From: Acidobacteriota bacterium
GTDB lineage: Bacteria; Acidobacteriota; Terriglobia; Terriglobales; SCQP01
Assembly: GCA_027459505.1 (NCBI GenBank)
Contig: DAIDIE010000029.1
Location: 62,001 to 126,000, forward strand
Direction: 5' to 3'
DNA: 64,000 nucleotides
Position 1 is the stretch's first letter. The number at the start of each line of letters is the position of its first letter. Below, in pieces: positions 1-64,000 of the stretch. Below the pieces are notes generated by a model. The model was not told where the DNA came from, did no database searches, and saw nothing but the letters and a program-made list of their open reading frames with translations. Made by a program: the position numbers and the translations under genes.

Positions 1-249
1 GGCATCGCGTCGGCGCCTAAGGGAATTGGCTAGATCGATACGAAAGGCGTAGACGTTTGGCGAATGTAGTCGCGAACGGTGAGCGCTTCAACGTAATGGC
101 TCGTAAACTTTACGGCAGTTGGGGTAAAGACCTGCTGTGTCAAGCACTTGCGAGAGGGATGCGGGGTAAACAGGGGCTGCTTACCTAGCCCGTAACGCCG
201 TAGAGGACGGACCTCGACGCGGCTGGCAGCAACCTCCACGCCCGGAAAA

Positions 250-300
250 GCGATGCTGTGCTGGCCGCTGCAGCAAACCCTTGCCTTCGGCCAGCATCGC
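250..300 (+). other. Imperfect hairpin upstream of the DUF2892 gene
   Basis: The arms GCGATG+CTGGCC (250-255 and 261-266, with a 5-base bulge) pair with GGCCAG+CATCGC (289-300). The hairpin ends six bases before the GAGG of the next gene's ribosome binding site. No T-run follows, so it is not an intrinsic terminator. It could be a leader structure or chance. In bases 1-249 I see no convincing gene. Confidence 0.35.
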
Positions 301-317
301 AATCTGAGGAGGGTCCT

Positions 318-554
318 ATGGAACTGGAATTGAGGTGCAATGTCGGCGGGAATGAGCGGACGGCCCGTCTAGCGGGAGGGATTGCGGCAGGCGTTTTGGC
401 GGCCACGCTGCCACTGCCAGGCGTGCTGCGTTGGATCATGGCAGTGGCAGCGGGCGTCAGCATTGCCACTGGGGCAACCCAATACTGTCCCTTGAACCAA
501 GCTTTGGGCCGGAATAGCTGTCGCCGCAAGAAGGTGTTGCGGTTCGCCGCCTGA
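318..554 (+). CDS. DUF2892 (YgaP-like transmembrane) small inner-membrane protein
   Basis: A 78-residue protein starting at ATG 318, which follows a GAGGAGGG ribosome binding site; a longer frame from 258 lacks one. The order of elements matches the DUF2892/YgaP transmembrane family: N-terminal NVGGNERTARLAGG, two hydrophobic segments (about residues 20-35 and 38-55) separated by a short turn, then a CPLNQALG element like the CPLY..LG signature. In YgaP this module is fused to a rhodanese; here it stands alone. The function of stand-alone DUF2892 proteins is not established. It ends just before a strong bidirectional terminator. Confidence 0.8.
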   Translation: MELELRCNVGGNERTARLAGGIAAGVLAATLPLPGVLRWIMAVAAGVSIATGATQYCPLNQALGRNSCRRKKVLRFAA

Positions 555-576
555 TTCCGCAACATGCACCGGAAAG

Positions 577-609
577 AGGGCGGCCTGGCATCAACCTTGG
601 CCGCCCTTT
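577..609. terminator. Bidirectional intrinsic terminator between convergent genes
   Basis: A perfect 9-bp stem AGGGCGGCC/GGCCGCCCT (577-585 and 599-607) with a 13-base loop, then a short T-run on the plus strand and CTTTCC on the minus strand. It sits between the convergent DUF2892 gene and the beta-propeller gene and can serve both. Confidence 0.75.
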
Positions 610-624
610 GGCATTGCGGCCAGG

Positions 625-2034
625 TTAGGGCAGCCGCCAGATGTTCAAAACCCCACTTTGATCGAGGTCATTGGCGTTGCCCACCGGAAGCACAATCATG
701 CCCGGAGCGACGATGGGGCTGTTCCAGTGGCCATGGCCGCAAGGCAGGCTGCCCAGCAGTTTGCCAGTCTGAGGCTGGAACACGCGCAATGCGCCTCTGG
801 GGTCATAAACGTATAGAAGACCTCCCGCGATAACCGGGCTGGTGCCTCCCTGCTGCACGCGCCAGCGGGAAGTCAACTTTCCCTGCGAAAAAGTCCACGC
901 CTCGGTCGCGTTCTGGTCGGCGGCAATCAGCCAAGTGGCGCCCTGGTGACGCCAGACCACCGGGGCGGTAAACAGCATGTTGTGAGAGGGAGTCGGCACG
1001 CGCTGCAGCGCGCCTCCACGATGAGGCGCGGTGCCCTGAATTTGTTTGAGCTGGAGAAGGCGGATGAAGCCATCCTTGCCGCCTTGGGCAAGGTATCCGT
1101 TGCCGAGCAGCGCCGGTGATGTCGAGCCGACGTCGAGATCGCGCTTGTTGAGTTCGGCGGTGTTGGCCGGGGTGTAGTTGGCCAGCAGGCGAGTGGCATC
1201 GGGAGACAGTTGCAGCACCGCATCCCCCCAGTTGTTCTTCCCGTTCCAGGGACCGTTGCCGGTGGCCACGAAGATGTTGCCCGCCGGATCGAGAACCGCG
1301 CCTGCACGCCCCCAAATGGCGGAATCGCTGGCGGCACAGCTTTTCGGGTCCATTAACTGTTGGCGATCGCTGCAGAGGGAGTTCCAGACATGCAGCAGGC
1401 GTCCACTGCCCGCGTCCAGGATGGCCACATGCCCCTGATAAGGAGGGCGGTCGCCGATGTAACCCGCCGTGACTACGATGACATGGCCTTGATTGATGGT
1501 CAGCGGCGACGCGATCTTTTCGCGTAAGGGCAGTCTGGTGACCGCGGTGCGCCACAGCGCGTGACCATCGGAGACCGCAAGCTTTTGAACTTGTCCGTCG
1601 GGAGAGGCGGCATAGATCGCTTGCCGGCTGGGATCGGCCGCCGGCGTGGCATTGGTAATCTGCCGCGTGCCCGCCCATGTTTTGAAGCCTGGCGGCGTGT
1701 ATTCCCACAGCAATGCGCCGTTGCGGGCGTCAATCGCGATCGTTTTTCCAAATGTGGTCGTGACGAACAGGGCATCATGCGTGCCGCCTTTGACGCTGAC
1801 GCCGTGAAGGTAGATCGCGGAGGCGTCTACCGTTCCATCCAGCTTGATCTGCTGCAGTTTCAGTTTAGAGAGATTGGCGGCGGTGATCCCAGTGGTCTGT
1901 TGCAGCACACCAGTGCGCTGGGCATTCACGTTGAAGGTCGGCCAATCGTAGGGCTGCGGCTTTTGTGCCGTGCAGGAAACCGACCCTGCCGCGATGAGCG
2001 CAAGGGCAAGGGTTGGAATGCAAAGAGAACGCAT
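625..2034 (-). CDS. Secreted PQQ-like beta-propeller repeat protein (putative lipoprotein)
   Basis: A 469-residue exported protein with a hydrophobic signal ending in a lipobox-like AAGSVSC (Cys21). The rest is a chain of short beta-propeller blades of the PQQ/quinoprotein type, e.g. TIAIDARNGALLWEY, VQKLAVSDGHALW, VAILDAGSGRLL, LRVFQPQTGKLLG. The pattern is that of quinoprotein dehydrogenase-like or BamB-like propellers. I see no catalytic Asp/Cys pair or heme motif that would make it a dehydrogenase, so a scaffold or binding role is as likely. The start at 2034 is supported by AAGGAG seven bases upstream. It is transcribed alone, toward the terminator at 577-609. Confidence 0.8.
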   Translation of the reverse strand: MRSLCIPTLALALIAAGSVSCTAQKPQPYDWPTFNVNAQRTGVLQQTTGITAANLSKLKLQQIKLDGTVDASAIYLHGVSVKGGTHDALFVTTTFGKTIAIDARNGALLWEYTPPGFKTWAGTRQITNATPAADPSRQAIYAASPDGQVQKLAVSDGHALWRTAVTRLPLREKIASPLTINQGHVIVVTAGYIGDRPPYQGHVAILDAGSGRLLHVWNSLCSDRQQLMDPKSCAASDSAIWGRAGAVLDPAGNIFVATGNGPWNGKNNWGDAVLQLSPDATRLLANYTPANTAELNKRDLDVGSTSPALLGNGYLAQGGKDGFIRLLQLKQIQGTAPHRGGALQRVPTPSHNMLFTAPVVWRHQGATWLIAADQNATEAWTFSQGKLTSRWRVQQGGTSPVIAGGLLYVYDPRGALRVFQPQTGKLLGSLPCGHGHWNSPIVAPGMIVLPVGNANDLDQSGVLNIWRLP

Positions 2035-2040
2035 GAGAAA

Positions 2041-2692
2041 GGCTCCTTGACGGCACGCTCAATGGAAGGCAGGCTTGCTAGCGCCGCGACTGCCCGAGCG
2101 GCCATTGTTCTCAGTTTATCGCGCACCCCGGGCAGTGCCGCTACATCTCGCACTCGGCTATGAGCGGCGGGTTCACAGGCCGCCTGAGTTGATGCCATAT
2201 CTGCTGACCTGGTGTGTGGAGCGTGGCTAGCGGGCAACACGCAAGCGAGGTGGCTCTTCAGTCACGGTGACGTTTTGGCGCAGTGACCTGCGCGCTTGGC
2301 TTAGTTCCAGCGCCAACAAGCTTCCCAGCACTCCGGCGTCTTTCGAGCCGCGATGGGCGCGAGCGGTCAACCAGCGTGCTCGCGCGCACTGTTTGCAGAG
2401 ATTGCCGCAACGGTAGCTGGGAAAATTTAAGGATATGCTTGCAATGGACGATATGACCATTGACAGGACTCAGTTGTGTGTGGCGATAATGTTCGCTGAT
2501 TTCCCGCCAAAAGAACGGCGCTCACCTGGGCTGGCTCAGCATTTGAGCCGGACGAGGGTGGATTGCGGACTTCCCTAGAGCTGCAGCCGGTCCAGCCGTG
2601 CTGCGGCAATGGGCGTCTGTAAGCCACACTGTTAGCCGGAGTGCGCGCGGTTTAAGGTGTTCACCATTGTTAGTTTGAGAAAAGGACTTTTT
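2041..2692. other. Intergenic region between divergent genes
   Basis: About 650 bases between the beta-propeller gene (minus) and the DUF4214-like gene (plus). I see no reading frame with a ribosome binding site or a recognisable protein. A promoter candidate lies at 2460-2490. Confidence 0.5.
2460..2490 (+). promoter_or_regulatory. Candidate sigma-70 promoter upstream of the DUF4214-like gene
   Basis: TTGACA (2460-2465) and GATAAT (2485-2490) with a 19-base spacer, longer than optimal. It would give a leader of about 200 bases before ATG 2693. Confidence 0.35.
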
Positions 2693-5671
2693 ATGCGAAA
2701 TCGCTGGTTTGGAATGGTCGCATTTGGGCTGCTGCTGCCGGCTGTTGGAATGGCGCAATACCAGCCCAATAGCCGGTACGGATCGCGGCGGCCGTCTCCG
2801 CGGCAGGAGATGGTCGAGCAGGCCTACCAGATCGCCTTTGGGCGCTATGCCACGCCGGCGGAACTGCAGTTCTGGGTGTCGCGTCCGGCCAATGATCCGC
2901 GCCTGGCGAACGTGAATACACTGGTGGCGGCGCACCTGGCCTGGCTGCGTACCGCACCGTCCGAGCAGAATGCGACAGCGCAGCGCGCTTTGCATGCGGC
3001 GCTCAACGGAGTTGCGGGCATCGATTCACCGGCGGTGATTCATAACGCTGTTGTCGATATGCTGGCCGGCCGCAACGGTGGGGGCTATCGGGGCCTGGTG
3101 AGTTATCTGGAGCAGCCGCAGGTGCGGCAGTGGTACGTCGGCTTAGCGCAGAGCGCGAACGGCGGTCAGCCCGCGCCCAGCACGGCGCGCAATGAGATGG
3201 TGGAGCAGGCTTACCAGATCGCCTTTGGCCGTAATCCCACGCCGGCGGAACTGCAGTTCTGGGTGTCGCGTCCGGCCAATGATCCGCGCCTGGCGAACGT
3301 GAATACACTGGTGGCGGCGCACCTGGCCTGGCTGCGCACCGCACCGTCCGAGCAGAATGCGACAGCGCAGCGCGCCTTGCATGCGGCGCTCAACGGAGTT
3401 GCGGGCATCGATTCGCCGGCGGTGATTCATAACGCGGTAGGCGATATGCTGGCAGGCCGCAACGGTGGGGGCTATCGGGGCCTGGTGAGTTATCTGGAGC
3501 AGCCGCAGGTGCGGCAGTGGTATATCAGCTTTGCGCAGCGCTCCAGTGGCGGCGGCCAGACCGCTCCTAGCACGGCGCGCAATCAGATGGTCGAGCAGGC
3601 TTACCAGATCGCTTTTGGCCGTAATCCCACGCCGGCGGAACTGCAGTTCTGGGTGTCGCGTCCGGCCAACGATCCCCGTATGGCCAACGTGAACACTCTG
3701 GTAGCGGCGCACCTGGCCTGGTTGCGTGGCGCGCCCACCGAGCAGAATGCGACAGCGGAGCGCGCTTTGCACGCGGCGCTCAACGGAGTTGCGGGCATCG
3801 ATTCGCCGGCGGTGATTCATAACGCGGTAGGCGATATGCTGGCCGGCCGCAACGGTGGGGGCTATCGGGGCCTGGTGAGTTATCTGGAGCAGCCGCAGGT
3901 GCGGCAGTGGTATATCAGCTTTGCGCAGCGCTCCAGTGGCGGCGGCCAGACCGCTCCTAGCACGGCGCGCAATCAGATGGTGGAGCAGGCCTATGAGATC
4001 GCCTTTGGGCGCAATCCCACCCCGGCGGAGCTGCAGTTCTGGGTGTCGCGTCCGGCCAACGATCCCCGTATGGCCAACGTGAACACTCTGGTAGCGGCGC
4101 ACCTGGCCTGGTTGCGTGGCGCGCCCGCCGAGCAGAATGCGACAGCGCAGCGCGCTTTGCACGCGGCGCTCAACGGAGTTGCGGGCATCGATTCGCCGGC
4201 GGTGATTCATAACGCTGTGGTCGACATGCTGGCGGGACGCAATGGAGGGGGCTATCGCGGCCTGGTCAGCTATCTGGAGCAGCCGCAGGTGCGGCAGTGG
4301 TATATCGGCCTTGCGCAGCGCAATGCTGGTGGTGGTCCATCCAACGCCGGCGTTAACAAACAGCAGATGATTGTGGGCGCCTACCAGACCGCCTTTGGCC
4401 GTAATCCTACCGCCGCGGAACTGCAGTACTGGCTGCGGCAACCCGTCCAGAGCGAGAGCGCGCTGGTGGCTTTCAATCTGAACTGGCTGAAAAATGCGGG
4501 AGAGGAGCAGCGCGCCACCGCGCAACGCGCCCTGCATGCCGCGCTGGGTAATGTGGGTGGCATCGATCAGGACGGGGTGATCAACAACGCCATTGTTGAC
4601 ATGATGGCGGGCCGCAACGGCGGCGGTTACCATGGACTCCTTACCTATCTGCAACAGCCGCAGGTGCGGCAGTGGTACACGAACTTTTCGCGGCAGACCT
4701 CGCAAAACAACATTACCAACGCCTATCTTCTGGCTTTTGGACGTTATCCCACGCAGAGTGAGATGAACTTCTGGCTGCAGATGGCCTCGCGCAATGACCC
4801 GCGGCTGGCCAACGTGGACTCGCTGGTGGCGGCGCATCTGGCGTGGTTACGGGGCGCCCAGGCCGAACAGCACGCCACCGCGCAACGCGCGTTGCACGCG
4901 GCGCTGCCCGGCGTCCCCGGCATTGACCAGCCGGCGGTGATTAGCAACGCCGTAACCGACATGATGGCGGGCCGCAACGGCGGCGGCTATCAAGGCCTGT
5001 TCACCTACCTGCAGCAGCCTCAGGTGCATCAGTGGTATGTCAACCTGGCACAGCGCTCGCAGCCTCCCGCACCCGCACCTCCGGCGCCGCGCGATGCCCG
5101 GCATGGCTGGAACCCGCTGGCGCAACAATTCGAGCAGTGCTTTGGCGCGGTCGGACCGGGTTGCGAGGGCGTCAGCTCGGGACCCTACCTGACACCGGCA
5201 CGCCACAACCCGGATGGCTCGACCACGTTGTACGTTTCCGTGGGCAGCATCATGCATGACAACTGCTGTTTGCGGAACGGCCCCAGCGCGGTCTGGTGTG
5301 GCTCGCACGAGGATCAAAACGTTGGCCGCGTTCTTTCGGACGAGACCATCCATCGCGGCGGACACTGCGCCATGGAGTGGTCCAAGGCGGTGTACAACAG
5401 CCGTGACCATCGCTACTGGATCGTCACGTTCCCGGCGTACACGCCGCAGCACCCTGGCGACGACCTCACCCGCGTGCCCAACCGTCCCGCTACGATTCAC
5501 TTCTGGAGCATCTTTCCGATCGCTTACACCGGTGGGGAGACGGTGGCCAGCCGGCGCTTGATGGCCCCCTCGGGAACCGCACTCGACTGGGATGACGTGG
5601 CGTTTTGCGCCAGCGGTCAGTTCCGGGAGCGGCACTGGGCTGGCCCGGGTTCGTGGGGCATTTGTAAGTAA
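2693..5671 (+). CDS. Secreted protein with six DUF4214-like tandem repeats and a Cys-rich C-terminal domain
   Basis: A 992-residue protein starting at ATG 2693, seven bases after AAAAGGA, with a signal peptide (MRNRWFGMVAFGLLLPAVGMAQ). It contains six repeats of about 130 residues, each beginning near EQAYQIAFGR.PTPAELQFW and ending GGGYRGLVSYLEQPQVRQWY. The first part of each unit resembles DUF4214 (Y...LGR.P...E..yW). Repeats 1-4 are nearly identical in DNA, with periods of 387, 390 and 390 bases; repeats 5 and 6 have diverged and lost residues. The last 170 residues are different and hold eight cysteines (QCFG, GCEG, NCCL, WCGS, HCAM, FCAS, GICK), likely disulfide-bonded outside the cytoplasm; I do not recognise this domain. 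A role in surface structure or adhesion is a guess from architecture only. Confidence 0.8.
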   Translation: MRNRWFGMVAFGLLLPAVGMAQYQPNSRYGSRRPSPRQEMVEQAYQIAFGRYATPAELQFWVSRPANDPRLANVNTLVAAHLAWLRTAPSEQNATAQRALHAALNGVAGIDSPAVIHNAVVDMLAGRNGGGYRGLVSYLEQPQVRQWYVGLAQSANGGQPAPSTARNEMVEQAYQIAFGRNPTPAELQFWVSRPANDPRLANVNTLVAAHLAWLRTAPSEQNATAQRALHAALNGVAGIDSPAVIHNAVGDMLAGRNGGGYRGLVSYLEQPQVRQWYISFAQRSSGGGQTAPSTARNQMVEQAYQIAFGRNPTPAELQFWVSRPANDPRMANVNTLVAAHLAWLRGAPTEQNATAERALHAALNGVAGIDSPAVIHNAVGDMLAGRNGGGYRGLVSYLEQPQVRQWYISFAQRSSGGGQTAPSTARNQMVEQAYEIAFGRNPTPAELQFWVSRPANDPRMANVNTLVAAHLAWLRGAPAEQNATAQRALHAALNGVAGIDSPAVIHNAVVDMLAGRNGGGYRGLVSYLEQPQVRQWYIGLAQRNAGGGPSNAGVNKQQMIVGAYQTAFGRNPTAAELQYWLRQPVQSESALVAFNLNWLKNAGEEQRATAQRALHAALGNVGGIDQDGVINNAIVDMMAGRNGGGYHGLLTYLQQPQVRQWYTNFSRQTSQNNITNAYLLAFGRYPTQSEMNFWLQMASRNDPRLANVDSLVAAHLAWLRGAQAEQHATAQRALHAALPGVPGIDQPAVISNAVTDMMAGRNGGGYQGLFTYLQQPQVHQWYVNLAQRSQPPAPAPPAPRDARHGWNPLAQQFEQCFGAVGPGCEGVSSGPYLTPARHNPDGSTTLYVSVGSIMHDNCCLRNGPSAVWCGSHEDQNVGRVLSDETIHRGGHCAMEWSKAVYNSRDHRYWIVTFPAYTPQHPGDDLTRVPNRPATIHFWSIFPIAYTGGETVASRRLMAPSGTALDWDDVAFCASGQFRERHWAGPGSWGICK
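2806..4366 (+). repeat. Four near-identical 387-390-bp coding repeats
   Basis: The anchor CTGCAGTTCTGGGTGTCGCG recurs at 2864, 3251, 3641 and 4031. Long stretches between anchors are identical even at synonymous positions. A fifth diverged unit has its CTGCAGTACTGG at 4421 and a sixth lies near 4760. Silent-site identity indicates recent duplication or ongoing gene conversion. Confidence 0.9.
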
Positions 5672-5737
5672 ACGACGTATATAAACGGCGGCAGCGGCGA
5701 TCAGCCAGCTGTTGCGCTCACTTGATAACAACCCCAG

Positions 5738-5768
5738 GCGCCGCCGGTCTTCGACCGGCGGCGCTTTT
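5738..5768 (+). terminator. Intrinsic terminator of the DUF4214-like gene
   Basis: A perfect 12-bp stem (5738-5749 with 5753-5764) with a three-base TTC loop followed by TTTT, 67 bases after the stop codon. Confidence 0.9.
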
Positions 5769-5774
5769 CTGTCT

Positions 5775-5975
5775 GGCTACAAGGCGGGACGGGGCGCGGA
5801 GGCTGCGCAGCTTTTGTTTATTCAATTCCGGCTGCCGGCTAACCCGGCATACGCTCGCAAAGCCTCGCTATGCCGGGCTAGTCTTGCCCGGCGCCGGACA
5901 GTGTCGCGGTGGTTGGCTTGCTGGCAGGCGCGCTGGCTGGGACGGAGTAACGCGCGGGTTGGCGGATTGGCAGAC
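5775..5975 (+). repeat. 201-bp intergenic direct repeat, copy A
   Basis: It matches 6433-6633 with no indels and six mismatches (about 97% identity). It includes an inverted repeat CCCGGCATA...TATGCCGGG with a 17-base loop. No protein-coding signal is evident. Confidence 0.9.
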
Positions 5976-6074
5976 ATTGGAGATAGGAGTCAGGGGTAGG
6001 GTGGTGGCGGAATTCTATGGTCCACAGGTTGCGGTGCGTGACGGTTTACCATCGTTTTCCGTTCACACTGAACT

Positions 6075-6170
6075 GTGCACAGTTCATCGTGAGGCGTTGC
6101 GGTTGGTCCGCGGCGCGGTTGACCTTGGCGGTTTTCCCACTCAACAAAAAACGTTGAGTGGGGCCCCCGG
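6075..6170 (+). repeat. Dispersed hairpin-containing repeat, copy 1
   Basis: It aligns with 8536-8630 over about 95 bases (one indel, several substitutions), from a shared GTGCACAG to a shared ACAAAAAACGTTGAGTGG. Copy 1 forms a perfect 10-bp hairpin CCCACTCAAC/GTTGAGTGGG with loop AAAAAAC. Confidence 0.7.
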
Positions 6171-6432
6171 CAGCGATTAGGGGGACGGGCGGGTCAGTCT
6201 GCGTTTATCCCGTCTGTTCCGCTTAACTGGTGATCAGGCGGCGGCGAATTACGCATAGCTTGCGCTCGCTATATGGGATCGTTTACCGCGCGGCTTACCA
6301 GCGACGTTGTCGCTGGCCACTATCCGGGGCGTGGCTCCGCCACGCGGTTTGTGGAGGCATGAAACGGTAACGGCAGCGCGGCAGGCCGGTTGGCGCCGGG
6401 GCCGCGTCCCGTCTGGGGCGGGACGGGCTTTC

Positions 6433-6633
6433 GGCTGCAAGGCGGGACGGGGCGCGGAGGCTGCGCAGCTTTTGTTTATTCAATTCCGGCTGCTGGCTAA
6501 CCCGGCATACGCTCGCAAAGCCTCGCTATGCCGGGCTAGTCTTGCCCGACGCCGGACAGTGTCGCTGTGGTTGGCTTTCTGGCAGGCGCGCTGGCTGGGA
6601 CGGAGTAACGCGCGGGTTGGCGGATTGACAGAC
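6433..6633 (+). repeat. 201-bp intergenic direct repeat, copy B
   Basis: The second copy of the 5775-5975 repeat, 658 bases downstream in the same orientation and gap-free. The sequences on either side differ, so the repeat edges are sharp. Confidence 0.9.
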
Positions 6634-6731
6634 GGGTACGGACCGGGCGCATACCTGAGCCGGGGGGAGATTCCTGACACTGAGCCGGGGGAGGGGAGGC
6701 GGGGTCGGGGGTGAAGGGCTGCGTTTGGCAG

Positions 6732-6771
6732 AAAAAAAGCGGCCGGCGGGAGGGTGCTCCCGGCGGCCGCT
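6732..6771 (-). terminator. Intrinsic terminator of the GH16 gene
   Basis: A 15-bp stem with one mismatch (6738-6752 with 6757-6771), a four-base loop and, on the minus strand, a run of seven T. It lies about 165 bases past the GH16 stop codon. Confidence 0.8.
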
Positions 6772-6851
6772 CTGTTGCATGCGAGCAATTTTGCCTGCGG
6801 GCTCCGTTGCCCGTGGTGAGCTGTGTTGCTTGTGGGCGGGATGGGTTGGAT

Positions 6852-6898
6852 GTAACATCTTAGCCGTTTCGGTTTTGCTGAAACGGCTAAGATGCTAC
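6852..6898. other. Long near-perfect hairpin downstream of the GH16 gene
   Basis: CATCTTAGCCGTTTC (6856-6870) pairs perfectly with 6880-6894 across a nine-base loop, and GTA/TAC extends the stem past one mismatch. There is no T-run on either side, so it is not a simple terminator. It may stabilise the 3' end of the GH16 transcript or be a mobile palindrome remnant. Confidence 0.6.
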
Positions 6899-6900
6899 GG

Positions 6901-6938
6901 GTCAGGGATCAAAGGTCAGAGATCAGTGTCAGGGATCA
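6901..6938 (+). repeat. Three short tandem-like repeats at the GH16 stop codon
   Basis: GTCAGGGATCA (6901), GTCAGAGATCA (6915) and GTCAGGGATCA (6928) are spaced 13-14 bases apart. The last copy overlaps the GH16 stop codon. Confidence 0.6.
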
Positions 6939-8264
6939 GGGCTCCTGAACTAACTGGAACATCTGGGCTCCGGTTTGGTTACAGGTCCACTGGTCGAGCT
7001 GCACTCCGTTTTGGGTCGAGGCGCCAGGGGTATCCAGGCAGAGGCCGCTGTAGCGGTTCACGAACTGGAAGCTGCCTCCTACCTGCTGTGGCGCCCACTG
7101 CTGGTTGCTGCCGCCGCCATACGACCAGAGCTGGATGCCGGTGCCGCTGGAACCGGACCAGCCAGTGTCATCCCAAACTAAACCGGCGTTGCGGCTGATC
7201 ACTTTGTAGTAGCCGCTGTCGGTGGGCTGGAACTGCCACTCCTGGTTGTACTGATCGGTGCCGCACTGCCACTGCTGCACCTTCGTGCCGTTGGATGTGC
7301 CCCAAGCGTCGTCATCTACGCAGGAGCCGCTGTTCTGGTTGATCACCTGGTACCAGGCGTTGGGGTTGATCGACCCGGCGCCGCCCTGCCATTTGCGGAT
7401 GCGGACGTAATCGATCTTCATTTCCGCCGGCCAGGGAGTGCTCGCGTCCGGGCCAGGCGAGGGCCAGTTGCCGCCTACCGCGAGGTTGAGCAGCAGGAAG
7501 AAGTTGCCGTTATCGAATTCCCATGTGCCGCCGCTACTGCTTGGTGTGAGAGTCACAAAAGGATGGGTGTAATCATCCACAAAGAACTGCACCGTCTGCG
7601 GATACCAGTTCACGCCGTAGATATGGTAAGCGCTGTTGATGGGAGAGGAGACCCCGGTCTGGTTACCGGTGTTAAAGCCGTTGGCGCCGTGTAATGAGCT
7701 CTGGATGGTGCTGTTGCCCATCTGCGGGACGTTTTCCATCATGTCAATCTCGCCGCAGGCGGGCCAACTGGTGCCGGTCATGATGGAGTTGCCCAACATC
7801 CAGAAGGCGGGCCACAATCCGTCTCCGTAGGGAACAATCATGCGGCCTTCGATCAAGCCGTACTGGGTGGAAATATTAGGGTAGGAACGCAGGCGGGCGG
7901 AGGTGTAGGTGCTGCCCACCGGGAAGGCCTTGATCACCAGGTTGCCGTTGCCGTCCTGATAGGCGTTGGGATTGCTGGAACTGCAGGGATAGTTGTTGTC
8001 GCCGTAAGGGCAGTAGTACTCCAGCTCACTGTTGCCCCAGCCGTTGTTGTTGCCGGTCTCCATGAACCAGTTGTAGGTGTTGGGCGAGCCGTAGCCGCCG
8101 TTGAACTCATCGTTCCAGGTCATGTTGTAGACTTGGGCCCGAGCTTGCTGTTTGCCCACCAGAAAAATCGCGACCAGCACGGCCAGGGTGGCCATGCATC
8201 TGTACGACCATCGATTTGCCCCTCGACAGGACTGCTTACCAGCCACGAATCGATTGCAGCGCAT
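6936..8264 (-). CDS. Secreted GH16 endo-beta-glucanase with C-terminal ricin-type (CBM13-like) domain
   Basis: A 442-residue exported glycoside hydrolase. The start at 8264 follows AGAGGAG; a longer frame to 8345 has no such site. The signal peptide (hydrophobic about residues 24-36) ends at ARAQ. The GH16 domain spans about residues 45-315 and carries the catalytic signature GEIDMMEN (171-178; nucleophile Glu172, acid/base Glu177), with the usual WPAFWML just before it. Residues about 322-442 form a ricin-type beta-trefoil with QW motifs (KVQQWQC, IQLWSYG, VQLDQWTC). GH16 enzymes of this type cut beta-1,3/1,4-glucans such as laminarin or lichenin; the exact substrate is not visible here. The gene is monocistronic, with a LacI-type operator inside its promoter. 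Confidence 0.93.
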   Translation of the reverse strand: MRCNRFVAGKQSCRGANRWSYRCMATLAVLVAIFLVGKQQARAQVYNMTWNDEFNGGYGSPNTYNWFMETGNNNGWGNSELEYYCPYGDNNYPCSSSNPNAYQDGNGNLVIKAFPVGSTYTSARLRSYPNISTQYGLIEGRMIVPYGDGLWPAFWMLGNSIMTGTSWPACGEIDMMENVPQMGNSTIQSSLHGANGFNTGNQTGVSSPINSAYHIYGVNWYPQTVQFFVDDYTHPFVTLTPSSSGGTWEFDNGNFFLLLNLAVGGNWPSPGPDASTPWPAEMKIDYVRIRKWQGGAGSINPNAWYQVINQNSGSCVDDDAWGTSNGTKVQQWQCGTDQYNQEWQFQPTDSGYYKVISRNAGLVWDDTGWSGSSGTGIQLWSYGGGSNQQWAPQQVGGSFQFVNRYSGLCLDTPGASTQNGVQLDQWTCNQTGAQMFQLVQEP

Positions 8265-8363
8265 AACGCGTTCGCTCCTCTGGATACCGCTTGATGTCTG
8301 ATCGGTGTCGCCCGCTGCGTCATCCAGCGCGACTTGCCGTGCCACACCGCACAGTCAGGGGTC

Positions 8364-8392
8364 ATTCTGCAAGCGCTTGCACCGGGGTTCAA
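8364..8392 (-). promoter_or_regulatory. Promoter with embedded LacI-family operator upstream of the GH16 gene
   Basis: On the minus strand TTGAAC (8392-8387) and CAGAAT (8369-8364) have a 17-base spacer, each matching four of six consensus bases. The perfect 14-bp palindrome TGCAAGCGCTTGCA (8368-8381), typical of LacI-family operators (central CG, TG...CA ends), fills the spacer. Repressor binding there would block polymerase and make the glucanase sugar-inducible. No LacI-type regulator gene is in the window. Confidence 0.7.
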
Positions 8393-8753
8393 CTATACGG
8401 AGGTATAGCTGTCCTTTGTTGTTGGGGTTGAGCATGGGGGCGGAAAGCGGGGGTTGGGAATGGGGTTTTGCCGGGAGTCGGTTGGGGGACAGGGGATGTG
8501 GGGTTAAGGTCTTCCCAAAGGGTGGACAGTCTACGGTGCACAGCTCACCGTAGGGTTGGGTGGAGGGAGGCTTTGGGTGCTTGCCTTGACTGTTTCCCGC
8601 TCTACAAAAAACGTTGAGTGGCGCACCCGGGGCACTGCGGTAAGAGCGCGGCGCAGTTCACTGCTGTGGATGAAGTACGGATGAAAACGCTGGGTGGAAA
8701 GCTTCTGGAACGTTGCAGTGACGGCGCTGACTGACTGTGCTTTAATGTCCTGC
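8393..8753. other. Intergenic region with second hairpin repeat
   Basis: About 360 bases with no credible gene. It holds a small inverted repeat CTATAC/GTATAG (8393-8408) and copy 2 of the dispersed repeat (8536-8630). Confidence 0.5.
8536..8630 (+). repeat. Dispersed hairpin-containing repeat, copy 2
   Basis: Aligned with 6075-6170. The 3' part ACAAAAAACGTTGAGTGG is identical. The left arm of the hairpin has changed to CCGCTCTAC, keeping most pairs through a G-U wobble but breaking one. Confidence 0.7.
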
Positions 8754-9773
8754 ATGAGTCAGGTACGGATTCTTTATCGCCCTGGTCTGGCGGTGCTGAC
8801 GGCGGCTGCATTGGCGGCTGCGCTGAGCGCCCAGACTCCTTCTTCCCCTGCCGCGTCCGGCGCTGCCATGGCAGCGCATCCGGTGGCGGCGGCCGCGCCC
8901 ACGCTGCCCGCCAGCACGGTGCTGGCAACCGTTGGCGCGCACAAAATTACGGAAGGCGAGATGGACGCACTCATCAGCACCATTCCGCCACAATTCCGTT
9001 CGCGTTTGACGACCCACAAACGGCAGTTCGTGGACAGCTACGCGCACCTGATCGCCGTCGCCCAGGCTGCCCATGCCCAAGGGTTGGATCAGACGCCCAA
9101 GTTCCGCGCCCAACTGCGCTTGCAGAAGCTGCGTGCCGAAGCCCAGGCATATCAGCAATGGGTTGCGAGCAACACCAATCCCTCCCCCGCGGACATTTCG
9201 CAGTACTACAAACAGCACCAGCCGGAGTTCCAACAAGCGCAGGTGCGTCATATTCTGATTACCAGCCAGCAATCGGTAGTCAACAAGAGAAAGCTGACTA
9301 ACGCGCAAGCCAAGGCCAAAGCCGAGGCGCTCTACGCGCAATTGCAGAAGGGCGCGGATTTTGCCACCCTGGCCAAACAGAACTCCGACGATCCCCAATC
9401 GAAGATCAAAGGGGGCGATCTGGGTTACCTGGGCCACAATTTCACCACACCGGTTTTTGACCACAAGATTTGGACCACGCCGGTGGGGAAGATCACCCCT
9501 CCATTCCAGACGCCGTTCGGATGGCACATCCTGCAGGTGCAGGATGTGCGGGAAGAGCCCTTGGCGCAGGCGACTCCGGTCATTGAACAGAAGCTCAAAG
9601 GAAAGATGATCCAGGCGCGGATGCAGCAGACCGCCACCGCCGCCCACATTGTCTTCAATGACGCGGTGCTGCCGCCGCCTCCTGCGCCGCCCGCTGTGCC
9701 GGCGGCTGCCGCAGGGCCGCAGGCGCCGGCTTCCGGACAGAGAACACCGGCCAGGAAAGCTGCCGGCAAATGA
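8754..9773 (+). CDS. Secreted parvulin-type peptidyl-prolyl isomerase (SurA/PrsA-like)
   Basis: A periplasmic foldase of about 339 residues. It has a signal peptide (VLTAAALAAALSAQ), a SurA N-like helical region, one rotamase domain and a Pro/Ala-rich tail. The rotamase domain, about residues 150-265, starts VRHILI and contains GADFATLAKQNSDDP, GGDLGYL and TPFGWHILQV, the usual parvulin core. ATG 8754 (MSQVRIL) gives a normal signal peptide; ATG 8745 and 8694 are also in frame and no clear ribosome binding site separates them. It probably helps outer-membrane or secreted proteins fold. A second PpiD-like isomerase lies at 50.3 kb. Confidence 0.85.
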   Translation: MSQVRILYRPGLAVLTAAALAAALSAQTPSSPAASGAAMAAHPVAAAAPTLPASTVLATVGAHKITEGEMDALISTIPPQFRSRLTTHKRQFVDSYAHLIAVAQAAHAQGLDQTPKFRAQLRLQKLRAEAQAYQQWVASNTNPSPADISQYYKQHQPEFQQAQVRHILITSQQSVVNKRKLTNAQAKAKAEALYAQLQKGADFATLAKQNSDDPQSKIKGGDLGYLGHNFTTPVFDHKIWTTPVGKITPPFQTPFGWHILQVQDVREEPLAQATPVIEQKLKGKMIQARMQQTATAAHIVFNDAVLPPPPAPPAVPAAAAGPQAPASGQRTPARKAAGK

Positions 9774-9815
9774 AGGTGACGCGGCTCACTTAAAAACGTG
9801 ATGCTGTTGTTTTTC

Positions 9816-9849
9816 GAAGGCCGCCAACGCTGGCGGCCTTCTGTATTTT
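9816..9849 (+). terminator. Intrinsic terminator of the parvulin gene
   Basis: A 10-bp stem GAAGGCCGCC/GGCGGCCTTC (9816-9825 and 9832-9841) with a six-base loop and a T-rich tail. Confidence 0.75.
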
Positions 9850-10130
9850 CTGCGCTTTCTCACCCACAGTTGTGTGTCCTGCCACAGTCGCAGGCGGGGC
9901 TTTCCGCACAGTCCTGCCCGTCATTTTCCGCATGTTCAAGGGTTGTCCCTCGCTCGGCTATTCCTCCTCGCTCCGCTTTGGAGAGCGGCGCCAGGGTTCG
10001 GGCGCGAAGCTGTGCGCGTGAGAGGGCGGCGCCGGAAAGGCTTCGTTGCGGCGGCAAAACGCCGCCGTGGAAGCCTGCTGCGCCTTCTGGCCTTTAGCGT
10101 GCAGGCGTGAGGGCCTGGAGGATGGGGCCT
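9850..10130. other. Intergenic region before the oxidoreductase operon
   Basis: About 280 GC-rich bases. I find no gene and no clear promoter. Confidence 0.4.
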
Positions 10131-12023
10131 ATGCTGGAAGTCCGGATCCATGGCCGCGGCGGGCAGGGAGTGGTGACGGCGGCGGAAATGCTTTCCGTAG
10201 CTGCGTTTCTGGGCGGCAAGCACGCCCAGGCGTTTCCCACGTTTGGTTCTGAGCGCATGGGGGCGCCGGTAACGGCCTTCTGCCGCATGCATTCCGAGGC
10301 CATCCGCTCGCGCGAGCCGGTGGCGGAGCCGGATGTGCTCATCATTCAGGATCCCACGCTCCTGCATCATGTGGCGGTGTTTGACGGGCTGCGCGACGAC
10401 GGCTTCGTCATCATCAATTCGATTCGCTCTTTTGAGGAGTTGGGGCTGGGCGAGTACCTGGGGAAGCTGCCGGCCGGGCACTGCATCACCGTGCCGGCCT
10501 CGCAACTGGCGCTGGAGCGGGTCGGGCGTCCGCTGCCCAATGCCGCCTTGCTGGGGGCGTTTGCCGCCCTGACCGGCGAGGTCTCGATCAACACCATCGA
10601 AAAAGCGATTCTGCAGCGCTTCAGCAAGAAGGTTGGCGAAGGCAATGCGGCCGCCGCGCGCGCGGCCTACGAACTGGTGCTGCAGCAAGGTATTCCGAGC
10701 TCACCGAAGCCGGCCCCGCTTCCGGCAAAACCGTTGCCGGCAACGGCGCAGCAGTCTGGTTCCACTGCGCACAACGGCGAGTTAAGCCCGACTCGCCTGC
10801 AGTTGGAGACCTCACGCGCCGTTGCCGAAACGGTGGCCCTGTGCCGTCCCGAGGTGGTTTGCGCGTATCCGATCACGCCGCAAACCCACATTGTGGAGGG
10901 GCTGGCCGAGCTGGTAAAGACGGGAAAGCTGAGCAATTGCGAGTTCATCAACGTGGAGTCGGAATTTGCCGCCTTGTCGGTGGCGATCGGGGCTTCGGCG
11001 GCGGGGGCGCGCGCCTACACGGCGACCGCCAGCCAAGGTTTGTTGTTCATGGCGGAAGCGGTTTACAACGCATCAGGGCTGGGCTTGCCGGTCGTGATGA
11101 CGATTGGGAACCGGGCCATTGGCGCCCCCATCAACATCTGGAACGATCACTCCGACTCCATGGCGTTAAGAGACGCGGGCTGGATTCAACTGCACGCCGC
11201 GACCGCGCAGGAGGCCGCCGACCTGCATGTATTCGCTTTTCGCCTAGCGGAGGATTTGTCCTGCCCGGTGATGGTCTGTGTGGACGGTTTTGTGCTCACC
11301 CACGCCTACGAGGCGGTGGACTTGCCCACCCAGAAACAAGTGGACGCCTTCCTGCCGCCATTCCATCCCCGCCAGGTACTGGATCCGGCGAATCCGTTCA
11401 GCATCGGCGCCATGGTTGGGCCCGAGGCGTTCACCGAGGTGCGCTATCTGCAACATAAGACCATGCTGCAGGCGCTGGAACGTATTCCCGAGCTGAGCAA
11501 CCAGTTCCTGCGCTACTTCGGACGCGAGTGCGGCGGGCTGGTGCGCAAGTACCACAGTGACGATGCGCAGGTGGTTGTGGTGGCGCTGGGGACGGTGACC
11601 GGGACGCTGGAGGATGTGGTTGACGAACTGCGGGAAGAGGGCGTCTCCATCGGCCTGCTCAATATTTGCTGCTATCGTCCGTTTCCGTATGAGGAGGCGC
11701 GCGCCGCCCTGCGATCGGCGCGGCGGGTGGTGGTGATCGAGAAGAGCTTCGACACCGGCGGAGGTGGTCCGGTCTCCGGCGACCTGAAGGCCGCGCTGGC
11801 GAATACCGCCGTTCAGGTGATCAGTGTGATCACCGGCCTGGGCGGCAGGCCGGTTCGCAAGGCGCCGTTGCGCGAACTGTTGCGCGGATCGGAAGAGGAC
11901 CGTATGGAGCCGCTGATCTTTCTGGATTTGAAGCGCCAGGGAATTGCCCAGGAGCTGGAGGCATTGGAACCAGCGGCGGCGGGGCCGCGGGCGCAAGCGG
12001 AGCGGAAGCAAGTGGCGCGATAG
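10131..12023 (+). CDS. 2-oxoacid:ferredoxin oxidoreductase, fused gamma and alpha subunits
   Basis: A 630-residue fusion. Residues 1 to about 180 are the gamma subunit (VRIHGRGGQGVVTAAEML opening, ERMGAPVTAFCR). Residues about 215-600 are the alpha subunit (AYPITPQT, EFINVESEFAA, TATASQGLLFMAEA, IGAPINIWNDHSD). Gamma-alpha fusions occur in the KorA/VorA type of 2-oxoacid:ferredoxin oxidoreductase. The enzyme oxidatively decarboxylates a 2-oxoacid (pyruvate or a branched-chain/2-oxoglutarate substrate; not decided by sequence here) to the acyl-CoA and reduces ferredoxin, or runs in reverse for carboxylation. ATG 10131 is preceded by GGAGG at nine bases; ATG 10122 is too close to that site. The beta subunit follows 17 bases later. 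Confidence 0.9.
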   Translation: MLEVRIHGRGGQGVVTAAEMLSVAAFLGGKHAQAFPTFGSERMGAPVTAFCRMHSEAIRSREPVAEPDVLIIQDPTLLHHVAVFDGLRDDGFVIINSIRSFEELGLGEYLGKLPAGHCITVPASQLALERVGRPLPNAALLGAFAALTGEVSINTIEKAILQRFSKKVGEGNAAAARAAYELVLQQGIPSSPKPAPLPAKPLPATAQQSGSTAHNGELSPTRLQLETSRAVAETVALCRPEVVCAYPITPQTHIVEGLAELVKTGKLSNCEFINVESEFAALSVAIGASAAGARAYTATASQGLLFMAEAVYNASGLGLPVVMTIGNRAIGAPINIWNDHSDSMALRDAGWIQLHAATAQEAADLHVFAFRLAEDLSCPVMVCVDGFVLTHAYEAVDLPTQKQVDAFLPPFHPRQVLDPANPFSIGAMVGPEAFTEVRYLQHKTMLQALERIPELSNQFLRYFGRECGGLVRKYHSDDAQVVVVALGTVTGTLEDVVDELREEGVSIGLLNICCYRPFPYEEARAALRSARRVVVIEKSFDTGGGGPVSGDLKAALANTAVQVISVITGLGGRPVRKAPLRELLRGSEEDRMEPLIFLDLKRQGIAQELEALEPAAAGPRAQAERKQVAR

Positions 12024-12040
12024 AAAGCGGGAGGTTCGCT

Positions 12041-13054
12041 GTGTCCACATCCAGTACAAAGTTCTATCAGACCGGCACGTTCACCGCGGGAAACCGCTTG
12101 CTGCCGATCATTGGCGCCAGCGTGCAATCGCAGGTTGGGCGCGGCAACGTTCTTACCTGTGGCCACCGCGCCTGCCGCGGTTGCGGGGAGGCGCTGGGTG
12201 CGCGCTACGCACTTGACGCCGCCTTACGGGCCGCCCGCGGGCAGGTCATTGTCTCCACCGCGACCGGTTGCCTGGAAGTTTTCTCCACCCCGTTTCCCGA
12301 ATCCGCGTGGCAGATTGCCTGGATGCATTCACTGTTTGGCAACGCGGCGGCGGTGGCTACCGGCATTGCCGCCGCCAACCGGGTAAAGAACCGGCCGCAG
12401 GTTCGTGTTCTGGCGCAAGGCGGGGACGGCGGCACAACCGATATTGGCCTGGGCTGCCTGTCGGGGATGTTTGAGCGCAATGATGACGTGCTCTACCTGT
12501 GCTACGACAATGAGGCCTACATGAACACCGGCATACAGCGCTCCAGCGCTACGCCGGCAGCGGCGCGCACGGCCACCACGCCTGCCATGGGCGCGCAACC
12601 CGGCAACGAGTTTGACCGCGGCAAGAGCGTTCCGCTCATCGCGATGGCGCACCGCATTCCTTATGTCGCCACCGCTTCGATTGCCGAACTCCGCGATCTG
12701 GAACGCAAGGTGACGAAGGCCATGGGCATTCATGGCGCCCGTTACATTCACATTCATGTGCCGTGTCCGCTGGGTTGGGGAACGGAATCAAATCAGACGA
12801 TTCAGGTGGCGCGGCTGGCGGTGCAGAGCGGCCTGTTTCCGCTGTTCGAAGCGGAACATGGCAAGGTCGTGAGCTCTTTACCCATCCGGCGGCAGGTGCC
12901 GGTGGCGGAGTATCTGCGGCTGCAAAAGCGCTTCGCGCATTTGTTTACGGCTGGCGCCGATCCCGACACGCTGGCGCACATTCAGCGCATCGCCGACCAC
13001 AACATAGAAGAATTCGGGCTCCTGGAGGCGCAGGGAGAGGGCGAGTCCAACTGA
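12041..13054 (+). CDS. 2-oxoacid:ferredoxin oxidoreductase, TPP-binding beta subunit
   Basis: A 337-residue beta subunit starting at GTG 12041 after GGGAGG. It has the cluster-ligating cysteines expected for PorB-type subunits (HRACRGCGEAL near residue 50; ATGC near 85) and the thiamine pyrophosphate motif GGDGGTTDIGLG...YDNEAYMNTG (about residues 127-165). With the preceding fusion it forms the catalytic core. The length and the C-terminal extension are like PorB of pyruvate oxidoreductases rather than the shorter KorB, which favours pyruvate as substrate, though not decisively. Confidence 0.9.
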   Translation: MSTSSTKFYQTGTFTAGNRLLPIIGASVQSQVGRGNVLTCGHRACRGCGEALGARYALDAALRAARGQVIVSTATGCLEVFSTPFPESAWQIAWMHSLFGNAAAVATGIAAANRVKNRPQVRVLAQGGDGGTTDIGLGCLSGMFERNDDVLYLCYDNEAYMNTGIQRSSATPAAARTATTPAMGAQPGNEFDRGKSVPLIAMAHRIPYVATASIAELRDLERKVTKAMGIHGARYIHIHVPCPLGWGTESNQTIQVARLAVQSGLFPLFEAEHGKVVSSLPIRRQVPVAEYLRLQKRFAHLFTAGADPDTLAHIQRIADHNIEEFGLLEAQGEGESN

Positions 13055-13080
13055 GCCGCCGGATCCAAACGGGAATATCT

Positions 13081-14706
13081 ATGTCGAAACCCTATGCCAT
13101 TACGCTCGATCCGGCTTCCAGTTTGGTTAACCGCACGGGAAGCTGGCGGAATGAGCGGCCGGTTTACCGCGACCTGTTGCCGCCCTGTAATCAAGCCTGT
13201 CCGGCGGGAGAAAACGTGCAGGAATGGCTGTACTTCGCCGAGGAGGGGCGCTATCGGGAAGCCTGGCAAGCGTTGGTGCGGAACAATCCCTTGCCGGCGG
13301 TGATGGGGCGCGCCTGTTACCACCCGTGTGAAGACGTCTGTAACCGAGGCAAGCTGGACAGCAGCGTGGGCATCCACGCGGTCGAGCGCTTTCTCGGCGA
13401 TTTCGCGCTGCAAAAAGGCTGGGAACTGCCCACACCCGCTGCTGCGAGCGGGCGGCGGGTGCTGGTGGTGGGCTCGGGACCGTCCGGGCTATCCGCGGCG
13501 TACCAGCTCGCGCTCCTGGGCCACGACGTTTCCATTTATGAAGCGGAGAACAAGCCGGGTGGCATGATGCGCTACGGGATTCCCGCCTACCGCCTGCCGC
13601 GTGGCGTGCTGGACGCGGAAATGCAACGCATTTTCCGGATGGGGGTGAAACTCGCGCTCGATCAGCGAGTAACGGATTTGGCCGAGACGATGGCGCGCGA
13701 GAACTTTGACGCGGTGTTTCTCGCCACCGGCGCGCATCTGGCCAAGCGGGCCTATCTGCCCGCCGCCGACGCGTCACGCGTGCTGGACGCGCTGCAGTTG
13801 TTGCGGGAAGTGGAGGCGGGCGCGCCGCCGCAACTGGGGCGCCAGGTGGTGGTCTACGGCGGCGGCAACACCGCCCTGGACGCGGCGCGCACCGCGCGCC
13901 GCCTGGGCGCCACGGACGCACTCATCGTATACCGCCGCACCCGGGAAAAGATGCCGGCCCACGCCGCGGAACTGCAGGAGGCGCTGGAGGAGGGTATTCG
14001 CGTACGCTGGTTGACCACCATCAAAACCAGCGCGCAAAACAGCATTCAGGTGGAAAAGATGCGGCTCGACGAGAGTGGCTTTCCGCAGCCCACCGGAGAG
14101 TTCGAGACGCTGCCCGCCGACGCCGTGGTGCTGGCCATCGGGCAGGACGCCGATCTTGGCTTTCTGCAGAATCTCAGCGGCCTGGAAATTGCCGACGGCG
14201 TCTTGAAAGTCGACCAACACATGATGACGGGATGCGCCGGGGTGTTCGCGGGCGGCGACATGGTTCCCGCCGATCGCACCATCACCACCGCGGTCGGACA
14301 TGGCAAGAAGGCGGCCCGGAACATTGACGCCTACCTGCGCGGGGCCGATTACGTAGCGGCGGATAAACATCCGCTGGCGGAGTTCCAGCGGCTCAACACC
14401 TGGTACTACAGCGACGCGCCGCGCGCATTGCAGCCCACTCTGGAGGCTATCCGTCGGACTTCCACCTTTAACGAAGTGGTGCAGGGGCTGGACGAAAACA
14501 ACGCTCTTTATGAAGCGCGGCGCTGTCTCTCCTGCGGCAATTGCTTTGAGTGCGATAACTGTTACAGTCTCTGCCCGGATAACGCCATCGTGAAGCTGGG
14601 GGCGGGGAACCGCTTCTCCATTAACTACGATTACTGCAAGGGCTGCGGTGTTTGTGCGGAGGAGTGCCCCTGCGGAGCCATTGACATGGTTGCGGAAGTA
14701 ACCTGA
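13081..14706 (+). CDS. GltD-like FAD/NAD(P)H oxidoreductase fused to a 2[4Fe-4S] ferredoxin domain
   Basis: 541 residues, third gene of the oxidoreductase operon, starting at ATG 13081 (MSKPYAI). The N-terminal part has the Fe-S cysteines of GltD-type proteins (C36NQAC40 and CYHPCEDVC near 80-88). Two Rossmann folds follow (VLVVGSGPSGLSAA near 130 for FAD; VVVYGGGNTALDAA near 260 for NAD(P)H). The last 60 residues are a two-cluster ferredoxin domain (CLSCGNCFECDNC...CKGCGVCAEECPCG). The inference is that it replaces the small delta ferredoxin subunit and passes electrons between the oxidoreductase and NAD(P)H. It has no glutamate synthase partner in the window. The frame extends upstream to 12763, but that part overlaps the beta gene and is not coding. 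Confidence 0.88.
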   Translation: MSKPYAITLDPASSLVNRTGSWRNERPVYRDLLPPCNQACPAGENVQEWLYFAEEGRYREAWQALVRNNPLPAVMGRACYHPCEDVCNRGKLDSSVGIHAVERFLGDFALQKGWELPTPAAASGRRVLVVGSGPSGLSAAYQLALLGHDVSIYEAENKPGGMMRYGIPAYRLPRGVLDAEMQRIFRMGVKLALDQRVTDLAETMARENFDAVFLATGAHLAKRAYLPAADASRVLDALQLLREVEAGAPPQLGRQVVVYGGGNTALDAARTARRLGATDALIVYRRTREKMPAHAAELQEALEEGIRVRWLTTIKTSAQNSIQVEKMRLDESGFPQPTGEFETLPADAVVLAIGQDADLGFLQNLSGLEIADGVLKVDQHMMTGCAGVFAGGDMVPADRTITTAVGHGKKAARNIDAYLRGADYVAADKHPLAEFQRLNTWYYSDAPRALQPTLEAIRRTSTFNEVVQGLDENNALYEARRCLSCGNCFECDNCYSLCPDNAIVKLGAGNRFSINYDYCKGCGVCAEECPCGAIDMVAEVT

Positions 14707-14735
14707 GTGGATGAGAAGACATACCCGCCTGGAAC

Positions 14736-14764
14736 AAGCCGTCGCTACTGGCGACGGCTTTTTT
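14736..14764 (+). terminator. Intrinsic terminator of the oxidoreductase operon
   Basis: A 10-bp stem AAGCCGTCGC/GCGACGGCTT with a five-base loop, then TTTT. Confidence 0.9.
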
Positions 14765-14888
14765 GTTTTGCTCGATGGAGAGTGGATGAGCAGTCATTTG
14801 AACGGGGCGAAGCAACTGTCTCATGCCGTCAGGCATAGCTCTTAAGTAGGCGCCACAGAGAGAGCGGTGGTGGAACCGGCCATTATTC

Positions 14889-14937
14889 GGGAACGAATCT
14901 TGGGAACGATCATCGGGAACCATCATCGGAAACCGAA
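14889..14937 (+). repeat. Iterated GGGAAC-containing 13-bp repeats upstream of the BON gene
   Basis: The string GGGAACGATCATC and close variants are repeated about four times in the 65 bases before the BON gene. The repeated GGAAC resembles the -35 box of ECF (sigma-E type) promoters or could be an iterated activator site. No matching -10 element is obvious. Confidence 0.4.
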
Positions 14938-14954
14938 CCACTTAGGGGATCACT

Positions 14955-16283
14955 ATGGAAAAAAGACTTCTACTGCAAACCCTCGCGGCGGCAACGCTGG
15001 GCGTGGGATTGTCGATGAGCGCGGTTGCGCAGCCATCGACTTCCGGGCAAAACAGTTCAACCACGCAGAACAGCAACACCACTCAACAGAGCGGGACCAG
15101 CGGCGCGAGCAACAGCAGCCAGCCGGCGACGAGCCCCTCCGCGAGTTCCTCGACTTCTTCGAGCACGAATCCGGCCACGAGTCCGGCGAGCAGCGCGACG
15201 CAGAGTTCGCAAAGCGGCAGCGCGAGCGGCAGCCCCGCCGGGCAAGCCTCCACCAGCCAGACCCCGGATCAAAGCGCGGCGCAATCCGGTCAGACGCAGC
15301 AGGATCAGACTCAGCAATCGCAGAACGCGTCCCAGAGCGCCTCCTCCTCACCCGCGGGTTCCGGATCGAGCGCGACAACGGTCCAGAACATTCAGAACCA
15401 GATCAGCAACAACACCAATCTCTCCCAAGTCAGCGTTACCAACAGCGGTAACACCATCGTGTTGAACGGCACCGTGCCCACGGAAGCCGATAAGCAGCAG
15501 GCCGAGCAAATGGCGCAGAGCGCCGCCAATGGCGCCACGGTGCAGGACAACATTACGGTAGCCAACAGCCAGTCCAGCGCTTCGCAGCCGGCCGCGCAGA
15601 GCACGCAGAGCACGACCAGCAACAACTCCGCGACCTATCCCTGCAACGGAAACACGGCCGGGAGCAATACGGCCACTGGCGCGGTAACGCCCGGAACCAG
15701 CCAAAGCGCGGGAACGCAGCCGATGAGCACCCAGACGGTGCAGACCATTCAGAATCAGCTTACGCAGGTGAACAACCTCAACACGGTGCAGGTTTATAAC
15801 AGCGGCAATACCATCGTGCTGAGCGGGACGGTGCCCACGGAAGCGGACAAGCAGCAGGCGGAGCAGATCGCGCAGAGCGCGGCCAACGGCGCCACAGTTC
15901 AGGACAACATCACCGTGAATTCCTCGGCCAGCGGCAGTGCGACCGCCAATCCCGCGTCGCAATCGCAGTCGCAGGCCACGCAGGATAACGATGAGAATCA
16001 GACCGGTCCGGGGAATTCCTCCGAGGCTCCCGGTCATGAACGCCAGGATCAGTATGGCCGCGGCCATCACGGCCATCATGGACACCACGGTGTTTATCAG
16101 CAGGGTGGCGCTGATCAGGGCATGGGTTCTTCCAGCAGCAACCCGGCCAGCAACAGCTCTTCGACCAATAGCTCGACGAATGGGTCGATTAGCAATGGAT
16201 CTTCCAGTAATGGAACCAGCAACAGCACCAGTGGGACTTCAGCCACCACGCCCGCGTCCAGCTCAACGCAGTCAACGCAATAA
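14955..16283 (+). CDS. Secreted low-complexity protein with two BON domains
   Basis: A 442-residue exported protein: signal peptide (MEKRLLLQTLAAATLGVGLSMSAVAQ), a Ser/Thr/Gln/Asn-rich linker, a first BON domain (about residues 135-200), a second linker, a second BON domain (about 255-320) and a Ser/Asn-rich tail with a His cluster (GHHGHHGHHG). Both BON units share TVQ.IQNQ...NSGNTIVL.GTVPTEADKQQAEQ. BON domains are found in periplasmic proteins such as OsmY and bind membranes or other envelope components. The His cluster may bind metal. It starts at ATG 14955 after AGGGGA. Confidence 0.85.
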   Translation: MEKRLLLQTLAAATLGVGLSMSAVAQPSTSGQNSSTTQNSNTTQQSGTSGASNSSQPATSPSASSSTSSSTNPATSPASSATQSSQSGSASGSPAGQASTSQTPDQSAAQSGQTQQDQTQQSQNASQSASSSPAGSGSSATTVQNIQNQISNNTNLSQVSVTNSGNTIVLNGTVPTEADKQQAEQMAQSAANGATVQDNITVANSQSSASQPAAQSTQSTTSNNSATYPCNGNTAGSNTATGAVTPGTSQSAGTQPMSTQTVQTIQNQLTQVNNLNTVQVYNSGNTIVLSGTVPTEADKQQAEQIAQSAANGATVQDNITVNSSASGSATANPASQSQSQATQDNDENQTGPGNSSEAPGHERQDQYGRGHHGHHGHHGVYQQGGADQGMGSSSSNPASNSSSTNSSTNGSISNGSSSNGTSNSTSGTSATTPASSSTQSTQ

Positions 16284-16306
16284 GACCGCGACTCAATCCC
16301 AAAACT

Positions 16307-16336
16307 AAAAAGGGCAGCCTCGGGGCTGCCCTTTTT
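16307..16336. terminator. Bidirectional intrinsic terminator between BON gene and dapD
   Basis: GGGCAGCC/GGCTGCCC (16312-16319 and 16324-16331) with a TCGG loop and A5/T5 extensions on both sides, so it works in both directions between the convergent genes. Confidence 0.9.
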
Positions 16337-16432
16337 GTTGGTTTTATTGCTTGCAGGTTGCGTTGCCGGCTTTGCTGCTTGCGGGGTGAATCGCAAACGG
16401 TAGGTTCCAAGGAGGGAGGCGAGCGCAACAGA

Positions 16433-17311
16433 TTATCGCAGCCACTCCTCCAGCTCGACGGCGCGGCTGGTTTTCTCATCGCGGTACTTCACAATCACCG
16501 GGGTGTAGAGAGACAGTCCCCATTCCGGGCCGCGTCCACGGGTAACGGCGCGCGAGCCTGGGACGACTACCGCGCCGGCTGGAATGCGCAGCGGCTGCTC
16601 GGCGGTGCCGCGGTGAACCGTCTCGTTGATCAAGTCGTAGACCGGGGTGGAACGGGTGAGGATGGTGCCGGAGGCGAGGACGGCGCCGCGGCCTACCTGC
16701 GTGCCTTCGTAGATGCCGCAGTTGCCACCCACCATCACCTCGTCTTCGATGATCACGGGGCTGGCGTTGACCGGCTCCAGCACGCCGCCAATCTGAGCCG
16801 CCGCGCTGAGATGAACGCGGGCGCCGACCTGGGCGCAGGAGCCGACCAGGGCGTGGGAGTCAATCAGCGTGCCCTCGCCAACCCATGCGCCAATGTTGAC
16901 GTACATGGGGGGCATGCAAATGACGCCCGGGGCGAGGTAACTGCCGTCGCGGATGCTGGAGCCGCCGGGAACGATGCGGACCTTATCGGTCATCGCCCAG
17001 GGGTGGGCGGGGATGGTGTCCTTGTCAAAAAAGCGCAGGTGGGCGCCGGGCTCCGACATTTCCACCAGATCGCCGAGGCGGAAGCCGAGCAGGATGCCGC
17101 GTTTCACCCAGGCGTTGGTCTGCCAGCCATCCGCCGCGGGTTCGGCGGCCCGTACCTGCCCGTGGTTGAGGGCGCGCTTGAGGCGCGCAAAGGCGTCGCG
17201 CGCGGCGACTCGTACAGGCGCCAGATCCCCCAGCCCGGCATAATGATCGATCTCGCGCTCCAGTTGCTGCAGTGAGGCGGCGCCGCTTTTATCAAGTGTC
17301 GTTTGCGTCAT
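16433..17311 (-). CDS. dapD: 2,3,4,5-tetrahydropyridine-2,6-dicarboxylate N-succinyltransferase
   Basis: A 292-residue DapD: succinyl-CoA + tetrahydrodipicolinate to N-succinyl-2-amino-6-oxopimelate in the diaminopimelate/lysine pathway. The N-terminal helical domain is followed by the left-handed hexapeptide helix (PGVICMPPMYVNIGAWVGEG, GTLIDSHALVGSCAQVGARV) and the FDKDTIPAHPW stretch typical of DapD. The start at 17311 (MTQTTLDK) has AGGA nine bases upstream and lies 11 bases after the dapA stop; the frame is open further upstream but overlaps dapA. It is the last gene of a dapB-dapA-dapD operon. Confidence 0.92.
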   Translation of the reverse strand: MTQTTLDKSGAASLQQLEREIDHYAGLGDLAPVRVAARDAFARLKRALNHGQVRAAEPAADGWQTNAWVKRGILLGFRLGDLVEMSEPGAHLRFFDKDTIPAHPWAMTDKVRIVPGGSSIRDGSYLAPGVICMPPMYVNIGAWVGEGTLIDSHALVGSCAQVGARVHLSAAAQIGGVLEPVNASPVIIEDEVMVGGNCGIYEGTQVGRGAVLASGTILTRSTPVYDLINETVHRGTAEQPLRIPAGAVVVPGSRAVTRGRGPEWGLSLYTPVIVKYRDEKTSRAVELEEWLR

Positions 17312-17322
17312 GGCGCTTGATC

Positions 17323-18243
17323 CTAGTGAATCGAATGCTGTGCCAGTCCAACGGCCTGCATTACGCTCTGCAGTTTCTGCCGGCTGGTCTCGCGCAGCGG
17401 GACCAAGGGAAGACGGTAGACTTCCTGGCACATGCCCATGGCCGCCAGGGCCGCCTTGACCGGAATCGGGTTGGATTCAATAAAGTTCACTTCCAGCAGC
17501 GGCAAATAGTGATAGTGGAGCTTGCGCGCGGCGGCGAAGTCGCCGTTCAGGGCGGCGCGCACCATCTGCGCCATGACTCCCGGAATTTGATTGGAGGCGA
17601 CACTGACCAGCCCTTGTCCGCCCAGGGCGATAATGGGAAGCGCCATGGCGTCATCGCCGGAGAGTACGGCGAAGTGCGCGGGCACGTTCGCAATCACGTC
17701 CCCAACCTGATTGATATTTCCCGAGGCTTCCTTGACGCCCACGATGTTGGAGATCGAGGCGAGGCGCGCAATGGTGGCGGGCTCAACGTTTCCCGACGTG
17801 CGTCCCGGAACGTTGTACAACACGACAGGAAGGCCGACTGCGCCGGCAATGGCGGCGTAATGCTGGAACAGCCCCTCCTGGGTGGGCTTGTTGTAATAGG
17901 GATTAACGGATAAGAGGCCATCGACGTGGAGCTTCTCTAACTCGCGCGCCAGTTCGATGACGGCGCGGGTGTTGTTGCCGCCGGCGCCGGCCAGCACCGG
18001 CACCCGGCGTTGGCCGGGGCGGCGAGCCTCTTCCAGGACAATGGCGACCAGCCGCAGGTGTTCCTCGCGGCTGAGGGTCACCGACTCTCCAGTGGTACCG
18101 CCGGGGACCAGGAAGTCGATCCCCTCGTCGATCTGAAACCGCACCAGCTTGCGCAGCGCCTCCTCGTCCAACGTCTGATCGCGCCGGAAGGGGGTGACCA
18201 AAGCTGTGCCGCAGCCGCGGAACAGGGGGGGTGATCCACTCAT
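17323..18243 (-). CDS. dapA: 4-hydroxy-tetrahydrodipicolinate synthase
   Basis: A 306-residue DapA, the enzyme that condenses pyruvate and aspartate semialdehyde. Visible landmarks are the GTTGES loop, the tyrosine of YNVPGRT, the Schiff-base lysine of VGVKEASG and the GDD motif. The length is normal for the family. The start overlaps the dapB stop by four bases (ATGA), which indicates translational coupling. Confidence 0.95.
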   Translation of the reverse strand: MSGSPPLFRGCGTALVTPFRRDQTLDEEALRKLVRFQIDEGIDFLVPGGTTGESVTLSREEHLRLVAIVLEEARRPGQRRVPVLAGAGGNNTRAVIELARELEKLHVDGLLSVNPYYNKPTQEGLFQHYAAIAGAVGLPVVLYNVPGRTSGNVEPATIARLASISNIVGVKEASGNINQVGDVIANVPAHFAVLSGDDAMALPIIALGGQGLVSVASNQIPGVMAQMVRAALNGDFAAARKLHYHYLPLLEVNFIESNPIPVKAALAAMGMCQEVYRLPLVPLRETSRQKLQSVMQAVGLAQHSIH

Positions 18244-18917
18244 CGGGAACTCTCCATAATTGAATCAAATACTTCGGAAAACTCGTGCAGGCCGGTGCGT
18301 CCCCGCAACCATGCGGCGGCGCGCAGCGCGCCTTCGGCGAACCCGCGGCGCGAGCGCGCGGTGTGGGTGAGAGTTATGGTGTCGGCTTCGCTGTCAAAAC
18401 CCACCGTGTGCGTGCCCGGAATGGCGCCGGCGCGAATGCTAGCCACCGAGACTGGCGGCTGATTTTCTTCGAGAATGCGCCGCAGTTGGCCGGCGGTACC
18501 CGAGGGGGCGTCTTTCTTGTGACGGTGGTGGGCCTCATAGATATAGCGGTCGTATTCGCCGGGAATCTGCCGCGCGGCAGCGCGCACCACGCGGTAAAAG
18601 GCGTTGACGCCCACCGAGAAGTTGGCGCCGTAAACGGCACCCACCATGGACTCGGCGACCATCGCGCGCGCGCGCTCCAAGTGCTCATACCAGCCGGTGG
18701 TGCCGATGACGATGGGAATGCCGGCCAGCATGGCGCGCTCCAGATTATCCATGGCGGCGCTGGGCACGCTGAAGTCGATGGCGACCAGCCCTGGCGTCCA
18801 GCCCTGATTCCAGTCCCGCGGGCCATGAACAATGCGCGCCACGCGGTGGCCTTGCTCCTGTGCCAGCGCCTCCACCAGGCGGTTCATCTTGCCATAGCCA
18901 ATCAGTAATAAATCCAT
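18240..18917 (-). CDS. dapB: 4-hydroxy-tetrahydrodipicolinate reductase
   Basis: A 225-residue DapB, shorter than the E. coli enzyme. It has an N-terminal nucleotide-binding LLLIGYGKMN, the substrate-binding signature EAHHRHKKDAPSGTA (catalytic His and Lys) and the IGTTGW element. It is the first gene of the dap operon. About 290 bases upstream contain no gene; no clear promoter stands out. Confidence 0.93.
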   Translation of the reverse strand: MDLLLIGYGKMNRLVEALAQEQGHRVARIVHGPRDWNQGWTPGLVAIDFSVPSAAMDNLERAMLAGIPIVIGTTGWYEHLERARAMVAESMVGAVYGANFSVGVNAFYRVVRAAARQIPGEYDRYIYEAHHRHKKDAPSGTAGQLRRILEENQPPVSVASIRAGAIPGTHTVGFDSEADTITLTHTARSRRGFAEGALRAAAWLRGRTGLHEFSEVFDSIMESSR

Positions 18918-19209
18918 AGCCCTAGCTCACTCTTGGGGTGTCCCGCGGCACGGCAGGAAGGGTTGGCGCACCCGGCGCACCCGCCGCTCAAGGGCAACTC
19001 CCGTCACTGACTGCATCCCGGCCTGTAATGCTGAAGACGTTCAGTTGAATTTTAGCAGTTTCGCCCTGTTACACGGGGGTTCAAGGAAGCGGTCGCTGGC
19101 GATGGTTCGAATGGGTGGGATGGTTCGCTTCAGCCACGGCAGAGGAAACTCCGATTGCCGGTTCCAGGCTGCGTCATCCGCTTGCGTTTTGCGTTGCCGG
19201 CGAGTGCCG

Positions 19210-19638
19210 CTAACCGGCGAAATGCGGGGAGGGGCGGACGTTGCTGCGGATGTAGTCCACGATCTCCTGCAGGCGCGATCCCGGCGGGAAGATGCAGCCG
19301 ACGCCGGCGGCTTGCAGTTGGGCGGCATCCGCGGCGGGAATAATGCCTCCCACAACGACCAGCACGCCGTCCATGGCGTTTGCCTTGAGCAGCTCCAGGA
19401 CGCGTGGGACGACGGCATTATGCGCGCCGCTCAATATCGAGAGGCCGATGCAGTCCACATCTTCCTGCAAGGCGGCCTGCACAATCATTTCCGGAGTCTG
19501 GCGCAAGCCAGTGTAGATGACTTCCATGCCGGCGTCACGCAGGGCGGTGGCCACCACCTTGGCGCCGCGATCATGCCCGTCGAGCCCCGGTTTGGCGACC
19601 AGAACGCGAATGGGGCGCTGAGGCTGGGAAGTTGCCAT
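19210..19638 (-). CDS. Stand-alone cobalamin-binding protein (methylmalonyl-CoA mutase C-terminal domain type)
   Basis: About 142 residues, starting at MATSQPQ (19638); longer starts are possible and no clear ribosome binding site is present. It has the B12-binding signature DGHDRG (the DxHxxG lower-ligand motif), then GLSILSGAH and VVVGGIIP, as in the C-terminal B12 domain of methylmalonyl-CoA/isobutyryl-CoA mutases. Such small subunits pair with a separate catalytic subunit, which is not in this window. A role as the small subunit of an acyl-CoA mutase is likely; the specific mutase is unknown. Confidence 0.85.
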
Positions 19639-19736
19639 GAGCAGAAGTATAGAACTGGCGCCGTAGCTATGGCGAGTCGCGCGGCCACGCCATGCACCCG
19701 GAGCTGACGTAACATGAACGTGGGCCAAGCCCCGCT

Positions 19737-21065
19737 ATGGAGCACTACCTCACCCTGCATCTGCTCGGCGCCGTCCTGCTGATTTTGGCCAACGGCTTTT
19801 TCGTGAATGCCGAGTTTACGCTGGTTACGTTGCGGCAAACCCGCGTCCGCCAACTGGTAGAGCAAAACGTGACCGGCGCGCGCGCGGTGGCTTACCTGCA
19901 GAAGAACGTGGACACGCTGCTGTCGGCGACCCAGTTGGGTGTGACCCTGGCCGCGCTGGGGCTTGGCTGGGCGGCCGAGCCGATCTTTCTCCACATTGCA
20001 GAGCCGCTGCTGCACCATTTTTCGCTGGGCCGCCACGCCTATGCCCTGCTGCGCGGCGGAGCGGTGGCGCTGGGTTTTCTGCTGGTGACCTTTGTCGATG
20101 TCGTGCTGGGCGAGGTGGTGCCGAAGAGCCTGGCGCTGCGCTATCCCGAGCGGCTGGCGTTGGCGGCAGCCGTACCTATGGAGGCCTTTGCCAATCTAAC
20201 CGCCCCGTTTTTGCGCATCATATCCGGCTCCTCGCGGCGGGTGTTAAGGCTGTTTGGGGTGCACGCGGCGGGACTCTCCGAGCGCGGCCATTCACGTGAA
20301 GAAATCAGCATGCTGCTGAGCGCGAGCCTGCGCATGGGCCAACTGGCCCCCTTCCAGGAAAAGATCATGCAGCGCGTGCTGGACTTGCACGAAGTGCCGG
20401 CGCGCGAGATCATGACTCCGCGCCACAGCGTGATTGCGCTGCCGGTGGACACCAGCCTGGAACAGGCTTTGCAGTTCATCGCCCAGCATCCGCGCTCCCG
20501 GATACCGGTCTACGAGCAGGATTTGGATCACCTGGTGGGATCGCTTTACGCCAAGGACCTGGTGCGCATTCTCAGCCAGGCACGCTTCCGTCAGGCGCTG
20601 CTGCAGCGCAACCTGCGTCCGCTGCTGCGCCGCCTGCCGGTGCTTCCCGAGAGTAAACCGGTCGACCAGCTGTTGCTGGAGTTTCAACTCGGACGGGCGC
20701 ACCTCGCCGCCCTGGTGGATGAGTTTGGAACCTTTACCGGGGTAGTCACCATTGAAGACGTGCTGGAACAGATTGTCGGCGAAGTGCAGGATGAGTACGA
20801 CCTGGTGACCGCTCCCCTGCAACGCGTGCTGGCGGGTGAACCCGCCGAAATCGACGGACTCACTCCCATCCGCGACTTGGAAGCGCTCTACGGCGTCGAT
20901 TTTCCCCGCGACGACACTTACGAGACGCTGGCGGGATTTCTATTGCTGCAACTCGGGCACCTGCCCAAAACTGGGGAGCAAGTGGAGCTGCCCCCGTTGC
21001 GTTTTACCATTGTGGATATGCAGGAGAACCGCGTCGGACGTGTGCGGGTTGAGCGCCGCTCGTGA
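19737..21065 (+). CDS. CNNM/CorC-HlyC family membrane protein with CBS pair
   Basis: A 442-residue protein with an N-terminal CNNM transmembrane domain (about residues 1-190; hydrophobic segments near 8-25, 65-85, 100-125; GEVVPKSLALRYPE). A CBS pair follows (about 215-340; VPAREIMTPRHSVIALP...SRIPVYE; LVDEFGTFTGVVTIEDVLEQIVGE). A C-terminal CorC/HlyC domain ends the protein. Family members act in divalent-cation (Mg/Co) efflux or homeostasis. The start at ATG 19737 has a weak ribosome binding site. It overlaps the next gene by four bases (GTGA). Confidence 0.9.
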   Translation: MEHYLTLHLLGAVLLILANGFFVNAEFTLVTLRQTRVRQLVEQNVTGARAVAYLQKNVDTLLSATQLGVTLAALGLGWAAEPIFLHIAEPLLHHFSLGRHAYALLRGGAVALGFLLVTFVDVVLGEVVPKSLALRYPERLALAAAVPMEAFANLTAPFLRIISGSSRRVLRLFGVHAAGLSERGHSREEISMLLSASLRMGQLAPFQEKIMQRVLDLHEVPAREIMTPRHSVIALPVDTSLEQALQFIAQHPRSRIPVYEQDLDHLVGSLYAKDLVRILSQARFRQALLQRNLRPLLRRLPVLPESKPVDQLLLEFQLGRAHLAALVDEFGTFTGVVTIEDVLEQIVGEVQDEYDLVTAPLQRVLAGEPAEIDGLTPIRDLEALYGVDFPRDDTYETLAGFLLLQLGHLPKTGEQVELPPLRFTIVDMQENRVGRVRVERRS

Positions 21066-22357
21066 GGGGCATGGCGAAAGCTGTTTGGCGGAAGCGCGCG
21101 CTGGTGGCGCTGGCGGCGGTGGCCTTTTGCGGCGGTTGGGGAAGCACTCCTCTCCGCGGCCAGCCGCCGGGCTTGCATACGCCGCGGCGCTTGCATACGC
21201 CGCGGCGCCGGCGGCAAACCAAAATGCCCGCGGCCGATGCTTCCCAGCGTCTGCGCAATGCGGCGCTGAACAGCTTTTACAACCTGGACTATCCCCGGGC
21301 GATTCAAGCCTTCCAGCAGCTCACCCGTTTGCAGCCGCAAAACCCGGCTGCCTGGAATGAACTGGGCAATGCCTTGCTTTACCAGGAGATGTACCGGGTG
21401 GGCGCGCTACAAAGCCAGTTGTACAGCCATGGCGATCCCTTTCTAGTCACCCCGATGCCAGCGCCAAGCCGCAAAGCGGTACAACGGTTTTTGAATGTCG
21501 AGCAGCAGGCCATGCGTCTGGCGCTCCAGCAGATCGGGTCGAATGCGGAGAATGCCGCCGCCCATTACGCGCTTGCCGTAGCCCTGGCCCAGGTAGGAAC
21601 GTTGCAGTTCACCCTCACCAAGCAGTACCTGCCCGCCCTGCGTTCGGCGCTGGCGGCGCGCGAGGAAGCCAAAAAAGCCGAACAGTTGCGGCCGGGCTGG
21701 CTGCCACCGCTGATCATCCTGGGGGCGCACAACTACATCGCCGGCAGCTTGCCCTGGACGGTAAAAATTTTGGCGGCGGTCACGGGAACCGGCGGAGACA
21801 AGAAGAAGGGTATTGCGCAGATTGAAGCCGTCGCGCGCGGCCCAGGTTTTACGGCCGTGGATGCGCAGGTGCTGCTGGTGGTCATTGATCGCCGCGAGGG
21901 CTGGAACAATCAGGCGGTTCCCTTGCTGCATGCGCTGCATGCGCGTTTTCCGCGTAACGTGCTGTTTGCCGTGGAAGAAGCCGAGGCCAGCGAAGCGGCG
22001 GGCTGGCACGACCAGGCGTTGGCTGAGTACCGCGCCGTTTTGGCGGGGGCGGCGCGGCATCGGCCCGGCTATCAGCGGGCTCCCTTGGCCAAGGTGTGGT
22101 ACGACATCGGGACCATAGACCGGCTCTATTCCCGCTACAGCGCCGCGCTAGCGGATTTTCAACGCGCCGCTGGGGCGCCGCGCGCCACTTTGGCTTATCG
22201 CCAGACCGCCACGCTGGCGGCCGGGCAAATGGAAGATTTGTTGGGCAACCGCGCCGCGGCGCTCAACGATTACAAGCGCTGCATGGCGCTGGCGCCGGAT
22301 GCTGGTCCGGCAAAAGAGGCCAGGAAATATCTCCATAAGCCCTACCGGACGAAGTAG
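21062..22357 (+). CDS. Exported TPR-repeat protein
   Basis: About 431 residues from GTG 21062 (coupled to the preceding stop) or 428 from ATG 21071. An N-terminal hydrophobic signal is followed by a short basic region made by an 18-bp tandem duplication (LHTPRR twice, 21174-21209). TPR-like helical repeats follow: ALNSFYNLDYPRAIQAFQQL, NPAAWNELGNAL and, near the C-terminus, AALNDYKRCMALAPD. No catalytic motif is visible. It probably scaffolds envelope protein complexes; partner unknown. Confidence 0.7.
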   Translation: MRGMAKAVWRKRALVALAAVAFCGGWGSTPLRGQPPGLHTPRRLHTPRRRRQTKMPAADASQRLRNAALNSFYNLDYPRAIQAFQQLTRLQPQNPAAWNELGNALLYQEMYRVGALQSQLYSHGDPFLVTPMPAPSRKAVQRFLNVEQQAMRLALQQIGSNAENAAAHYALAVALAQVGTLQFTLTKQYLPALRSALAAREEAKKAEQLRPGWLPPLIILGAHNYIAGSLPWTVKILAAVTGTGGDKKKGIAQIEAVARGPGFTAVDAQVLLVVIDRREGWNNQAVPLLHALHARFPRNVLFAVEEAEASEAAGWHDQALAEYRAVLAGAARHRPGYQRAPLAKVWYDIGTIDRLYSRYSAALADFQRAAGAPRATLAYRQTATLAAGQMEDLLGNRAAALNDYKRCMALAPDAGPAKEARKYLHKPYRTK

Positions 22358-22450
22358 CGGGGCGGGGAACTGGCGGGGCTCAATAGGGGCCATGCGGCGT
22401 GGAACTGCCGCCCAGCAGGGCAAGCAGCTACACTCAAAACGGAGGCTAGG

Positions 22451-23299
22451 ATGAAAGTCGCAATTCAGGGCGAGCGCGGATCGTTCAGCGAGGAGGCGGC
22501 GCTACAACTGCTGCCCGGTTCGATGCCGGTTTCCTGCGGCAATTTTGCCGAGGTTTTTGACCTGCTGGAGAACCGCCAGGTGGAGCGTGCCGTGATTCCC
22601 ATTGAAAACACGCTGGCGGGTTCGGTGACGGAAAACTACGACCTGCTGCGCGAACGCCAGGCCTTCATCCTCGCCGAGACGCGGCTGCGCATTGAGCACA
22701 ACCTGATCGTGCATCCCGATTGTCAGCCGGCGCGTATCAAAGAGGTGATCTCGCATCCGGTCGCCCTGCAGCAGTGCCGCCGCTTTCTCAAACGTCATCC
22801 CAATTGGCGGGTAAGCGCCTTTTATGACACCGCCGGGTCGGTCAAACACATCATGGAGCAGGGCTTAACCGAGGTCGCTGGCATCGCCGGACAGCGCGCC
22901 GTCAAGGCCTATGGGGCGCGGCTGCTGCACAGCGCGGTTGAAGATAATAAGAAAAACTTCACCCGTTTCTTCCTGATCGCGCGCAGCGCGCGCTATTCCC
23001 CGCATGCCAACAAGATTTCGCTCTGGTTCAGCACTCGCAACCAGCCGGGCGCATTGTTTAAATGCCTGAGCGTGTTTGCCCTGCGCGATATCAGCCTGAC
23101 GCGGATTGAATCGCGCCCGGTGCCCGGCCAGCCGTGGGAGTACAGCTTCTACCTGGATTTTTTGGGCAGCTTGCGTGATCAGACCACCCGGAACGCCCTG
23201 CGGCATCTGGAGGAGGTGACAGACGCAGTCAAGGTGCTGGGCTGCTATCCGGAAGCCGAGCAGGACCGATCCAAGCGCCCGCAGAGGCGACGATCTTAG
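22451..23299 (+). CDS. pheA: Prephenate dehydratase
   Basis: A 282-residue stand-alone prephenate dehydratase (prephenate to phenylpyruvate). The catalytic PDT domain (residues 1 to about 180) begins VAIQGERGSFSEEAA and includes IPIENTLAGSVTENYDLL, HPVALQQC and NFTRFF, the family's catalytic Thr-Arg-Phe segment. A C-terminal ACT domain (about 190-265) has the GALFKCLSVFALRDISLTRIESRP core that senses phenylalanine. There is no fused chorismate mutase. The start has a GGAGG ribosome binding site. Confidence 0.95.
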   Translation: MKVAIQGERGSFSEEAALQLLPGSMPVSCGNFAEVFDLLENRQVERAVIPIENTLAGSVTENYDLLRERQAFILAETRLRIEHNLIVHPDCQPARIKEVISHPVALQQCRRFLKRHPNWRVSAFYDTAGSVKHIMEQGLTEVAGIAGQRAVKAYGARLLHSAVEDNKKNFTRFFLIARSARYSPHANKISLWFSTRNQPGALFKCLSVFALRDISLTRIESRPVPGQPWEYSFYLDFLGSLRDQTTRNALRHLEEVTDAVKVLGCYPEAEQDRSKRPQRRRS

Positions 23300-23306
23300 C
23301 TGTGCA

Positions 23307-23335
23307 TTGTCAAGTTGACTTGAAGGGAATATAAT
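23307..23335 (+). promoter_or_regulatory. Sigma-70 promoter of lon
   Basis: TTGTCA (23307-23312), a 17-base spacer and a perfect TATAAT (23330-23335). Transcription should begin near 23342, leaving a short leader with AGGAGA before ATG 23357. I see no heat-shock element. Confidence 0.8.
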
Positions 23336-23356
23336 CAACCTTTGGCAGGAGAATCG

Positions 23357-25762
23357 ATGGCCACCAACACTCCTCTCCCGGATTTTCCCCTTACCTTACC
23401 GGCGCTTCCGGTGCGCGACACGGTACTGTTTCCCCATGCCGTGCTCCCATTGACGGTGGGGCGAGCTTCGTCGATCAATCTGGTCAACTCGCTGGGGGAT
23501 GAAAAGCTGATCCTGGTCATCGCGCAGCAGGATGCGCACGTGGACGCTCCCCAGCCAGCCGACATGCACCAGATCGGCACTGTGGCTTTGGTGCACAAAG
23601 TCGTGCGCATGCCCAACCAGAGCCTGTTCATCTTTACCGAAGGGGTGACCCGGGCACGCGTGCGTAACTGGGTCCAGTTGGAACCGTTTCTCAAGGCGGA
23701 AGTGGAGAAGGTGGAAGAAACTCCCATGCCCGCCGGTCCGGAGCTGGAAGCGTTGCAACGCAACGTGGTGAGCCTGTTCCAGCAGGTGGTCAGCCTGTCG
23801 CCGACGCTTTCGGACGAGTTGCAGACACTGGTGCTGAGCATTGAAGAGCCCAGCCGCCTGGCCGATTTCGTTGCTTCCTCCATACCCTCGCTGAATACCC
23901 GCGAACGGCAACAGCTTTTGGAAACGCCGGATGTGAAGAACCGTCTGGAAACCGTCAACCGGCAATTGACGCGCGAGTTGGAGGTGCAGCAGCTTCGCTC
24001 CAAGATCCAGACCGAAGTTCAGGACCAGGTGCAGCAGTCGCAACGCGAGTACTATCTGCGCGAGCAGCTCAAGGCCATTCAGAAGGAGTTGGGCGAGGGC
24101 GACGAGAACCAGCGCGAATCCGAGGACCTGCGCAAGAAGATTGAAGAAGCCAGCATGCCCGACGAGGTCAAAGCCGAGGCGCTGAAGGAATTGCAGCGCC
24201 TGGCGCGCATGTCGCCCGCGGCCGCCGACTATTCCGTTACCCGCAACTATATCGAGTGGCTGGCGGTTCTACCCTGGAAGAAGAGCTCGGCGCACGAAAT
24301 CGATATTCCCAAGGCCACCGAAGTTCTCAACGAGGATCATTACGATCTGGAGAAGGTGAAAGATCGCATTCTCGACTACCTGGCGGTGCGGCGGCTCAAC
24401 CCTACGATGAAGGGGCCCATCCTGTGCTTCGTTGGTCCTCCTGGAGTGGGCAAGACGTCGCTGGGGCGCTCCATCGCGCGTTCTCTGGGGCGCAAGTTTT
24501 TCCGTCTGTCATTGGGCGGCGTGCACGACGAAGCCGAAATCCGCGGCCACCGCCGCACGTATATTGGCGCCCTGCCGGGTCAGATTATCCAGGGGCTGCG
24601 CCGCGCCGGCACCAACGACCCGGTGTTTATGCTTGACGAGGTCGATAAGATCGGCCGCGATTTCCGCGGCGACCCCTCCTCGGCGCTGCTGGAGGTGCTC
24701 GACCCGGAGCAGAACAGCACCTTCCGCGATAACTATCTCGACGTGCCCTTCGATCTTTCCAAGGTGCTGTTCATTACGACTGCCAACATGCTGGACACGA
24801 TTCCCGAGCCCTTGCGGGACCGCATGGAGATTATCGAGCTGAGCGGCTACACCGAGGAAGAGAAGCTGCACATCGCCTTTCGCTATCTCATTCCCAAACA
24901 GTGCGAGGAAAACGGGGTGGCGCGCGACCGCATGGAGTTTGAACGCGCGGCGGTGCAGGATGTGGTGCGCCATTACACCAGGGAAGCGGGGGTGCGCAGC
25001 CTGGAGCGGCAGATTGGCACCCTGGTGCGCAAGTATGCCCGTCAGATCGCCGAAGGCAAGGACAGCGACAAGATCACCATCACGCCGGCGGTGGTCCGCG
25101 AATTCCTCGGCGGCCCCAAGGTCCGCATGGATACGGAAATCGCCGAGCGGACGCGCCGCCCCGGAGTGGCCGTGGGCCTGGCCTGGACGCCGACCGGCGG
25201 GGACGTGCTGTTCATTGAAGCCAACCAGATGCGCGGCGGGAAGGGCGCTTTTACCATGACCGGCCACCTCGGGCAGGTCATGCAGGAGTCCATGCAGGCG
25301 GCACTCACCTGGGTGCGCTCGCACGCGCCGGAATTGGGGATCAACGAAGCATACTTCAAAGAACACGACCTCCACATTCACGTCCCGGCGGGCGCCATTC
25401 CTAAGGACGGCCCCTCGGCGGGCATCACCATGGCCACCGCGCTGGCCTCGCTGCTCACCGACCGGCCCGTGCATCCGCGCCTAGCCATGACCGGTGAGCT
25501 GACCCTTTCCGGAGATGTGCTGCCCATCGGAGGCGTTAAGGAGAAGGTCCTCGCCGCCAAGCGGGTGGGTGTGACCACGGTGCTGTTGCCCGCCGAGAAC
25601 CGCTTAAATGTGGAAGAGGACCTTAAGCCCGAACAGCTTGACGGCATCCAGTTGCATTACGTGCGCACCATGGAAGAGGTCCTGAAGCTGGCGCTGCCCG
25701 AATCGAAAACCGAAGCCACCGCCGATCAGCAGGAACGCGAGGCCGTGCTGCAGAAAAGCTGA
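23357..25762 (+). CDS. lon: ATP-dependent Lon protease
   Basis: An 801-residue LonA: N-terminal substrate-binding LON domain ([19 protein letters not shown]), a coiled-coil linker, an AAA+ module (Walker A GPPGVGKT, Walker B MLDEVDK) and a C-terminal serine protease domain with the Ser-Lys dyad (Ser in KDGPSAG, Lys in [12 protein letters not shown]). It degrades damaged and regulatory proteins in the cytoplasm. ATG 23357 is chosen because it follows AGGAGA and lies downstream of the mapped promoter; ATG 23342 would fall at the transcription start. Confidence 0.97.
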
Positions 25763-25787
25763 ACAACGGCGGCAAATCGCAGAGCAA

Positions 25788-25823
25788 ATGAAAAAGGCAG
25801 GCGTTCAAGCCTGCCTTTTTCAT
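25788..25823. terminator. Bidirectional intrinsic terminator between lon and acnA
   Basis: A perfect 15-bp palindromic stem including A5/T5 tracts (25788-25802 with 25809-25823) and a six-base loop. It serves both convergent genes. Confidence 0.92.
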
Positions 25824-25845
25824 TCACAGCCACGCGGTTCGCGCG

Positions 25846-28590
<2,745 letters not shown>

Positions 28591-28867
28591 ACCTGCTCCT
28601 TTTTTGCGGAATTACCCCGGCAGAGCTGGAAAAACAGCCAAGCCGGAACTAATATTATGGCCCGGAGCGTGATCTGAATGGCAGCTTTCTGCATCCTCGC
28701 GGACGGGGACCAGGCCGGCGCGCGTGCCGGAGCAAAAAAGCACTCATGAACGGTAAGGTTTTTTCAAGAGCAGCCGAAGAAAATAGTGAGGCTGGCCAGG
28801 TGGTCGGCCGGTCCATTGCCGTGAGCCGGGCAGCGTTGTCCACGGGCGGCAGCACAGTGGAGGAGCT

Positions 28868-29203
28868 ATGAATCGGGCGCGTCTGTGTGAAATCATGTCC
28901 GCCGAGGCGGGCATTTCAAAAACCGCGGCGGAACGGGCGCTGAATGCGGCCCTGCACGCCATGTGCACGGAGCTGTTGAGTGGCGGGCGCATTACTCTGG
29001 CGGGCTTTGGCTCGTTCCGGGTCACGCACCGGCAAGGGCGTACGGGGCGTAATCCGCTGACTGGCTCGGCGATTCCCATTGCCCCCTGCTCTACGGTGAA
29101 ATTCCTGGTCAGCGAGGAGCTGAAGGCCGATTTGAACCAGAACACGGCGGTTTCGGCTGCCGCCTCGGGCGCTGGCGCCAACAGCCACTCGGCTGAGCTC
29201 TAG
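28868..29203 (+). CDS. HU/IHF-family DNA-binding protein
   Basis: A 111-residue nucleoid protein: helical N-terminus (EIMSAEAGISKTAAERALNAA), the GFGSFRV strand and the beta-arm GRNPLTGSAIPI, the HU/IHF signature. It has about 15 extra Ala/Ser-rich residues at the C-terminus. GGAGG precedes the ATG. It is likely an architectural chromosome protein. The 277 bases upstream, shared with divergent acnA, should hold both promoters, but no convincing pair of boxes is visible. Confidence 0.93.
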   Translation: MNRARLCEIMSAEAGISKTAAERALNAALHAMCTELLSGGRITLAGFGSFRVTHRQGRTGRNPLTGSAIPIAPCSTVKFLVSEELKADLNQNTAVSAAASGAGANSHSAEL

Positions 29204-29269
29204 TCCGCGGCGCGCCAACCCGTGCATGCCCGCGCTCGCTCTAATGGAGCAGAGCCAGCGAGGTGCAAC

Positions 29270-29470
29270 ATGGCAGAGCAGCAGCGCAAGCCCGGCAAGG
29301 CTCCGGCGGATTCCTCCACGCCGCCGCCGCCAGTTTCCTCGGAAGAGGATGCCTACGATCAGGTTCTGGAAGACTCATTTCCCGCTAGTGATCCACCCGC
29401 GGGTCCCACCCACATCGGTCCAAGCCGCCGTCCTGGTCAGGGCGGCAACAAGTCCGGCCAAGCCGCATAG
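29270..29470 (+). CDS. Small disordered acidic protein with DSFPASDPPA motif
   Basis: 66 residues starting at ATG 29270 after GAGGTG. It is Pro/Ser-rich and unstructured except for EDAYDQVLEDSFPASDPPAGP, a motif seen in many small uncharacterised bacterial proteins. The function is unknown. It follows the HU gene by 66 bases and may be co-transcribed. Confidence 0.65.
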   Translation: MAEQQRKPGKAPADSSTPPPPVSSEEDAYDQVLEDSFPASDPPAGPTHIGPSRRPGQGGNKSGQAA

Positions 29471-29605
29471 AAAGTGTTGGGCTGGCGAGTCTGCCCGTCC
29501 CGCCGGATTTTCACGGCCTTACTCACCTATCAGAACGGAAACAGAATCCCCTTCTCCTTGAGCGCAGCCAGCCGCGCCGGGGAAGTACCGAAACGCGGCC
29601 GTGCA

Positions 29606-29695
29606 GCCTCACCCATCAGAACCTCCAAAAAGAGAAACCCTTATCCGCGCCCGATGCAAACAGGGTGCGGACAAGGGTTTCGAAATAGGTGAGGC
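29606..29695 (-). terminator. Long bipartite stem-loop terminator of the XylF-like gene
   Basis: On the minus strand AAACCCTTGTCCGC (29680-29667) pairs, with one mismatch, with GCGGATAAGGGTTT (29648-29635), followed by CTCTTTTT. A second outer pair (29688-29695 with 29606-29613) could extend the structure. It lies 54-143 bases past the stop. I see no other feature in 29471-29748. Confidence 0.6.
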
Positions 29696-29748
29696 CGTCT
29701 CCGGTGTTGCCGGACAAGGCAAATCTTCGGGGCTGGGGCCGGCTGCTC

Positions 29749-30750
29749 CTAGCGCAGGCCCGCCGCGGCCGCCTGCGGAGGCCACAAATGGCGCGGCAGC
29801 TTGGAACAGATCTGCTGCAGCGTGAACGAGCCATTGGGGCCGGTCAGCGCTTCGACCACGTTGTTCTTGTCGACCATCACCAGGTTATCCAGCAGGATGC
29901 TGGGCACCGGGCGCTTGCCGTTGCTCACCGTGCGGGAGGCGCCGGAAGTGCGCCCGCGCGCCAGGGCGATGGCGGCATCAACGGCTCGCTGCACGACCGG
30001 GCCCACTGGCTTATAGATGGTCATGCTCTGCGTGCCGCGCAGGATGCGGATCACCGCGTTCAAATCGGCGTTCTGGCCGGTAACTACCACCGGGGTGGTC
30101 AGTTTCGCCTCCGAAATGGCCTGCAGCGCGCCTTCCGCGAGAATGTCGGCGGAGCACAGAACCGCCGCCGGATTGGGAACCTGCTTCAACGCTTCGCCCA
30201 TCAACTGCCAGGCGCGGCTGGAACGCCAGCTCTCAGTCCAGTTTTCAAACGCCACCTCCACCTGACCGGACTGCACGGCTGGCCCCAGAACACGCTTGCG
30301 CGCCTCACGCAGCAGCACCGCGTTGTGATCATTTTGATCGCCATCGATGGCGATGTACTGGCCGCGTGGCGCATGCTGCAAGGCGTAGCGCGCGATCATC
30401 TCGCCGATCTTGGCGGTGTCATAGGCGATGTAGAGTGGCAGGTCGCAGTTGAGGATCATGCGGTCGTAAGCGATGACCGGAATCTTGCGGGTATTCCCCA
30501 TTTCCACAATCGGGGCGGCGGCGGCGGCGTCCTGCGGGATCACCAGCACAACCTGCGCGCCCTCTTTCATCATTTTTTCGCACTGCTGCACCTGGCGCGC
30601 CGGACCGCTGCTGGCGTTTTCGAAGAGCAGCGTGGTCCCGGCCTTGCTGAAGCGCTCGCGAAACTCGTCCACGTCCCGCTGCCACCGGGGATCGATCAGG
30701 GAATGCACCGAGAGACCGATCTTCACTCCCGCTGCTGTTGGGTTATACAT
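29749..30750 (-). CDS. XylF-like sugar-binding protein without signal peptide
   Basis: A 333-residue type I periplasmic-binding fold closest to the xylose-binding XylF group: KIGLSVHSLIDPRWQRD, VLVIPQDAAAAAPIV, IPVIAYDRMI, VVVTGQNADLNAVIRI, and QSMTIYKP. The start at 30750 follows AGGAGG at ten bases. Reading further upstream in frame gives only polar residues before a stop, so no signal peptide exists. No ABC permease or ATPase is adjacent. A cytoplasmic sensor or an orphan binding protein exported another way are both possible; the first is my preference. It is divergent from an MFS transporter gene. Confidence 0.75.
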   Translation of the reverse strand: MYNPTAAGVKIGLSVHSLIDPRWQRDVDEFRERFSKAGTTLLFENASSGPARQVQQCEKMMKEGAQVVLVIPQDAAAAAPIVEMGNTRKIPVIAYDRMILNCDLPLYIAYDTAKIGEMIARYALQHAPRGQYIAIDGDQNDHNAVLLREARKRVLGPAVQSGQVEVAFENWTESWRSSRAWQLMGEALKQVPNPAAVLCSADILAEGALQAISEAKLTTPVVVTGQNADLNAVIRILRGTQSMTIYKPVGPVVQRAVDAAIALARGRTSGASRTVSNGKRPVPSILLDNLVMVDKNNVVEALTGPNGSFTLQQICSKLPRHLWPPQAAAAGLR

Positions 30751-30887
30751 TGTGCCGCATCCTCCTGCCACCGCGTGGCGATTCTCCTCGTCGTCAGTTG
30801 ACGGCCCCTGCCCTCAGACCTTCAACTGGAAACCTAGTCACTGTAAAACAGATCGGCAGCAAAGCTCAATGTCTCCAGTGACATGGG

Positions 30888-32228
30888 ATGGGGTATAGTC
30901 CAACGGTGGCCCAACAACTCCACTCCGGACAGCGGCACCCGGCCCCTACCCTGAGCCCTCAGCTTCGGCATAAGATTGCTCGCCGCCTGTTGCCTTACCT
31001 GTTTTTTCTTTACATTGTCGCTTTCCTGGACCGCGCCAACGTTTCCTACGCCGCACTGGAACTGGCGCACAGGCCGGGCTTTTCGCCGGAGGTTCTGGGC
31101 ATCGGCATGGGGATTTTTTTCTGGGGCTACTTCATCCTCGAAATCCCTAGTGCCCTCATGGTTGAGCGCTGGAGCGCGCGGGGCTGGCTGTCACGTCTGA
31201 TGATTACCTGGGGCTTGGTGGCCATGGCGACCGCCTGGGTGCATACTCCTCATCAGTTTTACTTGTTGCGCTTCCTGTTGGGTTTGGCTGAGGCGGGATT
31301 TTTCCCCGGCATCCTGGTTTACCTGGGGCACTGGTTCACCAAAGAAGACAAGGCCAAAGCGGCGGGAACCTTTCTGGCCTCCGTCCCCTGCGCATTCGTG
31401 ATCGGCGGGCCACTCTCCAGCCTCATCTTGCGCATTCACTGGCTGGGTTGGCAAAGCTGGCGCTGGCTGTTCATCCTGGAGGGCGTGCCGGCGGTGCTGC
31501 TGGGTCTGGTCAATCTGTGGTACCTGCCAGACTCGCCGTCTGAAGCCAAGTGGTTGCGGCCCGAGGAGGCCGAAGAGGTCAAAGCGGCGTTGCAGGCGGA
31601 AAACACCGTCCGGGTCAGCACCCTGCCATGGTGGAAATACCTGGTTCACCCGTTAGTGGCGCGGCTGATGTTGGCGTATTTCCTGAGCGTGTGCGCCTCC
31701 TACGGTTTCGGACTTTGGCTGCCCACAATGATTCACCAGCATCTGCCACGGCAGTCCTCACGATCGGCGCTGTTGTCTTCACTCCCTTACATCTTTGCCA
31801 TGGGGGCGCTGCTGTTTGCCGGCTGGAGTTCGGACCGGCAACAGGAGCGTCGCTGGCACACCGCGGTGCCGATGTTCATCACCAGCGCGGGATTCCTGAT
31901 CACGGTGGCATGGGGCGCCTCCAGCTTGTTGTGGGCGCTGACCGGTTTTTGTGTGACCGGGATCGGCGTCTATGCTTCCATGCCGCCGTTGTGGGCTCTG
32001 CCCGCGGAGGCGCTGACCGGGCCCGCGGCGGCAGTGGCGCTGGGCATGATCAACTCGGTGGGCAATCTGGGCGGCTACGCCGGCCCCTCCATCATGGGAG
32101 TGCTGCGCGCGCGCTGGAACAGCTTTGAAGCTGGGTTGATTACGCTGGCTGTGTTTTCAATTTCCGCTGGCCTGATCGTGCTCAGTGTTCCGCGTCGCGA
32201 GCCAGACGTCTCAGCGCGCCAGCGGTAA
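30888..32228 (+). CDS. MFS transporter, anion:cation symporter (ACS) family
   Basis: A 446-residue permease with about 12 membrane segments. It has the ACS-type opening (RRLLPYLFFLYIVAFLDRANVSYA), GIFFWGYFILEIP and the mid-loop RWLFILEGVPAVLLG. Relatives carry hexuronates, tartrate, phthalate or related organic anions; the substrate cannot be told from sequence. The ATG at 30888 and GTG at 30906 are both possible. It overlaps the convergent gene at its 3' end by 18 bases. The neighbouring XylF-like protein suggests a sugar-acid link, but this is weak. Confidence 0.85.
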   Translation: MGYSPTVAQQLHSGQRHPAPTLSPQLRHKIARRLLPYLFFLYIVAFLDRANVSYAALELAHRPGFSPEVLGIGMGIFFWGYFILEIPSALMVERWSARGWLSRLMITWGLVAMATAWVHTPHQFYLLRFLLGLAEAGFFPGILVYLGHWFTKEDKAKAAGTFLASVPCAFVIGGPLSSLILRIHWLGWQSWRWLFILEGVPAVLLGLVNLWYLPDSPSEAKWLRPEEAEEVKAALQAENTVRVSTLPWWKYLVHPLVARLMLAYFLSVCASYGFGLWLPTMIHQHLPRQSSRSALLSSLPYIFAMGALLFAGWSSDRQQERRWHTAVPMFITSAGFLITVAWGASSLLWALTGFCVTGIGVYASMPPLWALPAEALTGPAAAVALGMINSVGNLGGYAGPSIMGVLRARWNSFEAGLITLAVFSISAGLIVLSVPRREPDVSARQR

Positions 32229-32924
32229 TATGAACCGTTCCTTGCCGATCGTGAAGCTGGCCCGCGCGGGACTAACCCCCGCCGGCAGCGCATGCAGAAT
32301 GACAAATCCGGCCAGGGTTCCGCCCGGCGGAATCTGCGCGGGGCCGAGGTGGCGGCGCAGCAGTTGTTTGAGTTGCTTCTTGTGCCGCTCCAGCCCGCGC
32401 AACTCGCTCAGTTCTCCACTGGGGCCATAAGGGTCCATCGCCCGCCACACCACCGAGCCCACCGGTGCGTACACTGGAACGTCATTGCCTCCCGGCCTGT
32501 TGTTCATGCCGAAGCCAAAGCCCACGCCAGTCCCCGGGGTGGTGACGAGGCGAACGTCGGCCAACGCATGGCGCTGCCCTTTGTTGTCGTGAAGTTGCAC
32601 GGTGGCGGGATTGAAGTTGACGGGATCAACGCCGCGATTGGTAATGATCAGCAGCAGTTTGAGATATTCACCCCAGGGCAGGATGCTGGCGCTGGCGGCC
32701 GCCGGGTTGCCGGTGAGCAGCGAGAAGCGCTGATGGTCCAGCTTGATACCCGGGCAGGCGCTCCATTGCACGCAGCGATGGACCGGCTGTTCAGGCCGCG
32801 GTGGAGTGTCGCCGGCTGCCGCGCTGGAACCTGGTCCCGGCTGCGCCGCACGCGCCATGGTGAACCCAAACCCGCAAAGGGCGAGGACCGTCAACTGCCG
32901 TCCAAATCCCCATTTCAAGCCCAT
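32211..32924 (-). CDS. Exported protein of unknown function
   Basis: 237 residues with a signal peptide (LTVLALCGFGFTMARAAQ). The middle looks like a beta-sandwich (YLKLLLIITNRGVDPVNFNP, VQLHDNKGQRHALADV). A Gly-rich FGFGMNNRPGG and a basic stretch ERHKKQLKQLLRRH follow. I do not recognise the family. It converges with the MFS gene and overlaps its last 18 bases. Confidence 0.65.
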   Translation of the reverse strand: MGLKWGFGRQLTVLALCGFGFTMARAAQPGPGSSAAAGDTPPRPEQPVHRCVQWSACPGIKLDHQRFSLLTGNPAAASASILPWGEYLKLLLIITNRGVDPVNFNPATVQLHDNKGQRHALADVRLVTTPGTGVGFGFGMNNRPGGNDVPVYAPVGSVVWRAMDPYGPSGELSELRGLERHKKQLKQLLRRHLGPAQIPPGGTLAGFVILHALPAGVSPARASFTIGKERFILPLAR

Positions 32925-32983
32925 AGAGTGCTCCGCCTCAATTGCTCCTATCAGACTAGCAGCTCATGGGAGAGCGTCCGCGG

Positions 32984-33514
32984 TTATGTGGCGGTGGCGG
33001 CGGCCAGGGCCTGCCGTTTGCCCTGCGCTGCTTCCAGAATGGCGCGCAGGATGTCTGGCGGCGCCGGAGGACACCCGTTCACCACCCGATCCACGGGCAA
33101 CACGCGGGAAACTCCTCCCCGCGTGGCGTAACTCTCGCCAAAAATGCCACCGCAGGCGGCGCAATCGCCAAGTGCGACGACCAGCTTGGGGTGGGGAACA
33201 GCCTCATAGGCGCGCAGCAGCGCTTCTTCCATATTGACCGAAACCGGGCCGGTGACCAGCAGAAGATCGGCATGGCGGGGGCTGGCGACGAACTTGATCC
33301 CGGCGCCTTCCAGGTTGTAATAGGGGTTGTTGAGGGCGTGAAGCTCCAACTCGCAACCGTTGCACGATCCGGCGTCCACTTGGCGAATGCAGAGCGCGCG
33401 GCCCAATACCGCCCAGATCCGCTGCTGCAGGTTCGCGGCTTGTTCCGTCTCGATCCGGGGAAGCGGCTCGCTGCAGATGCCGGTGCGCAAAATGCGTGTG
33501 AGTACGTCAAACAT
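32984..33514 (-). CDS. hyfI: Hydrogenase-4/Ehr-type small subunit (NuoB-like)
   Basis: A 176-residue homologue of NuoB/HycG/HyfI, the subunit holding the proximal [4Fe-4S] cluster. The ligands are all present: C52 and C55 of SCNGCELEL, GDCAACGG and NGCPPAPPD. It is the last gene of the arsR-hyfBCEFGI operon, 30 bases after hyfG. It should take electrons from, or pass them to, the large subunit on the cytoplasmic side of the membrane. With the degenerate large subunit next door, it belongs to an Ehr-like rather than a true hydrogenase complex. Confidence 0.85.
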   Translation of the reverse strand: MFDVLTRILRTGICSEPLPRIETEQAANLQQRIWAVLGRALCIRQVDAGSCNGCELELHALNNPYYNLEGAGIKFVASPRHADLLLVTGPVSVNMEEALLRAYEAVPHPKLVVALGDCAACGGIFGESYATRGGVSRVLPVDRVVNGCPPAPPDILRAILEAAQGKRQALAAATAT

Positions 33515-33544
33515 GCGGTCCTCTACGCTTCAAAGAATCTGTTG

Positions 33545-35119
33545 CTACCCGTCCTGCCCGCTGTAGGCGAGATTGAAGGATTTATTGATCAAAGGAAAGT
33601 CGGGAACGATGTTGCCCAGGATGGCGTATTCGAGCAGCGGCCAGTTCTGCCACGACGGATCATGGACATGGCAATGGCGGATCGATTGGCTGGGCCCCGC
33701 CTGCAGAGCCACCATGACCGGGCCGCGCCAGCCTTCGATGATTCCAGTGGCAAGCGCACCACTGGGCGCCACTCGCGGCGCGCTGTGGATATCTCCGCTG
33801 GGCAGTTGTTCCAGCAGGCGCTGGCAGAGGCGCATCGCTTCCAGGCACTCCTGGAACCGCACAACGACCCGCGCCGCGACATCGCCCGCGTCCTGGGTCA
33901 CGATTTTAGTGCGCATGCGGTCATAAGGGGCGATTGCGTAGTCCACCCGCAGGTCCAGCGGGATCGCGGAGGCGCGCGCCGCCAGTCCCAAGGCTCCCAG
34001 CCGGCGGGCGGTGGCAGTGCTTAGGACACCGGCGCCACGGAAGCGGTCCTGTAAACCGGCATGCTCGTCATAGATGGAGCGCATTTGTTCAAGCTCGGTG
34101 TCCAGATGTGAGTAGAACCGCGGCAAGTCAGTCGCCCACTTCGGGTCGAGATCGCATTCGACTCCGCCGGGCTGCACAAAGTTAAACAGATAGCGTGCGC
34201 CCAATGCTGCCTGATTGAGGCGCAAGAGATCTTCTTTGAGTCTGGAGAACTGCGTCAGGCCAACCGCGAACCCGGCATCATTCCCGAGTGCGCCCAGGTC
34301 GCCGAGGTGATTGGCCAGGCGTTCATGTTCCAGTGCCAGCGCGCGCAACCAAAGAGCCCGCGGGGGGACGACGGTGGCGGAGAGCGCCTCCAGCGCGGCG
34401 CAATAGGCCCAGGCATAAGCCACGCTGGAATCGCCACACAAGCGCGCGGCCAGGCGGTGGCCTGCTGCGAGCGACAGCGTCTGGAAGCGCTTAGCGGCGC
34501 CCTTGTGGGTATAGCCCAGCCGCTCTTCCAGGCGCAGCACCTTCTCCCCCACCACGGAAAAGCGGAAATGACCCGGCTCAATGATGCCGGCGTGAATGGG
34601 TCCGACCGCAATTTCGTGAACCCCCTCGCCCTCGACGGAAACGAACGGATAAGGTTCGGGGGTGGGCGGAAAACTCGTCTGCAGGCGGTTTTCGCCGCGC
34701 AAGGGGAAAAACTCGCGCGGCCAACCAAAATGGCGGAGCCAGCCGCGCTCGTCGTCCTGATCGCTGGCCACTCCGAGCAGATCATGCAGGGCACGTTCCA
34801 TCCGCACCGCACAGGGAAACAGACGGGCGAGGGAGGGAAACCGCTCATCCCCGTTTCGCAGGCAAAGGCGCGCCACCAACAGTCCCTGAGCGGTCAGATA
34901 GGAGGCGTAAACAAGGAAGCCTTGTCCGCCATCGCGCTCATCATGGCCCCAAAGCGCCAGCAGCATGCCTTCCGCTGCACGGAGCGCTTCCGCGACGCGC
35001 AGCCACTGCTCCCGGCTGGTCTCGATCAGGCGGCAGGGAACATTGGAAGGCAGGGCGCCGGCGTTGGCGAACGCGCCGCTGAAGTCCGGGGTTGCATTGA
35101 ATTCAGCCATGGTGTTCAT
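33545..35119 (-). CDS. hyfG: Hydrogenase-4-like large subunit lacking the NiFe-binding cysteines (Ehr-type)
   Basis: A 524-residue fusion of a NuoC-like domain (about residues 25-150) and a NuoD-like large subunit (about 160-524), as in HycE/HyfG. In active group 4 hydrogenases the L1 motif is CGxC and the C-terminal motif is DPCxxC. Here L1 reads ARLCGDSSVAYAWAY (C228, then Ser231 in place of the second Cys), and the C-terminus reads SFNLAYSGQDG with neither Cys. Only one of four ligands remains, so a NiFe centre is not expected. This matches energy-converting-hydrogenase-related (Ehr) complexes, whose electron partner is unknown. No maturation protease or hyp genes are in the window. Confidence 0.88.
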   Translation of the reverse strand: MNTMAEFNATPDFSGAFANAGALPSNVPCRLIETSREQWLRVAEALRAAEGMLLALWGHDERDGGQGFLVYASYLTAQGLLVARLCLRNGDERFPSLARLFPCAVRMERALHDLLGVASDQDDERGWLRHFGWPREFFPLRGENRLQTSFPPTPEPYPFVSVEGEGVHEIAVGPIHAGIIEPGHFRFSVVGEKVLRLEERLGYTHKGAAKRFQTLSLAAGHRLAARLCGDSSVAYAWAYCAALEALSATVVPPRALWLRALALEHERLANHLGDLGALGNDAGFAVGLTQFSRLKEDLLRLNQAALGARYLFNFVQPGGVECDLDPKWATDLPRFYSHLDTELEQMRSIYDEHAGLQDRFRGAGVLSTATARRLGALGLAARASAIPLDLRVDYAIAPYDRMRTKIVTQDAGDVAARVVVRFQECLEAMRLCQRLLEQLPSGDIHSAPRVAPSGALATGIIEGWRGPVMVALQAGPSQSIRHCHVHDPSWQNWPLLEYAILGNIVPDFPLINKSFNLAYSGQDG

Positions 35120-35123
35120 TGCC

Positions 35124-36581
35124 TTAGCCGATCAGGCGCGCCGCCGCGCGGAACCAGTGCGCCAGCGCCGGCGGGATATACAAACCCAGCAGTAGCACCA
35201 GGCCGAGATGAATGAAAACCGGCAGCAGCGCCGGAGAATGTGGCAGCCGTTTGGCATTGGTTTCGCCAAACACCATGGGCTGAGCACGGCGAAAAATGGC
35301 GGCAAAAGCGATCCCCAGGGTTAATAGCAGCACGGGCGTTGCCCAGGGGTGCAAGCGCATCGCGGTGGTCAGGATCAGGAACTCACTGGCAAACACGCCA
35401 AACGGTGGAAGCCCCAGAATGGCCAGCGAACCGAGCAACAGGCCCCAGCCAATAGTCGGACTGACGGTCATCAAACCGCGAATGTCATCCATTTGCTGGG
35501 TGCCGGCTTTTTGCGAAGCGTGCCCGGCGCTGAAGAAGATGGAAGACTTGGTCAGCGAGTGCACCGTCATATGCAACAGTGCGGCGAAATTGGCCACCGC
35601 TCCGCCGATGCCGAAGGCAAACGTAATAATCCCCATGTGCTCGATGGAGGAATAGGCGAACAGCCGCTTGATATCCCGTTGGCGCCACAGGAAAAAGGCG
35701 GCCAGCAGCGCGCTGAATAGGCCAAAGGCCATCAGGATGTGGCTGGGCAGGGCGGCGCCGATGGCGCCCGCCACCAGAACCTTAAAGCGAATGACGGCAT
35801 ACAGGGCCACGTTCAGCAGCAAGCCGGAGAGCACCGCCGACACTGGCGTGGGGCCTTCGGCGTGGGCGTCGGGAAGCCAGTTGTGCAGCGGCGCCAGGCC
35901 CACTTTGGTTCCGTAGCCGACCAGCAGAAAAACGAATGCCAGGCCCAGCACGCGTGGCTCAAGGTGATTTTTCACCGCGTCCAAATGCGTCCAGAGCAGC
36001 GCGGTGGTGCCTTGGTTACCGAGCTGCTTGCCGGCGGCGAAGTACAGCAGAATGGTCCCAAACAACGCCTGCGCAATGCCTACGCCGCAGAGGATGAAGT
36101 ATTTCCAGGCGGCTTCCAGGCTGGCCCGCGTGCGGTAGAGCGAGACCAGCAGCACGGTGGACAGGGTTGCCGCTTCCATGGCGACCCACAGCAGGCCAAT
36201 GTTATTGGTCAGCAGCGCCATCAACATGGCCCCCATGAAGAGCTGATACATGCTGTGGTACAGGCGCAGACGGCGCCGTGAAACCCGCCCGTGGTGCTGT
36301 TCAATGCGCATGTAGGGACGCGAAAACAACGCGGTGGTGAATCCGACAAACGCGGTGAGAGCGACCAGGAAAACGTTAAACGAGTCGACGAAGAACTGCT
36401 CGTGACCGGTGATGACCGGACCGTGCCGGATTACCCGGACCACCAGCGCCGCCGCGGCCAGCAAGGTGGCGAAGCTGAAAGCGGTGTTCACGGTGGCCGC
36501 GCGCCGCCGCGCGCCCAGGACCGCGAGCACGGCCGCGCCCGCCACCGGCAGCGTCAGCACGAGTAAGACCTCGATGACCAA
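35124..36581 (-). CDS. hyfF: Hydrogenase-4-like antiporter subunit F
   Basis: A 485-residue NuoL/M/N-type proton-antiporter-like membrane subunit with about 14 hydrophobic segments. It has the proton_antipo_M core (WVAMEAATLSTVLLVSLY; KVGLAPLHNWLPDAHAEGPT; HSLTKSSIFFSAGH) with the conserved Glu, Lys and His residues of the ion channel. It starts with TTG at 36581, directly after the hyfE stop, with AAGGAGG seven bases upstream. It couples redox chemistry to ion pumping in the membrane arm. Confidence 0.87.
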   Translation of the reverse strand: MVIEVLLVLTLPVAGAAVLAVLGARRRAATVNTAFSFATLLAAAALVVRVIRHGPVITGHEQFFVDSFNVFLVALTAFVGFTTALFSRPYMRIEQHHGRVSRRRLRLYHSMYQLFMGAMLMALLTNNIGLLWVAMEAATLSTVLLVSLYRTRASLEAAWKYFILCGVGIAQALFGTILLYFAAGKQLGNQGTTALLWTHLDAVKNHLEPRVLGLAFVFLLVGYGTKVGLAPLHNWLPDAHAEGPTPVSAVLSGLLLNVALYAVIRFKVLVAGAIGAALPSHILMAFGLFSALLAAFFLWRQRDIKRLFAYSSIEHMGIITFAFGIGGAVANFAALLHMTVHSLTKSSIFFSAGHASQKAGTQQMDDIRGLMTVSPTIGWGLLLGSLAILGLPPFGVFASEFLILTTAMRLHPWATPVLLLTLGIAFAAIFRRAQPMVFGETNAKRLPHSPALLPVFIHLGLVLLLGLYIPPALAHWFRAAARLIG

Positions 36582-37310
36582 TCAGTCCTCCTTCAGCGCT
36601 TCCAGATGGTGCAGGTCGAGGCTGTCGAACTGCTCCCGGATCTGGAAAAAGAAGATGCCCAAAATAAAGACCCCCACCAGCACGTCCAGCGCAATGCCCA
36701 ACTCGATGATCATGGGCATGCCATAAGTGGTGCTGGTCGCGGCAAAAAACAGGCCATTCTCCATGGCCAGAAAGCCGATCACCTGGGTGATGGCTTTGCG
36801 CCGGGTGATCATCATCAAAAACGAAAGCAGGATCACGGCCAGCGCGATACCCAGGGTGTGCCGGGTGATGGTGGTGGCCAGGACGCTGACCGGCTGCGCC
36901 AATCCAAATGCAAAGATGACCAGGACCAGCCCCGCCAGCATGACCGCTGGAATATTCACCAGCGTTTCGGTATCCCACTGCGCGCCCAGCCGGTTAATCA
37001 AGTAATGCAAGATCAGCGGCAGCACGATCACCTTGAGCAATAAGGTGAGAGCCGCCGAGTAGTACATCTCCACACGGCCGGAACTGTGAGCCACCAGAAG
37101 CGTGGAGACAAACAGAACCATTCCTTGCCAGGCCAGCAGCGTGACCAGCCGTTGCGTGCGGCGCCGCGACAGCATCGCAAAGGAAATCAACAGCAGGCAG
37201 GCCGCCAATATATTCAGCGCGGTGTCGGTGCCGGGAAAAGGACGTTCCAGGGTGCGCATAGTGAACGCCCTGGCGGAGCCAACCGTGAAGGAGTGCAACA
37301 GAGGAGACAT
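36582..37310 (-). CDS. hyfE: Hydrogenase-4-like membrane subunit E (NuoK-like)
   Basis: A 242-residue membrane protein with about seven hydrophobic segments, longer than NuoK as HyfE is. The C-terminal half contains the NuoK-like part (GFLAMENGLFFAA, with the conserved Glu in the helix) and ends in a hydrophilic tail. It starts at ATG 37310, directly after the hyfC stop. Confidence 0.85.
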   Translation of the reverse strand: MSPLLHSFTVGSARAFTMRTLERPFPGTDTALNILAACLLLISFAMLSRRRTQRLVTLLAWQGMVLFVSTLLVAHSSGRVEMYYSAALTLLLKVIVLPLILHYLINRLGAQWDTETLVNIPAVMLAGLVLVIFAFGLAQPVSVLATTITRHTLGIALAVILLSFLMMITRRKAITQVIGFLAMENGLFFAATSTTYGMPMIIELGIALDVLVGVFILGIFFFQIREQFDSLDLHHLEALKED

Positions 37311-38267
37311 TCAGGCCGCCCCCAGCAGCAGGTGGACCAGCAGGCCCAAGACGGCGAGTAGAAATGCCATAGCCAGAAATTCGGGAGCGCGAAAGACGCG
37401 CAACTTGGCGGAGAGGGTCTCGATGGTGACCAGAACGCCGCCGGCCAGCAGTAACTTGCAAACGAGGGCGGCGAGTGATACCGGCAAAACCCAAAGTCCG
37501 TGCTGTGTTGAGCTGGCAATTCCCCAGGGGAGGAAAAGCGCAAAGCCGATGCAGACGTAGTTGTAAAGCTTGAGGCTGGAGGCCCACTCCGCCAGGGCAA
37601 GATGGCGCGCCGAATACTCCAGCAGCATCGCTTCGTGCACCATCGTCAACTCGAGGTGCGTTGCGGGATTATCAATGGGAATGCGGGCGTTTTCCGCCAA
37701 CAGCACCATCACAAAGGCAATGGCGGAAAACAGCACACTCGGGTCGAGCAGGGAAGGATGCCGGGTGTAGCGTTCGACCAGGTTGGGAAACGCCGTGCTG
37801 CCGAAAAGCAGGAAGGCGTTAAAGAACACCATCAGCAGGGCTGGTTCGGCGAGAAACCCGATCATCATCTCGCGGCGCGCGCCCAGTGTTCCAAAAGCCG
37901 TCCCAATGTCCATGGCGGCGAGGGAGAGGAAGACGCGTGCCGTGGCGAAGGCGCCAATCAGCGCGATGGCGTCGACGACGCGCGCGAAGGGGAGATCGGT
38001 GAGCAGGGAGGGGATGATCGCCGCGGCCAGCACCATGGTGCCAAACAACACGTAGGGCGTGGCGCGAAACAGGGGTGAGGCGTTATCCGCCAGCACCACC
38101 TCCTTGGCGAACAGTTTGCGCAGCATGCGATAGGGCTGCGTCAGCGGCGGAGCGCTGCGATTCTGCAGCCAGGCGCGGCACTGCGCGATCCACCCGGCAA
38201 ACAGCGGCGCCAAAGCCAGTGCCAGGATGATCTGCGCCAGTTGTCGCAAGAGTGCGGCCGGCGTCAT
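37311..38267 (-). CDS. hyfC: Hydrogenase-4-like membrane subunit C (NuoH-like)
   Basis: A 318-residue NuoH/HycD/HyfC-type anchor that joins the peripheral and membrane arms. Recognisable parts are QPYRMLRKLFAKE, FGTLGARREMMIGFLAEPALL and AENARIPIDNPATHLELTMVHEAMLLEYS, with the conserved acidic residues of the quinone-site loop. ATG 38267 overlaps the hyfB stop by four bases (ATGA). Confidence 0.88.
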   Translation of the reverse strand: MTPAALLRQLAQIILALALAPLFAGWIAQCRAWLQNRSAPPLTQPYRMLRKLFAKEVVLADNASPLFRATPYVLFGTMVLAAAIIPSLLTDLPFARVVDAIALIGAFATARVFLSLAAMDIGTAFGTLGARREMMIGFLAEPALLMVFFNAFLLFGSTAFPNLVERYTRHPSLLDPSVLFSAIAFVMVLLAENARIPIDNPATHLELTMVHEAMLLEYSARHLALAEWASSLKLYNYVCIGFALFLPWGIASSTQHGLWVLPVSLAALVCKLLLAGGVLVTIETLSAKLRVFRAPEFLAMAFLLAVLGLLVHLLLGAA

Positions 38268-40297
38268 AGCACAAACACCAAAAGCAGTAGCAGTGTGGCA
38301 AAGCTGAACAGCAGGTAAATGGACAGCCGTCCGCTCTGCAACACCCCGACGGCATCGGCCAGCCAATCGACGGCGCGTCCCAACGGCGCGTAGAACAAAC
38401 GCCAGAGCCGGTCTTCAATGACGACTTCGTAGCGCGGCGCCGGATCTTCGGGCGCGGGCAGATGCCGCCGCATGCGGAAGAAGGGGCCAAAAATATGTCG
38501 AATGGGCTGGCCAAAGCCCTCCGCGCTGTCCTGCATGCGAGGCGTTTGCCACCGATAACCGCAATCCCAGGCGGCGGCGCGGCGCAGACGGCCATGGGCC
38601 AGCAGGCGCACCAGCAAAAATGTCACACCGAAAATGGCCAGTATCCCGACAAACAACACCAGACCGTTGTAGGCCGCCTGTTGCGCGGCCACGGGTGCGA
38701 TCCAGCCGAATGCGCCATCCAAGGAGACGGAGGCGCCCACCAGTCCGGCGGTTACCGGCGCGGCCAACCGGAGCGCCAGTTGCGGCATGATGCCAATCAG
38801 CAGGCAAGCCAGTCCCAGCCAGCCTAAGCCAGCCCGTTCGACCCAGTTGGCGTCGTGGGCTTCCAGCAGCGAGCTTTCCCGGGGCTGGCCGAGAAAGACG
38901 ATGCCGTAAAACTTCACCATCACATAGGCTGCCAGCGCCAGTGTCAGCGCGAGAACGGCTGCGCCTAGTGGCACCAGCATGTTGATGAAGGCGTGCGGCA
39001 GGCTCGCCGTGAACAGAAACGACTGGAGCAGCAGCCACTCCGAGACGAATCCGTTGAGCGGGGGAAGCCCGGCAATCGCGAGTGTGCCCAGCAGCGCCAG
39101 TCCGGCCACCCAGGGCATGCGCCCGATAAGCCCCCCCAGCTTGCCCAGGCTGCGTTGCCGCGTTGCGTGCATGACCGAACCGGTGGCGAGAAAGAGCAGG
39201 CTCTTGAATAAAGCATGGTTGAGGGTGTGAATCAGGGCGGCGGTAAGGGCCAGGGCCGCCAGTAAGGGCATGTTGCTGGATGCAAACAGCAGCGCCAGAC
39301 CCAGCGCGCTAAAAACAATGCCCATGTTTTCAATGGAGGAATAAGCGAGCAGGCGCTTCATGTCGGTCTGCACGCCGGCGAAGATAGCGCCGTAGAGGGC
39401 GGAAAACAGTCCCACCGCCAACATCGCCAGGCCCCACTGCCAGAACCGGCCCTGCAACAGATCAAATGTCACCCGCACCATGCCATAAGCGGCGGTGCTC
39501 AGCATCAAGCCGCTCATCATCGCCGAAACCGGCGAGGGGGCGGCGGGATGGGCTTCCGGCAGCCAAACGTGGAAGGGGACCAGGCCGGCTTTGGCGCCAA
39601 ATCCGGCCAGGGCCAGCACAAACGTCCAACTCGCCGCCGCCGGCGCCAGCCGGGCGGCGCGCATGGCGTCAAAGGTGAACTGCCAGTGCCCACCATGCAA
39701 CAGCCCAAAACAGAAAAGAATGCATAGCGCGCCCAGGTGCGCCATGAGGAGATAAAGGAATCCAGCTTTGCGAATCTCGCCGCGGCGGTGCTGCGTCACC
39801 ACCAGGAAAAACGAGCTCAGCGCCATCGTCTCCCAGGCCACCATGAACAAGTAGGCGTCATTGGCCAGCATGACCAAGCCCATGCTGGCGAGAAACACGT
39901 GGTAGTGCAGACCCATCAGGCCGGGCGCGGTGCCTTCGCCGGCGCGGAAGTAACCCGCCGAAAAGCTGGATATACCGGCTCCCACTAATCCCAAAACCAG
40001 CAAAAAGAAGGCGCTCAACGTATCCAGACGGACATGGAAGGGAAGGTCGGGCAGGCCCAACGGCAGAATCAGGACCTCGGGCGTTTGGGAGCGCAGCAGA
40101 AAACCCAGCGCCAGAACGGCGAGCCCCAGGCAGGCCAGCGCGCCCACGGCAAACAGCGTGCGCGCCACCAGCCGGATGCTGTTGGGACGGGCCAGTCCGG
40201 CAACCCCAAGGGCGAGAATAGCCAGCACCCAGGTGAGCGCCATGCGCAGTGGCAAGGTGGTTGTGGCCGCCGTGGCCAGAGCGTTAGCGGTGTTCAA
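38264..40297 (-). CDS. hyfB: Hydrogenase-4-like antiporter subunit B
   Basis: A 677-residue NuoL/M-type subunit, the largest membrane subunit. It has the antiporter core (WETMALSSFFLVV, KAGLVPFHVWLPEAHPAAPSP, HTLNHALFKSLLFLATG) and a long C-terminal extension with a hydrophilic part near 600-650, as in HyfB. It starts with TTG at 40297, six bases after GGAG and inside the 3' end of the arsR gene (14-base overlap), so its translation is coupled to the regulator. It is the first structural gene of the complex. HyfA, HyfD and HyfH equivalents are absent. Confidence 0.87.
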   Translation of the reverse strand: MNTANALATAATTTLPLRMALTWVLAILALGVAGLARPNSIRLVARTLFAVGALACLGLAVLALGFLLRSQTPEVLILPLGLPDLPFHVRLDTLSAFFLLVLGLVGAGISSFSAGYFRAGEGTAPGLMGLHYHVFLASMGLVMLANDAYLFMVAWETMALSSFFLVVTQHRRGEIRKAGFLYLLMAHLGALCILFCFGLLHGGHWQFTFDAMRAARLAPAAASWTFVLALAGFGAKAGLVPFHVWLPEAHPAAPSPVSAMMSGLMLSTAAYGMVRVTFDLLQGRFWQWGLAMLAVGLFSALYGAIFAGVQTDMKRLLAYSSIENMGIVFSALGLALLFASSNMPLLAALALTAALIHTLNHALFKSLLFLATGSVMHATRQRSLGKLGGLIGRMPWVAGLALLGTLAIAGLPPLNGFVSEWLLLQSFLFTASLPHAFINMLVPLGAAVLALTLALAAYVMVKFYGIVFLGQPRESSLLEAHDANWVERAGLGWLGLACLLIGIMPQLALRLAAPVTAGLVGASVSLDGAFGWIAPVAAQQAAYNGLVLFVGILAIFGVTFLLVRLLAHGRLRRAAAWDCGYRWQTPRMQDSAEGFGQPIRHIFGPFFRMRRHLPAPEDPAPRYEVVIEDRLWRLFYAPLGRAVDWLADAVGVLQSGRLSIYLLFSFATLLLLLVFVL

Positions 40298-40763
40298 GCT
40301 GAACTCCGGCCGCGCTCCTGGCGGCCATCGGCTGTGGTGCTGACCACAAATGCCCCAGCGGCAGCAGAAGCGCTCCGATCAACAGCAGCTTCTTGCCATT
40401 GCGAGCGCCGTTGGCGACCACATCTTCCAGGTGGTCCAGCAGTTCCAAAGATTCCTTCAGATGGCTCTGGAAGTAGCGCCGCATCAGCACCAGCACGCGG
40501 ATAATCATCGGGTCGCGCACCGAATAAAACACCTGGTTGCCGGCTTTGCGGTTCACCACGATTTGCTTGGCGCGCAGAACCGCCAGGTGCTGGGAGACAT
40601 TGGCCTGCTCCATGACCAGCTTTTCAATAAGCTCCCCCGCGGAAAGCTCACCATTTTCGAGCAGTTCAATGATTGCAATCCGCGTAGGATGGGCGAGCGC
40701 CTGAAAAATACCGGCTTTAAAGCGGCGCAAGGCATCCGCCAAGTCTGCTGCGTTGTAAGGCAT
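40284..40763 (-). CDS. ArsR-family transcriptional regulator with C-terminal hydrophobic segment
   Basis: 159 residues with an ArsR winged helix (ALAHPTRIAIIELL, MEQANVSQHLAVLRAKQIV, GNQVFYSVRDP). The mature sequence has no cysteine, so it cannot sense thiophilic metals or sulfur species the usual way. The region 124-141 (KKLLLIGALLLPLGHLW) is hydrophobic enough for a membrane segment, unusual in this family. The start is taken as ATG 40763; it has no ribosome binding site, and an in-frame start at 40826 exists. It heads the hyf operon and likely controls it through the palindrome just upstream. Confidence 0.85.
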   Translation of the reverse strand: MPYNAADLADALRRFKAGIFQALAHPTRIAIIELLENGELSAGELIEKLVMEQANVSQHLAVLRAKQIVVNRKAGNQVFYSVRDPMIIRVLVLMRRYFQSHLKESLELLDHLEDVVANGARNGKKLLLIGALLLPLGHLWSAPQPMAARSAAGVQLEHR

Positions 40764-40766
40764 AAG

Positions 40767-40788
40767 AATATTCGATGTTTCGAATATT
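40767..40788 (-). promoter_or_regulatory. Perfect palindromic operator in front of arsR-hyf
   Basis: AATATTCGA, four bases, then TCGAATATT: 9-bp perfect arms ending four bases before ATG 40763. AT-rich palindromes of this size are usual for ArsR-family operators. Its position means that it overlaps the promoter or the very short 5' leader, consistent with autorepression. Confidence 0.7.
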
Positions 40789-40826
40789 GAAAGGTGATTG
40801 TCGCACAGCGGGCTGGCTCCGGGCAA

Positions 40827-41088
40827 CTCAGAAATGTTTTATGCGGTAGTGCAGGCGGCAAAGCACTGTCCGGACGAGCAGGTCGGAGTCGAAATAAGTT
40901 CGAGTTCCCAATCGCAGCTCGAATTGACAGCAAAGGTCTTCGGGGTTGCCTTTTAGCTCCCGCCCCGCTTGCGGCTAGAAATGCAATCCCCATGCGTGAG
41001 CTTCGGCCGGGGATCCCGCGTGGCGCGCAGTGTGGGGTGGGGCCGGACCGCGAAGCGGGTGGAATTCAAGCGACCCTGTCCGCCATGC
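40827..41088. other. Intergenic region between esterase and arsR-hyf
   Basis: About 260 bases with no credible gene and no terminator hairpin that I can find. Confidence 0.4.
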
Positions 41089-42681
41089 TCACTTTCGAAG
41101 TTGGAGAAGCTGCGTGCGCCAGAAGCGGAACGCGGCGGGGCTGGCCAGTGGCATGGGACCGGCATGCGCGCCGAGCCGCATGGTGAGCGGCTGTGCCCTG
41201 AACGCCGGCCAGTGGGCCAGTTGCGGGCCATTGGGATCACCGCGTTTAGCGAAATTGGTCCAGTATGTGGACATTTCCCGCGCCACCCGCGCGTCGGCCG
41301 CCGTCCACGGCCGATGCACCCGGGCAAGGTTGTTAAACGCGTAAGGCAGTTCGGAGGAGTGGTAGGCGCCGTAGTTGGGATGCTTGGGCCACGGCATGAC
41401 GTGCGTGAAGCAGTAGGTGTAGACCTGGGGACTCCAATGCCGCTGCCGCCGCGCCCAGAGATAAAGCGATACGCGCGCCCGCTCGCGCAGCAGCTTCAGT
41501 TGTTCACGCGACGCCTGGCGGTCATTGTGCGCCGGGTAAAGCCGGGCGCATTCGGCCGCACGGTCACCGCAGGCGCGGCGCAGTGTTGCGCGGTAGCTCG
41601 ACAGATTACGGGGCGCCGGGTCGTTGCTGTAATCCCCTATGCCCATATCGTCGGCCACCATTCCGTTGATGACGGCAACTTGCCGTGCCGGCCGCCAACC
41701 GGAACGGGTCACCCAGCCGTCACGAGTGGGGGTCCAACGAAAACGTCCGGCGCAGCTCTCGATGCTGGAAGCGGGCAGAGCGCGCAGAGCCGCTAAGGTA
41801 TGTACGCCGCAGGCGCTCATGACGTGCGCGCCCTGCTGTTCCGATTGCGCCAGACTCGGGCGCCGGTTCAAGAAGGGAAGCACTCCCGGCCCGCTCATGA
41901 TAATGGCGCGCTGGAATAATCCCTGGGCGCGCGGCGATTGCATGAGCAGGCCAACGCTGAAGGCGCCGGCCGATTGTCCGAAAATGGTTACCTGTCGCGG
42001 ATTGCCGCCAAAGTTGCCAATGTTGTCATGCACCCAGCGCAGGGCGGCGATCTGGTCCAGCAGCGCATAGTTGCCCGAACTGTGGCGAGGGGAAGTGTTG
42101 GTCAGCGCCCGCGCCGCCAAAAACCCAAACGGTCCCACCCGGTAATTCACGCTTACCAGCACCACTCCTTTGCGCGCCAGTGCGGCGCCATTGTAAACCG
42201 TGACGTTGGCGCCACCCGAGGTGAAGCCTCCGCCATAAATCCAGACCATCACCGGACGTGGCGCCTGGCGAGAACTCGCTGCCGGCGCCCAGACATTCAG
42301 GTAAAGACAGTCTTCACTGGACGGCAGAGAATTCAGGAACGAGGAAGACCATGGTCCCAGGCGGTGCGGGGAAGGGGGCTGCATGCAAGGCGAGGCGAAG
42401 TGCAGCGCCGGGCGCACTCCATGCCAGGCTTTGGGCGGTTGCGGCGCGCGCCAGCGCAGCGGGCCTACGGGTGGGGCGGCGAACGGGACACCTTTGAAAA
42501 CGCGAACCGCCGCGCTGCCCTTGTTGCCCGTCAGCAAGCGGCCTTGCACTCTGCCGTAAGCGGTCGCCACGATGACGGGGGTAGGCGCCGCGGCCATGCC
42601 GGGCGCGGTGGCGGAGGCAATGATGGACATCAATCCAAGTGCGACGGGGGCAAAGGCAACCAGGACTCGGTTCATGTGCAT
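41089..42681 (-). CDS. Secreted type B carboxylesterase
   Basis: A 530-residue alpha/beta hydrolase of the carboxylesterase/cholinesterase family with a signal peptide (hydrophobic near 8-22, ending MAAAP). Landmarks are EDCLYLNVWAP, the oxyanion-hole GGGFTSGG, the nucleophile elbow FGQSAGAFSV, and a His-containing HSSELPYAFNN (catalytic His region). It cleaves carboxylic esters; the substrate is unknown. ATG 42681 or 42675 may start the protein. It is monocistronic. Confidence 0.92.
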   Translation of the reverse strand: MHMNRVLVAFAPVALGLMSIIASATAPGMAAAPTPVIVATAYGRVQGRLLTGNKGSAAVRVFKGVPFAAPPVGPLRWRAPQPPKAWHGVRPALHFASPCMQPPSPHRLGPWSSSFLNSLPSSEDCLYLNVWAPAASSRQAPRPVMVWIYGGGFTSGGANVTVYNGAALARKGVVLVSVNYRVGPFGFLAARALTNTSPRHSSGNYALLDQIAALRWVHDNIGNFGGNPRQVTIFGQSAGAFSVGLLMQSPRAQGLFQRAIIMSGPGVLPFLNRRPSLAQSEQQGAHVMSACGVHTLAALRALPASSIESCAGRFRWTPTRDGWVTRSGWRPARQVAVINGMVADDMGIGDYSNDPAPRNLSSYRATLRRACGDRAAECARLYPAHNDRQASREQLKLLRERARVSLYLWARRQRHWSPQVYTYCFTHVMPWPKHPNYGAYHSSELPYAFNNLARVHRPWTAADARVAREMSTYWTNFAKRGDPNGPQLAHWPAFRAQPLTMRLGAHAGPMPLASPAAFRFWRTQLLQLRK

Positions 42682-42767
42682 ACGCTAGCCGAGTTCGTGC
42701 TGCTTGAAAAGCGGCCATGCAAGCCGTTGGAGCGGGCGCGGCGCGCAGGGAGCACAAGCCTGGCTAT

Positions 42768-43538
42768 TCAGCGCGCCGTCCAGCCGCCGTCGACCAACAA
42801 CACATCGCCGGTAATCAGCGACGCCGCCGGCGAGCAGAGAAACACCACTGCTCCCGCCACCTCCATAGGAACGCCAATACGGTGCAGGCCGGCAATGCGC
42901 TCTTCCACCTCGGCTTTAAACTGCGGATCTTTGAGCCACTTCTCGGTACCCGGAGTGGCAATGAAGGTCGGCGCCACCGCGTTGACCCGGATTCCGTACT
43001 GCCCCCACTCCACGGCCAGACAACGCGTGAGGTGGGCGATGGCCGCTTTGGTCATGCAGTAAATTGACTCGCTGGGCAGCGCCACCGCCCCGGCTTGCGA
43101 TCCGAGGTTGACAATGCAGCCCGAGCGCTGCCGCATCATCTGGCGTCCAGCCGCCTGCGCGGCAAAAAACGTTCCTTTCAGGTTGACGGCTAGGGTGGCG
43201 TCGAAATCCGCTTCGGTCACCTCTTCGGCCGGGTTGGGCGCTCCAATACCGGCGTTATTGATCAGAATGTCGATGCGGCCGAACTCGGCGACCGTGGCCT
43301 CGACCGCCTTCCGGACTTGTCCCAGATCGAGCAAGTCCATGGCCAAGGGGAGGGCGCGCCGTCCCTGTGCCCGGATTTGCTTCGCCACTTCCGGCTCCGG
43401 GCTGAGGCGGCGCAGCCCCAGGGCCACATCCGCGCCGGCATGTGCCAGCGCCAGTGCGATCGCGCTGCCAAGGCCGCGCGCCGCGCCCGTCACCAGGGCA
43501 ATTTTTCCGCTGAGATCAAAGCTGGGAAACTCCTGCAT
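42768..43538 (-). CDS. Short-chain dehydrogenase/reductase
   Basis: A 256-residue classical SDR: TGAARGLGSAIA cofactor motif (GxxxGxG), INNAGIGAP, the active-site Ser in NLGSQAG and YCMTK (YxxxK), and a C-terminal GDVLLVDGGW. Similar to gluconate 5-dehydrogenase or 3-oxoacyl-ACP reductase subfamilies; the substrate is not determined. The start at 43538 (MQEFPSF) gives a normal length; the frame is open to 43703 but without a typical start. Confidence 0.92.
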   Translation of the reverse strand: MQEFPSFDLSGKIALVTGAARGLGSAIALALAHAGADVALGLRRLSPEPEVAKQIRAQGRRALPLAMDLLDLGQVRKAVEATVAEFGRIDILINNAGIGAPNPAEEVTEADFDATLAVNLKGTFFAAQAAGRQMMRQRSGCIVNLGSQAGAVALPSESIYCMTKAAIAHLTRCLAVEWGQYGIRVNAVAPTFIATPGTEKWLKDPQFKAEVEERIAGLHRIGVPMEVAGAVVFLCSPAASLITGDVLLVDGGWTAR

Positions 43539-43598
43539 GCCTTTGAGCCTAGCAGGCCCGGTTCCGGGGCGGCTAGAATGATTGCAGAGAGGTGTTTT

Positions 43599-43841
43599 AT
43601 GACCAGCAAGCGGCTGAATGCCGGTAAGCTGGTGCGGCAACTGGCCCGCGAGCGTATCGGCGCGCCTCCCGGCACCCGCACCATTCCCAACAAGAAGAAA
43701 CAAGCCTCAGTCAAGCATCCGAAAAGGGAGCTGAATCGATGGAACGATTCCAGCTCCCTTCGCTTTTTGCCGGCCGCTCTCTCAGACGCGCTTGCTGCCG
43801 TCGCCTCGGACCGCCAACCTACGCTGGCTGGAGTTCGGTAG
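43599..43841 (+). CDS. Small basic protein, 3' end uncertain
   Basis: 80 residues from ATG 43599 with AGAGGTG upstream. The first 45 are basic (SKRLNAGKLVRQLARERIG, NKKKQASVKHPKRE) and look like a genuine small protein. The frame then runs straight through a strong terminator (43725-43769), and the last 35 residues look unlike the first part. One reading is that the real gene ended at the TGA inside the terminator stem (43733-43735, the neighbouring frame) and a one-base indel removed that stop. Function unknown. Confidence 0.45.
   Translation: MTSKRLNAGKLVRQLARERIGAPPGTRTIPNKKKQASVKHPKRELNRWNDSSSLRFLPAALSDALAAVASDRQPTLAGVR
43725..43769 (+). terminator. Intrinsic terminator overlapping the 3' end of the small gene
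   Basis: AAGGGAGCTG (43725-43734) pairs with CAGCTCCCTT (43752-43761); AATCG/CGATT extends the stem past a one-base bulge; CGC and T5 follow. Confidence 0.8.
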
Positions 43842-43941
43842 CCAACGTGCAAGAGCTGAGTTCCTTGCCTGGATCTCGCTGCGCTGCCGCGCGGCCATCT
43901 TGCCGCTTCCTCCTCTGCCGCGCTATGCTCAAAACGTGCGC

Positions 43942-44211
43942 ATGCTGCTGACAAGAATGCTGGCCTTCCTGCTGGTACTTCTGATCCTCTGTATCTGCGT
44001 GGCTCCGGCTGTGAACCTCCCCTGGTCATTATCAGCTCGGGATTTGGCAGCCGCATCAATGCTCCTGCTGATGGCCGCCATCGTTGTTGCGCTGCATTTC
44101 GAGCACTCATCGCCGCGTCCAGGGCGGCAGCATTTCTCCATTCTCCAAATACCTGCTGAATGCTGGCGCGTCCGTCCTCTGCCTTCGCTTCTCTGTGTTC
44201 AGCGCTGCTGA
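43942..44211 (+). CDS. Possible small two-TM membrane protein
   Basis: 89 residues from ATG 43942 (GTG 43936 also possible). It has two hydrophobic helices (MLAFLLVLLILCICVAPAV and LAAASMLLLMAAIVVALHF) and a short Pro/Arg-rich tail. There is no clear ribosome binding site and no recognised family, so the call rests on its hydrophobic pattern alone. Confidence 0.35.
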   Translation: MLLTRMLAFLLVLLILCICVAPAVNLPWSLSARDLAAASMLLLMAAIVVALHFEHSSPRPGRQHFSILQIPAECWRVRPLPSLLCVQRC

Positions 44212-44336
44212 GCTTGCGCCAATCCGCCGTCGATTGGTTTTGCCGTGCCCGGATGCTTGCGGGTGGCAAGGCCAGTAACGGATGACTGCCGTGCGGGTGT
44301 GGGCACCCGCTGGCGTGCAACGCAAAGCTGAGAAGC

Positions 44337-44726
44337 ATGGGTGAAGCGGTTCCCAATTCGGAAAGAGTCGATCAGTTCCTCTTGCAGCACGTCGACACCG
44401 TGCCGCACCTGGAAGCTCTGCTGCTTCTTTGGAACAGCCGCCCCCGCGCCTGGAACGTGGAGGATATGGCGGCCGCCTTGTTCCTGCGTAGCGAAGCCAC
44501 CGCCGAGATACTTGCGCGACTGGTCCAACTCGGACTGGTGGTGGAGGCGGGAAATAGCCCGGACTTTTGCTACAACCCCGATTCCCCCGAACGCGACCTG
44601 CTGATGCGGGATGTAGAGTTGTCGTACCGCCGCGAACTGGTGCGAATCTCCAAAATGATTCACAATAAGAGCTCGGCGCTCAACCAATTTGCGCGCGCAT
44701 TCGATTTACGGAAGCCGAAAAGTTGA
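44337..44726 (+). CDS. Winged-helix-like protein, first gene of a DUF5985 operon
   Basis: 129 residues. The N-terminal part (HLEALLLLWNSRPRAWNVEDMAAALFLRSEATAEILARLVQLGLV) has the helix spacing of a winged-helix domain, and the C-terminal part is helical (SYRRELVRISKMIHNK). It ends one base before the next gene. It could be a DNA-binding regulator of the two membrane proteins that follow, or a soluble partner; no closer family is recognised. Confidence 0.65.
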   Translation: MGEAVPNSERVDQFLLQHVDTVPHLEALLLLWNSRPRAWNVEDMAAALFLRSEATAEILARLVQLGLVVEAGNSPDFCYNPDSPERDLLMRDVELSYRRELVRISKMIHNKSSALNQFARAFDLRKPKS

Positions 44727-44727
44727 T

Positions 44728-44979
44728 ATGGCGGAACTTGTTTATCTGCTTGGGTTTCTGGTTTCCTTCGCGTGCAGCGCGCTGCTTTTTCGCGGTTATC
44801 TGCAGACCAGGCAACGCCTGCAACTTTGGTGCGGGTTGTGTTTTTTCGGGCTGGGAATCTCTAACGTTCTGGTGTTTTCCGATCCCCTGGTCCGCACCAA
44901 TCTCTATCCGGCACGGTTGGTAACGGCGGTCATTGCCATGGCCTTCATGGTCTTCGGCCTGATCTGGGAGGCGGAGTAA
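44728..44979 (+). CDS. DUF5985-like small membrane protein 1
   Basis: 83 residues, ATG 44728, with three hydrophobic segments (VYLLGFLVSFACSALLFRGY; LWCGLCFFGLGISNVLVF; LVTAVIAMAFMVFGLIW). The basic linker TRQRLQLW between helices 1 and 2 and the overall layout match DUF5985. Function unknown. It lies one base after the preceding stop and four bases before the next start, so it is part of a tight operon. Confidence 0.7.
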   Translation: MAELVYLLGFLVSFACSALLFRGYLQTRQRLQLWCGLCFFGLGISNVLVFSDPLVRTNLYPARLVTAVIAMAFMVFGLIWEAE

Positions 44980-44983
44980 ACCG

Positions 44984-45250
44984 ATGATGGCGGGATTTTT
45001 GCTCGGCCTGATCGTGGCGTTTTCGTTTACCGCCGCACTTTTCTTTTTGAAATTCTGGCGGCGCACCCGGGAATTTCTTTTTTTGGCTTTTGCCATCGCC
45101 TTTTTCGTGGAAGGCTGCAACCGCCTGATGTTCCTGCGCGTTTCCTCTCCCAGCGACGCCAGCCCGTCCATTTACATCGTGAGGCTGCTGGCGTTTCTGC
45201 TCATTCTGACCGCCATTATCAAGAAAAATACCGGCGCCTCGCGGCAATAG
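44984..45250 (+). CDS. DUF5985-like small membrane protein 2
   Basis: 88 residues, ATG 44984 after GGAG. It shares the three-helix layout of the preceding protein (FLLGLIVAFSFTAALFFLKFW; RTREFLFLAFAIAFFVEGCNR; YIVRLLAFLLILTAII) and is probably its paralogue. Pairs of DUF5985 proteins may form a hetero-oligomer; this is an inference from adjacency. Confidence 0.7.
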   Translation: MMAGFLLGLIVAFSFTAALFFLKFWRRTREFLFLAFAIAFFVEGCNRLMFLRVSSPSDASPSIYIVRLLAFLLILTAIIKKNTGASRQ

Positions 45251-45296
45251 CCGCTCTGCCGGAGGGGATGGCGCCGGGGGCGGCGCAGCACGGTCA

Positions 45297-46199
45297 TTAC
45301 TCCCGAATGCGGCGGCGCGGGACCTTGGCGCGGGGCTTCAGGTGCTTTTTGGAACTTGGCTTGGCGGGACGTTTGGCCGTGTCTGGGGTTGAGGGACTCG
45401 CGCTTGCCTTTGCGTCACGGTTTTTGGCCGCGGGCGCCAGCGCGTTGCGCAGCTTGTTGAGCTCTGGCGGGGTGAGGCCGCGGACCTGTCCGGGTTTGAG
45501 CGAGCCGATCTCCAGGGTGCCAATCTTCACCCGCTTGAGTTTTTCCACGGGGTGGCCAATGCGCGCGAACATGCGCCGTATCTGGTTCTGGCGTCCTTCA
45601 ATGAGGATCACTTCCAGCCAGGGGTTTTCCTCGGAAGGATTATGCAGCCCATGCTTGCGCAGTTCCGGCGCTTGCGCGGAGAGGAAGCGGATGCGGGCGG
45701 GGGCGGTTCGGCGTCCGTCCAGGTAAACGCCCTGGCGGAGCTTCTCCACATCCTCTGCCGCCGGGCGGCCGCTCACCTTAACCCAGTAGGTCTTGGGGAA
45801 TTCGGAGCTGGCGTGCAAAATCCGATGCGCCAGATCGCCATCGTTGGTGAGCAGTAACAAGCCCTCGGAGTGGTAGTCAAGCCGTCCCACCGGGTACAGC
45901 CGTTCACTAATGCCGCGGCCGGATTTGGGGGCGATGTAATCCTTCACCGTCGGACGGCCTTCCGGATCGCTCAGGGTTGAAACCACCGCACGCGGCTTGT
46001 AGAAAAGGAAATATAGCGGCTGCTCCGCCTTGAGCCGTTTGCCATCCACGAAAATGTGGTCAACTTCCGGATCGGCCTTGGCGCCCAGCTCGGAAACCAC
46101 CTGACCATTGACCGTGACCCGGCCAGTCGTGATCAATTCCTCAGCCTTGCGCCGCGAGCTGACTCCGGCGTGGGCGATGATTTTTTGCAGGCGTTCCAT
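45297..46199 (-). CDS. rluB: 23S rRNA pseudouridine synthase, RluB/RsuA family
   Basis: A 300-residue protein with an N-terminal S4 RNA-binding domain (ERLQKIIAHAGVSSRRKAEELI) and a pseudouridine synthase domain with the catalytic Asp in VGRLDYHSEGLLLLTNDGD. A late EGRQNQIRRMF motif is typical of the family. A lysine/arginine-rich tail of about 50 residues follows. It modifies 23S rRNA (U2605-type position in RluB). It lies downstream of scpA-scpB, the usual neighbourhood. Confidence 0.9.
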   Translation of the reverse strand: MERLQKIIAHAGVSSRRKAEELITTGRVTVNGQVVSELGAKADPEVDHIFVDGKRLKAEQPLYFLFYKPRAVVSTLSDPEGRPTVKDYIAPKSGRGISERLYPVGRLDYHSEGLLLLTNDGDLAHRILHASSEFPKTYWVKVSGRPAAEDVEKLRQGVYLDGRRTAPARIRFLSAQAPELRKHGLHNPSEENPWLEVILIEGRQNQIRRMFARIGHPVEKLKRVKIGTLEIGSLKPGQVRGLTPPELNKLRNALAPAAKNRDAKASASPSTPDTAKRPAKPSSKKHLKPRAKVPRRRIRE

Positions 46200-46357
46200 G
46201 TTCTTCTATCGTACAGGAGGCGCAGGGGAGGAGCGCCCAGCGCAAGCTGATCATTGCAGAGCGGCCCCGGAGAGCGGCCCAGACTTTTAAAGCAAAACCG
46301 GCGGACGTTGCGGGGCTTGCAATCAGCTCAGCCGCGCAATGAATCCGTTGAGTCGCT

Positions 46358-47365
46358 TTAGTCGCTGGGGCCTTCCTCTTCTCCCTCCACGTCTTCGCTG
46401 GCCGGCAGCGTGGAAGCTTCCGGGTCGGGCGCTTGCTCAGCCGGTTGCGACTCCTGAACTTGCACCGGCTCGTTGGCACTTGCTGGCTCGCCGCTACTCT
46501 CGGCAGTTCGCGAGGGTGGCTCGGGCACCTCTTCCGCGCCGGCCAAAAGCGGTGCGGTCTCTCCACTTTCCAGTTCCACGCCTTCCAGCCCAGCGCGCGT
46601 CATCTCTTCAAACTCCTTGAGCGTCGGCAGTTCGCCTATGCCGTGCAGCCCAAAACGAATCAGGAAATCGCGCGTGGTTTTGTAAAGAATAGGCTTGCCG
46701 ACCACTTCTTTGCGTCCGGAGGTGGTGATCAGCTTTTTTTCCAGCAGCGTGTTGATCACTCCGCCAGGGTCAACACCGCGAATCTCTTTGATTTCCGGCA
46801 CGGTGATCGGCTGGCGATAGGCGATGACCGCCAGTGTCTCCAGTGCGGGCAGGGAGAGCTTCACCGGGGGTTTGAGGCTCTTGATGAACTTGCGTACCGC
46901 TTCGTGGTGCTGCGGCTTGCTAGCCATGCGGTATCCGCCTGCCACCGCCTTAACCTCAATGCCGTGCTGATCGCCGGCAAAGCGCTGCTGCAGGATTTCC
47001 ACCGCGCTTTCCGCCTCGCTCTTGCTGATGCCCAGCACCGCGGAGATCTGCGCCAGCGTAGCCGGCTCCTCGGCGGCGTAAATGATCGCCTCCAGCGCGG
47101 AGAGCAGTTCCTGCGAGTGTCCCTCCTCGCTGGCGGCCTCCTCTTGCCTCTGATCACCGGTCAGTTCCGCGGCAGTCATAGCCGCCGGCGCCATGCCGGC
47201 CGGGGCTTCTTCATCAGCTTCGGCGCTTAACTCATTGCCGGCAACCGGGACGCTCTCTTCGCGGTCTGGTTCGCCCTGATGGCTGCCGCTGCCCGTGCCG
47301 GAGGTCTCAGGCCTCTCAGCGATCATCTCGTCGGTGGTGGCTTTGGGATCTAATGAGTCTGTCAT
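46358..47365 (-). CDS. scpB: Segregation and condensation protein B
   Basis: 335 residues. The central part (about 85-245) is the two winged-helix ScpB core (LLSALEAIIYAAEEPATLAQIS; ALETLAVIAYRQPITVPEIKEIRGV; TTRDFLIRFGLHGIGELP). Acidic low-complexity tails at both ends make it longer than most ScpB. It works with ScpA and SMC in chromosome condensation. It overlaps scpA by four bases. Confidence 0.93.
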   Translation of the reverse strand: MTDSLDPKATTDEMIAERPETSGTGSGSHQGEPDREESVPVAGNELSAEADEEAPAGMAPAAMTAAELTGDQRQEEAASEEGHSQELLSALEAIIYAAEEPATLAQISAVLGISKSEAESAVEILQQRFAGDQHGIEVKAVAGGYRMASKPQHHEAVRKFIKSLKPPVKLSLPALETLAVIAYRQPITVPEIKEIRGVDPGGVINTLLEKKLITTSGRKEVVGKPILYKTTRDFLIRFGLHGIGELPTLKEFEEMTRAGLEGVELESGETAPLLAGAEEVPEPPSRTAESSGEPASANEPVQVQESQPAEQAPDPEASTLPASEDVEGEEEGPSD

Positions 47366-48258
47366 TTGTAGTCGGGCTCACCTGAAATCGGCTTTTCCGC
47401 AAAAACGGTATCGAAGAACGGATGTTTCTTGACCAGGATGTCGCCAAAGGTGCGCTCCTGGCGTAGCACCACCGCATGCTGCTTCACCAGTTCCAGGACG
47501 GCAAGAAAGGTGGCCAGCAGGACGCGGCGGGTGGTGGCGCTCTCAAAAATTTTACGCACATTCACCGGCTCATCCGAGTAGGCCAGCAGCTTGCGGATGT
47601 GCTCAATCATGTCGGCGACGCTGACGTCCTCGCGGCCGATATCATAGGTGGGCCGCTCCCGCAGACGCTGCAATACTTGTTGGAAAGCCTGCACCAGGTC
47701 GTAGACGCCCACCGCCAGTTCGGGATTGGTCTGTTCATCCCCGGCAAAATCGTGGAGACCGGGGCGGCACCAACTGGCGTCCTCAAGCTGCTGCTTCTGG
47801 TGCAGCATGCCCGCCGCTTTCTTGAACTTTTCATACTCCAGCAGCCGCTGCACCAGCTCCTCGCGCGGATCCATGGGCGTTTCGCCGGGCAGCACCGGGT
47901 CGGGAGGCAACAGCATCTTGCTCTTGATCTGGATCAGGGTGGCCGCCATCAGCAAAAACTCCGCTGCCACCTCCACATCCAAGTCTTTGAGGGTGTCCAG
48001 CGCGGTCAGGTATTGCGCGGTAATCTCGGAAATGGGGATGTCGTAAATGTCGATATCCTGCTTGCGAATCAGGTCCAGCAGGAGGTCCAGGGGGCCTTCG
48101 TAAATCTGCGCAATGTGAATGCTGTAGGCAGACTGGGACGGGGGCGTAGCGGACGCAGCGCCGCCACTACGCTTGGCGGGGCGCTCGGCGCCGCTGGGCG
48201 TCGAGGACTGAGCTGCCGTAGTCGCAGCGGCTCTCTCGGGTTTAGGGTCTTCCGACAT
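47362..48258 (-). CDS. scpA: Segregation and condensation protein A
   Basis: A 298-residue kleisin of the SMC-ScpAB condensin. It has the N-terminal YEGPLDLLLDLIRKQDIDIYDIPI and the repeated ScpA helices, and a C-terminal winged helix (RRVLLATFLAVLELVKQHAVVL). ATG 48258 follows CCGGAG; an in-frame GTG six bases earlier lacks a spaced site. It is translationally coupled to scpB. Confidence 0.94.
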   Translation of the reverse strand: MSEDPKPERAAATTAAQSSTPSGAERPAKRSGGAASATPPSQSAYSIHIAQIYEGPLDLLLDLIRKQDIDIYDIPISEITAQYLTALDTLKDLDVEVAAEFLLMAATLIQIKSKMLLPPDPVLPGETPMDPREELVQRLLEYEKFKKAAGMLHQKQQLEDASWCRPGLHDFAGDEQTNPELAVGVYDLVQAFQQVLQRLRERPTYDIGREDVSVADMIEHIRKLLAYSDEPVNVRKIFESATTRRVLLATFLAVLELVKQHAVVLRQERTFGDILVKKHPFFDTVFAEKPISGEPDYK

Positions 48259-48264
48259 CAACAC

Positions 48265-48551
48265 TCCGGGGGCCGGGGGAGCGGCCCGTAAAGACCTGTT
48301 ATCGTACCATTGGCCTCGGCGGGCAGCTAGCAGGTGTTTTCCCGGGGCAAGCCGCTTCCGGGCATCGAAAAGGTTTGGCTTGTAACCCTGTCTGCTTTGA
48401 GAGCGTTTTCAAGGGCAGGATGAGCAGCGGGGCACAAATTTGTTGGCCGTTGGGGAGCATGCCGGGGACCTCATCGGCGGCGCGTTCAAGACGCGACCTG
48501 GAAGGGCGCCAGGCGCAGCGCAGATGCCGAGAACGGGAAGGCACCACCTTA
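48265..48551. other. Intergenic region between scpA and the sigma factor gene
   Basis: About 285 bases between divergent genes. It must hold both promoters, but no pair of boxes stands out and no gene is visible. Confidence 0.4.
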
Positions 48552-49241
48552 ATGGACGAAAATGGCGCCACTGAGCAAGTCTCTTCAGCCTTGAATCATG
48601 CGGCGACGGCTGCGCTCGATCAGCAACGGCAAGCGCGGGAACAGGCCCGGGAACAGGCCAAAGATGAGGTTCAAAAGCGCGACCTGGAACTGGTACAGCG
48701 CGTCCAGCATGGCGATCAGACGGCTTTTGAGCAGCTCTACTATCAATACCAGGGGCCGGTAGGACGCATGGTGGCCCACATGGTGCGGGATCCGGAGCAA
48801 GTTTCCGATCTGTTGCAGGAGATCTTCGCCAAAGCCTATTTCGCCCTGCCCAAGCTGGACGCCGAGACCCCTTTTCGGCCGTGGCTGTTCCGGCTCGCCA
48901 GCAATCACACGATTGACTACTTGCGGCGGCAAAAGCGGCGGCCGCAGGTTGCCGACCCAGGTCCGGAGCAGGAATGGGACCTGCCAGACCAGTCCCATCC
49001 CGACGCTCTACATCGGGTACTGACGCGCGATCTTGCACGTAAGCTGCTGAATTCTTTGAAGCCTCGGGATAGAATGCTGCTGGTTTTGCAGGAGTTTCAG
49101 GAATTGAGCCTGGAAGAGATTGGGCAGATCATGGGCATGCGGTTACCGGCGGTGAAGGTCGGGCTGTTTCGCGCCCGCAAGCGCCTGCAGGAGCATTACC
49201 GGGACTTGCCCGCAAAGCATGTGGGACGGAGGAGCCGATGA
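48552..49241 (+). CDS. ECF sigma factor
   Basis: A 229-residue sigma-70-family protein of ECF type. Region 2 (about residues 50-115) has FEQLYYQYQGPVGRMVAHMVRD, DLLQEIFAKAYFAL and RLASNHTIDYLRRQKRR. Region 4 (about 150-215) has LKPRDRMLLVLQEFQELSLEEIGQIMGM. A Gln/Ala/Glu-rich leader of about 45 residues precedes region 2. It overlaps the anti-sigma gene by four bases (ATGA), so the pair is co-translated and likely responds to envelope stress. Confidence 0.9.
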   Translation: MDENGATEQVSSALNHAATAALDQQRQAREQAREQAKDEVQKRDLELVQRVQHGDQTAFEQLYYQYQGPVGRMVAHMVRDPEQVSDLLQEIFAKAYFALPKLDAETPFRPWLFRLASNHTIDYLRRQKRRPQVADPGPEQEWDLPDQSHPDALHRVLTRDLARKLLNSLKPRDRMLLVLQEFQELSLEEIGQIMGMRLPAVKVGLFRARKRLQEHYRDLPAKHVGRRSR

Positions 49242-49684
49242 CGCAACAATGTGAGCTTTTCCGCAAATGGGTGGACGCCTTCAACGGCGAAATGGAGATG
49301 CCTGAAGCGCTGCGCAGCCATGCTGCTGCCTGCCCGCCTTGCCGCGAGTACGTGGAACTGCAACGCTTTGCCAAACAAGTGGTGCAAAGTGCGGAAGTGA
49401 GCCTTCCCCAGGTGCCAGTGAGCGCGGTTTGGGCGCGCATCCGCCGTGAACGGGAACTGGGATGGGAGCCGATGCTGTGGAACAGTTTTCGCCGTCTGGT
49501 GCCCATCTTTACCGCCGTGACCGCGCTGCTGCTGATCGCCGGTGGGGTGGCGCTACGCTCGACCGCGAACCAGCCTACCGTCTATGAACAGGCATGGCGT
49601 GGCGCGCAGCCAGGTACGGTCGCCGCCGTGGCGGCGCCGGATAGCGGCGCCCAGACCATTGGAGACTTGCTGGTGAGCAGGTGA
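49238..49684 (+). CDS. Anti-sigma factor with zinc-finger-like N-terminus
   Basis: 148 residues. The N-terminal anti-sigma domain has the HxxxCxxC signature (SHAAACPPC near 27-35), then one membrane helix (LVPIFTAVTALLLIAGGVAL near 87-106) and a short periplasmic tail. It should hold the upstream sigma factor at the membrane until a signal releases it. Confidence 0.88.
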   Translation: MTQQCELFRKWVDAFNGEMEMPEALRSHAAACPPCREYVELQRFAKQVVQSAEVSLPQVPVSAVWARIRRERELGWEPMLWNSFRRLVPIFTAVTALLLIAGGVALRSTANQPTVYEQAWRGAQPGTVAAVAAPDSGAQTIGDLLVSR

Positions 49685-49718
49685 GGAGAGGGTTCGTCGG
49701 AAGAACCCAATTGATTTT

Positions 49719-50105
49719 ATGAATCGTCACAGCACAGGAATTCTCGTTCTGGTCTTCGTCCTGGGCCTCTTTGCCGGGGCAGGCGGAGGCATGCTGCTGG
49801 CGCCTCACGTTCATCACCGGCCGAGCATGCAGGATATTCACCGCCGGTTTGTCAGGAAAATGCAAAAACGTCTGGACTTGACCCCACAGCAAACCCAGGC
49901 CTTTGACGCCATTTCCACCGAGTTGATGCACCGCTTCGAGGCTCTGCATCAGCAGATCCAGCCGCAGGTGGCCCAAATCCGGCACGAGGAAGGGGCCAAG
50001 TTCCGCGCCGTGCTCAATCCCGAGCAGCAGAAAAAGTTCGATGCCTGGGTGGCCCGGCAGGAGGCCAGGCACCACCATCCGCCTCCGCCGCCTGCCGGTC
50101 ACTAG
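49719..50105 (+). CDS. Spy/CpxP-like periplasmic protein
   Basis: 128 residues with an N-terminal signal anchor (LVLVFVLGLFAGAGGG) and helical periplasmic part (RRFVRKMQKRLDLTPQQTQAFDAI, LNPEQQKKFDAWVARQ) of the Spy/heavy-metal-sensor (LTxxQ) type. The tail is His/Pro-rich. The position directly after a sigma/anti-sigma pair suggests that it feeds back on envelope-stress sensing, as CpxP does. Confidence 0.75.
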   Translation: MNRHSTGILVLVFVLGLFAGAGGGMLLAPHVHHRPSMQDIHRRFVRKMQKRLDLTPQQTQAFDAISTELMHRFEALHQQIQPQVAQIRHEEGAKFRAVLNPEQQKKFDAWVARQEARHHHPPPPPAGH

Positions 50106-50186
50106 ATCTGCCCGCCCCCGCCACCGCGGCGCGTCATGCAACGCGGTCGCCCCGCCACGCAGCTGTCCCGTAAGGGGCTAAACGTT

Positions 50187-50235
50187 TATAATCAGAAATT
50201 CTGGAAGCTCAACTCCTTCCGTTAAGGCAGGAGTT
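50187..50235 (+). promoter_or_regulatory. TATAAT -10 element and leader hairpin of the PpiD-like gene
   Basis: A perfect TATAAT (50187-50192) with only weak -35 options. AACTCCT/AGGAGTT (50211-50217 and 50229-50235) forms a hairpin in the leader and sequesters an AGGAG, although that AGGAG is about 50 bases from the start and not the real ribosome binding site. Confidence 0.45.
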
Positions 50236-50281
50236 TCGGAATTTTGGGGCGGTGCCGCGCACTGCCTGGAGATAAAGTCGA

Positions 50282-52222
50282 ATGCTCAACATGTTTCAGC
50301 AGCGCGAACAGACCGTCCGGTGGATCTTCGCCGGTGTGCTGTTCCTTGTCTCGATCGGCATGGTGATTACCTTTGTTCCCGGCGGCTTATTCGAGGGCGG
50401 GGGCAACCAGTCCGATTTCGAAGCGGCTCGCGTTGACGGACACACCATCAGCGTGCAGCAGTGGCAGACCGCGCTGCAGCAGCAGATCCAGAATTCACAG
50501 ATCCCGCAATCGTTGGCGGAGCAGATTTACGGGAAGAGCATTCTCAACAGTCTGATTGCCCATCAGGCTCTGGTCGATGAAGCGCACCGCCAGGGCATTC
50601 GCGCCACCCGTAAAGAGATCGCCGACGCCATCTATCACATTGCCCCCAACCAGCTCTACCCGGGCGGCAAGTTCGTCGGCCCCCAGGCCTACGCCTCCTT
50701 CGTCGACCAATACTTCCATACCAGCGTGGAAGGCTTCGAAAAAGAAGTCGGCGACGAATTGACGGTGCAGAAACTGCAACTGCTGCTTTCCAAGAGCGTG
50801 CAGGTCACTGATGCGCAGGTGCGGACGGAGTTCAACCGGCGCAACGAAACCGCCACCTTCGATTACGTGGTCCTGGATCCCACGCAAATCGCCAAGACGA
50901 TTACCCCCACTTCACAACAGTTGCAGACCTTCTACAACCAGCATCTGGCTAACTACATGGCGCCCGAGCAGCGCCAGTTGGACGTGCTGGTGGCCTCTCC
51001 GGCGCAGCTTGCGGCGCAGATTCAGATTCCGGATTCGAAGGTGCAAGAGTACTACCAGCAGAACCTCGGGCAATACAAGTTTCCGGAGCGGGTGAAAGTC
51101 TCCCATATCCTCATCAAGCCGGCCAGCAAGGCCGCCGCCGACATGGCCGCCGCCAAGCAGAAGGCCGAGATGGTACTGAAAAAGGTGCAAGCGGGTGGCA
51201 ATTTCGCCGCCCTTGCCAAACAGTACTCCCAGGACCCTGGCAGCGCCGATGGCGGCGGAGAACTCGGCTGGATTCAGCGTGGCCAGACGGTGCCGCAATT
51301 TGAACAAACCGCCTTCAGCCTCAAGCCCGGCCAGATCAGCGGGTTGGTGCAGACCACCTATGGCTTCCACATCATCAAAGTGGAAGATCACCAGCAGGCG
51401 CACACCGAGCCGCTCAGTCAGGTGCACGACCAGATCGTGCAGCAGTTGAAGCAGCAGAAATCGCTCGATCAGGCGCAAACCGCGATCGACAAAGCAGGCG
51501 ATGAAGACCGTTCCATGCCCCTGTCGCAGATCGCTCAGCAACTGCACCTGCAATACGTGCAGACTCCCCTCATCTCCCGCAATGACCCGGTCGCTGGCAT
51601 TGGCACCGACGCGCAGTTTACCAGCGCCGCATTTGGCACTGGGTTGAACGATGTGACCCCGGTGGTGACGCTGCAGCAAGGTGGGTTTGCGATTGCGCGC
51701 GTTAAGCAGATTCAGCCTCCGCGGCAGCAACCCTTCACCGCCGTGCAGGCCCAAGTGGAGCAGGACTACCGTGCCGCGCAGAGCAAAATCTTGGCGCAGC
51801 AGCAGGCACAGCAACTGGCCAGTCTGGCGCGGAGCAAAGGGCTCAAGGCGGCGGCCGCCTCCATGCATCTGACCGTGAAAACCAGTCCGGCGCTGACCAG
51901 CGATGCCAGCCTGGGGAATCTTGGCGGCATTCATCCTATCGCCGCAACGCTCTTCAAACTCAAGCCCGGCCAGGTCGGCCCCGCCGCCACCATTGGCGGC
52001 GACAACATCGTCTATTCGCTGGATAGCATCGCTTTGCCCAGCGACGCCCAATTTCAGCAGCAGCAGAACGACATCCGCTCCGCGCTTCTCTCCCAACGGC
52101 AGCAGGACGCCTTCAATACTTTCCAGGCCGCTGTGACCGCGCGTTTGCAAAAGGAAGGCAAGATCAAGATCAACGAGAAGGCGATTGCACGCGCCATGGG
52201 TAACGGACCCGAAGGCGCCTAG
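50282..52222 (+). CDS. PpiD/SurA-type membrane-anchored peptidyl-prolyl isomerase
   Basis: A 646-residue foldase: N-terminal membrane anchor (VRWIFAGVLFLVSIGMVITFV), SurA N-like helical domain, a parvulin domain (about residues 270-375: VKVSHILIKPAS, GGNFAALAKQYSQDPGSADGGGELGWI, TTYGFHIIKVED) and a second, degenerate rotamase-like region near 520-600. It is the PpiD layout for assisting newly exported proteins at the inner membrane. Gln is unusually abundant. Confidence 0.9.
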   Translation: MLNMFQQREQTVRWIFAGVLFLVSIGMVITFVPGGLFEGGGNQSDFEAARVDGHTISVQQWQTALQQQIQNSQIPQSLAEQIYGKSILNSLIAHQALVDEAHRQGIRATRKEIADAIYHIAPNQLYPGGKFVGPQAYASFVDQYFHTSVEGFEKEVGDELTVQKLQLLLSKSVQVTDAQVRTEFNRRNETATFDYVVLDPTQIAKTITPTSQQLQTFYNQHLANYMAPEQRQLDVLVASPAQLAAQIQIPDSKVQEYYQQNLGQYKFPERVKVSHILIKPASKAAADMAAAKQKAEMVLKKVQAGGNFAALAKQYSQDPGSADGGGELGWIQRGQTVPQFEQTAFSLKPGQISGLVQTTYGFHIIKVEDHQQAHTEPLSQVHDQIVQQLKQQKSLDQAQTAIDKAGDEDRSMPLSQIAQQLHLQYVQTPLISRNDPVAGIGTDAQFTSAAFGTGLNDVTPVVTLQQGGFAIARVKQIQPPRQQPFTAVQAQVEQDYRAAQSKILAQQQAQQLASLARSKGLKAAAASMHLTVKTSPALTSDASLGNLGGIHPIAATLFKLKPGQVGPAATIGGDNIVYSLDSIALPSDAQFQQQQNDIRSALLSQRQQDAFNTFQAAVTARLQKEGKIKINEKAIARAMGNGPEGA

Positions 52223-52245
52223 CAATCGGCAGGGTAGCCTCTTTT

Positions 52246-52276
52246 ACGGGAACCGGGCGCTCCGGTTCCCGTTTTT
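52246..52276 (+). terminator. Intrinsic terminator of the PpiD-like gene
   Basis: An 11-bp stem (52246-52256 with 52262-52272) with a GCGCT loop and T5. Confidence 0.9.
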
Positions 52277-52289
52277 GTTTTTTGGGGGG

Positions 52290-52889
52290 CTACCAGCGCC
52301 GGCGCACCAGTTGCGCGAACGACGCTCCGCTGGGCGCCGCGAACACGCACAACTCGCTTTCCAGTCCAATCTTCACGCCGCGCACCAGTACCTGTTCGTC
52401 CACTCGTGGCGAAAGGAGTTTGGCCGCTTGCAGCCGGCGCAAAAGCGGCGCAATGTTTTCGGCGCGCATGATGATCTCGGCCTGCACCAGCGGACGTGTG
52501 GCGCTGGCGCCATCGGCATAGAGCAGGGTTACCGCCGCCTTCTCGCACAAATGAGGCTCGATGTTGCCGGGGCAGCAAGCCAGTTCCTTCAGGGTGCGCT
52601 GCACTTCGCCGGCCCCCAGTACGATTGCTACCCAGCGCAGGTCGACTTCACTGTGGCGCGCGGCAGGTTCGCACCAGACGTTCCAGGGTGCGAGTTGCTG
52701 GACCAGCGGATCCAGTGAGCAACCCGGGCGGGGGGCGAAGCGGAGGGATTCAATCCCGGTGGGGCCCGGCGCGACCATAGTCTTCGCGCGAGTGTTCGCG
52801 CGAGTGTTCGCGCGGCGAGCAGGGCTGGGTGTGCGGCGAGCGGGGACGAGAAGTTGTTGACAGTGAGCTTCAGAAAGAGCAGTTGCCAC
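52290..52889 (-). CDS. Unknown protein controlled by a SAM-II riboswitch
   Basis: 199 residues from GTG 52889, which has GGAG seven bases upstream and begins 26 bases after the riboswitch terminator; ATG 52778 is a shorter alternative. The N-terminal 45 residues are low-complexity and include a 12-bp tandem duplication (NTRANTRA, 52783-52806). The rest (WVAIVLGAGEVQRTLKELACC..., EIIMRAENIAPLLRRLQAAK, KIGLESELCVFAAPSG) is a mixed alpha/beta pattern with several cysteines. I do not recognise it, and it is not MetA, MetX, MetZ, MetE, MetK or AhcY, the usual SAM-II targets. Context predicts a role in methionine, SAM or sulfur metabolism or transport. Confidence 0.6.
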   Translation of the reverse strand: MATALSEAHCQQLLVPARRTPSPARRANTRANTRAKTMVAPGPTGIESLRFAPRPGCSLDPLVQQLAPWNVWCEPAARHSEVDLRWVAIVLGAGEVQRTLKELACCPGNIEPHLCEKAAVTLLYADGASATRPLVQAEIIMRAENIAPLLRRLQAAKLLSPRVDEQVLVRGVKIGLESELCVFAAPSGASFAQLVRRRW

Positions 52890-52914
52890 GCGCAATCTCC
52901 GGTTCAGGGCGGGC

Positions 52915-52941
52915 AAAAAAAATCCCGCCGGAATAGGCGGG
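52915..52941 (-). terminator. Riboswitch-controlled intrinsic terminator
   Basis: On the minus strand CCCGCC-TATTCC-GGCGGG followed by A and eight T, 22 bases after the aptamer's GCTAAA. GGCGG at the aptamer's 3' edge (52964-52960) can pair with the CCGCC of the terminator's 5' arm, giving a mutually exclusive antiterminator. Confidence 0.85.
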
Positions 52942-52962
52942 TGCTGTCTTTCTAGCTGTCCG

Positions 52963-53032
52963 CCTTTAGCACTTTTTTTAACGTGGTTGCAAGTAGCTGG
53001 TCCGGTGCTCCGGCGCCTAAATCACTCCACGG
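52963..53032 (-). ncRNA. SAM-II riboswitch aptamer
   Basis: The minus strand reads CGTGGAGTGATTT (53031-53019), an L1 insertion, CTTGCAACCACGTTAAA (52993 onward), then GTGCTAAAGG (ending 52963). This is the SAM-II consensus: P1 is CGTGG/CCACG (five perfect pairs, 53031-53027 with 52986-52982), with the conserved UGAUUU, the UUGCAACCACGUUAAA joint and the 3' GCUAAA that closes the pseudoknot. A candidate pseudoknot pairing is AGCAC (53009-53005) with GTGCT (52972-52968). L1 is longer than in the compact examples. S-adenosylmethionine binding should favour the downstream terminator and turn the gene off. Confidence 0.82.
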
Positions 53033-53052
53033 TTGGTTTCCCAACTGCCCTG

Positions 53053-53082
53053 AGGCTACGGCAGGTTGAGGCCACCTGTCAA
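53053..53082 (-). promoter_or_regulatory. Promoter of the SAM-II riboswitch transcript
   Basis: On the minus strand a perfect TTGACA (53082-53077), 18-base spacer and TAGCCT (53058-53053). It is placed so that transcription starts about 10-15 bases before the aptamer. Confidence 0.65.
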
Positions 53083-53136
53083 TAGGGAGAAGGTCGCGCT
53101 ACAATCCTCGGCAATCCTGTCCTCCATACTGGGAAC

Positions 53137-54483
53137 ATGTCCGGCAAACAACAGCTCCTGAAGTCACTGCGGCGTCAAGTGAGGCGGCTGGAGCAGCGCA
53201 GTGATATTGGGGCCGATACAGGAGAACTGGCGCCGGTATGGCGTGAAGCAACGCCGTTGCCGCCGATGGGCGTGCTCTCGCCCGCGGCAATTGGGGCCGA
53301 AGCGCTGCAAAACGAAGCGGGACTGTGCTTCCGGCTGCTGCGCCGCTATCCACTCAAGCACCGCTACGGCAACATGCCCTTGGACGAACTCACCGCGCCC
53401 GTGTCCGCGGAGGCCTGGCAGGCGCTCTGGCGAGAGGCCGGCGGCGCTGACGTGGATGCGCCTGCTACCATCGCCGCCAATGTTCCCGGTACATGGCTGT
53501 TTCTCGATTGCGAAACCATGGTCGCCGAAGATGCCACGGGGCGGCGTTCCAATTGGCCGTTTCTGGTGGGGCTCTTGCAAATGGATGCTGACGCGGTCAC
53601 CGTGGAACAGTTTGCCGTGACCGAGCCGGAGGGAGAGGCGGCGCTCCTGCTGGCCTTGCGCCGCTCCATCGAGAAGCGTAGTGCTGCTGGCGCCGCGCTG
53701 CTGGTCACCTTCAATGGGCGCACCTTTGACGAGCCGCTGTTGCGGCGGCGCTGGGAATGCCGCTTTCCTTGCTCCGAGCCTTGGCCAGCGCTGCCGCACC
53801 TCGACCTGCTTGCTCCCAGCCGGGCTCTGTGGCGCTTGACCGAACGTGACTGCCGCCTGCGTTACCTGGAGTGGAGGGTGCTGGGTGTGGAACGCGAAGC
53901 GGACCTGAGTGGAGAATTGGAAAACCACGTCCACATTGAGCCGGCCTCCTCGCCCGAGCTGCTGGCCGATCGGCTGACCAGTTGGCCCATCTTTCACCAC
54001 AATGCCAGTGATCTGCTTGGGCTGGCTGGCCTCACCCGGCGGGCGTTGGCGCTGCTGCACGAGCCAGAGCGTTTGCGTCGCGGCGAGGCACTGTACAGCC
54101 TGGCGAGGCGCGAGCAGCAGCGCGGCGGCGAGCGCGCCGGTGAACTCCTCATGGCGGCTCTGCGCAAGCCCATCTCCGAGGTGCTGGAGGTTGAGGCGCG
54201 CGCCTCTCTAGCGCGGCACTTGGCCCAAGCCAGACAGACAGGGGAGGCGATTGCGCTCTGGCAGGACCTGGCGGGCTTCCGCAACAGCCGCCAACTGGAA
54301 GCCCTGGAGCGGCTGGCCAAATGGCATGAACATCACAGCAAGGACCTGGACCAGGCGCTGCTCGCGGTTGAGCGCGGCCTAACGCTCCTTCCAGGAAAAC
54401 CGGAAGCGCGTGAGAAATGGGAGCAGCGCCGGCAACGCCTGCTGCGTAAAAAGCAGCCAGGCGGCAAGCGCAAGAAAAGATGA
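53137..54483 (+). CDS. YprB-like RNase H-fold nuclease with C-terminal TPR-like region
   Basis: 448 residues. The central part (about 115-290) is the YprB RNase H-like domain of the DnaQ/exonuclease type: WLFLDCETM (first acidic motif), LVTFNGRTFDEPLL (motif II) and HHNASDLLGLAGL (HxxxD motif III). Thus the metal-binding acidic residues are present. The C-terminal 150 residues are helical and repeat-like, with a Lys/Arg tail. The expected activity is 3'-5' exonuclease on DNA or RNA; the substrate is unknown. No clear ribosome binding site precedes ATG 53137. Confidence 0.82.
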   Translation: MSGKQQLLKSLRRQVRRLEQRSDIGADTGELAPVWREATPLPPMGVLSPAAIGAEALQNEAGLCFRLLRRYPLKHRYGNMPLDELTAPVSAEAWQALWREAGGADVDAPATIAANVPGTWLFLDCETMVAEDATGRRSNWPFLVGLLQMDADAVTVEQFAVTEPEGEAALLLALRRSIEKRSAAGAALLVTFNGRTFDEPLLRRRWECRFPCSEPWPALPHLDLLAPSRALWRLTERDCRLRYLEWRVLGVEREADLSGELENHVHIEPASSPELLADRLTSWPIFHHNASDLLGLAGLTRRALALLHEPERLRRGEALYSLARREQQRGGERAGELLMAALRKPISEVLEVEARASLARHLAQARQTGEAIALWQDLAGFRNSRQLEALERLAKWHEHHSKDLDQALLAVERGLTLLPGKPEAREKWEQRRQRLLRKKQPGGKRKKR

Positions 54484-54612
54484 GCTGAAAGGGCGCGGTC
54501 CCAAATTGAAACCGGAGCGGGATCTATTTTCAAATCGTTACGACAGCTCCGGGCAGTGGCTAGTTGGGGCGTTCCGCGGGTGTCGGCTTCCTCCATTCGA
54601 ATCCCCAGCTCC

Positions 54613-54642
54613 TTGACGAACCTCGCCGTGTTAACATATAAC
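54613..54642 (+). promoter_or_regulatory. Promoter of the toxin-antitoxin-chaperone module
   Basis: TTGACG (54613-54618), 18-base spacer and TATAAC (54637-54642), inside an AT-rich patch with repeated TTAAC (GTTAACATATAACTTAAC) that could be the antitoxin's operator. Confidence 0.6.
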
Positions 54643-54671
54643 TTAACGAGCATCATCATGGGCGTGAACGG

Positions 54672-55057
54672 ATGTCCACGATCGTGTACCGGGGTGCCCA
54701 ATTCGCGATCGTATTTGCCATGGACGCGAGTGGCAAGCGTCCGGCGGCGGAATTCATCGCTGCTCAAACAGTGGAGGACCAAGCAAAATTATGGGCTCTG
54801 TTGAAACGCTTTGCCGAGCATGGGCCTATTCATAACCCAGAAAAAAGATGGGAAATCTTGAAGAAGGACTTTTCGAATTCAAGTCTTTTCAGTTGCGAAT
54901 GCCGTTCGCCTACGCCGAGACGGAGCGGGGCGTAATCTACGTGACGCATGGATTTCGAAAAAAGAAAAATCGCACTCCTAAAGAGGAGATTCAGCGAGCC
55001 AGGCGAATTCTTCAGGAATACGAGGCAACGCTAAAGAGGGGGAACAAGAATGGATAA
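54672..55057 (+). pseudogene. HigB/RelE-family toxin gene, interrupted by a frameshift
   Basis: Two overlapping frames together encode one RelE/HigB (Gp49-like) toxin. The first starts at ATG 54672 and reads KRPAAEFIAAQTVEDQAKLW...NPEKRW. The second continues as LEEGLFEFKSF, GVIYVTHGFRKKKNRTPKEEI and RARRILQEYE, the typical C-terminal half. The switch lies at the A6 tract 54841-54846, where a -1 shift gives NPEKKMGNLEEGLFEF, a natural family join. Either an A was lost (inactive toxin) or the ribosome slips there. The zero-frame codons (GAA AAA AGA) are not the classic A-AAA-AAG heptamer, so mutation is more likely. The 3' end overlaps the antitoxin start by eight bases. Confidence 0.75.
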
Positions 55058-55325
55058 CGGTTTTGACGCGCTGATGAGGAAGCCTGATTTTCGGAAGGCT
55101 CTGGCGGTGGAAAGCCTCATCCTCGACGCCTCCGAAGCTATCGCAAAGCTGATGGAAGATCGGAACGTTAGCAAGGCTGAGCTCGCCCGCAGGATGCATA
55201 AATCCAGAGCCTGGATTACACAACTAATGAGCGGCCGGAACAACATGACTATCCGAACGCTCGCAGAGGTTGCTTACGAGCTTGACGCGGTGATCCACCT
55301 GGAGGGCAGAAGAATTTGCAAGTAG
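55050..55325 (+). CDS. HigA-like XRE-family antitoxin
   Basis: A 91-residue protein with an XRE helix-turn-helix (AIAKLMEDRNVSKAELARRM, WITQLMSGRNNMTIRTLAEVA). It starts at ATG 55050 after AGAGGGGG. It should bind the toxin and repress the operon promoter. The C-terminal tail is short (HLEGRRICK), so a chaperone-addiction region like that of TAC antitoxins is not obvious. It lies between the toxin and a SecB-like gene. Confidence 0.85.
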   Translation: MDNGFDALMRKPDFRKALAVESLILDASEAIAKLMEDRNVSKAELARRMHKSRAWITQLMSGRNNMTIRTLAEVAYELDAVIHLEGRRICK

Positions 55326-55418
55326 CTCGAATCCATTTTGGGGTGAGATCCGAACCGGGACTGGGTCGAAAGACGTGGCGCGAGGCAAAGCTTTGTTTGA
55401 CGTACCGGAGCTTGCGGC

Positions 55419-55967
55419 ATGAACGAGATTGTTATTCGTCAATCCGCGGCGCAGACAAAGCTGGCGTCCAATGTGCATCGAAACGCCGCAATTAAGGCTA
55501 TTCGGCTGAGCAGTTCGGAGCTTCGATCAGATTTGTCTTCGCAGAGGATCAGGTCGCCCCTCACCGTAAGCTACAAAATCGACAGCAAGAGCATTGCGCC
55601 CGCCGAGGATGAATTGCGCTTTCAGGTGGAATGTTCCATGACCGCTTCGGAAGGCAAGGCGGAGGACGCTACTCCTCAGATTGTGGTCAGAAGCTCATTT
55701 CTGGTGGACTACCATCTTCGCGAGGGTGCGCAATTGGAAGAAGCGGAAATTAGCGCTTTCGCACAGGGAAACGCAATTTTCAACGTTTGGCCCTATTTTC
55801 GAGAGTACTTGCAATCGACTCTCCAACGAATGGGGTTGCCCCCCATGGCGGCTCCCTTTTTGCGTGTCATTTCGGAGCCAACCCAAGGCGAACTCAACGC
55901 AAAGAGCAAATCCTCGAAGTCTGAGTCCAAACCAAAGCCGGTCAGAAGGCCTGCAAGACGTATCTAA
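55419..55967 (+). CDS. SecB-like chaperone of a toxin-antitoxin-chaperone (TAC) module
   Basis: 182 residues. The C-terminal half carries the SecB-like signature NVWPYFREYLQ...RMGLPPMAAPFLRV, preceded by beta-strand-like segments (SPLTVSYKIDSK, LRFQVECSMTAS, IVVRSSFLVDYHL) as in SecB. The Lys/Pro-rich tail is extra. The position after a RelE/HigB-HigA pair matches TAC modules, where a SecB-like chaperone protects the antitoxin (known for mycobacterial Rv1957). GGAG precedes ATG 55419. The GC content of 54.6-56.0 kb is visibly lower than its surroundings, suggesting horizontal acquisition. Confidence 0.8.
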   Translation: MNEIVIRQSAAQTKLASNVHRNAAIKAIRLSSSELRSDLSSQRIRSPLTVSYKIDSKSIAPAEDELRFQVECSMTASEGKAEDATPQIVVRSSFLVDYHLREGAQLEEAEISAFAQGNAIFNVWPYFREYLQSTLQRMGLPPMAAPFLRVISEPTQGELNAKSKSSKSESKPKPVRRPARRI

Positions 55968-56138
55968 TCGAGCTCTCAGCTCATGCAGTGCCGACCTTCA
56001 ACCAAGCGGCGAATGGAACCCGCTCCCACCCTCTGCTACCTTGAGCCCACAAGCCACCCCGCCCCCTTCCTGGGAATCGCATTGCATGATCAGTCCGCAA
56101 GCGATCCGTGTGAAGGCGTACAACCAGGGAGGCGCACC

Positions 56139-56369
56139 ATGGCGGAAAAGGTAAAGAGGCTGGGGCTGCAGCGGGACTACAAGAAATTCCTCTACTTCAT
56201 TGACGGGCAGGGCAGCGTCTGCCGCAAGCCCAAAAGTGGACAGGGCGAAAATGAAGTGCTGGTGGAGCACGCCGTGGATCGCGACAACCGCTTTCTGTAC
56301 TTCCTCGACAAAGATGGTGACGTCGCCCGTTCGGAACGGGCCAGCGGCCGCCGCCGCGCCGCAGCCTGA
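56139..56369 (+). CDS. Small hypothetical protein with two aromatic FLYF repeats
   Basis: 76 residues from ATG 56139, which follows GGGAGG; the frame's earlier start has none. It has a duplicated pattern, KKFLYFIDGQGSVCRKPK and NRFLYFLDKDGDVARSE, suggesting two beta-hairpins, and a basic Ala/Arg tail. Family not recognised. Confidence 0.65.
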   Translation: MAEKVKRLGLQRDYKKFLYFIDGQGSVCRKPKSGQGENEVLVEHAVDRDNRFLYFLDKDGDVARSERASGRRRAAA

Positions 56370-56463
56370 GACACGCAGCCGCGCCGGCTCTGGACATCAT
56401 CCAAGCATCAGGCAAGGCGGGTATTGCCTCGGCCGGGCTCCTCGTGGGTAGAACCGCCGGGTC

Positions 56464-58413
56464 TTGCCGCTAAGCGGGCGGCGGCCAGCAAAGGAGCCGG
56501 GGCGGAATGCGTCGCCATCTCGCCGCCATCTCGCAGCCATCGGGGAATCCCATTTGTATATTTTTCGCAAAACTGGAGCTCGCCTCTCCGCCGGTGCGTT
56601 GGTGGATGCGATTGAGCGGCTATGGCGCGAGGCTGGCGGTTACGAGCGCAATATGCGCCTGTTGCTGACCTGCAGCGCGCTGGAGTGCGGCCTCTCCGAT
56701 TTCTGGGGCGCCGGGGATGACGATCTCAGCGACGATCCCGCCGACGCGCGCGCGTTGCTTGCCGAGTTGCTGGTGGAATCGGCCGGATTGCTGTTGGGTA
56801 TCGAAGGCGCCTGCGCGCGCTGGACTCAGCGCTGGCAGGCGCTGCGGCATCGGCTGCGTTCATCCGGGAAGGGAACCGATGCGGCGCCCGGTGCGAGGCC
56901 AGGGGATGCCGATAAGGAATCAACGACTGGCCATCAGCGGAATGGCGCGCGGCCAGCATGCGCTCCGGAGCAATGGGACGGCTACCCGCAGTTTCATGAT
57001 TTTGCTGATCATGCCCTCAGGAATCACCCCGCCACCTCTGACGACAACATCGACAGGCTGTTGCTGGACGTAGCGCATCCCGAGGGGTTTCGCTTTTATG
57101 CCTTACGCCCCGAGGCTTATGCCGAGCCAGCACGCCGCTGGGCGGCGGTTCATGGGCAGCGCGCCGGGTGTGCCTGGGTCATCGGATTGCGCACCATCGG
57201 CAGCACGCTCGGGGCGGTGGTGACCGCCGTACTGCGGCAGTGCGGCATCACGGCACAACTATTGACCCTGCGGCCACGCGGTTCACCCTTTGACCGCCAT
57301 TATGCTGTCAGCGGGCGTGTCAACCAGCGGCTACGCGCTTCCGGAGCACGCTTTCTGATTGCTGACGAGGGGCCGGGTCTGAGCGGCTCCTCCTTCGGCG
57401 GCGCCGTACGCTGGCTGGAGGGGCTTGGGATTGCCTCCGCATCGATTGCCCTGATGCCCAGTTGGGATCCGCCCGCCGAGCGGCTTTCCCATACCGTGGT
57501 CGCGGCGCGCTGGGCCGGCTTTGAAAAGTTTGCCGCTACCCCCCCGCAACCGCCTGTGGCGGGAGCACTCGATCTCAGCGCCGGACAGTGGCGCGCGGCC
57601 TTTCCCCCCGCTCTCCCAGTGCCGGTGTGGGCACAGCAGGAGCGCGCCAAATTCCTCGATCCTTCCGGGCAGGTGCTGTTCAAATATGCCGGGCTGGGGG
57701 ACTACGGGCGGGAGGCGTTCCAGCGCTCGCGGTTGCTCGCCAGAGCCGGCGTTACCGTCGCGGCAGCCTACGAAGGCGATGGCTGGCTGCGGATGCCGCG
57801 CCTTCAGGCGCAACCCCTCCTGCGCCAGGATTTTCAGAGTGCCGCCTGGGCGGAGTGGGCCGGCAACTATCTCGCCTTCCGAAGCTGTGAACTGCGCCTG
57901 CGGGAGTCGCTCAGCGAGCCTGCGCCAGAACTGCGTCTCATGGCGGAGACCAATGTGCGCCTGCTGACCGGGCACGAGTGGCGCCGTGCCGCGGAGATGC
58001 TGCCGGGGCCAGTGACCTTGGTCGATGGCCGCATGCTCCCCCAGGAGTTTGCCTGGCACCAGGGCCGCTGCCTCAAATTTGACGCCATCGACCACTGCGA
58101 TGACCACTTCTTCCCCGGCCCGTCCGACCCTGCCTGGGACCTGGCCATGGTGCGTATCGAATTGGGTCACCCTGTCGCCGAGGCCGTGATGGCGCAATAC
58201 GTACGCCGGAGCGGCGATATCGGAGTCCACCAGCGGCTTCCCTGGTACCTGGTCGCCTATGCCGCCTTCCGCTGCGCCTCGGCCGAGTTCGCCCAGGAAC
58301 TGGTGGGCGAACCCGATCAGCAATGGTTCCTGGCCATCAAGCGGCGAACCCTGCGGCAGCTTCATTCCCTTGCCGAAATTCCCTCCGCCACAGTCGAGGC
58401 AGAGGCGGCCTGA
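56464..58413 (+). CDS. Phosphoribosyltransferase-like and kinase-like fusion protein
   Basis: Up to 649 residues; the start is uncertain (56464, or a later GTG/TTG before residue 45). The N-terminal part is helical. The middle (about 210-360) looks like a type I phosphoribosyltransferase: VIGLRTIGSTLGAVV, then FLIADEGPGLSGSSFGGAV, resembling the PRPP loop (acidic pair followed by TGxTG-like residues). The C-terminal 200 residues have an aminoglycoside-phosphotransferase-like active site (VDGRMLPQEF...DAIDHCDDHFFPGPSDPAWDLA, with several Asp and His). PRTase plus phosphotransferase suggests nucleotide or sugar chemistry, perhaps stress-linked or biosynthetic. The neighbours give no help. Confidence 0.6.
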   Translation: MPLSGRRPAKEPGRNASPSRRHLAAIGESHLYIFRKTGARLSAGALVDAIERLWREAGGYERNMRLLLTCSALECGLSDFWGAGDDDLSDDPADARALLAELLVESAGLLLGIEGACARWTQRWQALRHRLRSSGKGTDAAPGARPGDADKESTTGHQRNGARPACAPEQWDGYPQFHDFADHALRNHPATSDDNIDRLLLDVAHPEGFRFYALRPEAYAEPARRWAAVHGQRAGCAWVIGLRTIGSTLGAVVTAVLRQCGITAQLLTLRPRGSPFDRHYAVSGRVNQRLRASGARFLIADEGPGLSGSSFGGAVRWLEGLGIASASIALMPSWDPPAERLSHTVVAARWAGFEKFAATPPQPPVAGALDLSAGQWRAAFPPALPVPVWAQQERAKFLDPSGQVLFKYAGLGDYGREAFQRSRLLARAGVTVAAAYEGDGWLRMPRLQAQPLLRQDFQSAAWAEWAGNYLAFRSCELRLRESLSEPAPELRLMAETNVRLLTGHEWRRAAEMLPGPVTLVDGRMLPQEFAWHQGRCLKFDAIDHCDDHFFPGPSDPAWDLAMVRIELGHPVAEAVMAQYVRRSGDIGVHQRLPWYLVAYAAFRCASAEFAQELVGEPDQQWFLAIKRRTLRQLHSLAEIPSATVEAEAA

Positions 58414-58531
58414 GCGGGCTGCCCGCTTCAGGTCAAGCCGCATCTTAAGCATTTTCATTGCATATATTTGCAAGCGTTAGTTGAAGGTTTTTGTTTGGTT
58501 TTTGTTTTCAGGCTGATCCAGGCAAATGGAT

Positions 58532-58571
58532 CTGCCGGCGGCTTGACACCGGCAGTGGGCTGGCCTACAGT
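58532..58571 (+). promoter_or_regulatory. Promoter and candidate operator of the imuA-imuB-dnaE2 cassette
   Basis: TTGACA (58543-58548), 17-base spacer and TACAGT (58566-58571), a strong sigma-70 pair. The -35 box sits inside an inverted repeat CTGCCGG (58532-58538) / CCGGCAG (58549-58555), a position where a repressor would block transcription. Such cassettes are usually SOS-controlled; whether LexA of this lineage binds this sequence is not known to me. Confidence 0.65.
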
Positions 58572-58618
58572 TTTGAGGCGAAGAAAAAGCGAAAATCAGG
58601 CAGGAGCGCGCCGCCCCC

Positions 58619-59548
58619 GTGAAACAACGTGAACAACTGGAATCCATGCTCACTCAGCGGGGCTGGGCCGGCACCCTCCCATCCAACCGCACGCAAGACG
58701 GAGCACAGGCAGGCGATTGGCGGCAGTTTTTAGTCACCGGCCTTCCCCCGGGACAAATAGTGGAGCTGACGCCCCGGCGCCCGGCGGATGCCCAGCGCCA
58801 GGAACCACTGCGCAGCAGCGGGCTCATCAGCTTTGCCTGCCGCATGGCTTCGCTGGCCGCTGCCGCGGCGCAGCAGGCTGGCGCGGAGCAGTTGCCGGTG
58901 GCCTGGCTGGATCCCTTCCGGCAATGGGATCCGGCATCCGCCGCCACCGCGGGAGTGGAGCTGGATAAGGTGCTTTGGGTTCGTTTTCCACAGGCTATCG
59001 ATGGGAGAGCAAGTCTTGCTGAATCAATGAAATTCAATGCCACACATCGAGAAACGCTGCAAGTGCGGTTGGCGGCCGGCAAGGCTCTGCCGCAGGCCAT
59101 GGCGAAAGCGGCGAGCGGCCATCGCCGCCTCCTTGCGCGGACGCAGACAACTGACCCCCTCATCGCCATTTTCGAATGCGCGCATCTGGTGTTGCAGGCG
59201 GGCCTATTCCGGTTGACCATTTTGGATCTCAGCGGCTTTGCGCCAGCGGCCTTGAGCGGCGTACCACGCTCGGCCTGGTTCCGGTTGTTGCGCGCCGTCG
59301 AGCGCAACCGTAGCGGAAGCTGCCTGGTGCTGGCGCCCTGCCATGTCATGGGCAATTGCGCTGCCTGGGTATTGGAGATCGAACGCCAGGCGGTGCATTG
59401 GGGTGGTCCGGAAGGGGCCGCTCTGTTGGGAACAGTGCAATCCCTGGGCGCGGTAGAGAGCCATGGGCTTGCCGAGCCGCAATCGCGCTCTGCCATCGGC
59501 GGCGTCAGCGCGTTTTGCTGGGAAAGCAATTTACGCCAGGCGAGCTAG
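58619..59548 (+). CDS. imuA: ImuA-like RecA-fold accessory protein, P-loop degenerate
   Basis: 309 residues from GTG 58619 (ATG 58646 possible). It has ImuA landmarks: FLVTGLPPGQIVELTP, LPVAWLDPFRQWDPASAATAGVELDKVLWVRF, LQAGLFRLTILDLSGFAP and SAWFRLLRAVERN. Usual ImuA proteins have a Walker A like GPxSSGRTS after the LTEIxG strand. Here the equivalent segment (about residues 50-70, TPRRPADAQRQEPLRSSG) has no GKT/GRT loop, so ATP binding is doubtful. It is the first gene of the translesion-synthesis cassette and should bind ImuB. Confidence 0.8.
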   Translation: MKQREQLESMLTQRGWAGTLPSNRTQDGAQAGDWRQFLVTGLPPGQIVELTPRRPADAQRQEPLRSSGLISFACRMASLAAAAAQQAGAEQLPVAWLDPFRQWDPASAATAGVELDKVLWVRFPQAIDGRASLAESMKFNATHRETLQVRLAAGKALPQAMAKAASGHRRLLARTQTTDPLIAIFECAHLVLQAGLFRLTILDLSGFAPAALSGVPRSAWFRLLRAVERNRSGSCLVLAPCHVMGNCAAWVLEIERQAVHWGGPEGAALLGTVQSLGAVESHGLAEPQSRSAIGGVSAFCWESNLRQAS

Positions 59549-59626
59549 TGCACGATCCGGCGGCGCCCCAGGCTTTGGCGTTTGGGTGCCCCAAAATCAT
59601 TTCACTCCTGATCGCTCCCGATTTTT

Positions 59627-61432
59627 ATGAGTGCACAAGCCGCAATGCTTTGTGTTTGGGTGCCGCGCTGGCCGCTGCAGGCGCTTGCGGCCTATGCGGA
59701 ACTCACGCCGCAGGGTGCCCCCGAGCCACTTCGCCGCCTCGATACCCAACTCGATAGACAAATAGAACCGCGGGCGGTCATTGAGACGGCCGATCCGGCG
59801 CCCCTCGTGGTGGTGGCGAATGAGGCGGCCGAGCGGTTTGGGGTAGTGGCGGGCCTGACTTCGGTGCAGGCGGAGGCGCGTTGTCCGCAGTTGCAATTGC
59901 ACTGGCGTTCGCAGCCGGCCGAGTATGCACTCGAGCAGCGCATCAGCGCGCTGGCGGAGCAGACCACCCCCCGGCGGCAACCGTTGGCGCCAGGGTGGTG
60001 GCTGCTGGACTTGAACGGTCTGGAGCGGCTGCGCGGAAGTGCGCTGAAGATTGCCGGGGAATGGCGCGAACAAATGCAAGCGCTGGGCGTGGCGGCGACG
60101 CTCGGGCTGGCTGTTGAGCCCGTGGTGGCCGCCTTGGCCGCGCTGGCTTGCCCGCGTGCGGGGCTATGCCTTGTTTCTCCTGGCGAAGAGCGGGTGCGCA
60201 TGGCGGACTGGCCCTTGCGCTTATTGCAGCAATTGCCGGCCGATTTGCGAATGGGCGGCGTGCAGCCAGCAATGGGGCGCGGAAAAGCGCGGTCCGCCAG
60301 CGGCAACGAGGATTTGCCGGCCGTTTTAGGTGTCCTGCGGCGCTGGGGCTTAGAGCGGCTGGGCCAATTGGGCGCATTGCCGGCCGTGGGTCTGGCGGAA
60401 CGTTTGGGGCCGTTGGGCTTGCGCCTGCGTGCCCTGGCGCGCGGTGAGGATTGCGGGCTGCTCCTGCTGCCGCGTTTACGCCCGGAACCGCCGCACTGCG
60501 TGCTGGAGTTCGATCCCGCGGAGGAAAACTACGAGGCTCTGCTGGCGCGTCTGGAAGAGGTTCTGCTGGCGGCCTGGCGCGAACTGGAACGGCGTGAACG
60601 GGTGCTGGAGAGTATGTCGCTGCAGTTGCTTTCCGTCCCTTCGCCGGACTGGCTGGCCGAGTCGGGGCTGGATATGGAGGAGCAGAGCCGTCTGCAGGGG
60701 ACGCGTAAACGTTATGAGCACCGCTGGCTGACTCCGCCGCGGCGCATGCGCGACCTGATGGCGCAATTGCGGCTGCAAATTCAGGGTAATCCTCCGGTGG
60801 GCGCCGTGGCGCGGCTGGAGTTTGGCTACAGCGTGGGAGCGCCGCGCAAGATACAGCCGCGGCTCTTTGAGCAGGCGGCCCCGGACGCCGATAAGCTGCC
60901 TCGCGTTCTGGCGCGGCTGGCGAGCCGTCTGGGTGATGAGAAGGGAGACTGCATTGGAGTGGCCAGTACAACCAATAGTCACCAGCCACATACCTATCGC
61001 TTTACCGGCTGGCGCGATCTCGGCACGGGAGAGCGGCGCGCGCCGGTTGGGGGTGCTCAGCACGAAACTACGGAAGTTCCGGGCGGAGGCGGCCTGGTAT
61101 TGCGGACGGTCACGCCGGGGTGGCGTCTGCGCATTCTCGAGCAACACTATCGCCGCTCCGGACTTGGTTTTGCAGATCGCTCCACGTCAATGCGGGCCGA
61201 GGTGGGCGGGGCGCGCTTGCGGCCGGGCATGGAAATGGCAATTGCCTCCGGACCCGAGCAGGGGCGGCGCCTGGGAGTGGTGCGCCATTGCGCCGGCCCC
61301 TGGCGCAGCTCCGGACAGTGGTGGGACCAGGCCGCCTGGGCTTGCGATGAATGGGATGTGGAGTTTGACACGGGCCTGCTCGCCCTTTTGCGCTGGCAAG
61401 GCGAGTGGGTCTTGACCGGCGCCTACGATTAA
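59627..61432 (+). CDS. imuB: ImuB, inactive Y-family polymerase-like protein
   Basis: 601 residues with a Y-family polymerase core. It opens MLCVWVPRWPLQALA instead of the DMDxFFA catalytic motif, so it lacks the first metal-binding Asp, as ImuB proteins do. The thumb/little-finger region follows, and a C-terminal domain with GPWRSSGQWWDQAAW and WDVEFDTG...W.LTGAYD is of the type seen at the end of ImuB proteins. ImuB acts as a hub linking ImuA, the beta clamp and DnaE2. ATG 59627 overlaps no neighbour; 78 bases separate it from imuA. Confidence 0.9.
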   Translation: MSAQAAMLCVWVPRWPLQALAAYAELTPQGAPEPLRRLDTQLDRQIEPRAVIETADPAPLVVVANEAAERFGVVAGLTSVQAEARCPQLQLHWRSQPAEYALEQRISALAEQTTPRRQPLAPGWWLLDLNGLERLRGSALKIAGEWREQMQALGVAATLGLAVEPVVAALAALACPRAGLCLVSPGEERVRMADWPLRLLQQLPADLRMGGVQPAMGRGKARSASGNEDLPAVLGVLRRWGLERLGQLGALPAVGLAERLGPLGLRLRALARGEDCGLLLLPRLRPEPPHCVLEFDPAEENYEALLARLEEVLLAAWRELERRERVLESMSLQLLSVPSPDWLAESGLDMEEQSRLQGTRKRYEHRWLTPPRRMRDLMAQLRLQIQGNPPVGAVARLEFGYSVGAPRKIQPRLFEQAAPDADKLPRVLARLASRLGDEKGDCIGVASTTNSHQPHTYRFTGWRDLGTGERRAPVGGAQHETTEVPGGGGLVLRTVTPGWRLRILEQHYRRSGLGFADRSTSMRAEVGGARLRPGMEMAIASGPEQGRRLGVVRHCAGPWRSSGQWWDQAAWACDEWDVEFDTGLLALLRWQGEWVLTGAYD

Positions 61433-61440
61433 TACTTCCC

Positions 61441-64000
61441 ATGCCCTTCGTGGAACTCCATTGCCGCTCCGCTTTCAGCTTCTTGCAGGGCGCCTCCTTG
61501 CCGGAAGAAATTGCCGCCCGCGCCGCGGAGTTGGAAATGCCGGCTTTGGCCCTGGCCGACGCCGACGGGGTGCACGCGGCGCCGCGGCTTTTCCGGGCGG
61601 CGCAAAAGGCCGGCCTGCGGCCCATTGTGGGCAGCGAAATCAGCATGGAAGACGGCAGCCGCCTGCCGCTGCTGGTGGAGAACCGCAGCGGCTATCGCAA
61701 CTTGTGCCGCTTGATCACCCGCATGAACCTGCGCGCGCCCAAGGGCGAGGGCCGCGTGTGCTGGAGCGAGTTGCCCGCTTACGCCAGCGGACTGGTGGCG
61801 CTGACTGGAGATGATAGCGGCCCGCTGGCCTTCGCGCTGCGGCGCGGCGCGGACGATTTCAGTGCGCCGCGGCTTTTGCAATACCTGCGGAACACGTTTG
61901 GCGCGGACAACGTCTTTGTGGAGTTGAACCGCCATTTGCAGCGCAACCAGCGCGACTGGCAGCGCAGTGCGGTGGAGCTGGCGGAGCGTTTCCATCTTCC
62001 GCTGCTGGCCAGCAACGCGCCCCGTTATGTGCAGCCCGCCGCCCGTGCGCTGCTGGATGTGTTCACCTGCCTGCGCGAGCATACGCGCCTGGAGTTGGCC
62101 GGACGCCTGCTGGCCGCCAACAGCGAACGCTATTTGAAGAGTGAGCGGGAGATGTGCGAGCTGTTTTTCGATCAGCGCGCCGCGGTGGAACGCAGCGGCG
62201 AATTGGCCGAGCGGTTGCGCTTCACCCTGCACGACCTGGGCTACGAGTTTCCTCTGGCGACGGCGCCGCCGGGGGAGACCATGGCCAGTTGGCTGCGCCG
62301 CCTGGTGCTGGCTGGGGCGGAGGAGCGTTATCGCCCGCAACGCGAACGCAGCCTCGACTTCTGGCGGCGCGTTGAGACGCAACTGGAGCGGGAATTGCGG
62401 CTGATTGAAAAGCTGCGTCTGGAGGGCTACTTCCTCATTGTCTGGGACATTGTGCGTTACTGCCGCGAGCACGACATCCTCGCCCAGGGACGCGGGTCGG
62501 CCGCCAACAGCGCTGTCTGCTACAGCCTGGGCATTACCGCCGTCGATCCCATCGGAATGGAACTATTGTTTGAGCGCTTTCTTTCCGAAGAGCGCGGCGA
62601 GTGGCCCGATATTGATATTGATTTGCCCAGCGGCGAGCGCCGCGAGCAGGTTATCCAGTATGTTTACCAGCGCTATGGCTACCAGCGGAGCGCGGAGAGC
62701 AGCGGCAGCGGCGCGGCCATGACCGCCAACGTGATTACCTACCGGGCACGCAGCGCCGCCCGCGAAGTGGGAAAAGTCCTGGGCTTTCCCGATGCCATGG
62801 TGGCGCGCTTGGCGCAGAGCGCCGGCATTTTAGCCTGGGGTGGCGCGGGGGCGGAACGTTCCGAGGAGATGTTGCGGCAAAGTGGCGTGGACCCGCGTCA
62901 TCCGCGCATCCGCCAGTTCCTTCAGCTTTGCGTGCGGATGCAGGATTTGCCTCGCCATCTGGGCCAGCACTCCGGCGGCATGGTGCTGTGTCAGGGACCG
63001 CTGGATGAAATTGTGCCGCTGGAGAACGCCAGCATGCCCGGCCGGGTGGTGGTGCAGTGGGATAAGGACGACTGCGCGGCGCTGGGCTTGATCAAGGTGG
63101 ACCTGTTGGGGTTGGGCATGATGGCGGCCTTACAGGATTCCATTCGCCTGGTCGAACGGCATGGCGCGGCGGTGGCGCGTTGCGGCAGCGCGGCGCGCAG
63201 CTTCGATCTGGCGCATTTACCGCCCGACGATCCGGATGTCTATCGCATGCTGTGCGAGGCGGACAGCATTGGCGTGTTCCAGGTCGAGAGCCGGGCGCAG
63301 ATGGCCACCCTGCCGCGCTTGCGGCCGCAACGCTTTTACGATCTGGTCATCCAGGTCGCGTTGATTCGTCCTGGGCCGATTGTGGGCAACATGGTGCACC
63401 CCTACCTGCGGCGCCGCAATGGTAAGGAGCCGGTGCGCTATGCGCATCCCGCACTGGAGCCCATTTTACGGCGCACCCTGGGGGTGCCGCTGTTTCAGGA
63501 GCAACTGCTGCGCATGGCGATGGTGATGGCGGGCTTCAGCGGCGGCGAGGCGGAGGAGTTGCGCCGGGCGCTCGGCTTCAAGCGCGCCGAGGCCGCCATG
63601 AGCGAGGTGGAGCTCAAGCTGCGGCGCGGCATGGCGCAGCAGGGGATTGAAGGCGCGGTCGCCGAAGAGGTCATCGACGCGATTACCTCCTTTGCGCTGT
63701 ACGGTTTTCCGGAATCGCACTCGGCCAGCTTCGCGCTGCTGGTTTATGCCAGCGCGTATTTAAAGGAGCATTTTCCCGCGGTGTTTTATACCGCCCTGCT
63801 GAACAATCAGCCGATGGGCTTCTACCATCCGGCAACCCTGGTGAAGGATGCGCAGCGGCATGGGGTGCGCGTGCTGCCGGTCAGCGTGCAGGAGTCGGAT
63901 TGGGATTGCCGCGTGCTTCCCGCAAAGGCCGGCGAAGCGGCGGCCATTCGTCTCGGTTTGCGCTACACGGCGGGCCTGCGCGCCGGAATTGGACAGCAGT
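61441..64000 (+). CDS. dnaE2: Error-prone DNA polymerase DnaE2 (3' end beyond window)
   Basis: 853 residues visible from ATG 61441, eight bases after the imuB stop; the frame stays open to base 64000. It begins with a PHP domain (ELHCRSAFSFLQGASLPEEIAARAAELEMPALALAD), followed by the C-family palm with catalytic Asp residues in PDIDIDLPSGER, and VQWDKDDCAALGLIKVDLLGLGM, GVFQVESRAQM and FPESHSASFALLVYASAYLK, all DnaE2 hallmarks. It performs mutagenic translesion synthesis with ImuA/ImuB after DNA damage. The OB/tau-type C-terminus is outside the window. Confidence 0.95.
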   Translation, partial: MPFVELHCRSAFSFLQGASLPEEIAARAAELEMPALALADADGVHAAPRLFRAAQKAGLRPIVGSEISMEDGSRLPLLVENRSGYRNLCRLITRMNLRAPKGEGRVCWSELPAYASGLVALTGDDSGPLAFALRRGADDFSAPRLLQYLRNTFGADNVFVELNRHLQRNQRDWQRSAVELAERFHLPLLASNAPRYVQPAARALLDVFTCLREHTRLELAGRLLAANSERYLKSEREMCELFFDQRAAVERSGELAERLRFTLHDLGYEFPLATAPPGETMASWLRRLVLAGAEERYRPQRERSLDFWRRVETQLERELRLIEKLRLEGYFLIVWDIVRYCREHDILAQGRGSAANSAVCYSLGITAVDPIGMELLFERFLSEERGEWPDIDIDLPSGERREQVIQYVYQRYGYQRSAESSGSGAAMTANVITYRARSAAREVGKVLGFPDAMVARLAQSAGILAWGGAGAERSEEMLRQSGVDPRHPRIRQFLQLCVRMQDLPRHLGQHSGGMVLCQGPLDEIVPLENASMPGRVVVQWDKDDCAALGLIKVDLLGLGMMAALQDSIRLVERHGAAVARCGSAARSFDLAHLPPDDPDVYRMLCEADSIGVFQVESRAQMATLPRLRPQRFYDLVIQVALIRPGPIVGNMVHPYLRRRNGKEPVRYAHPALEPILRRTLGVPLFQEQLLRMAMVMAGFSGGEAEELRRALGFKRAEAAMSEVELKLRRGMAQQGIEGAVAEEVIDAITSFALYGFPESHSASFALLVYASAYLKEHFPAVFYTALLNNQPMGFYHPATLVKDAQRHGVRVLPVSVQESDWDCRVLPAKAGEAAAIRLGLRYTAGLRAGIGQQ

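Follow-up and report, generated by a model that had tools for sequence, protein, structure and literature searches.

Proteins of the PII/CutA superfamily are mostly small soluble ligand-binding regulators, and the PII-superfamily proteins among them integrate nitrogen and carbon status. Genes for nitrogen regulatory protein PII can themselves lie behind a structured RNA, the glnA motif (PMC2864571), and a PII-like trimeric architecture with short T-loops has been described for phage SAM lyases (Svi3-3, T3 SAMase) and for SAM-AMP lyase (PMC7877911, PMC12255297). Among riboswitches, SAM-bound SAM-II forms an H-type pseudoknot (PMC5352136), and in Sinorhizobium meliloti metZ lies behind a SAM-II attenuator at which SAM is predicted to promote termination (PMC9373788), while for the long-loop form of SAM-II only Bacteroidetes and marine samples have been given as sources (PMC2864571). 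The locus described here, on the minus strand of a 64,000-nucleotide stretch of acidobacterial DNA (the window), joins an RNA of an ordinary riboswitch class, but of unusual subtype and in an unusual host, to a gene that probably encodes an undescribed PII-like protein. No report tying a SAM riboswitch to a PII-like gene was found in the open-access literature searched.

Class and anatomy of the leader RNA

Read on the minus strand from 53082 to 52897, the leader opens with TTGACA and a hairpin, goes on with CGTGG, TGATTTAG, a further hairpin and CTTGCAACCACGTTAAAAAAAGTGCTAAAGGCGG, and closes with a terminator and its T8 tail and then GGAG (Table 1). The SAM-II core elements, including TTGCAACCACGTTAAA and GTGCTAAA, are all found on this strand, as a first-pass annotation of the same DNA had claimed for the CGTGG...TGATTT consensus set. 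The hallmarks of long-loop SAM-II, namely P1, GATTT, TTGCAACC, GCTAAA and a UUGC/GC(U)AA pseudoknot, are likewise present, the exact pseudoknot pairs being those that we take to hold for SAM-II in general.

Table 1. Features of the leader and the gene that it precedes (positions are those of the window).
Feature	Position	Strand	Basis or detail
Candidate promoter	53054..53082	-	TTGACA 53082-53077, 17-nt spacer, weak -10 GTAGCC 53059-53054
5' hairpin GTTGG-GAAA-CCAAC, abutting P1	53032..53045	-	Folding
Predicted SAM-II (long loop) aptamer	52956..53036	-	RF01726 match
P1, CGTGG 53031-53027 with CCACG 52986-52982	52982..53031	-	Alignment of six leaders and folds
TGATTT	53024-53019	-	Sequence
Conserved L1 TGATTTAG	53024-53017	-	Alignment of six leaders
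Extra in-loop hairpin CCGG-AGCA-CCGG	53013-53002	-	Folding
Pseudoknot strands TTGC 52992-52989 and GCTAAA 52970-52965	52965..52992	-	Invariant in 6/6 sequences
Proposed switching sequence GGCGG	52964-52960	-	Complements CCGCC of 5' terminator arm 52941-52936
Intrinsic terminator CCCGCC-TATTCC-GGCGGG and T8	52915..52941; stem 52941-52924, T8 52922-52915	-	
Shine-Dalgarno GGAG	52900-52897	-	7 nt ahead of GTG at 52889
Regulated gene, 199 aa, GTG start at 52889	52290..52889	-	ORF; relatives 28-34% identity
Conserved C-terminal domain, likely PII/CutA-like ferredoxin fold	52293..52658	-	AlphaFold2, Foldseek, VIA-align

In a focused scan of 401 nt, the leader scored 38.7 bits (E 5.4e-6) against RF01726, the long-loop SAM-II family, and in the 4.06-Mb genome from which it comes it was the sole RF01726 match at E<=1 (E 1.3e-5); the leaders of relatives scored 32.8-39 bits. 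The gathering cut-off of RF01726 (44 bits) was not reached, and with Rfam gathering scores as thresholds the window as a whole yielded no match. RF00521 (SAM_alpha), the family against which the first-pass annotation had proposed to check the leader, gave 24.2 bits under a cut-off of 36 and matched no genome among 41 relatives; it was dropped as the leader's family, so that the proposed SAM-II riboswitch stands as to class while its subtype becomes the long loop of RF01726. Matches of snoZ256, sroD and Hrs1 at the leader site had chance-level Rfam scores and were set aside. Since a gathering cut-off is a search threshold and not a structural feature, SAM-II identity is claimed here from the conserved core together with comparative evidence, and the assignment of the leader to SAM-II aptamers of the long-loop subtype, with SAM binding predicted from sequence, is well supported.

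The RNA comparison comprises six sequences from four lineages. Across the six leaders, little or no change is seen in P1, TGATTTAG, TTGCAACC, the A-rich L3, GCTAAA and GGCGGACAG, whereas the 5' hairpin, the hairpin in the P1 loop and the terminator vary in sequence between lineages but keep their hairpin form, each lineage having a hairpin of different sequence at the same 5' site abutting P1. Taken individually, the 5' hairpin, in-loop hairpin and terminator fold only modestly better than shuffles (p 0.01-0.43 for the 5' hairpins). At the third pair of P1, UA, GC and GU all occur, and P1 covariation, over five distinct rows, is not significant (64/500 shuffles reach the observed level). A terminator occurs at the equivalent place in all relatives' leaders, and the intrinsic terminator with T8 tail that had been reported downstream of the aptamer is indeed there; the GGAG site lies 14 bases past the T-run rather than the 11 originally given. 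The reported TTGACA promoter holds for its perfect -35 box but has a poor -10, and the TTGACA/GTAGCC pair went unscored in a consensus promoter scan; promoter-like -10 sequences in relatives (TATATT, TAGAGT, TATAAA) lie at a similar distance, 34-38 nt ahead of TGATTT.

SAM-II elements elsewhere in Acidobacteriota

When RF01726 was searched in 396 genomes of the phylum, further matches of ~23-41 bits were obtained, nearly all below the cut-off. The good-scoring matches that were inspected precede genes for homocysteine methyltransferase (metH), PLP enzymes of Cys/Met metabolism (metY/metZ type) and SAM synthetase (metK), as identified by Pfam, from which it follows that SAM-II serves SAM metabolism in Acidobacteriota as a working element; the Rfam cut-off misses most, and thereby hides many, of its copies in this phylum. 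As most of these elements ahead of met genes are also sub-threshold, the sub-threshold score of the present leader weighs little.

Several further arrangements were noticed. A number of other Acidobacteriota (L046-L051, L069-L073) carry two SAM-II elements, each ahead of a metH-like homocysteine methyltransferase gene. An RF01726 element of 48.6 bits, above the gathering cut-off, in a genome of the same class (L045 in G633) precedes a gene whose secreted product has a CarboxypepD_reg domain at its N terminus; such domains are typical of TonB-dependent receptors, and this gene possibly encodes a SAM-controlled uptake receptor. In the present genome and its family (L079, L074, L082), a SAM-I riboswitch (RF00162, 73-84 bits) precedes the gene for a threonine synthase-like PALP-family enzyme, and two SAM riboswitch classes are therefore used in the same genomes.

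Linkage of the RNA and the gene across genomes

Within the family, six of 14 genomes, in three genera, carry both RNA and protein and eight carry neither; the element was still not found when the RNA model was run again on these eight with laxer filters. Extending the search to 298 genomes of the order, the protein is encoded in exactly six and the RNA occurs in exactly those six. Specifically, the covariance model R1, built from the alignment of the six elements, scored 94-104 bits in these genomes and <=23 bits elsewhere among the 298 (weak matches of 15-23 bits were left out of the counts), while the protein profile matched the same six of the 298 genomes with E values of 1e-63 or lower and, besides these, gave one marginal partial match inside a 486-residue frame. 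Weak protein matches in G030, G364, G582 and G608, which cover 41-72 profile positions inside open frames of 422-750 residues, were dropped. As both models were built from the six, their high self-scores are expected, and the informative part of these results is that no other genome scores and that independent searches agree, single-sequence and Rfam searches having picked the same six genomes.

In 6/6 genomes the RNA lies directly upstream of the gene. Flanking genes mostly differ between genera, and RNA and gene form a conserved unit because, in spite of this, their co-occurrence is exact and they are always adjacent. The suggestion that orthologues, too, sit behind SAM-II elements thus meets no exception in the sampled order (both present in 6/298 genomes). 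The six genomes share ancestry and therefore do not represent six independent events; the strength of the linkage is that the unit has been kept although the proteins share 28-40% identity and the gene neighbourhoods have been reshuffled. On this evidence, it is well supported that aptamer, terminator and gene are linked.

No sulfur gene that could name a target was found beside the locus in the compared neighbourhoods, and the naming of a target from neighbour genes was rejected, the neighbourhood not being conserved. Sigma-factor, short zf-HC2-like and LTXXQ-family genes lie in a row at 48375-50105, and a sigma-factor-like homologue near the element in G001 (L041) as well is the only hint of a shared neighbourhood.

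The regulated protein and its predicted fold

Relatives of the regulated gene were found in five other genomes. Comparison of G001 with G006, the pair on which the estimate rests (the three close genomes of genus g3 are too similar to tell), gives a dN/dS of 0.28 with 47/34/90 differences at the three codon positions, and it is well supported that the 199-aa frame is a real gene under purifying selection. Its description as a gene of unknown family also stands, as Pfam, NCBIfam and PHROGs yielded no convincing family match; the matches to fructose-1,6-bisphosphatase, Colicin M and nbaC, at E 0.03-1, agreed on no domain and were discarded. No conservation is seen over the N-terminal ~80 residues, most of which have low model confidence. 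A short direct repeat of CGCGCGAACACT units lies in this part of the gene (52780-52830, minus strand), followed by an in-frame ATG that could be an alternative start.

AlphaFold2 models of the 199-aa protein and of its 146-aa homologue from G007 both contain a C-terminal domain of E-H-E-E-H-E order plus short strands. The beta-alpha-beta-beta-alpha-beta core that marks the PII superfamily at fold level is present in these predicted and divergent models, with pLDDT ~75-93 over most of its length. Nearly all top structural neighbours of the two models belong to the PII/CutA superfamily. Among the best 50 VIA-align rows for the G007 homologue, which run from Z 9.0 (GlnK1) to 8.1 at rank 50, all are PII, CutA1 (or a CutA1-based design), DUF3240, PstA or an insert of a NIF3 protein that is itself described as PII-like; for the 199-aa model the neighbours are DUF3240, CutA1, CPII, PII and SbtB, with Z 7.9-6.6. 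These values are middling for both models, and Foldseek returned no match at E <= 0.001 for either, so that the fold is assigned because the structural neighbours are uniform and not because of the height of Z. Sequence comparisons point weakly in the same direction: PII proteins headed a PDB profile search (E 0.24), hhalign against ten acidobacterial PII proteins gave a score of 21.7 (probability ~7%; best of 100 column shuffles 16.1), and the VRxR end of the domain's last strand, equivalent to IRIR in PII, is invariant. Taken together, these data make a PII/CutA-like ferredoxin fold likely, and where the first-pass annotation had envisaged a metabolism or transport protein, the models of the conserved domain instead resemble the PII/CutA superfamily. 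A sulfur- or SAM-related role is one that we infer from the riboswitch.

The six members nevertheless differ from true PII proteins. None matches Pfam P-II (PF00543) up to E 10, and their sequences lack both the T-loop motif YRGxEY (uridylylation loop) and the B-loop motif TGxxGDGK, which are present in the true PII proteins of relatives and of the same genome, where a separate canonical PII is encoded. The T-loop of the model is a tight, very short YADG turn. Canonical PII (PF00543) was not matched in G002 and G007 of genus g3, the assemblies of which are possibly incomplete.

A proposed switching mechanism

In the SAM-bound form of SAM-II, the GCUAAA strand pairs with UUGC. In the present leaders an invariant GGCGG comes right after GCUAAA, and CCGCC is found in the 5' arm of the terminator in 6/6. 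We propose that the leader is a SAM-responsive transcription attenuator. At low SAM, GGCGG would be available for pairing with CCGCC in the 5' terminator arm and the gene would be transcribed; upon SAM binding, GCUAAA would be locked in the pseudoknot with UUGC, a pairing that would withdraw or constrain the adjoining GGCGG and so release the terminator, and synthesis would stop, as expected of an OFF switch. The product, a small PII/CutA-like protein expected to form a trimer, would be produced under SAM shortage, and would probably be a ligand-sensing regulator of a methionine- or SAM-cycle enzyme or transporter. By folding, the antiterminator (5-7 bp) comes within ~0-3 kcal/mol of the best form in three lineages, and in the fourth (genus g3) the terminator is favoured over it by ~8 kcal/mol; the antiterminator sequence is invariant, hence no covariation signal is possible. 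In metH-type elements it is the L1 loop that complements the 5' terminator arm (GGGGC and variants up to 9 nt), and it may play a role equivalent to that of GGCGG. The OFF direction and the trimer, ligand and target of the protein are what this scheme would predict, and the explanation as a whole is one in which we place moderate confidence.

Alternative readings

Because the aptamer-terminator link consists of alternative structures inferred by folding alone, and the terminators are energetically strong by default, the leader might instead be an ON switch, with protein made at high SAM, or act on translation or otherwise than at termination. The studied SAM-II elements, however, repress at high SAM (PMC9373788, PMC5352136), the terminator sits between aptamer and start codon, and the complementarity of metH-type L1 loops to the terminator arm, up to 9 bp, fits an OFF attenuator; we consider such a switch quite improbable. 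Scores under the Rfam cut-offs could also be read as those of a degenerate relic or chance match ahead of a constitutive gene, but over four lineages the core nucleotides have not changed, in contrast to the diverging hairpins and terminators around them, and RNA and protein co-occur exactly, which leaves that reading barely credible.

As to the protein, the ferredoxin-like fold is widespread, the uridylylation site and B-loop signature of PII are lacking and profile similarity to PII is weak. All of this would suit a domain outside the PII superfamily, ACT-like or of some other ferredoxin-like kind, that serves a metal or structural role and has come to look like PII by convergence. Against this stand structural neighbours that are uniformly PII/CutA, together with PII-like NIF3-type inserts, and not ACT, and a PII-like VRxR strand end in 5/6 members (VRxR/VRRR in 6/6); convergence seems unlikely, though it keeps appreciable weight. 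A PII-fold enzyme of the SAM lyase or SAM-AMP lyase type, degrading SAM or a SAM derivative, is suggested by the very short T-loop, which is like that of the lyases. Yet T3 SAMase, tried as a relative, has no sequence similarity to the protein, and at the end of the short T-loop there is no conserved Glu, the aligned residues being RQERF, RLRHF, RIRHI or ASATR (the catalytic position was taken from PMC12255297 and compared by sequence and predicted strands only). Behind a SAM-OFF switch, moreover, a SAM-degrading enzyme would be made at lowest SAM. That SAM lyases are not among the best 50 VIA-align rows of either model says nothing either way. The lack of the Glu and of a T3 SAMase match, together with the SAM-OFF logic, makes a lyase very improbable and therefore favours a ligand-sensing regulator made at low SAM.

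Significance and comparison with known systems

It can be suggested, tentatively and as a possibility we rather doubt, that the six members represent a new PII-like signalling family under SAM-riboswitch control, which conveys a SAM or adenosyl-metabolite signal to a methionine-cycle enzyme or transporter. If so, they would be a sulfur and one-carbon counterpart of GlnB (nitrogen) and SbtB (carbon), with expression set by SAM in every sampled carrier genome, and a first indication that methyl/sulfur status, too, has its PII-type protein. The riboswitch offers a direct hypothesis for ligand screening with SAM, SAH, MTA and adenine nucleotides.

With known long-loop SAM-II RNAs (RF01726; PMC2864571) the leader has in common P1, the GATTT loop, TTGCAACC, the A-rich L3 and GCTAAA; it differs in its acidobacterial host, its extra 5' and in-loop hairpins, its GGCGG switching sequence and the gene behind it, which is PII-like and not one for a methionine enzyme. 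The core motif and the aptamer-terminator layout are also those of RF00521, as ahead of S. meliloti metZ (PMC9373788), but RF00521 has a short CGGCC/GGCCG P2 where the present leader has a long loop. The protein resembles PII-like signalling proteins (SbtB, CPII, PstA, DUF3240) and CutA1 in length, topology and predicted ferredoxin-like core, and differs in its lack of a family model match, its YADG-turn T-loop, its long B-loop region and its SAM-II control. With the PII-fold SAM lyases and SAM-AMP lyase (PMC7877911, PMC12255297) it shares a PII-like fold, a short T-loop and a SAM context, but neither a conserved catalytic Glu nor a sequence match, and no phage or CRISPR association was seen. 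Finally, the glnA motif RNA is likewise a candidate riboswitch controlling a PII-superfamily gene; it belongs to another RNA class with another ligand, and the gene that it precedes encodes a canonical PII, in contrast to the non-canonical PII-like protein of the present locus.
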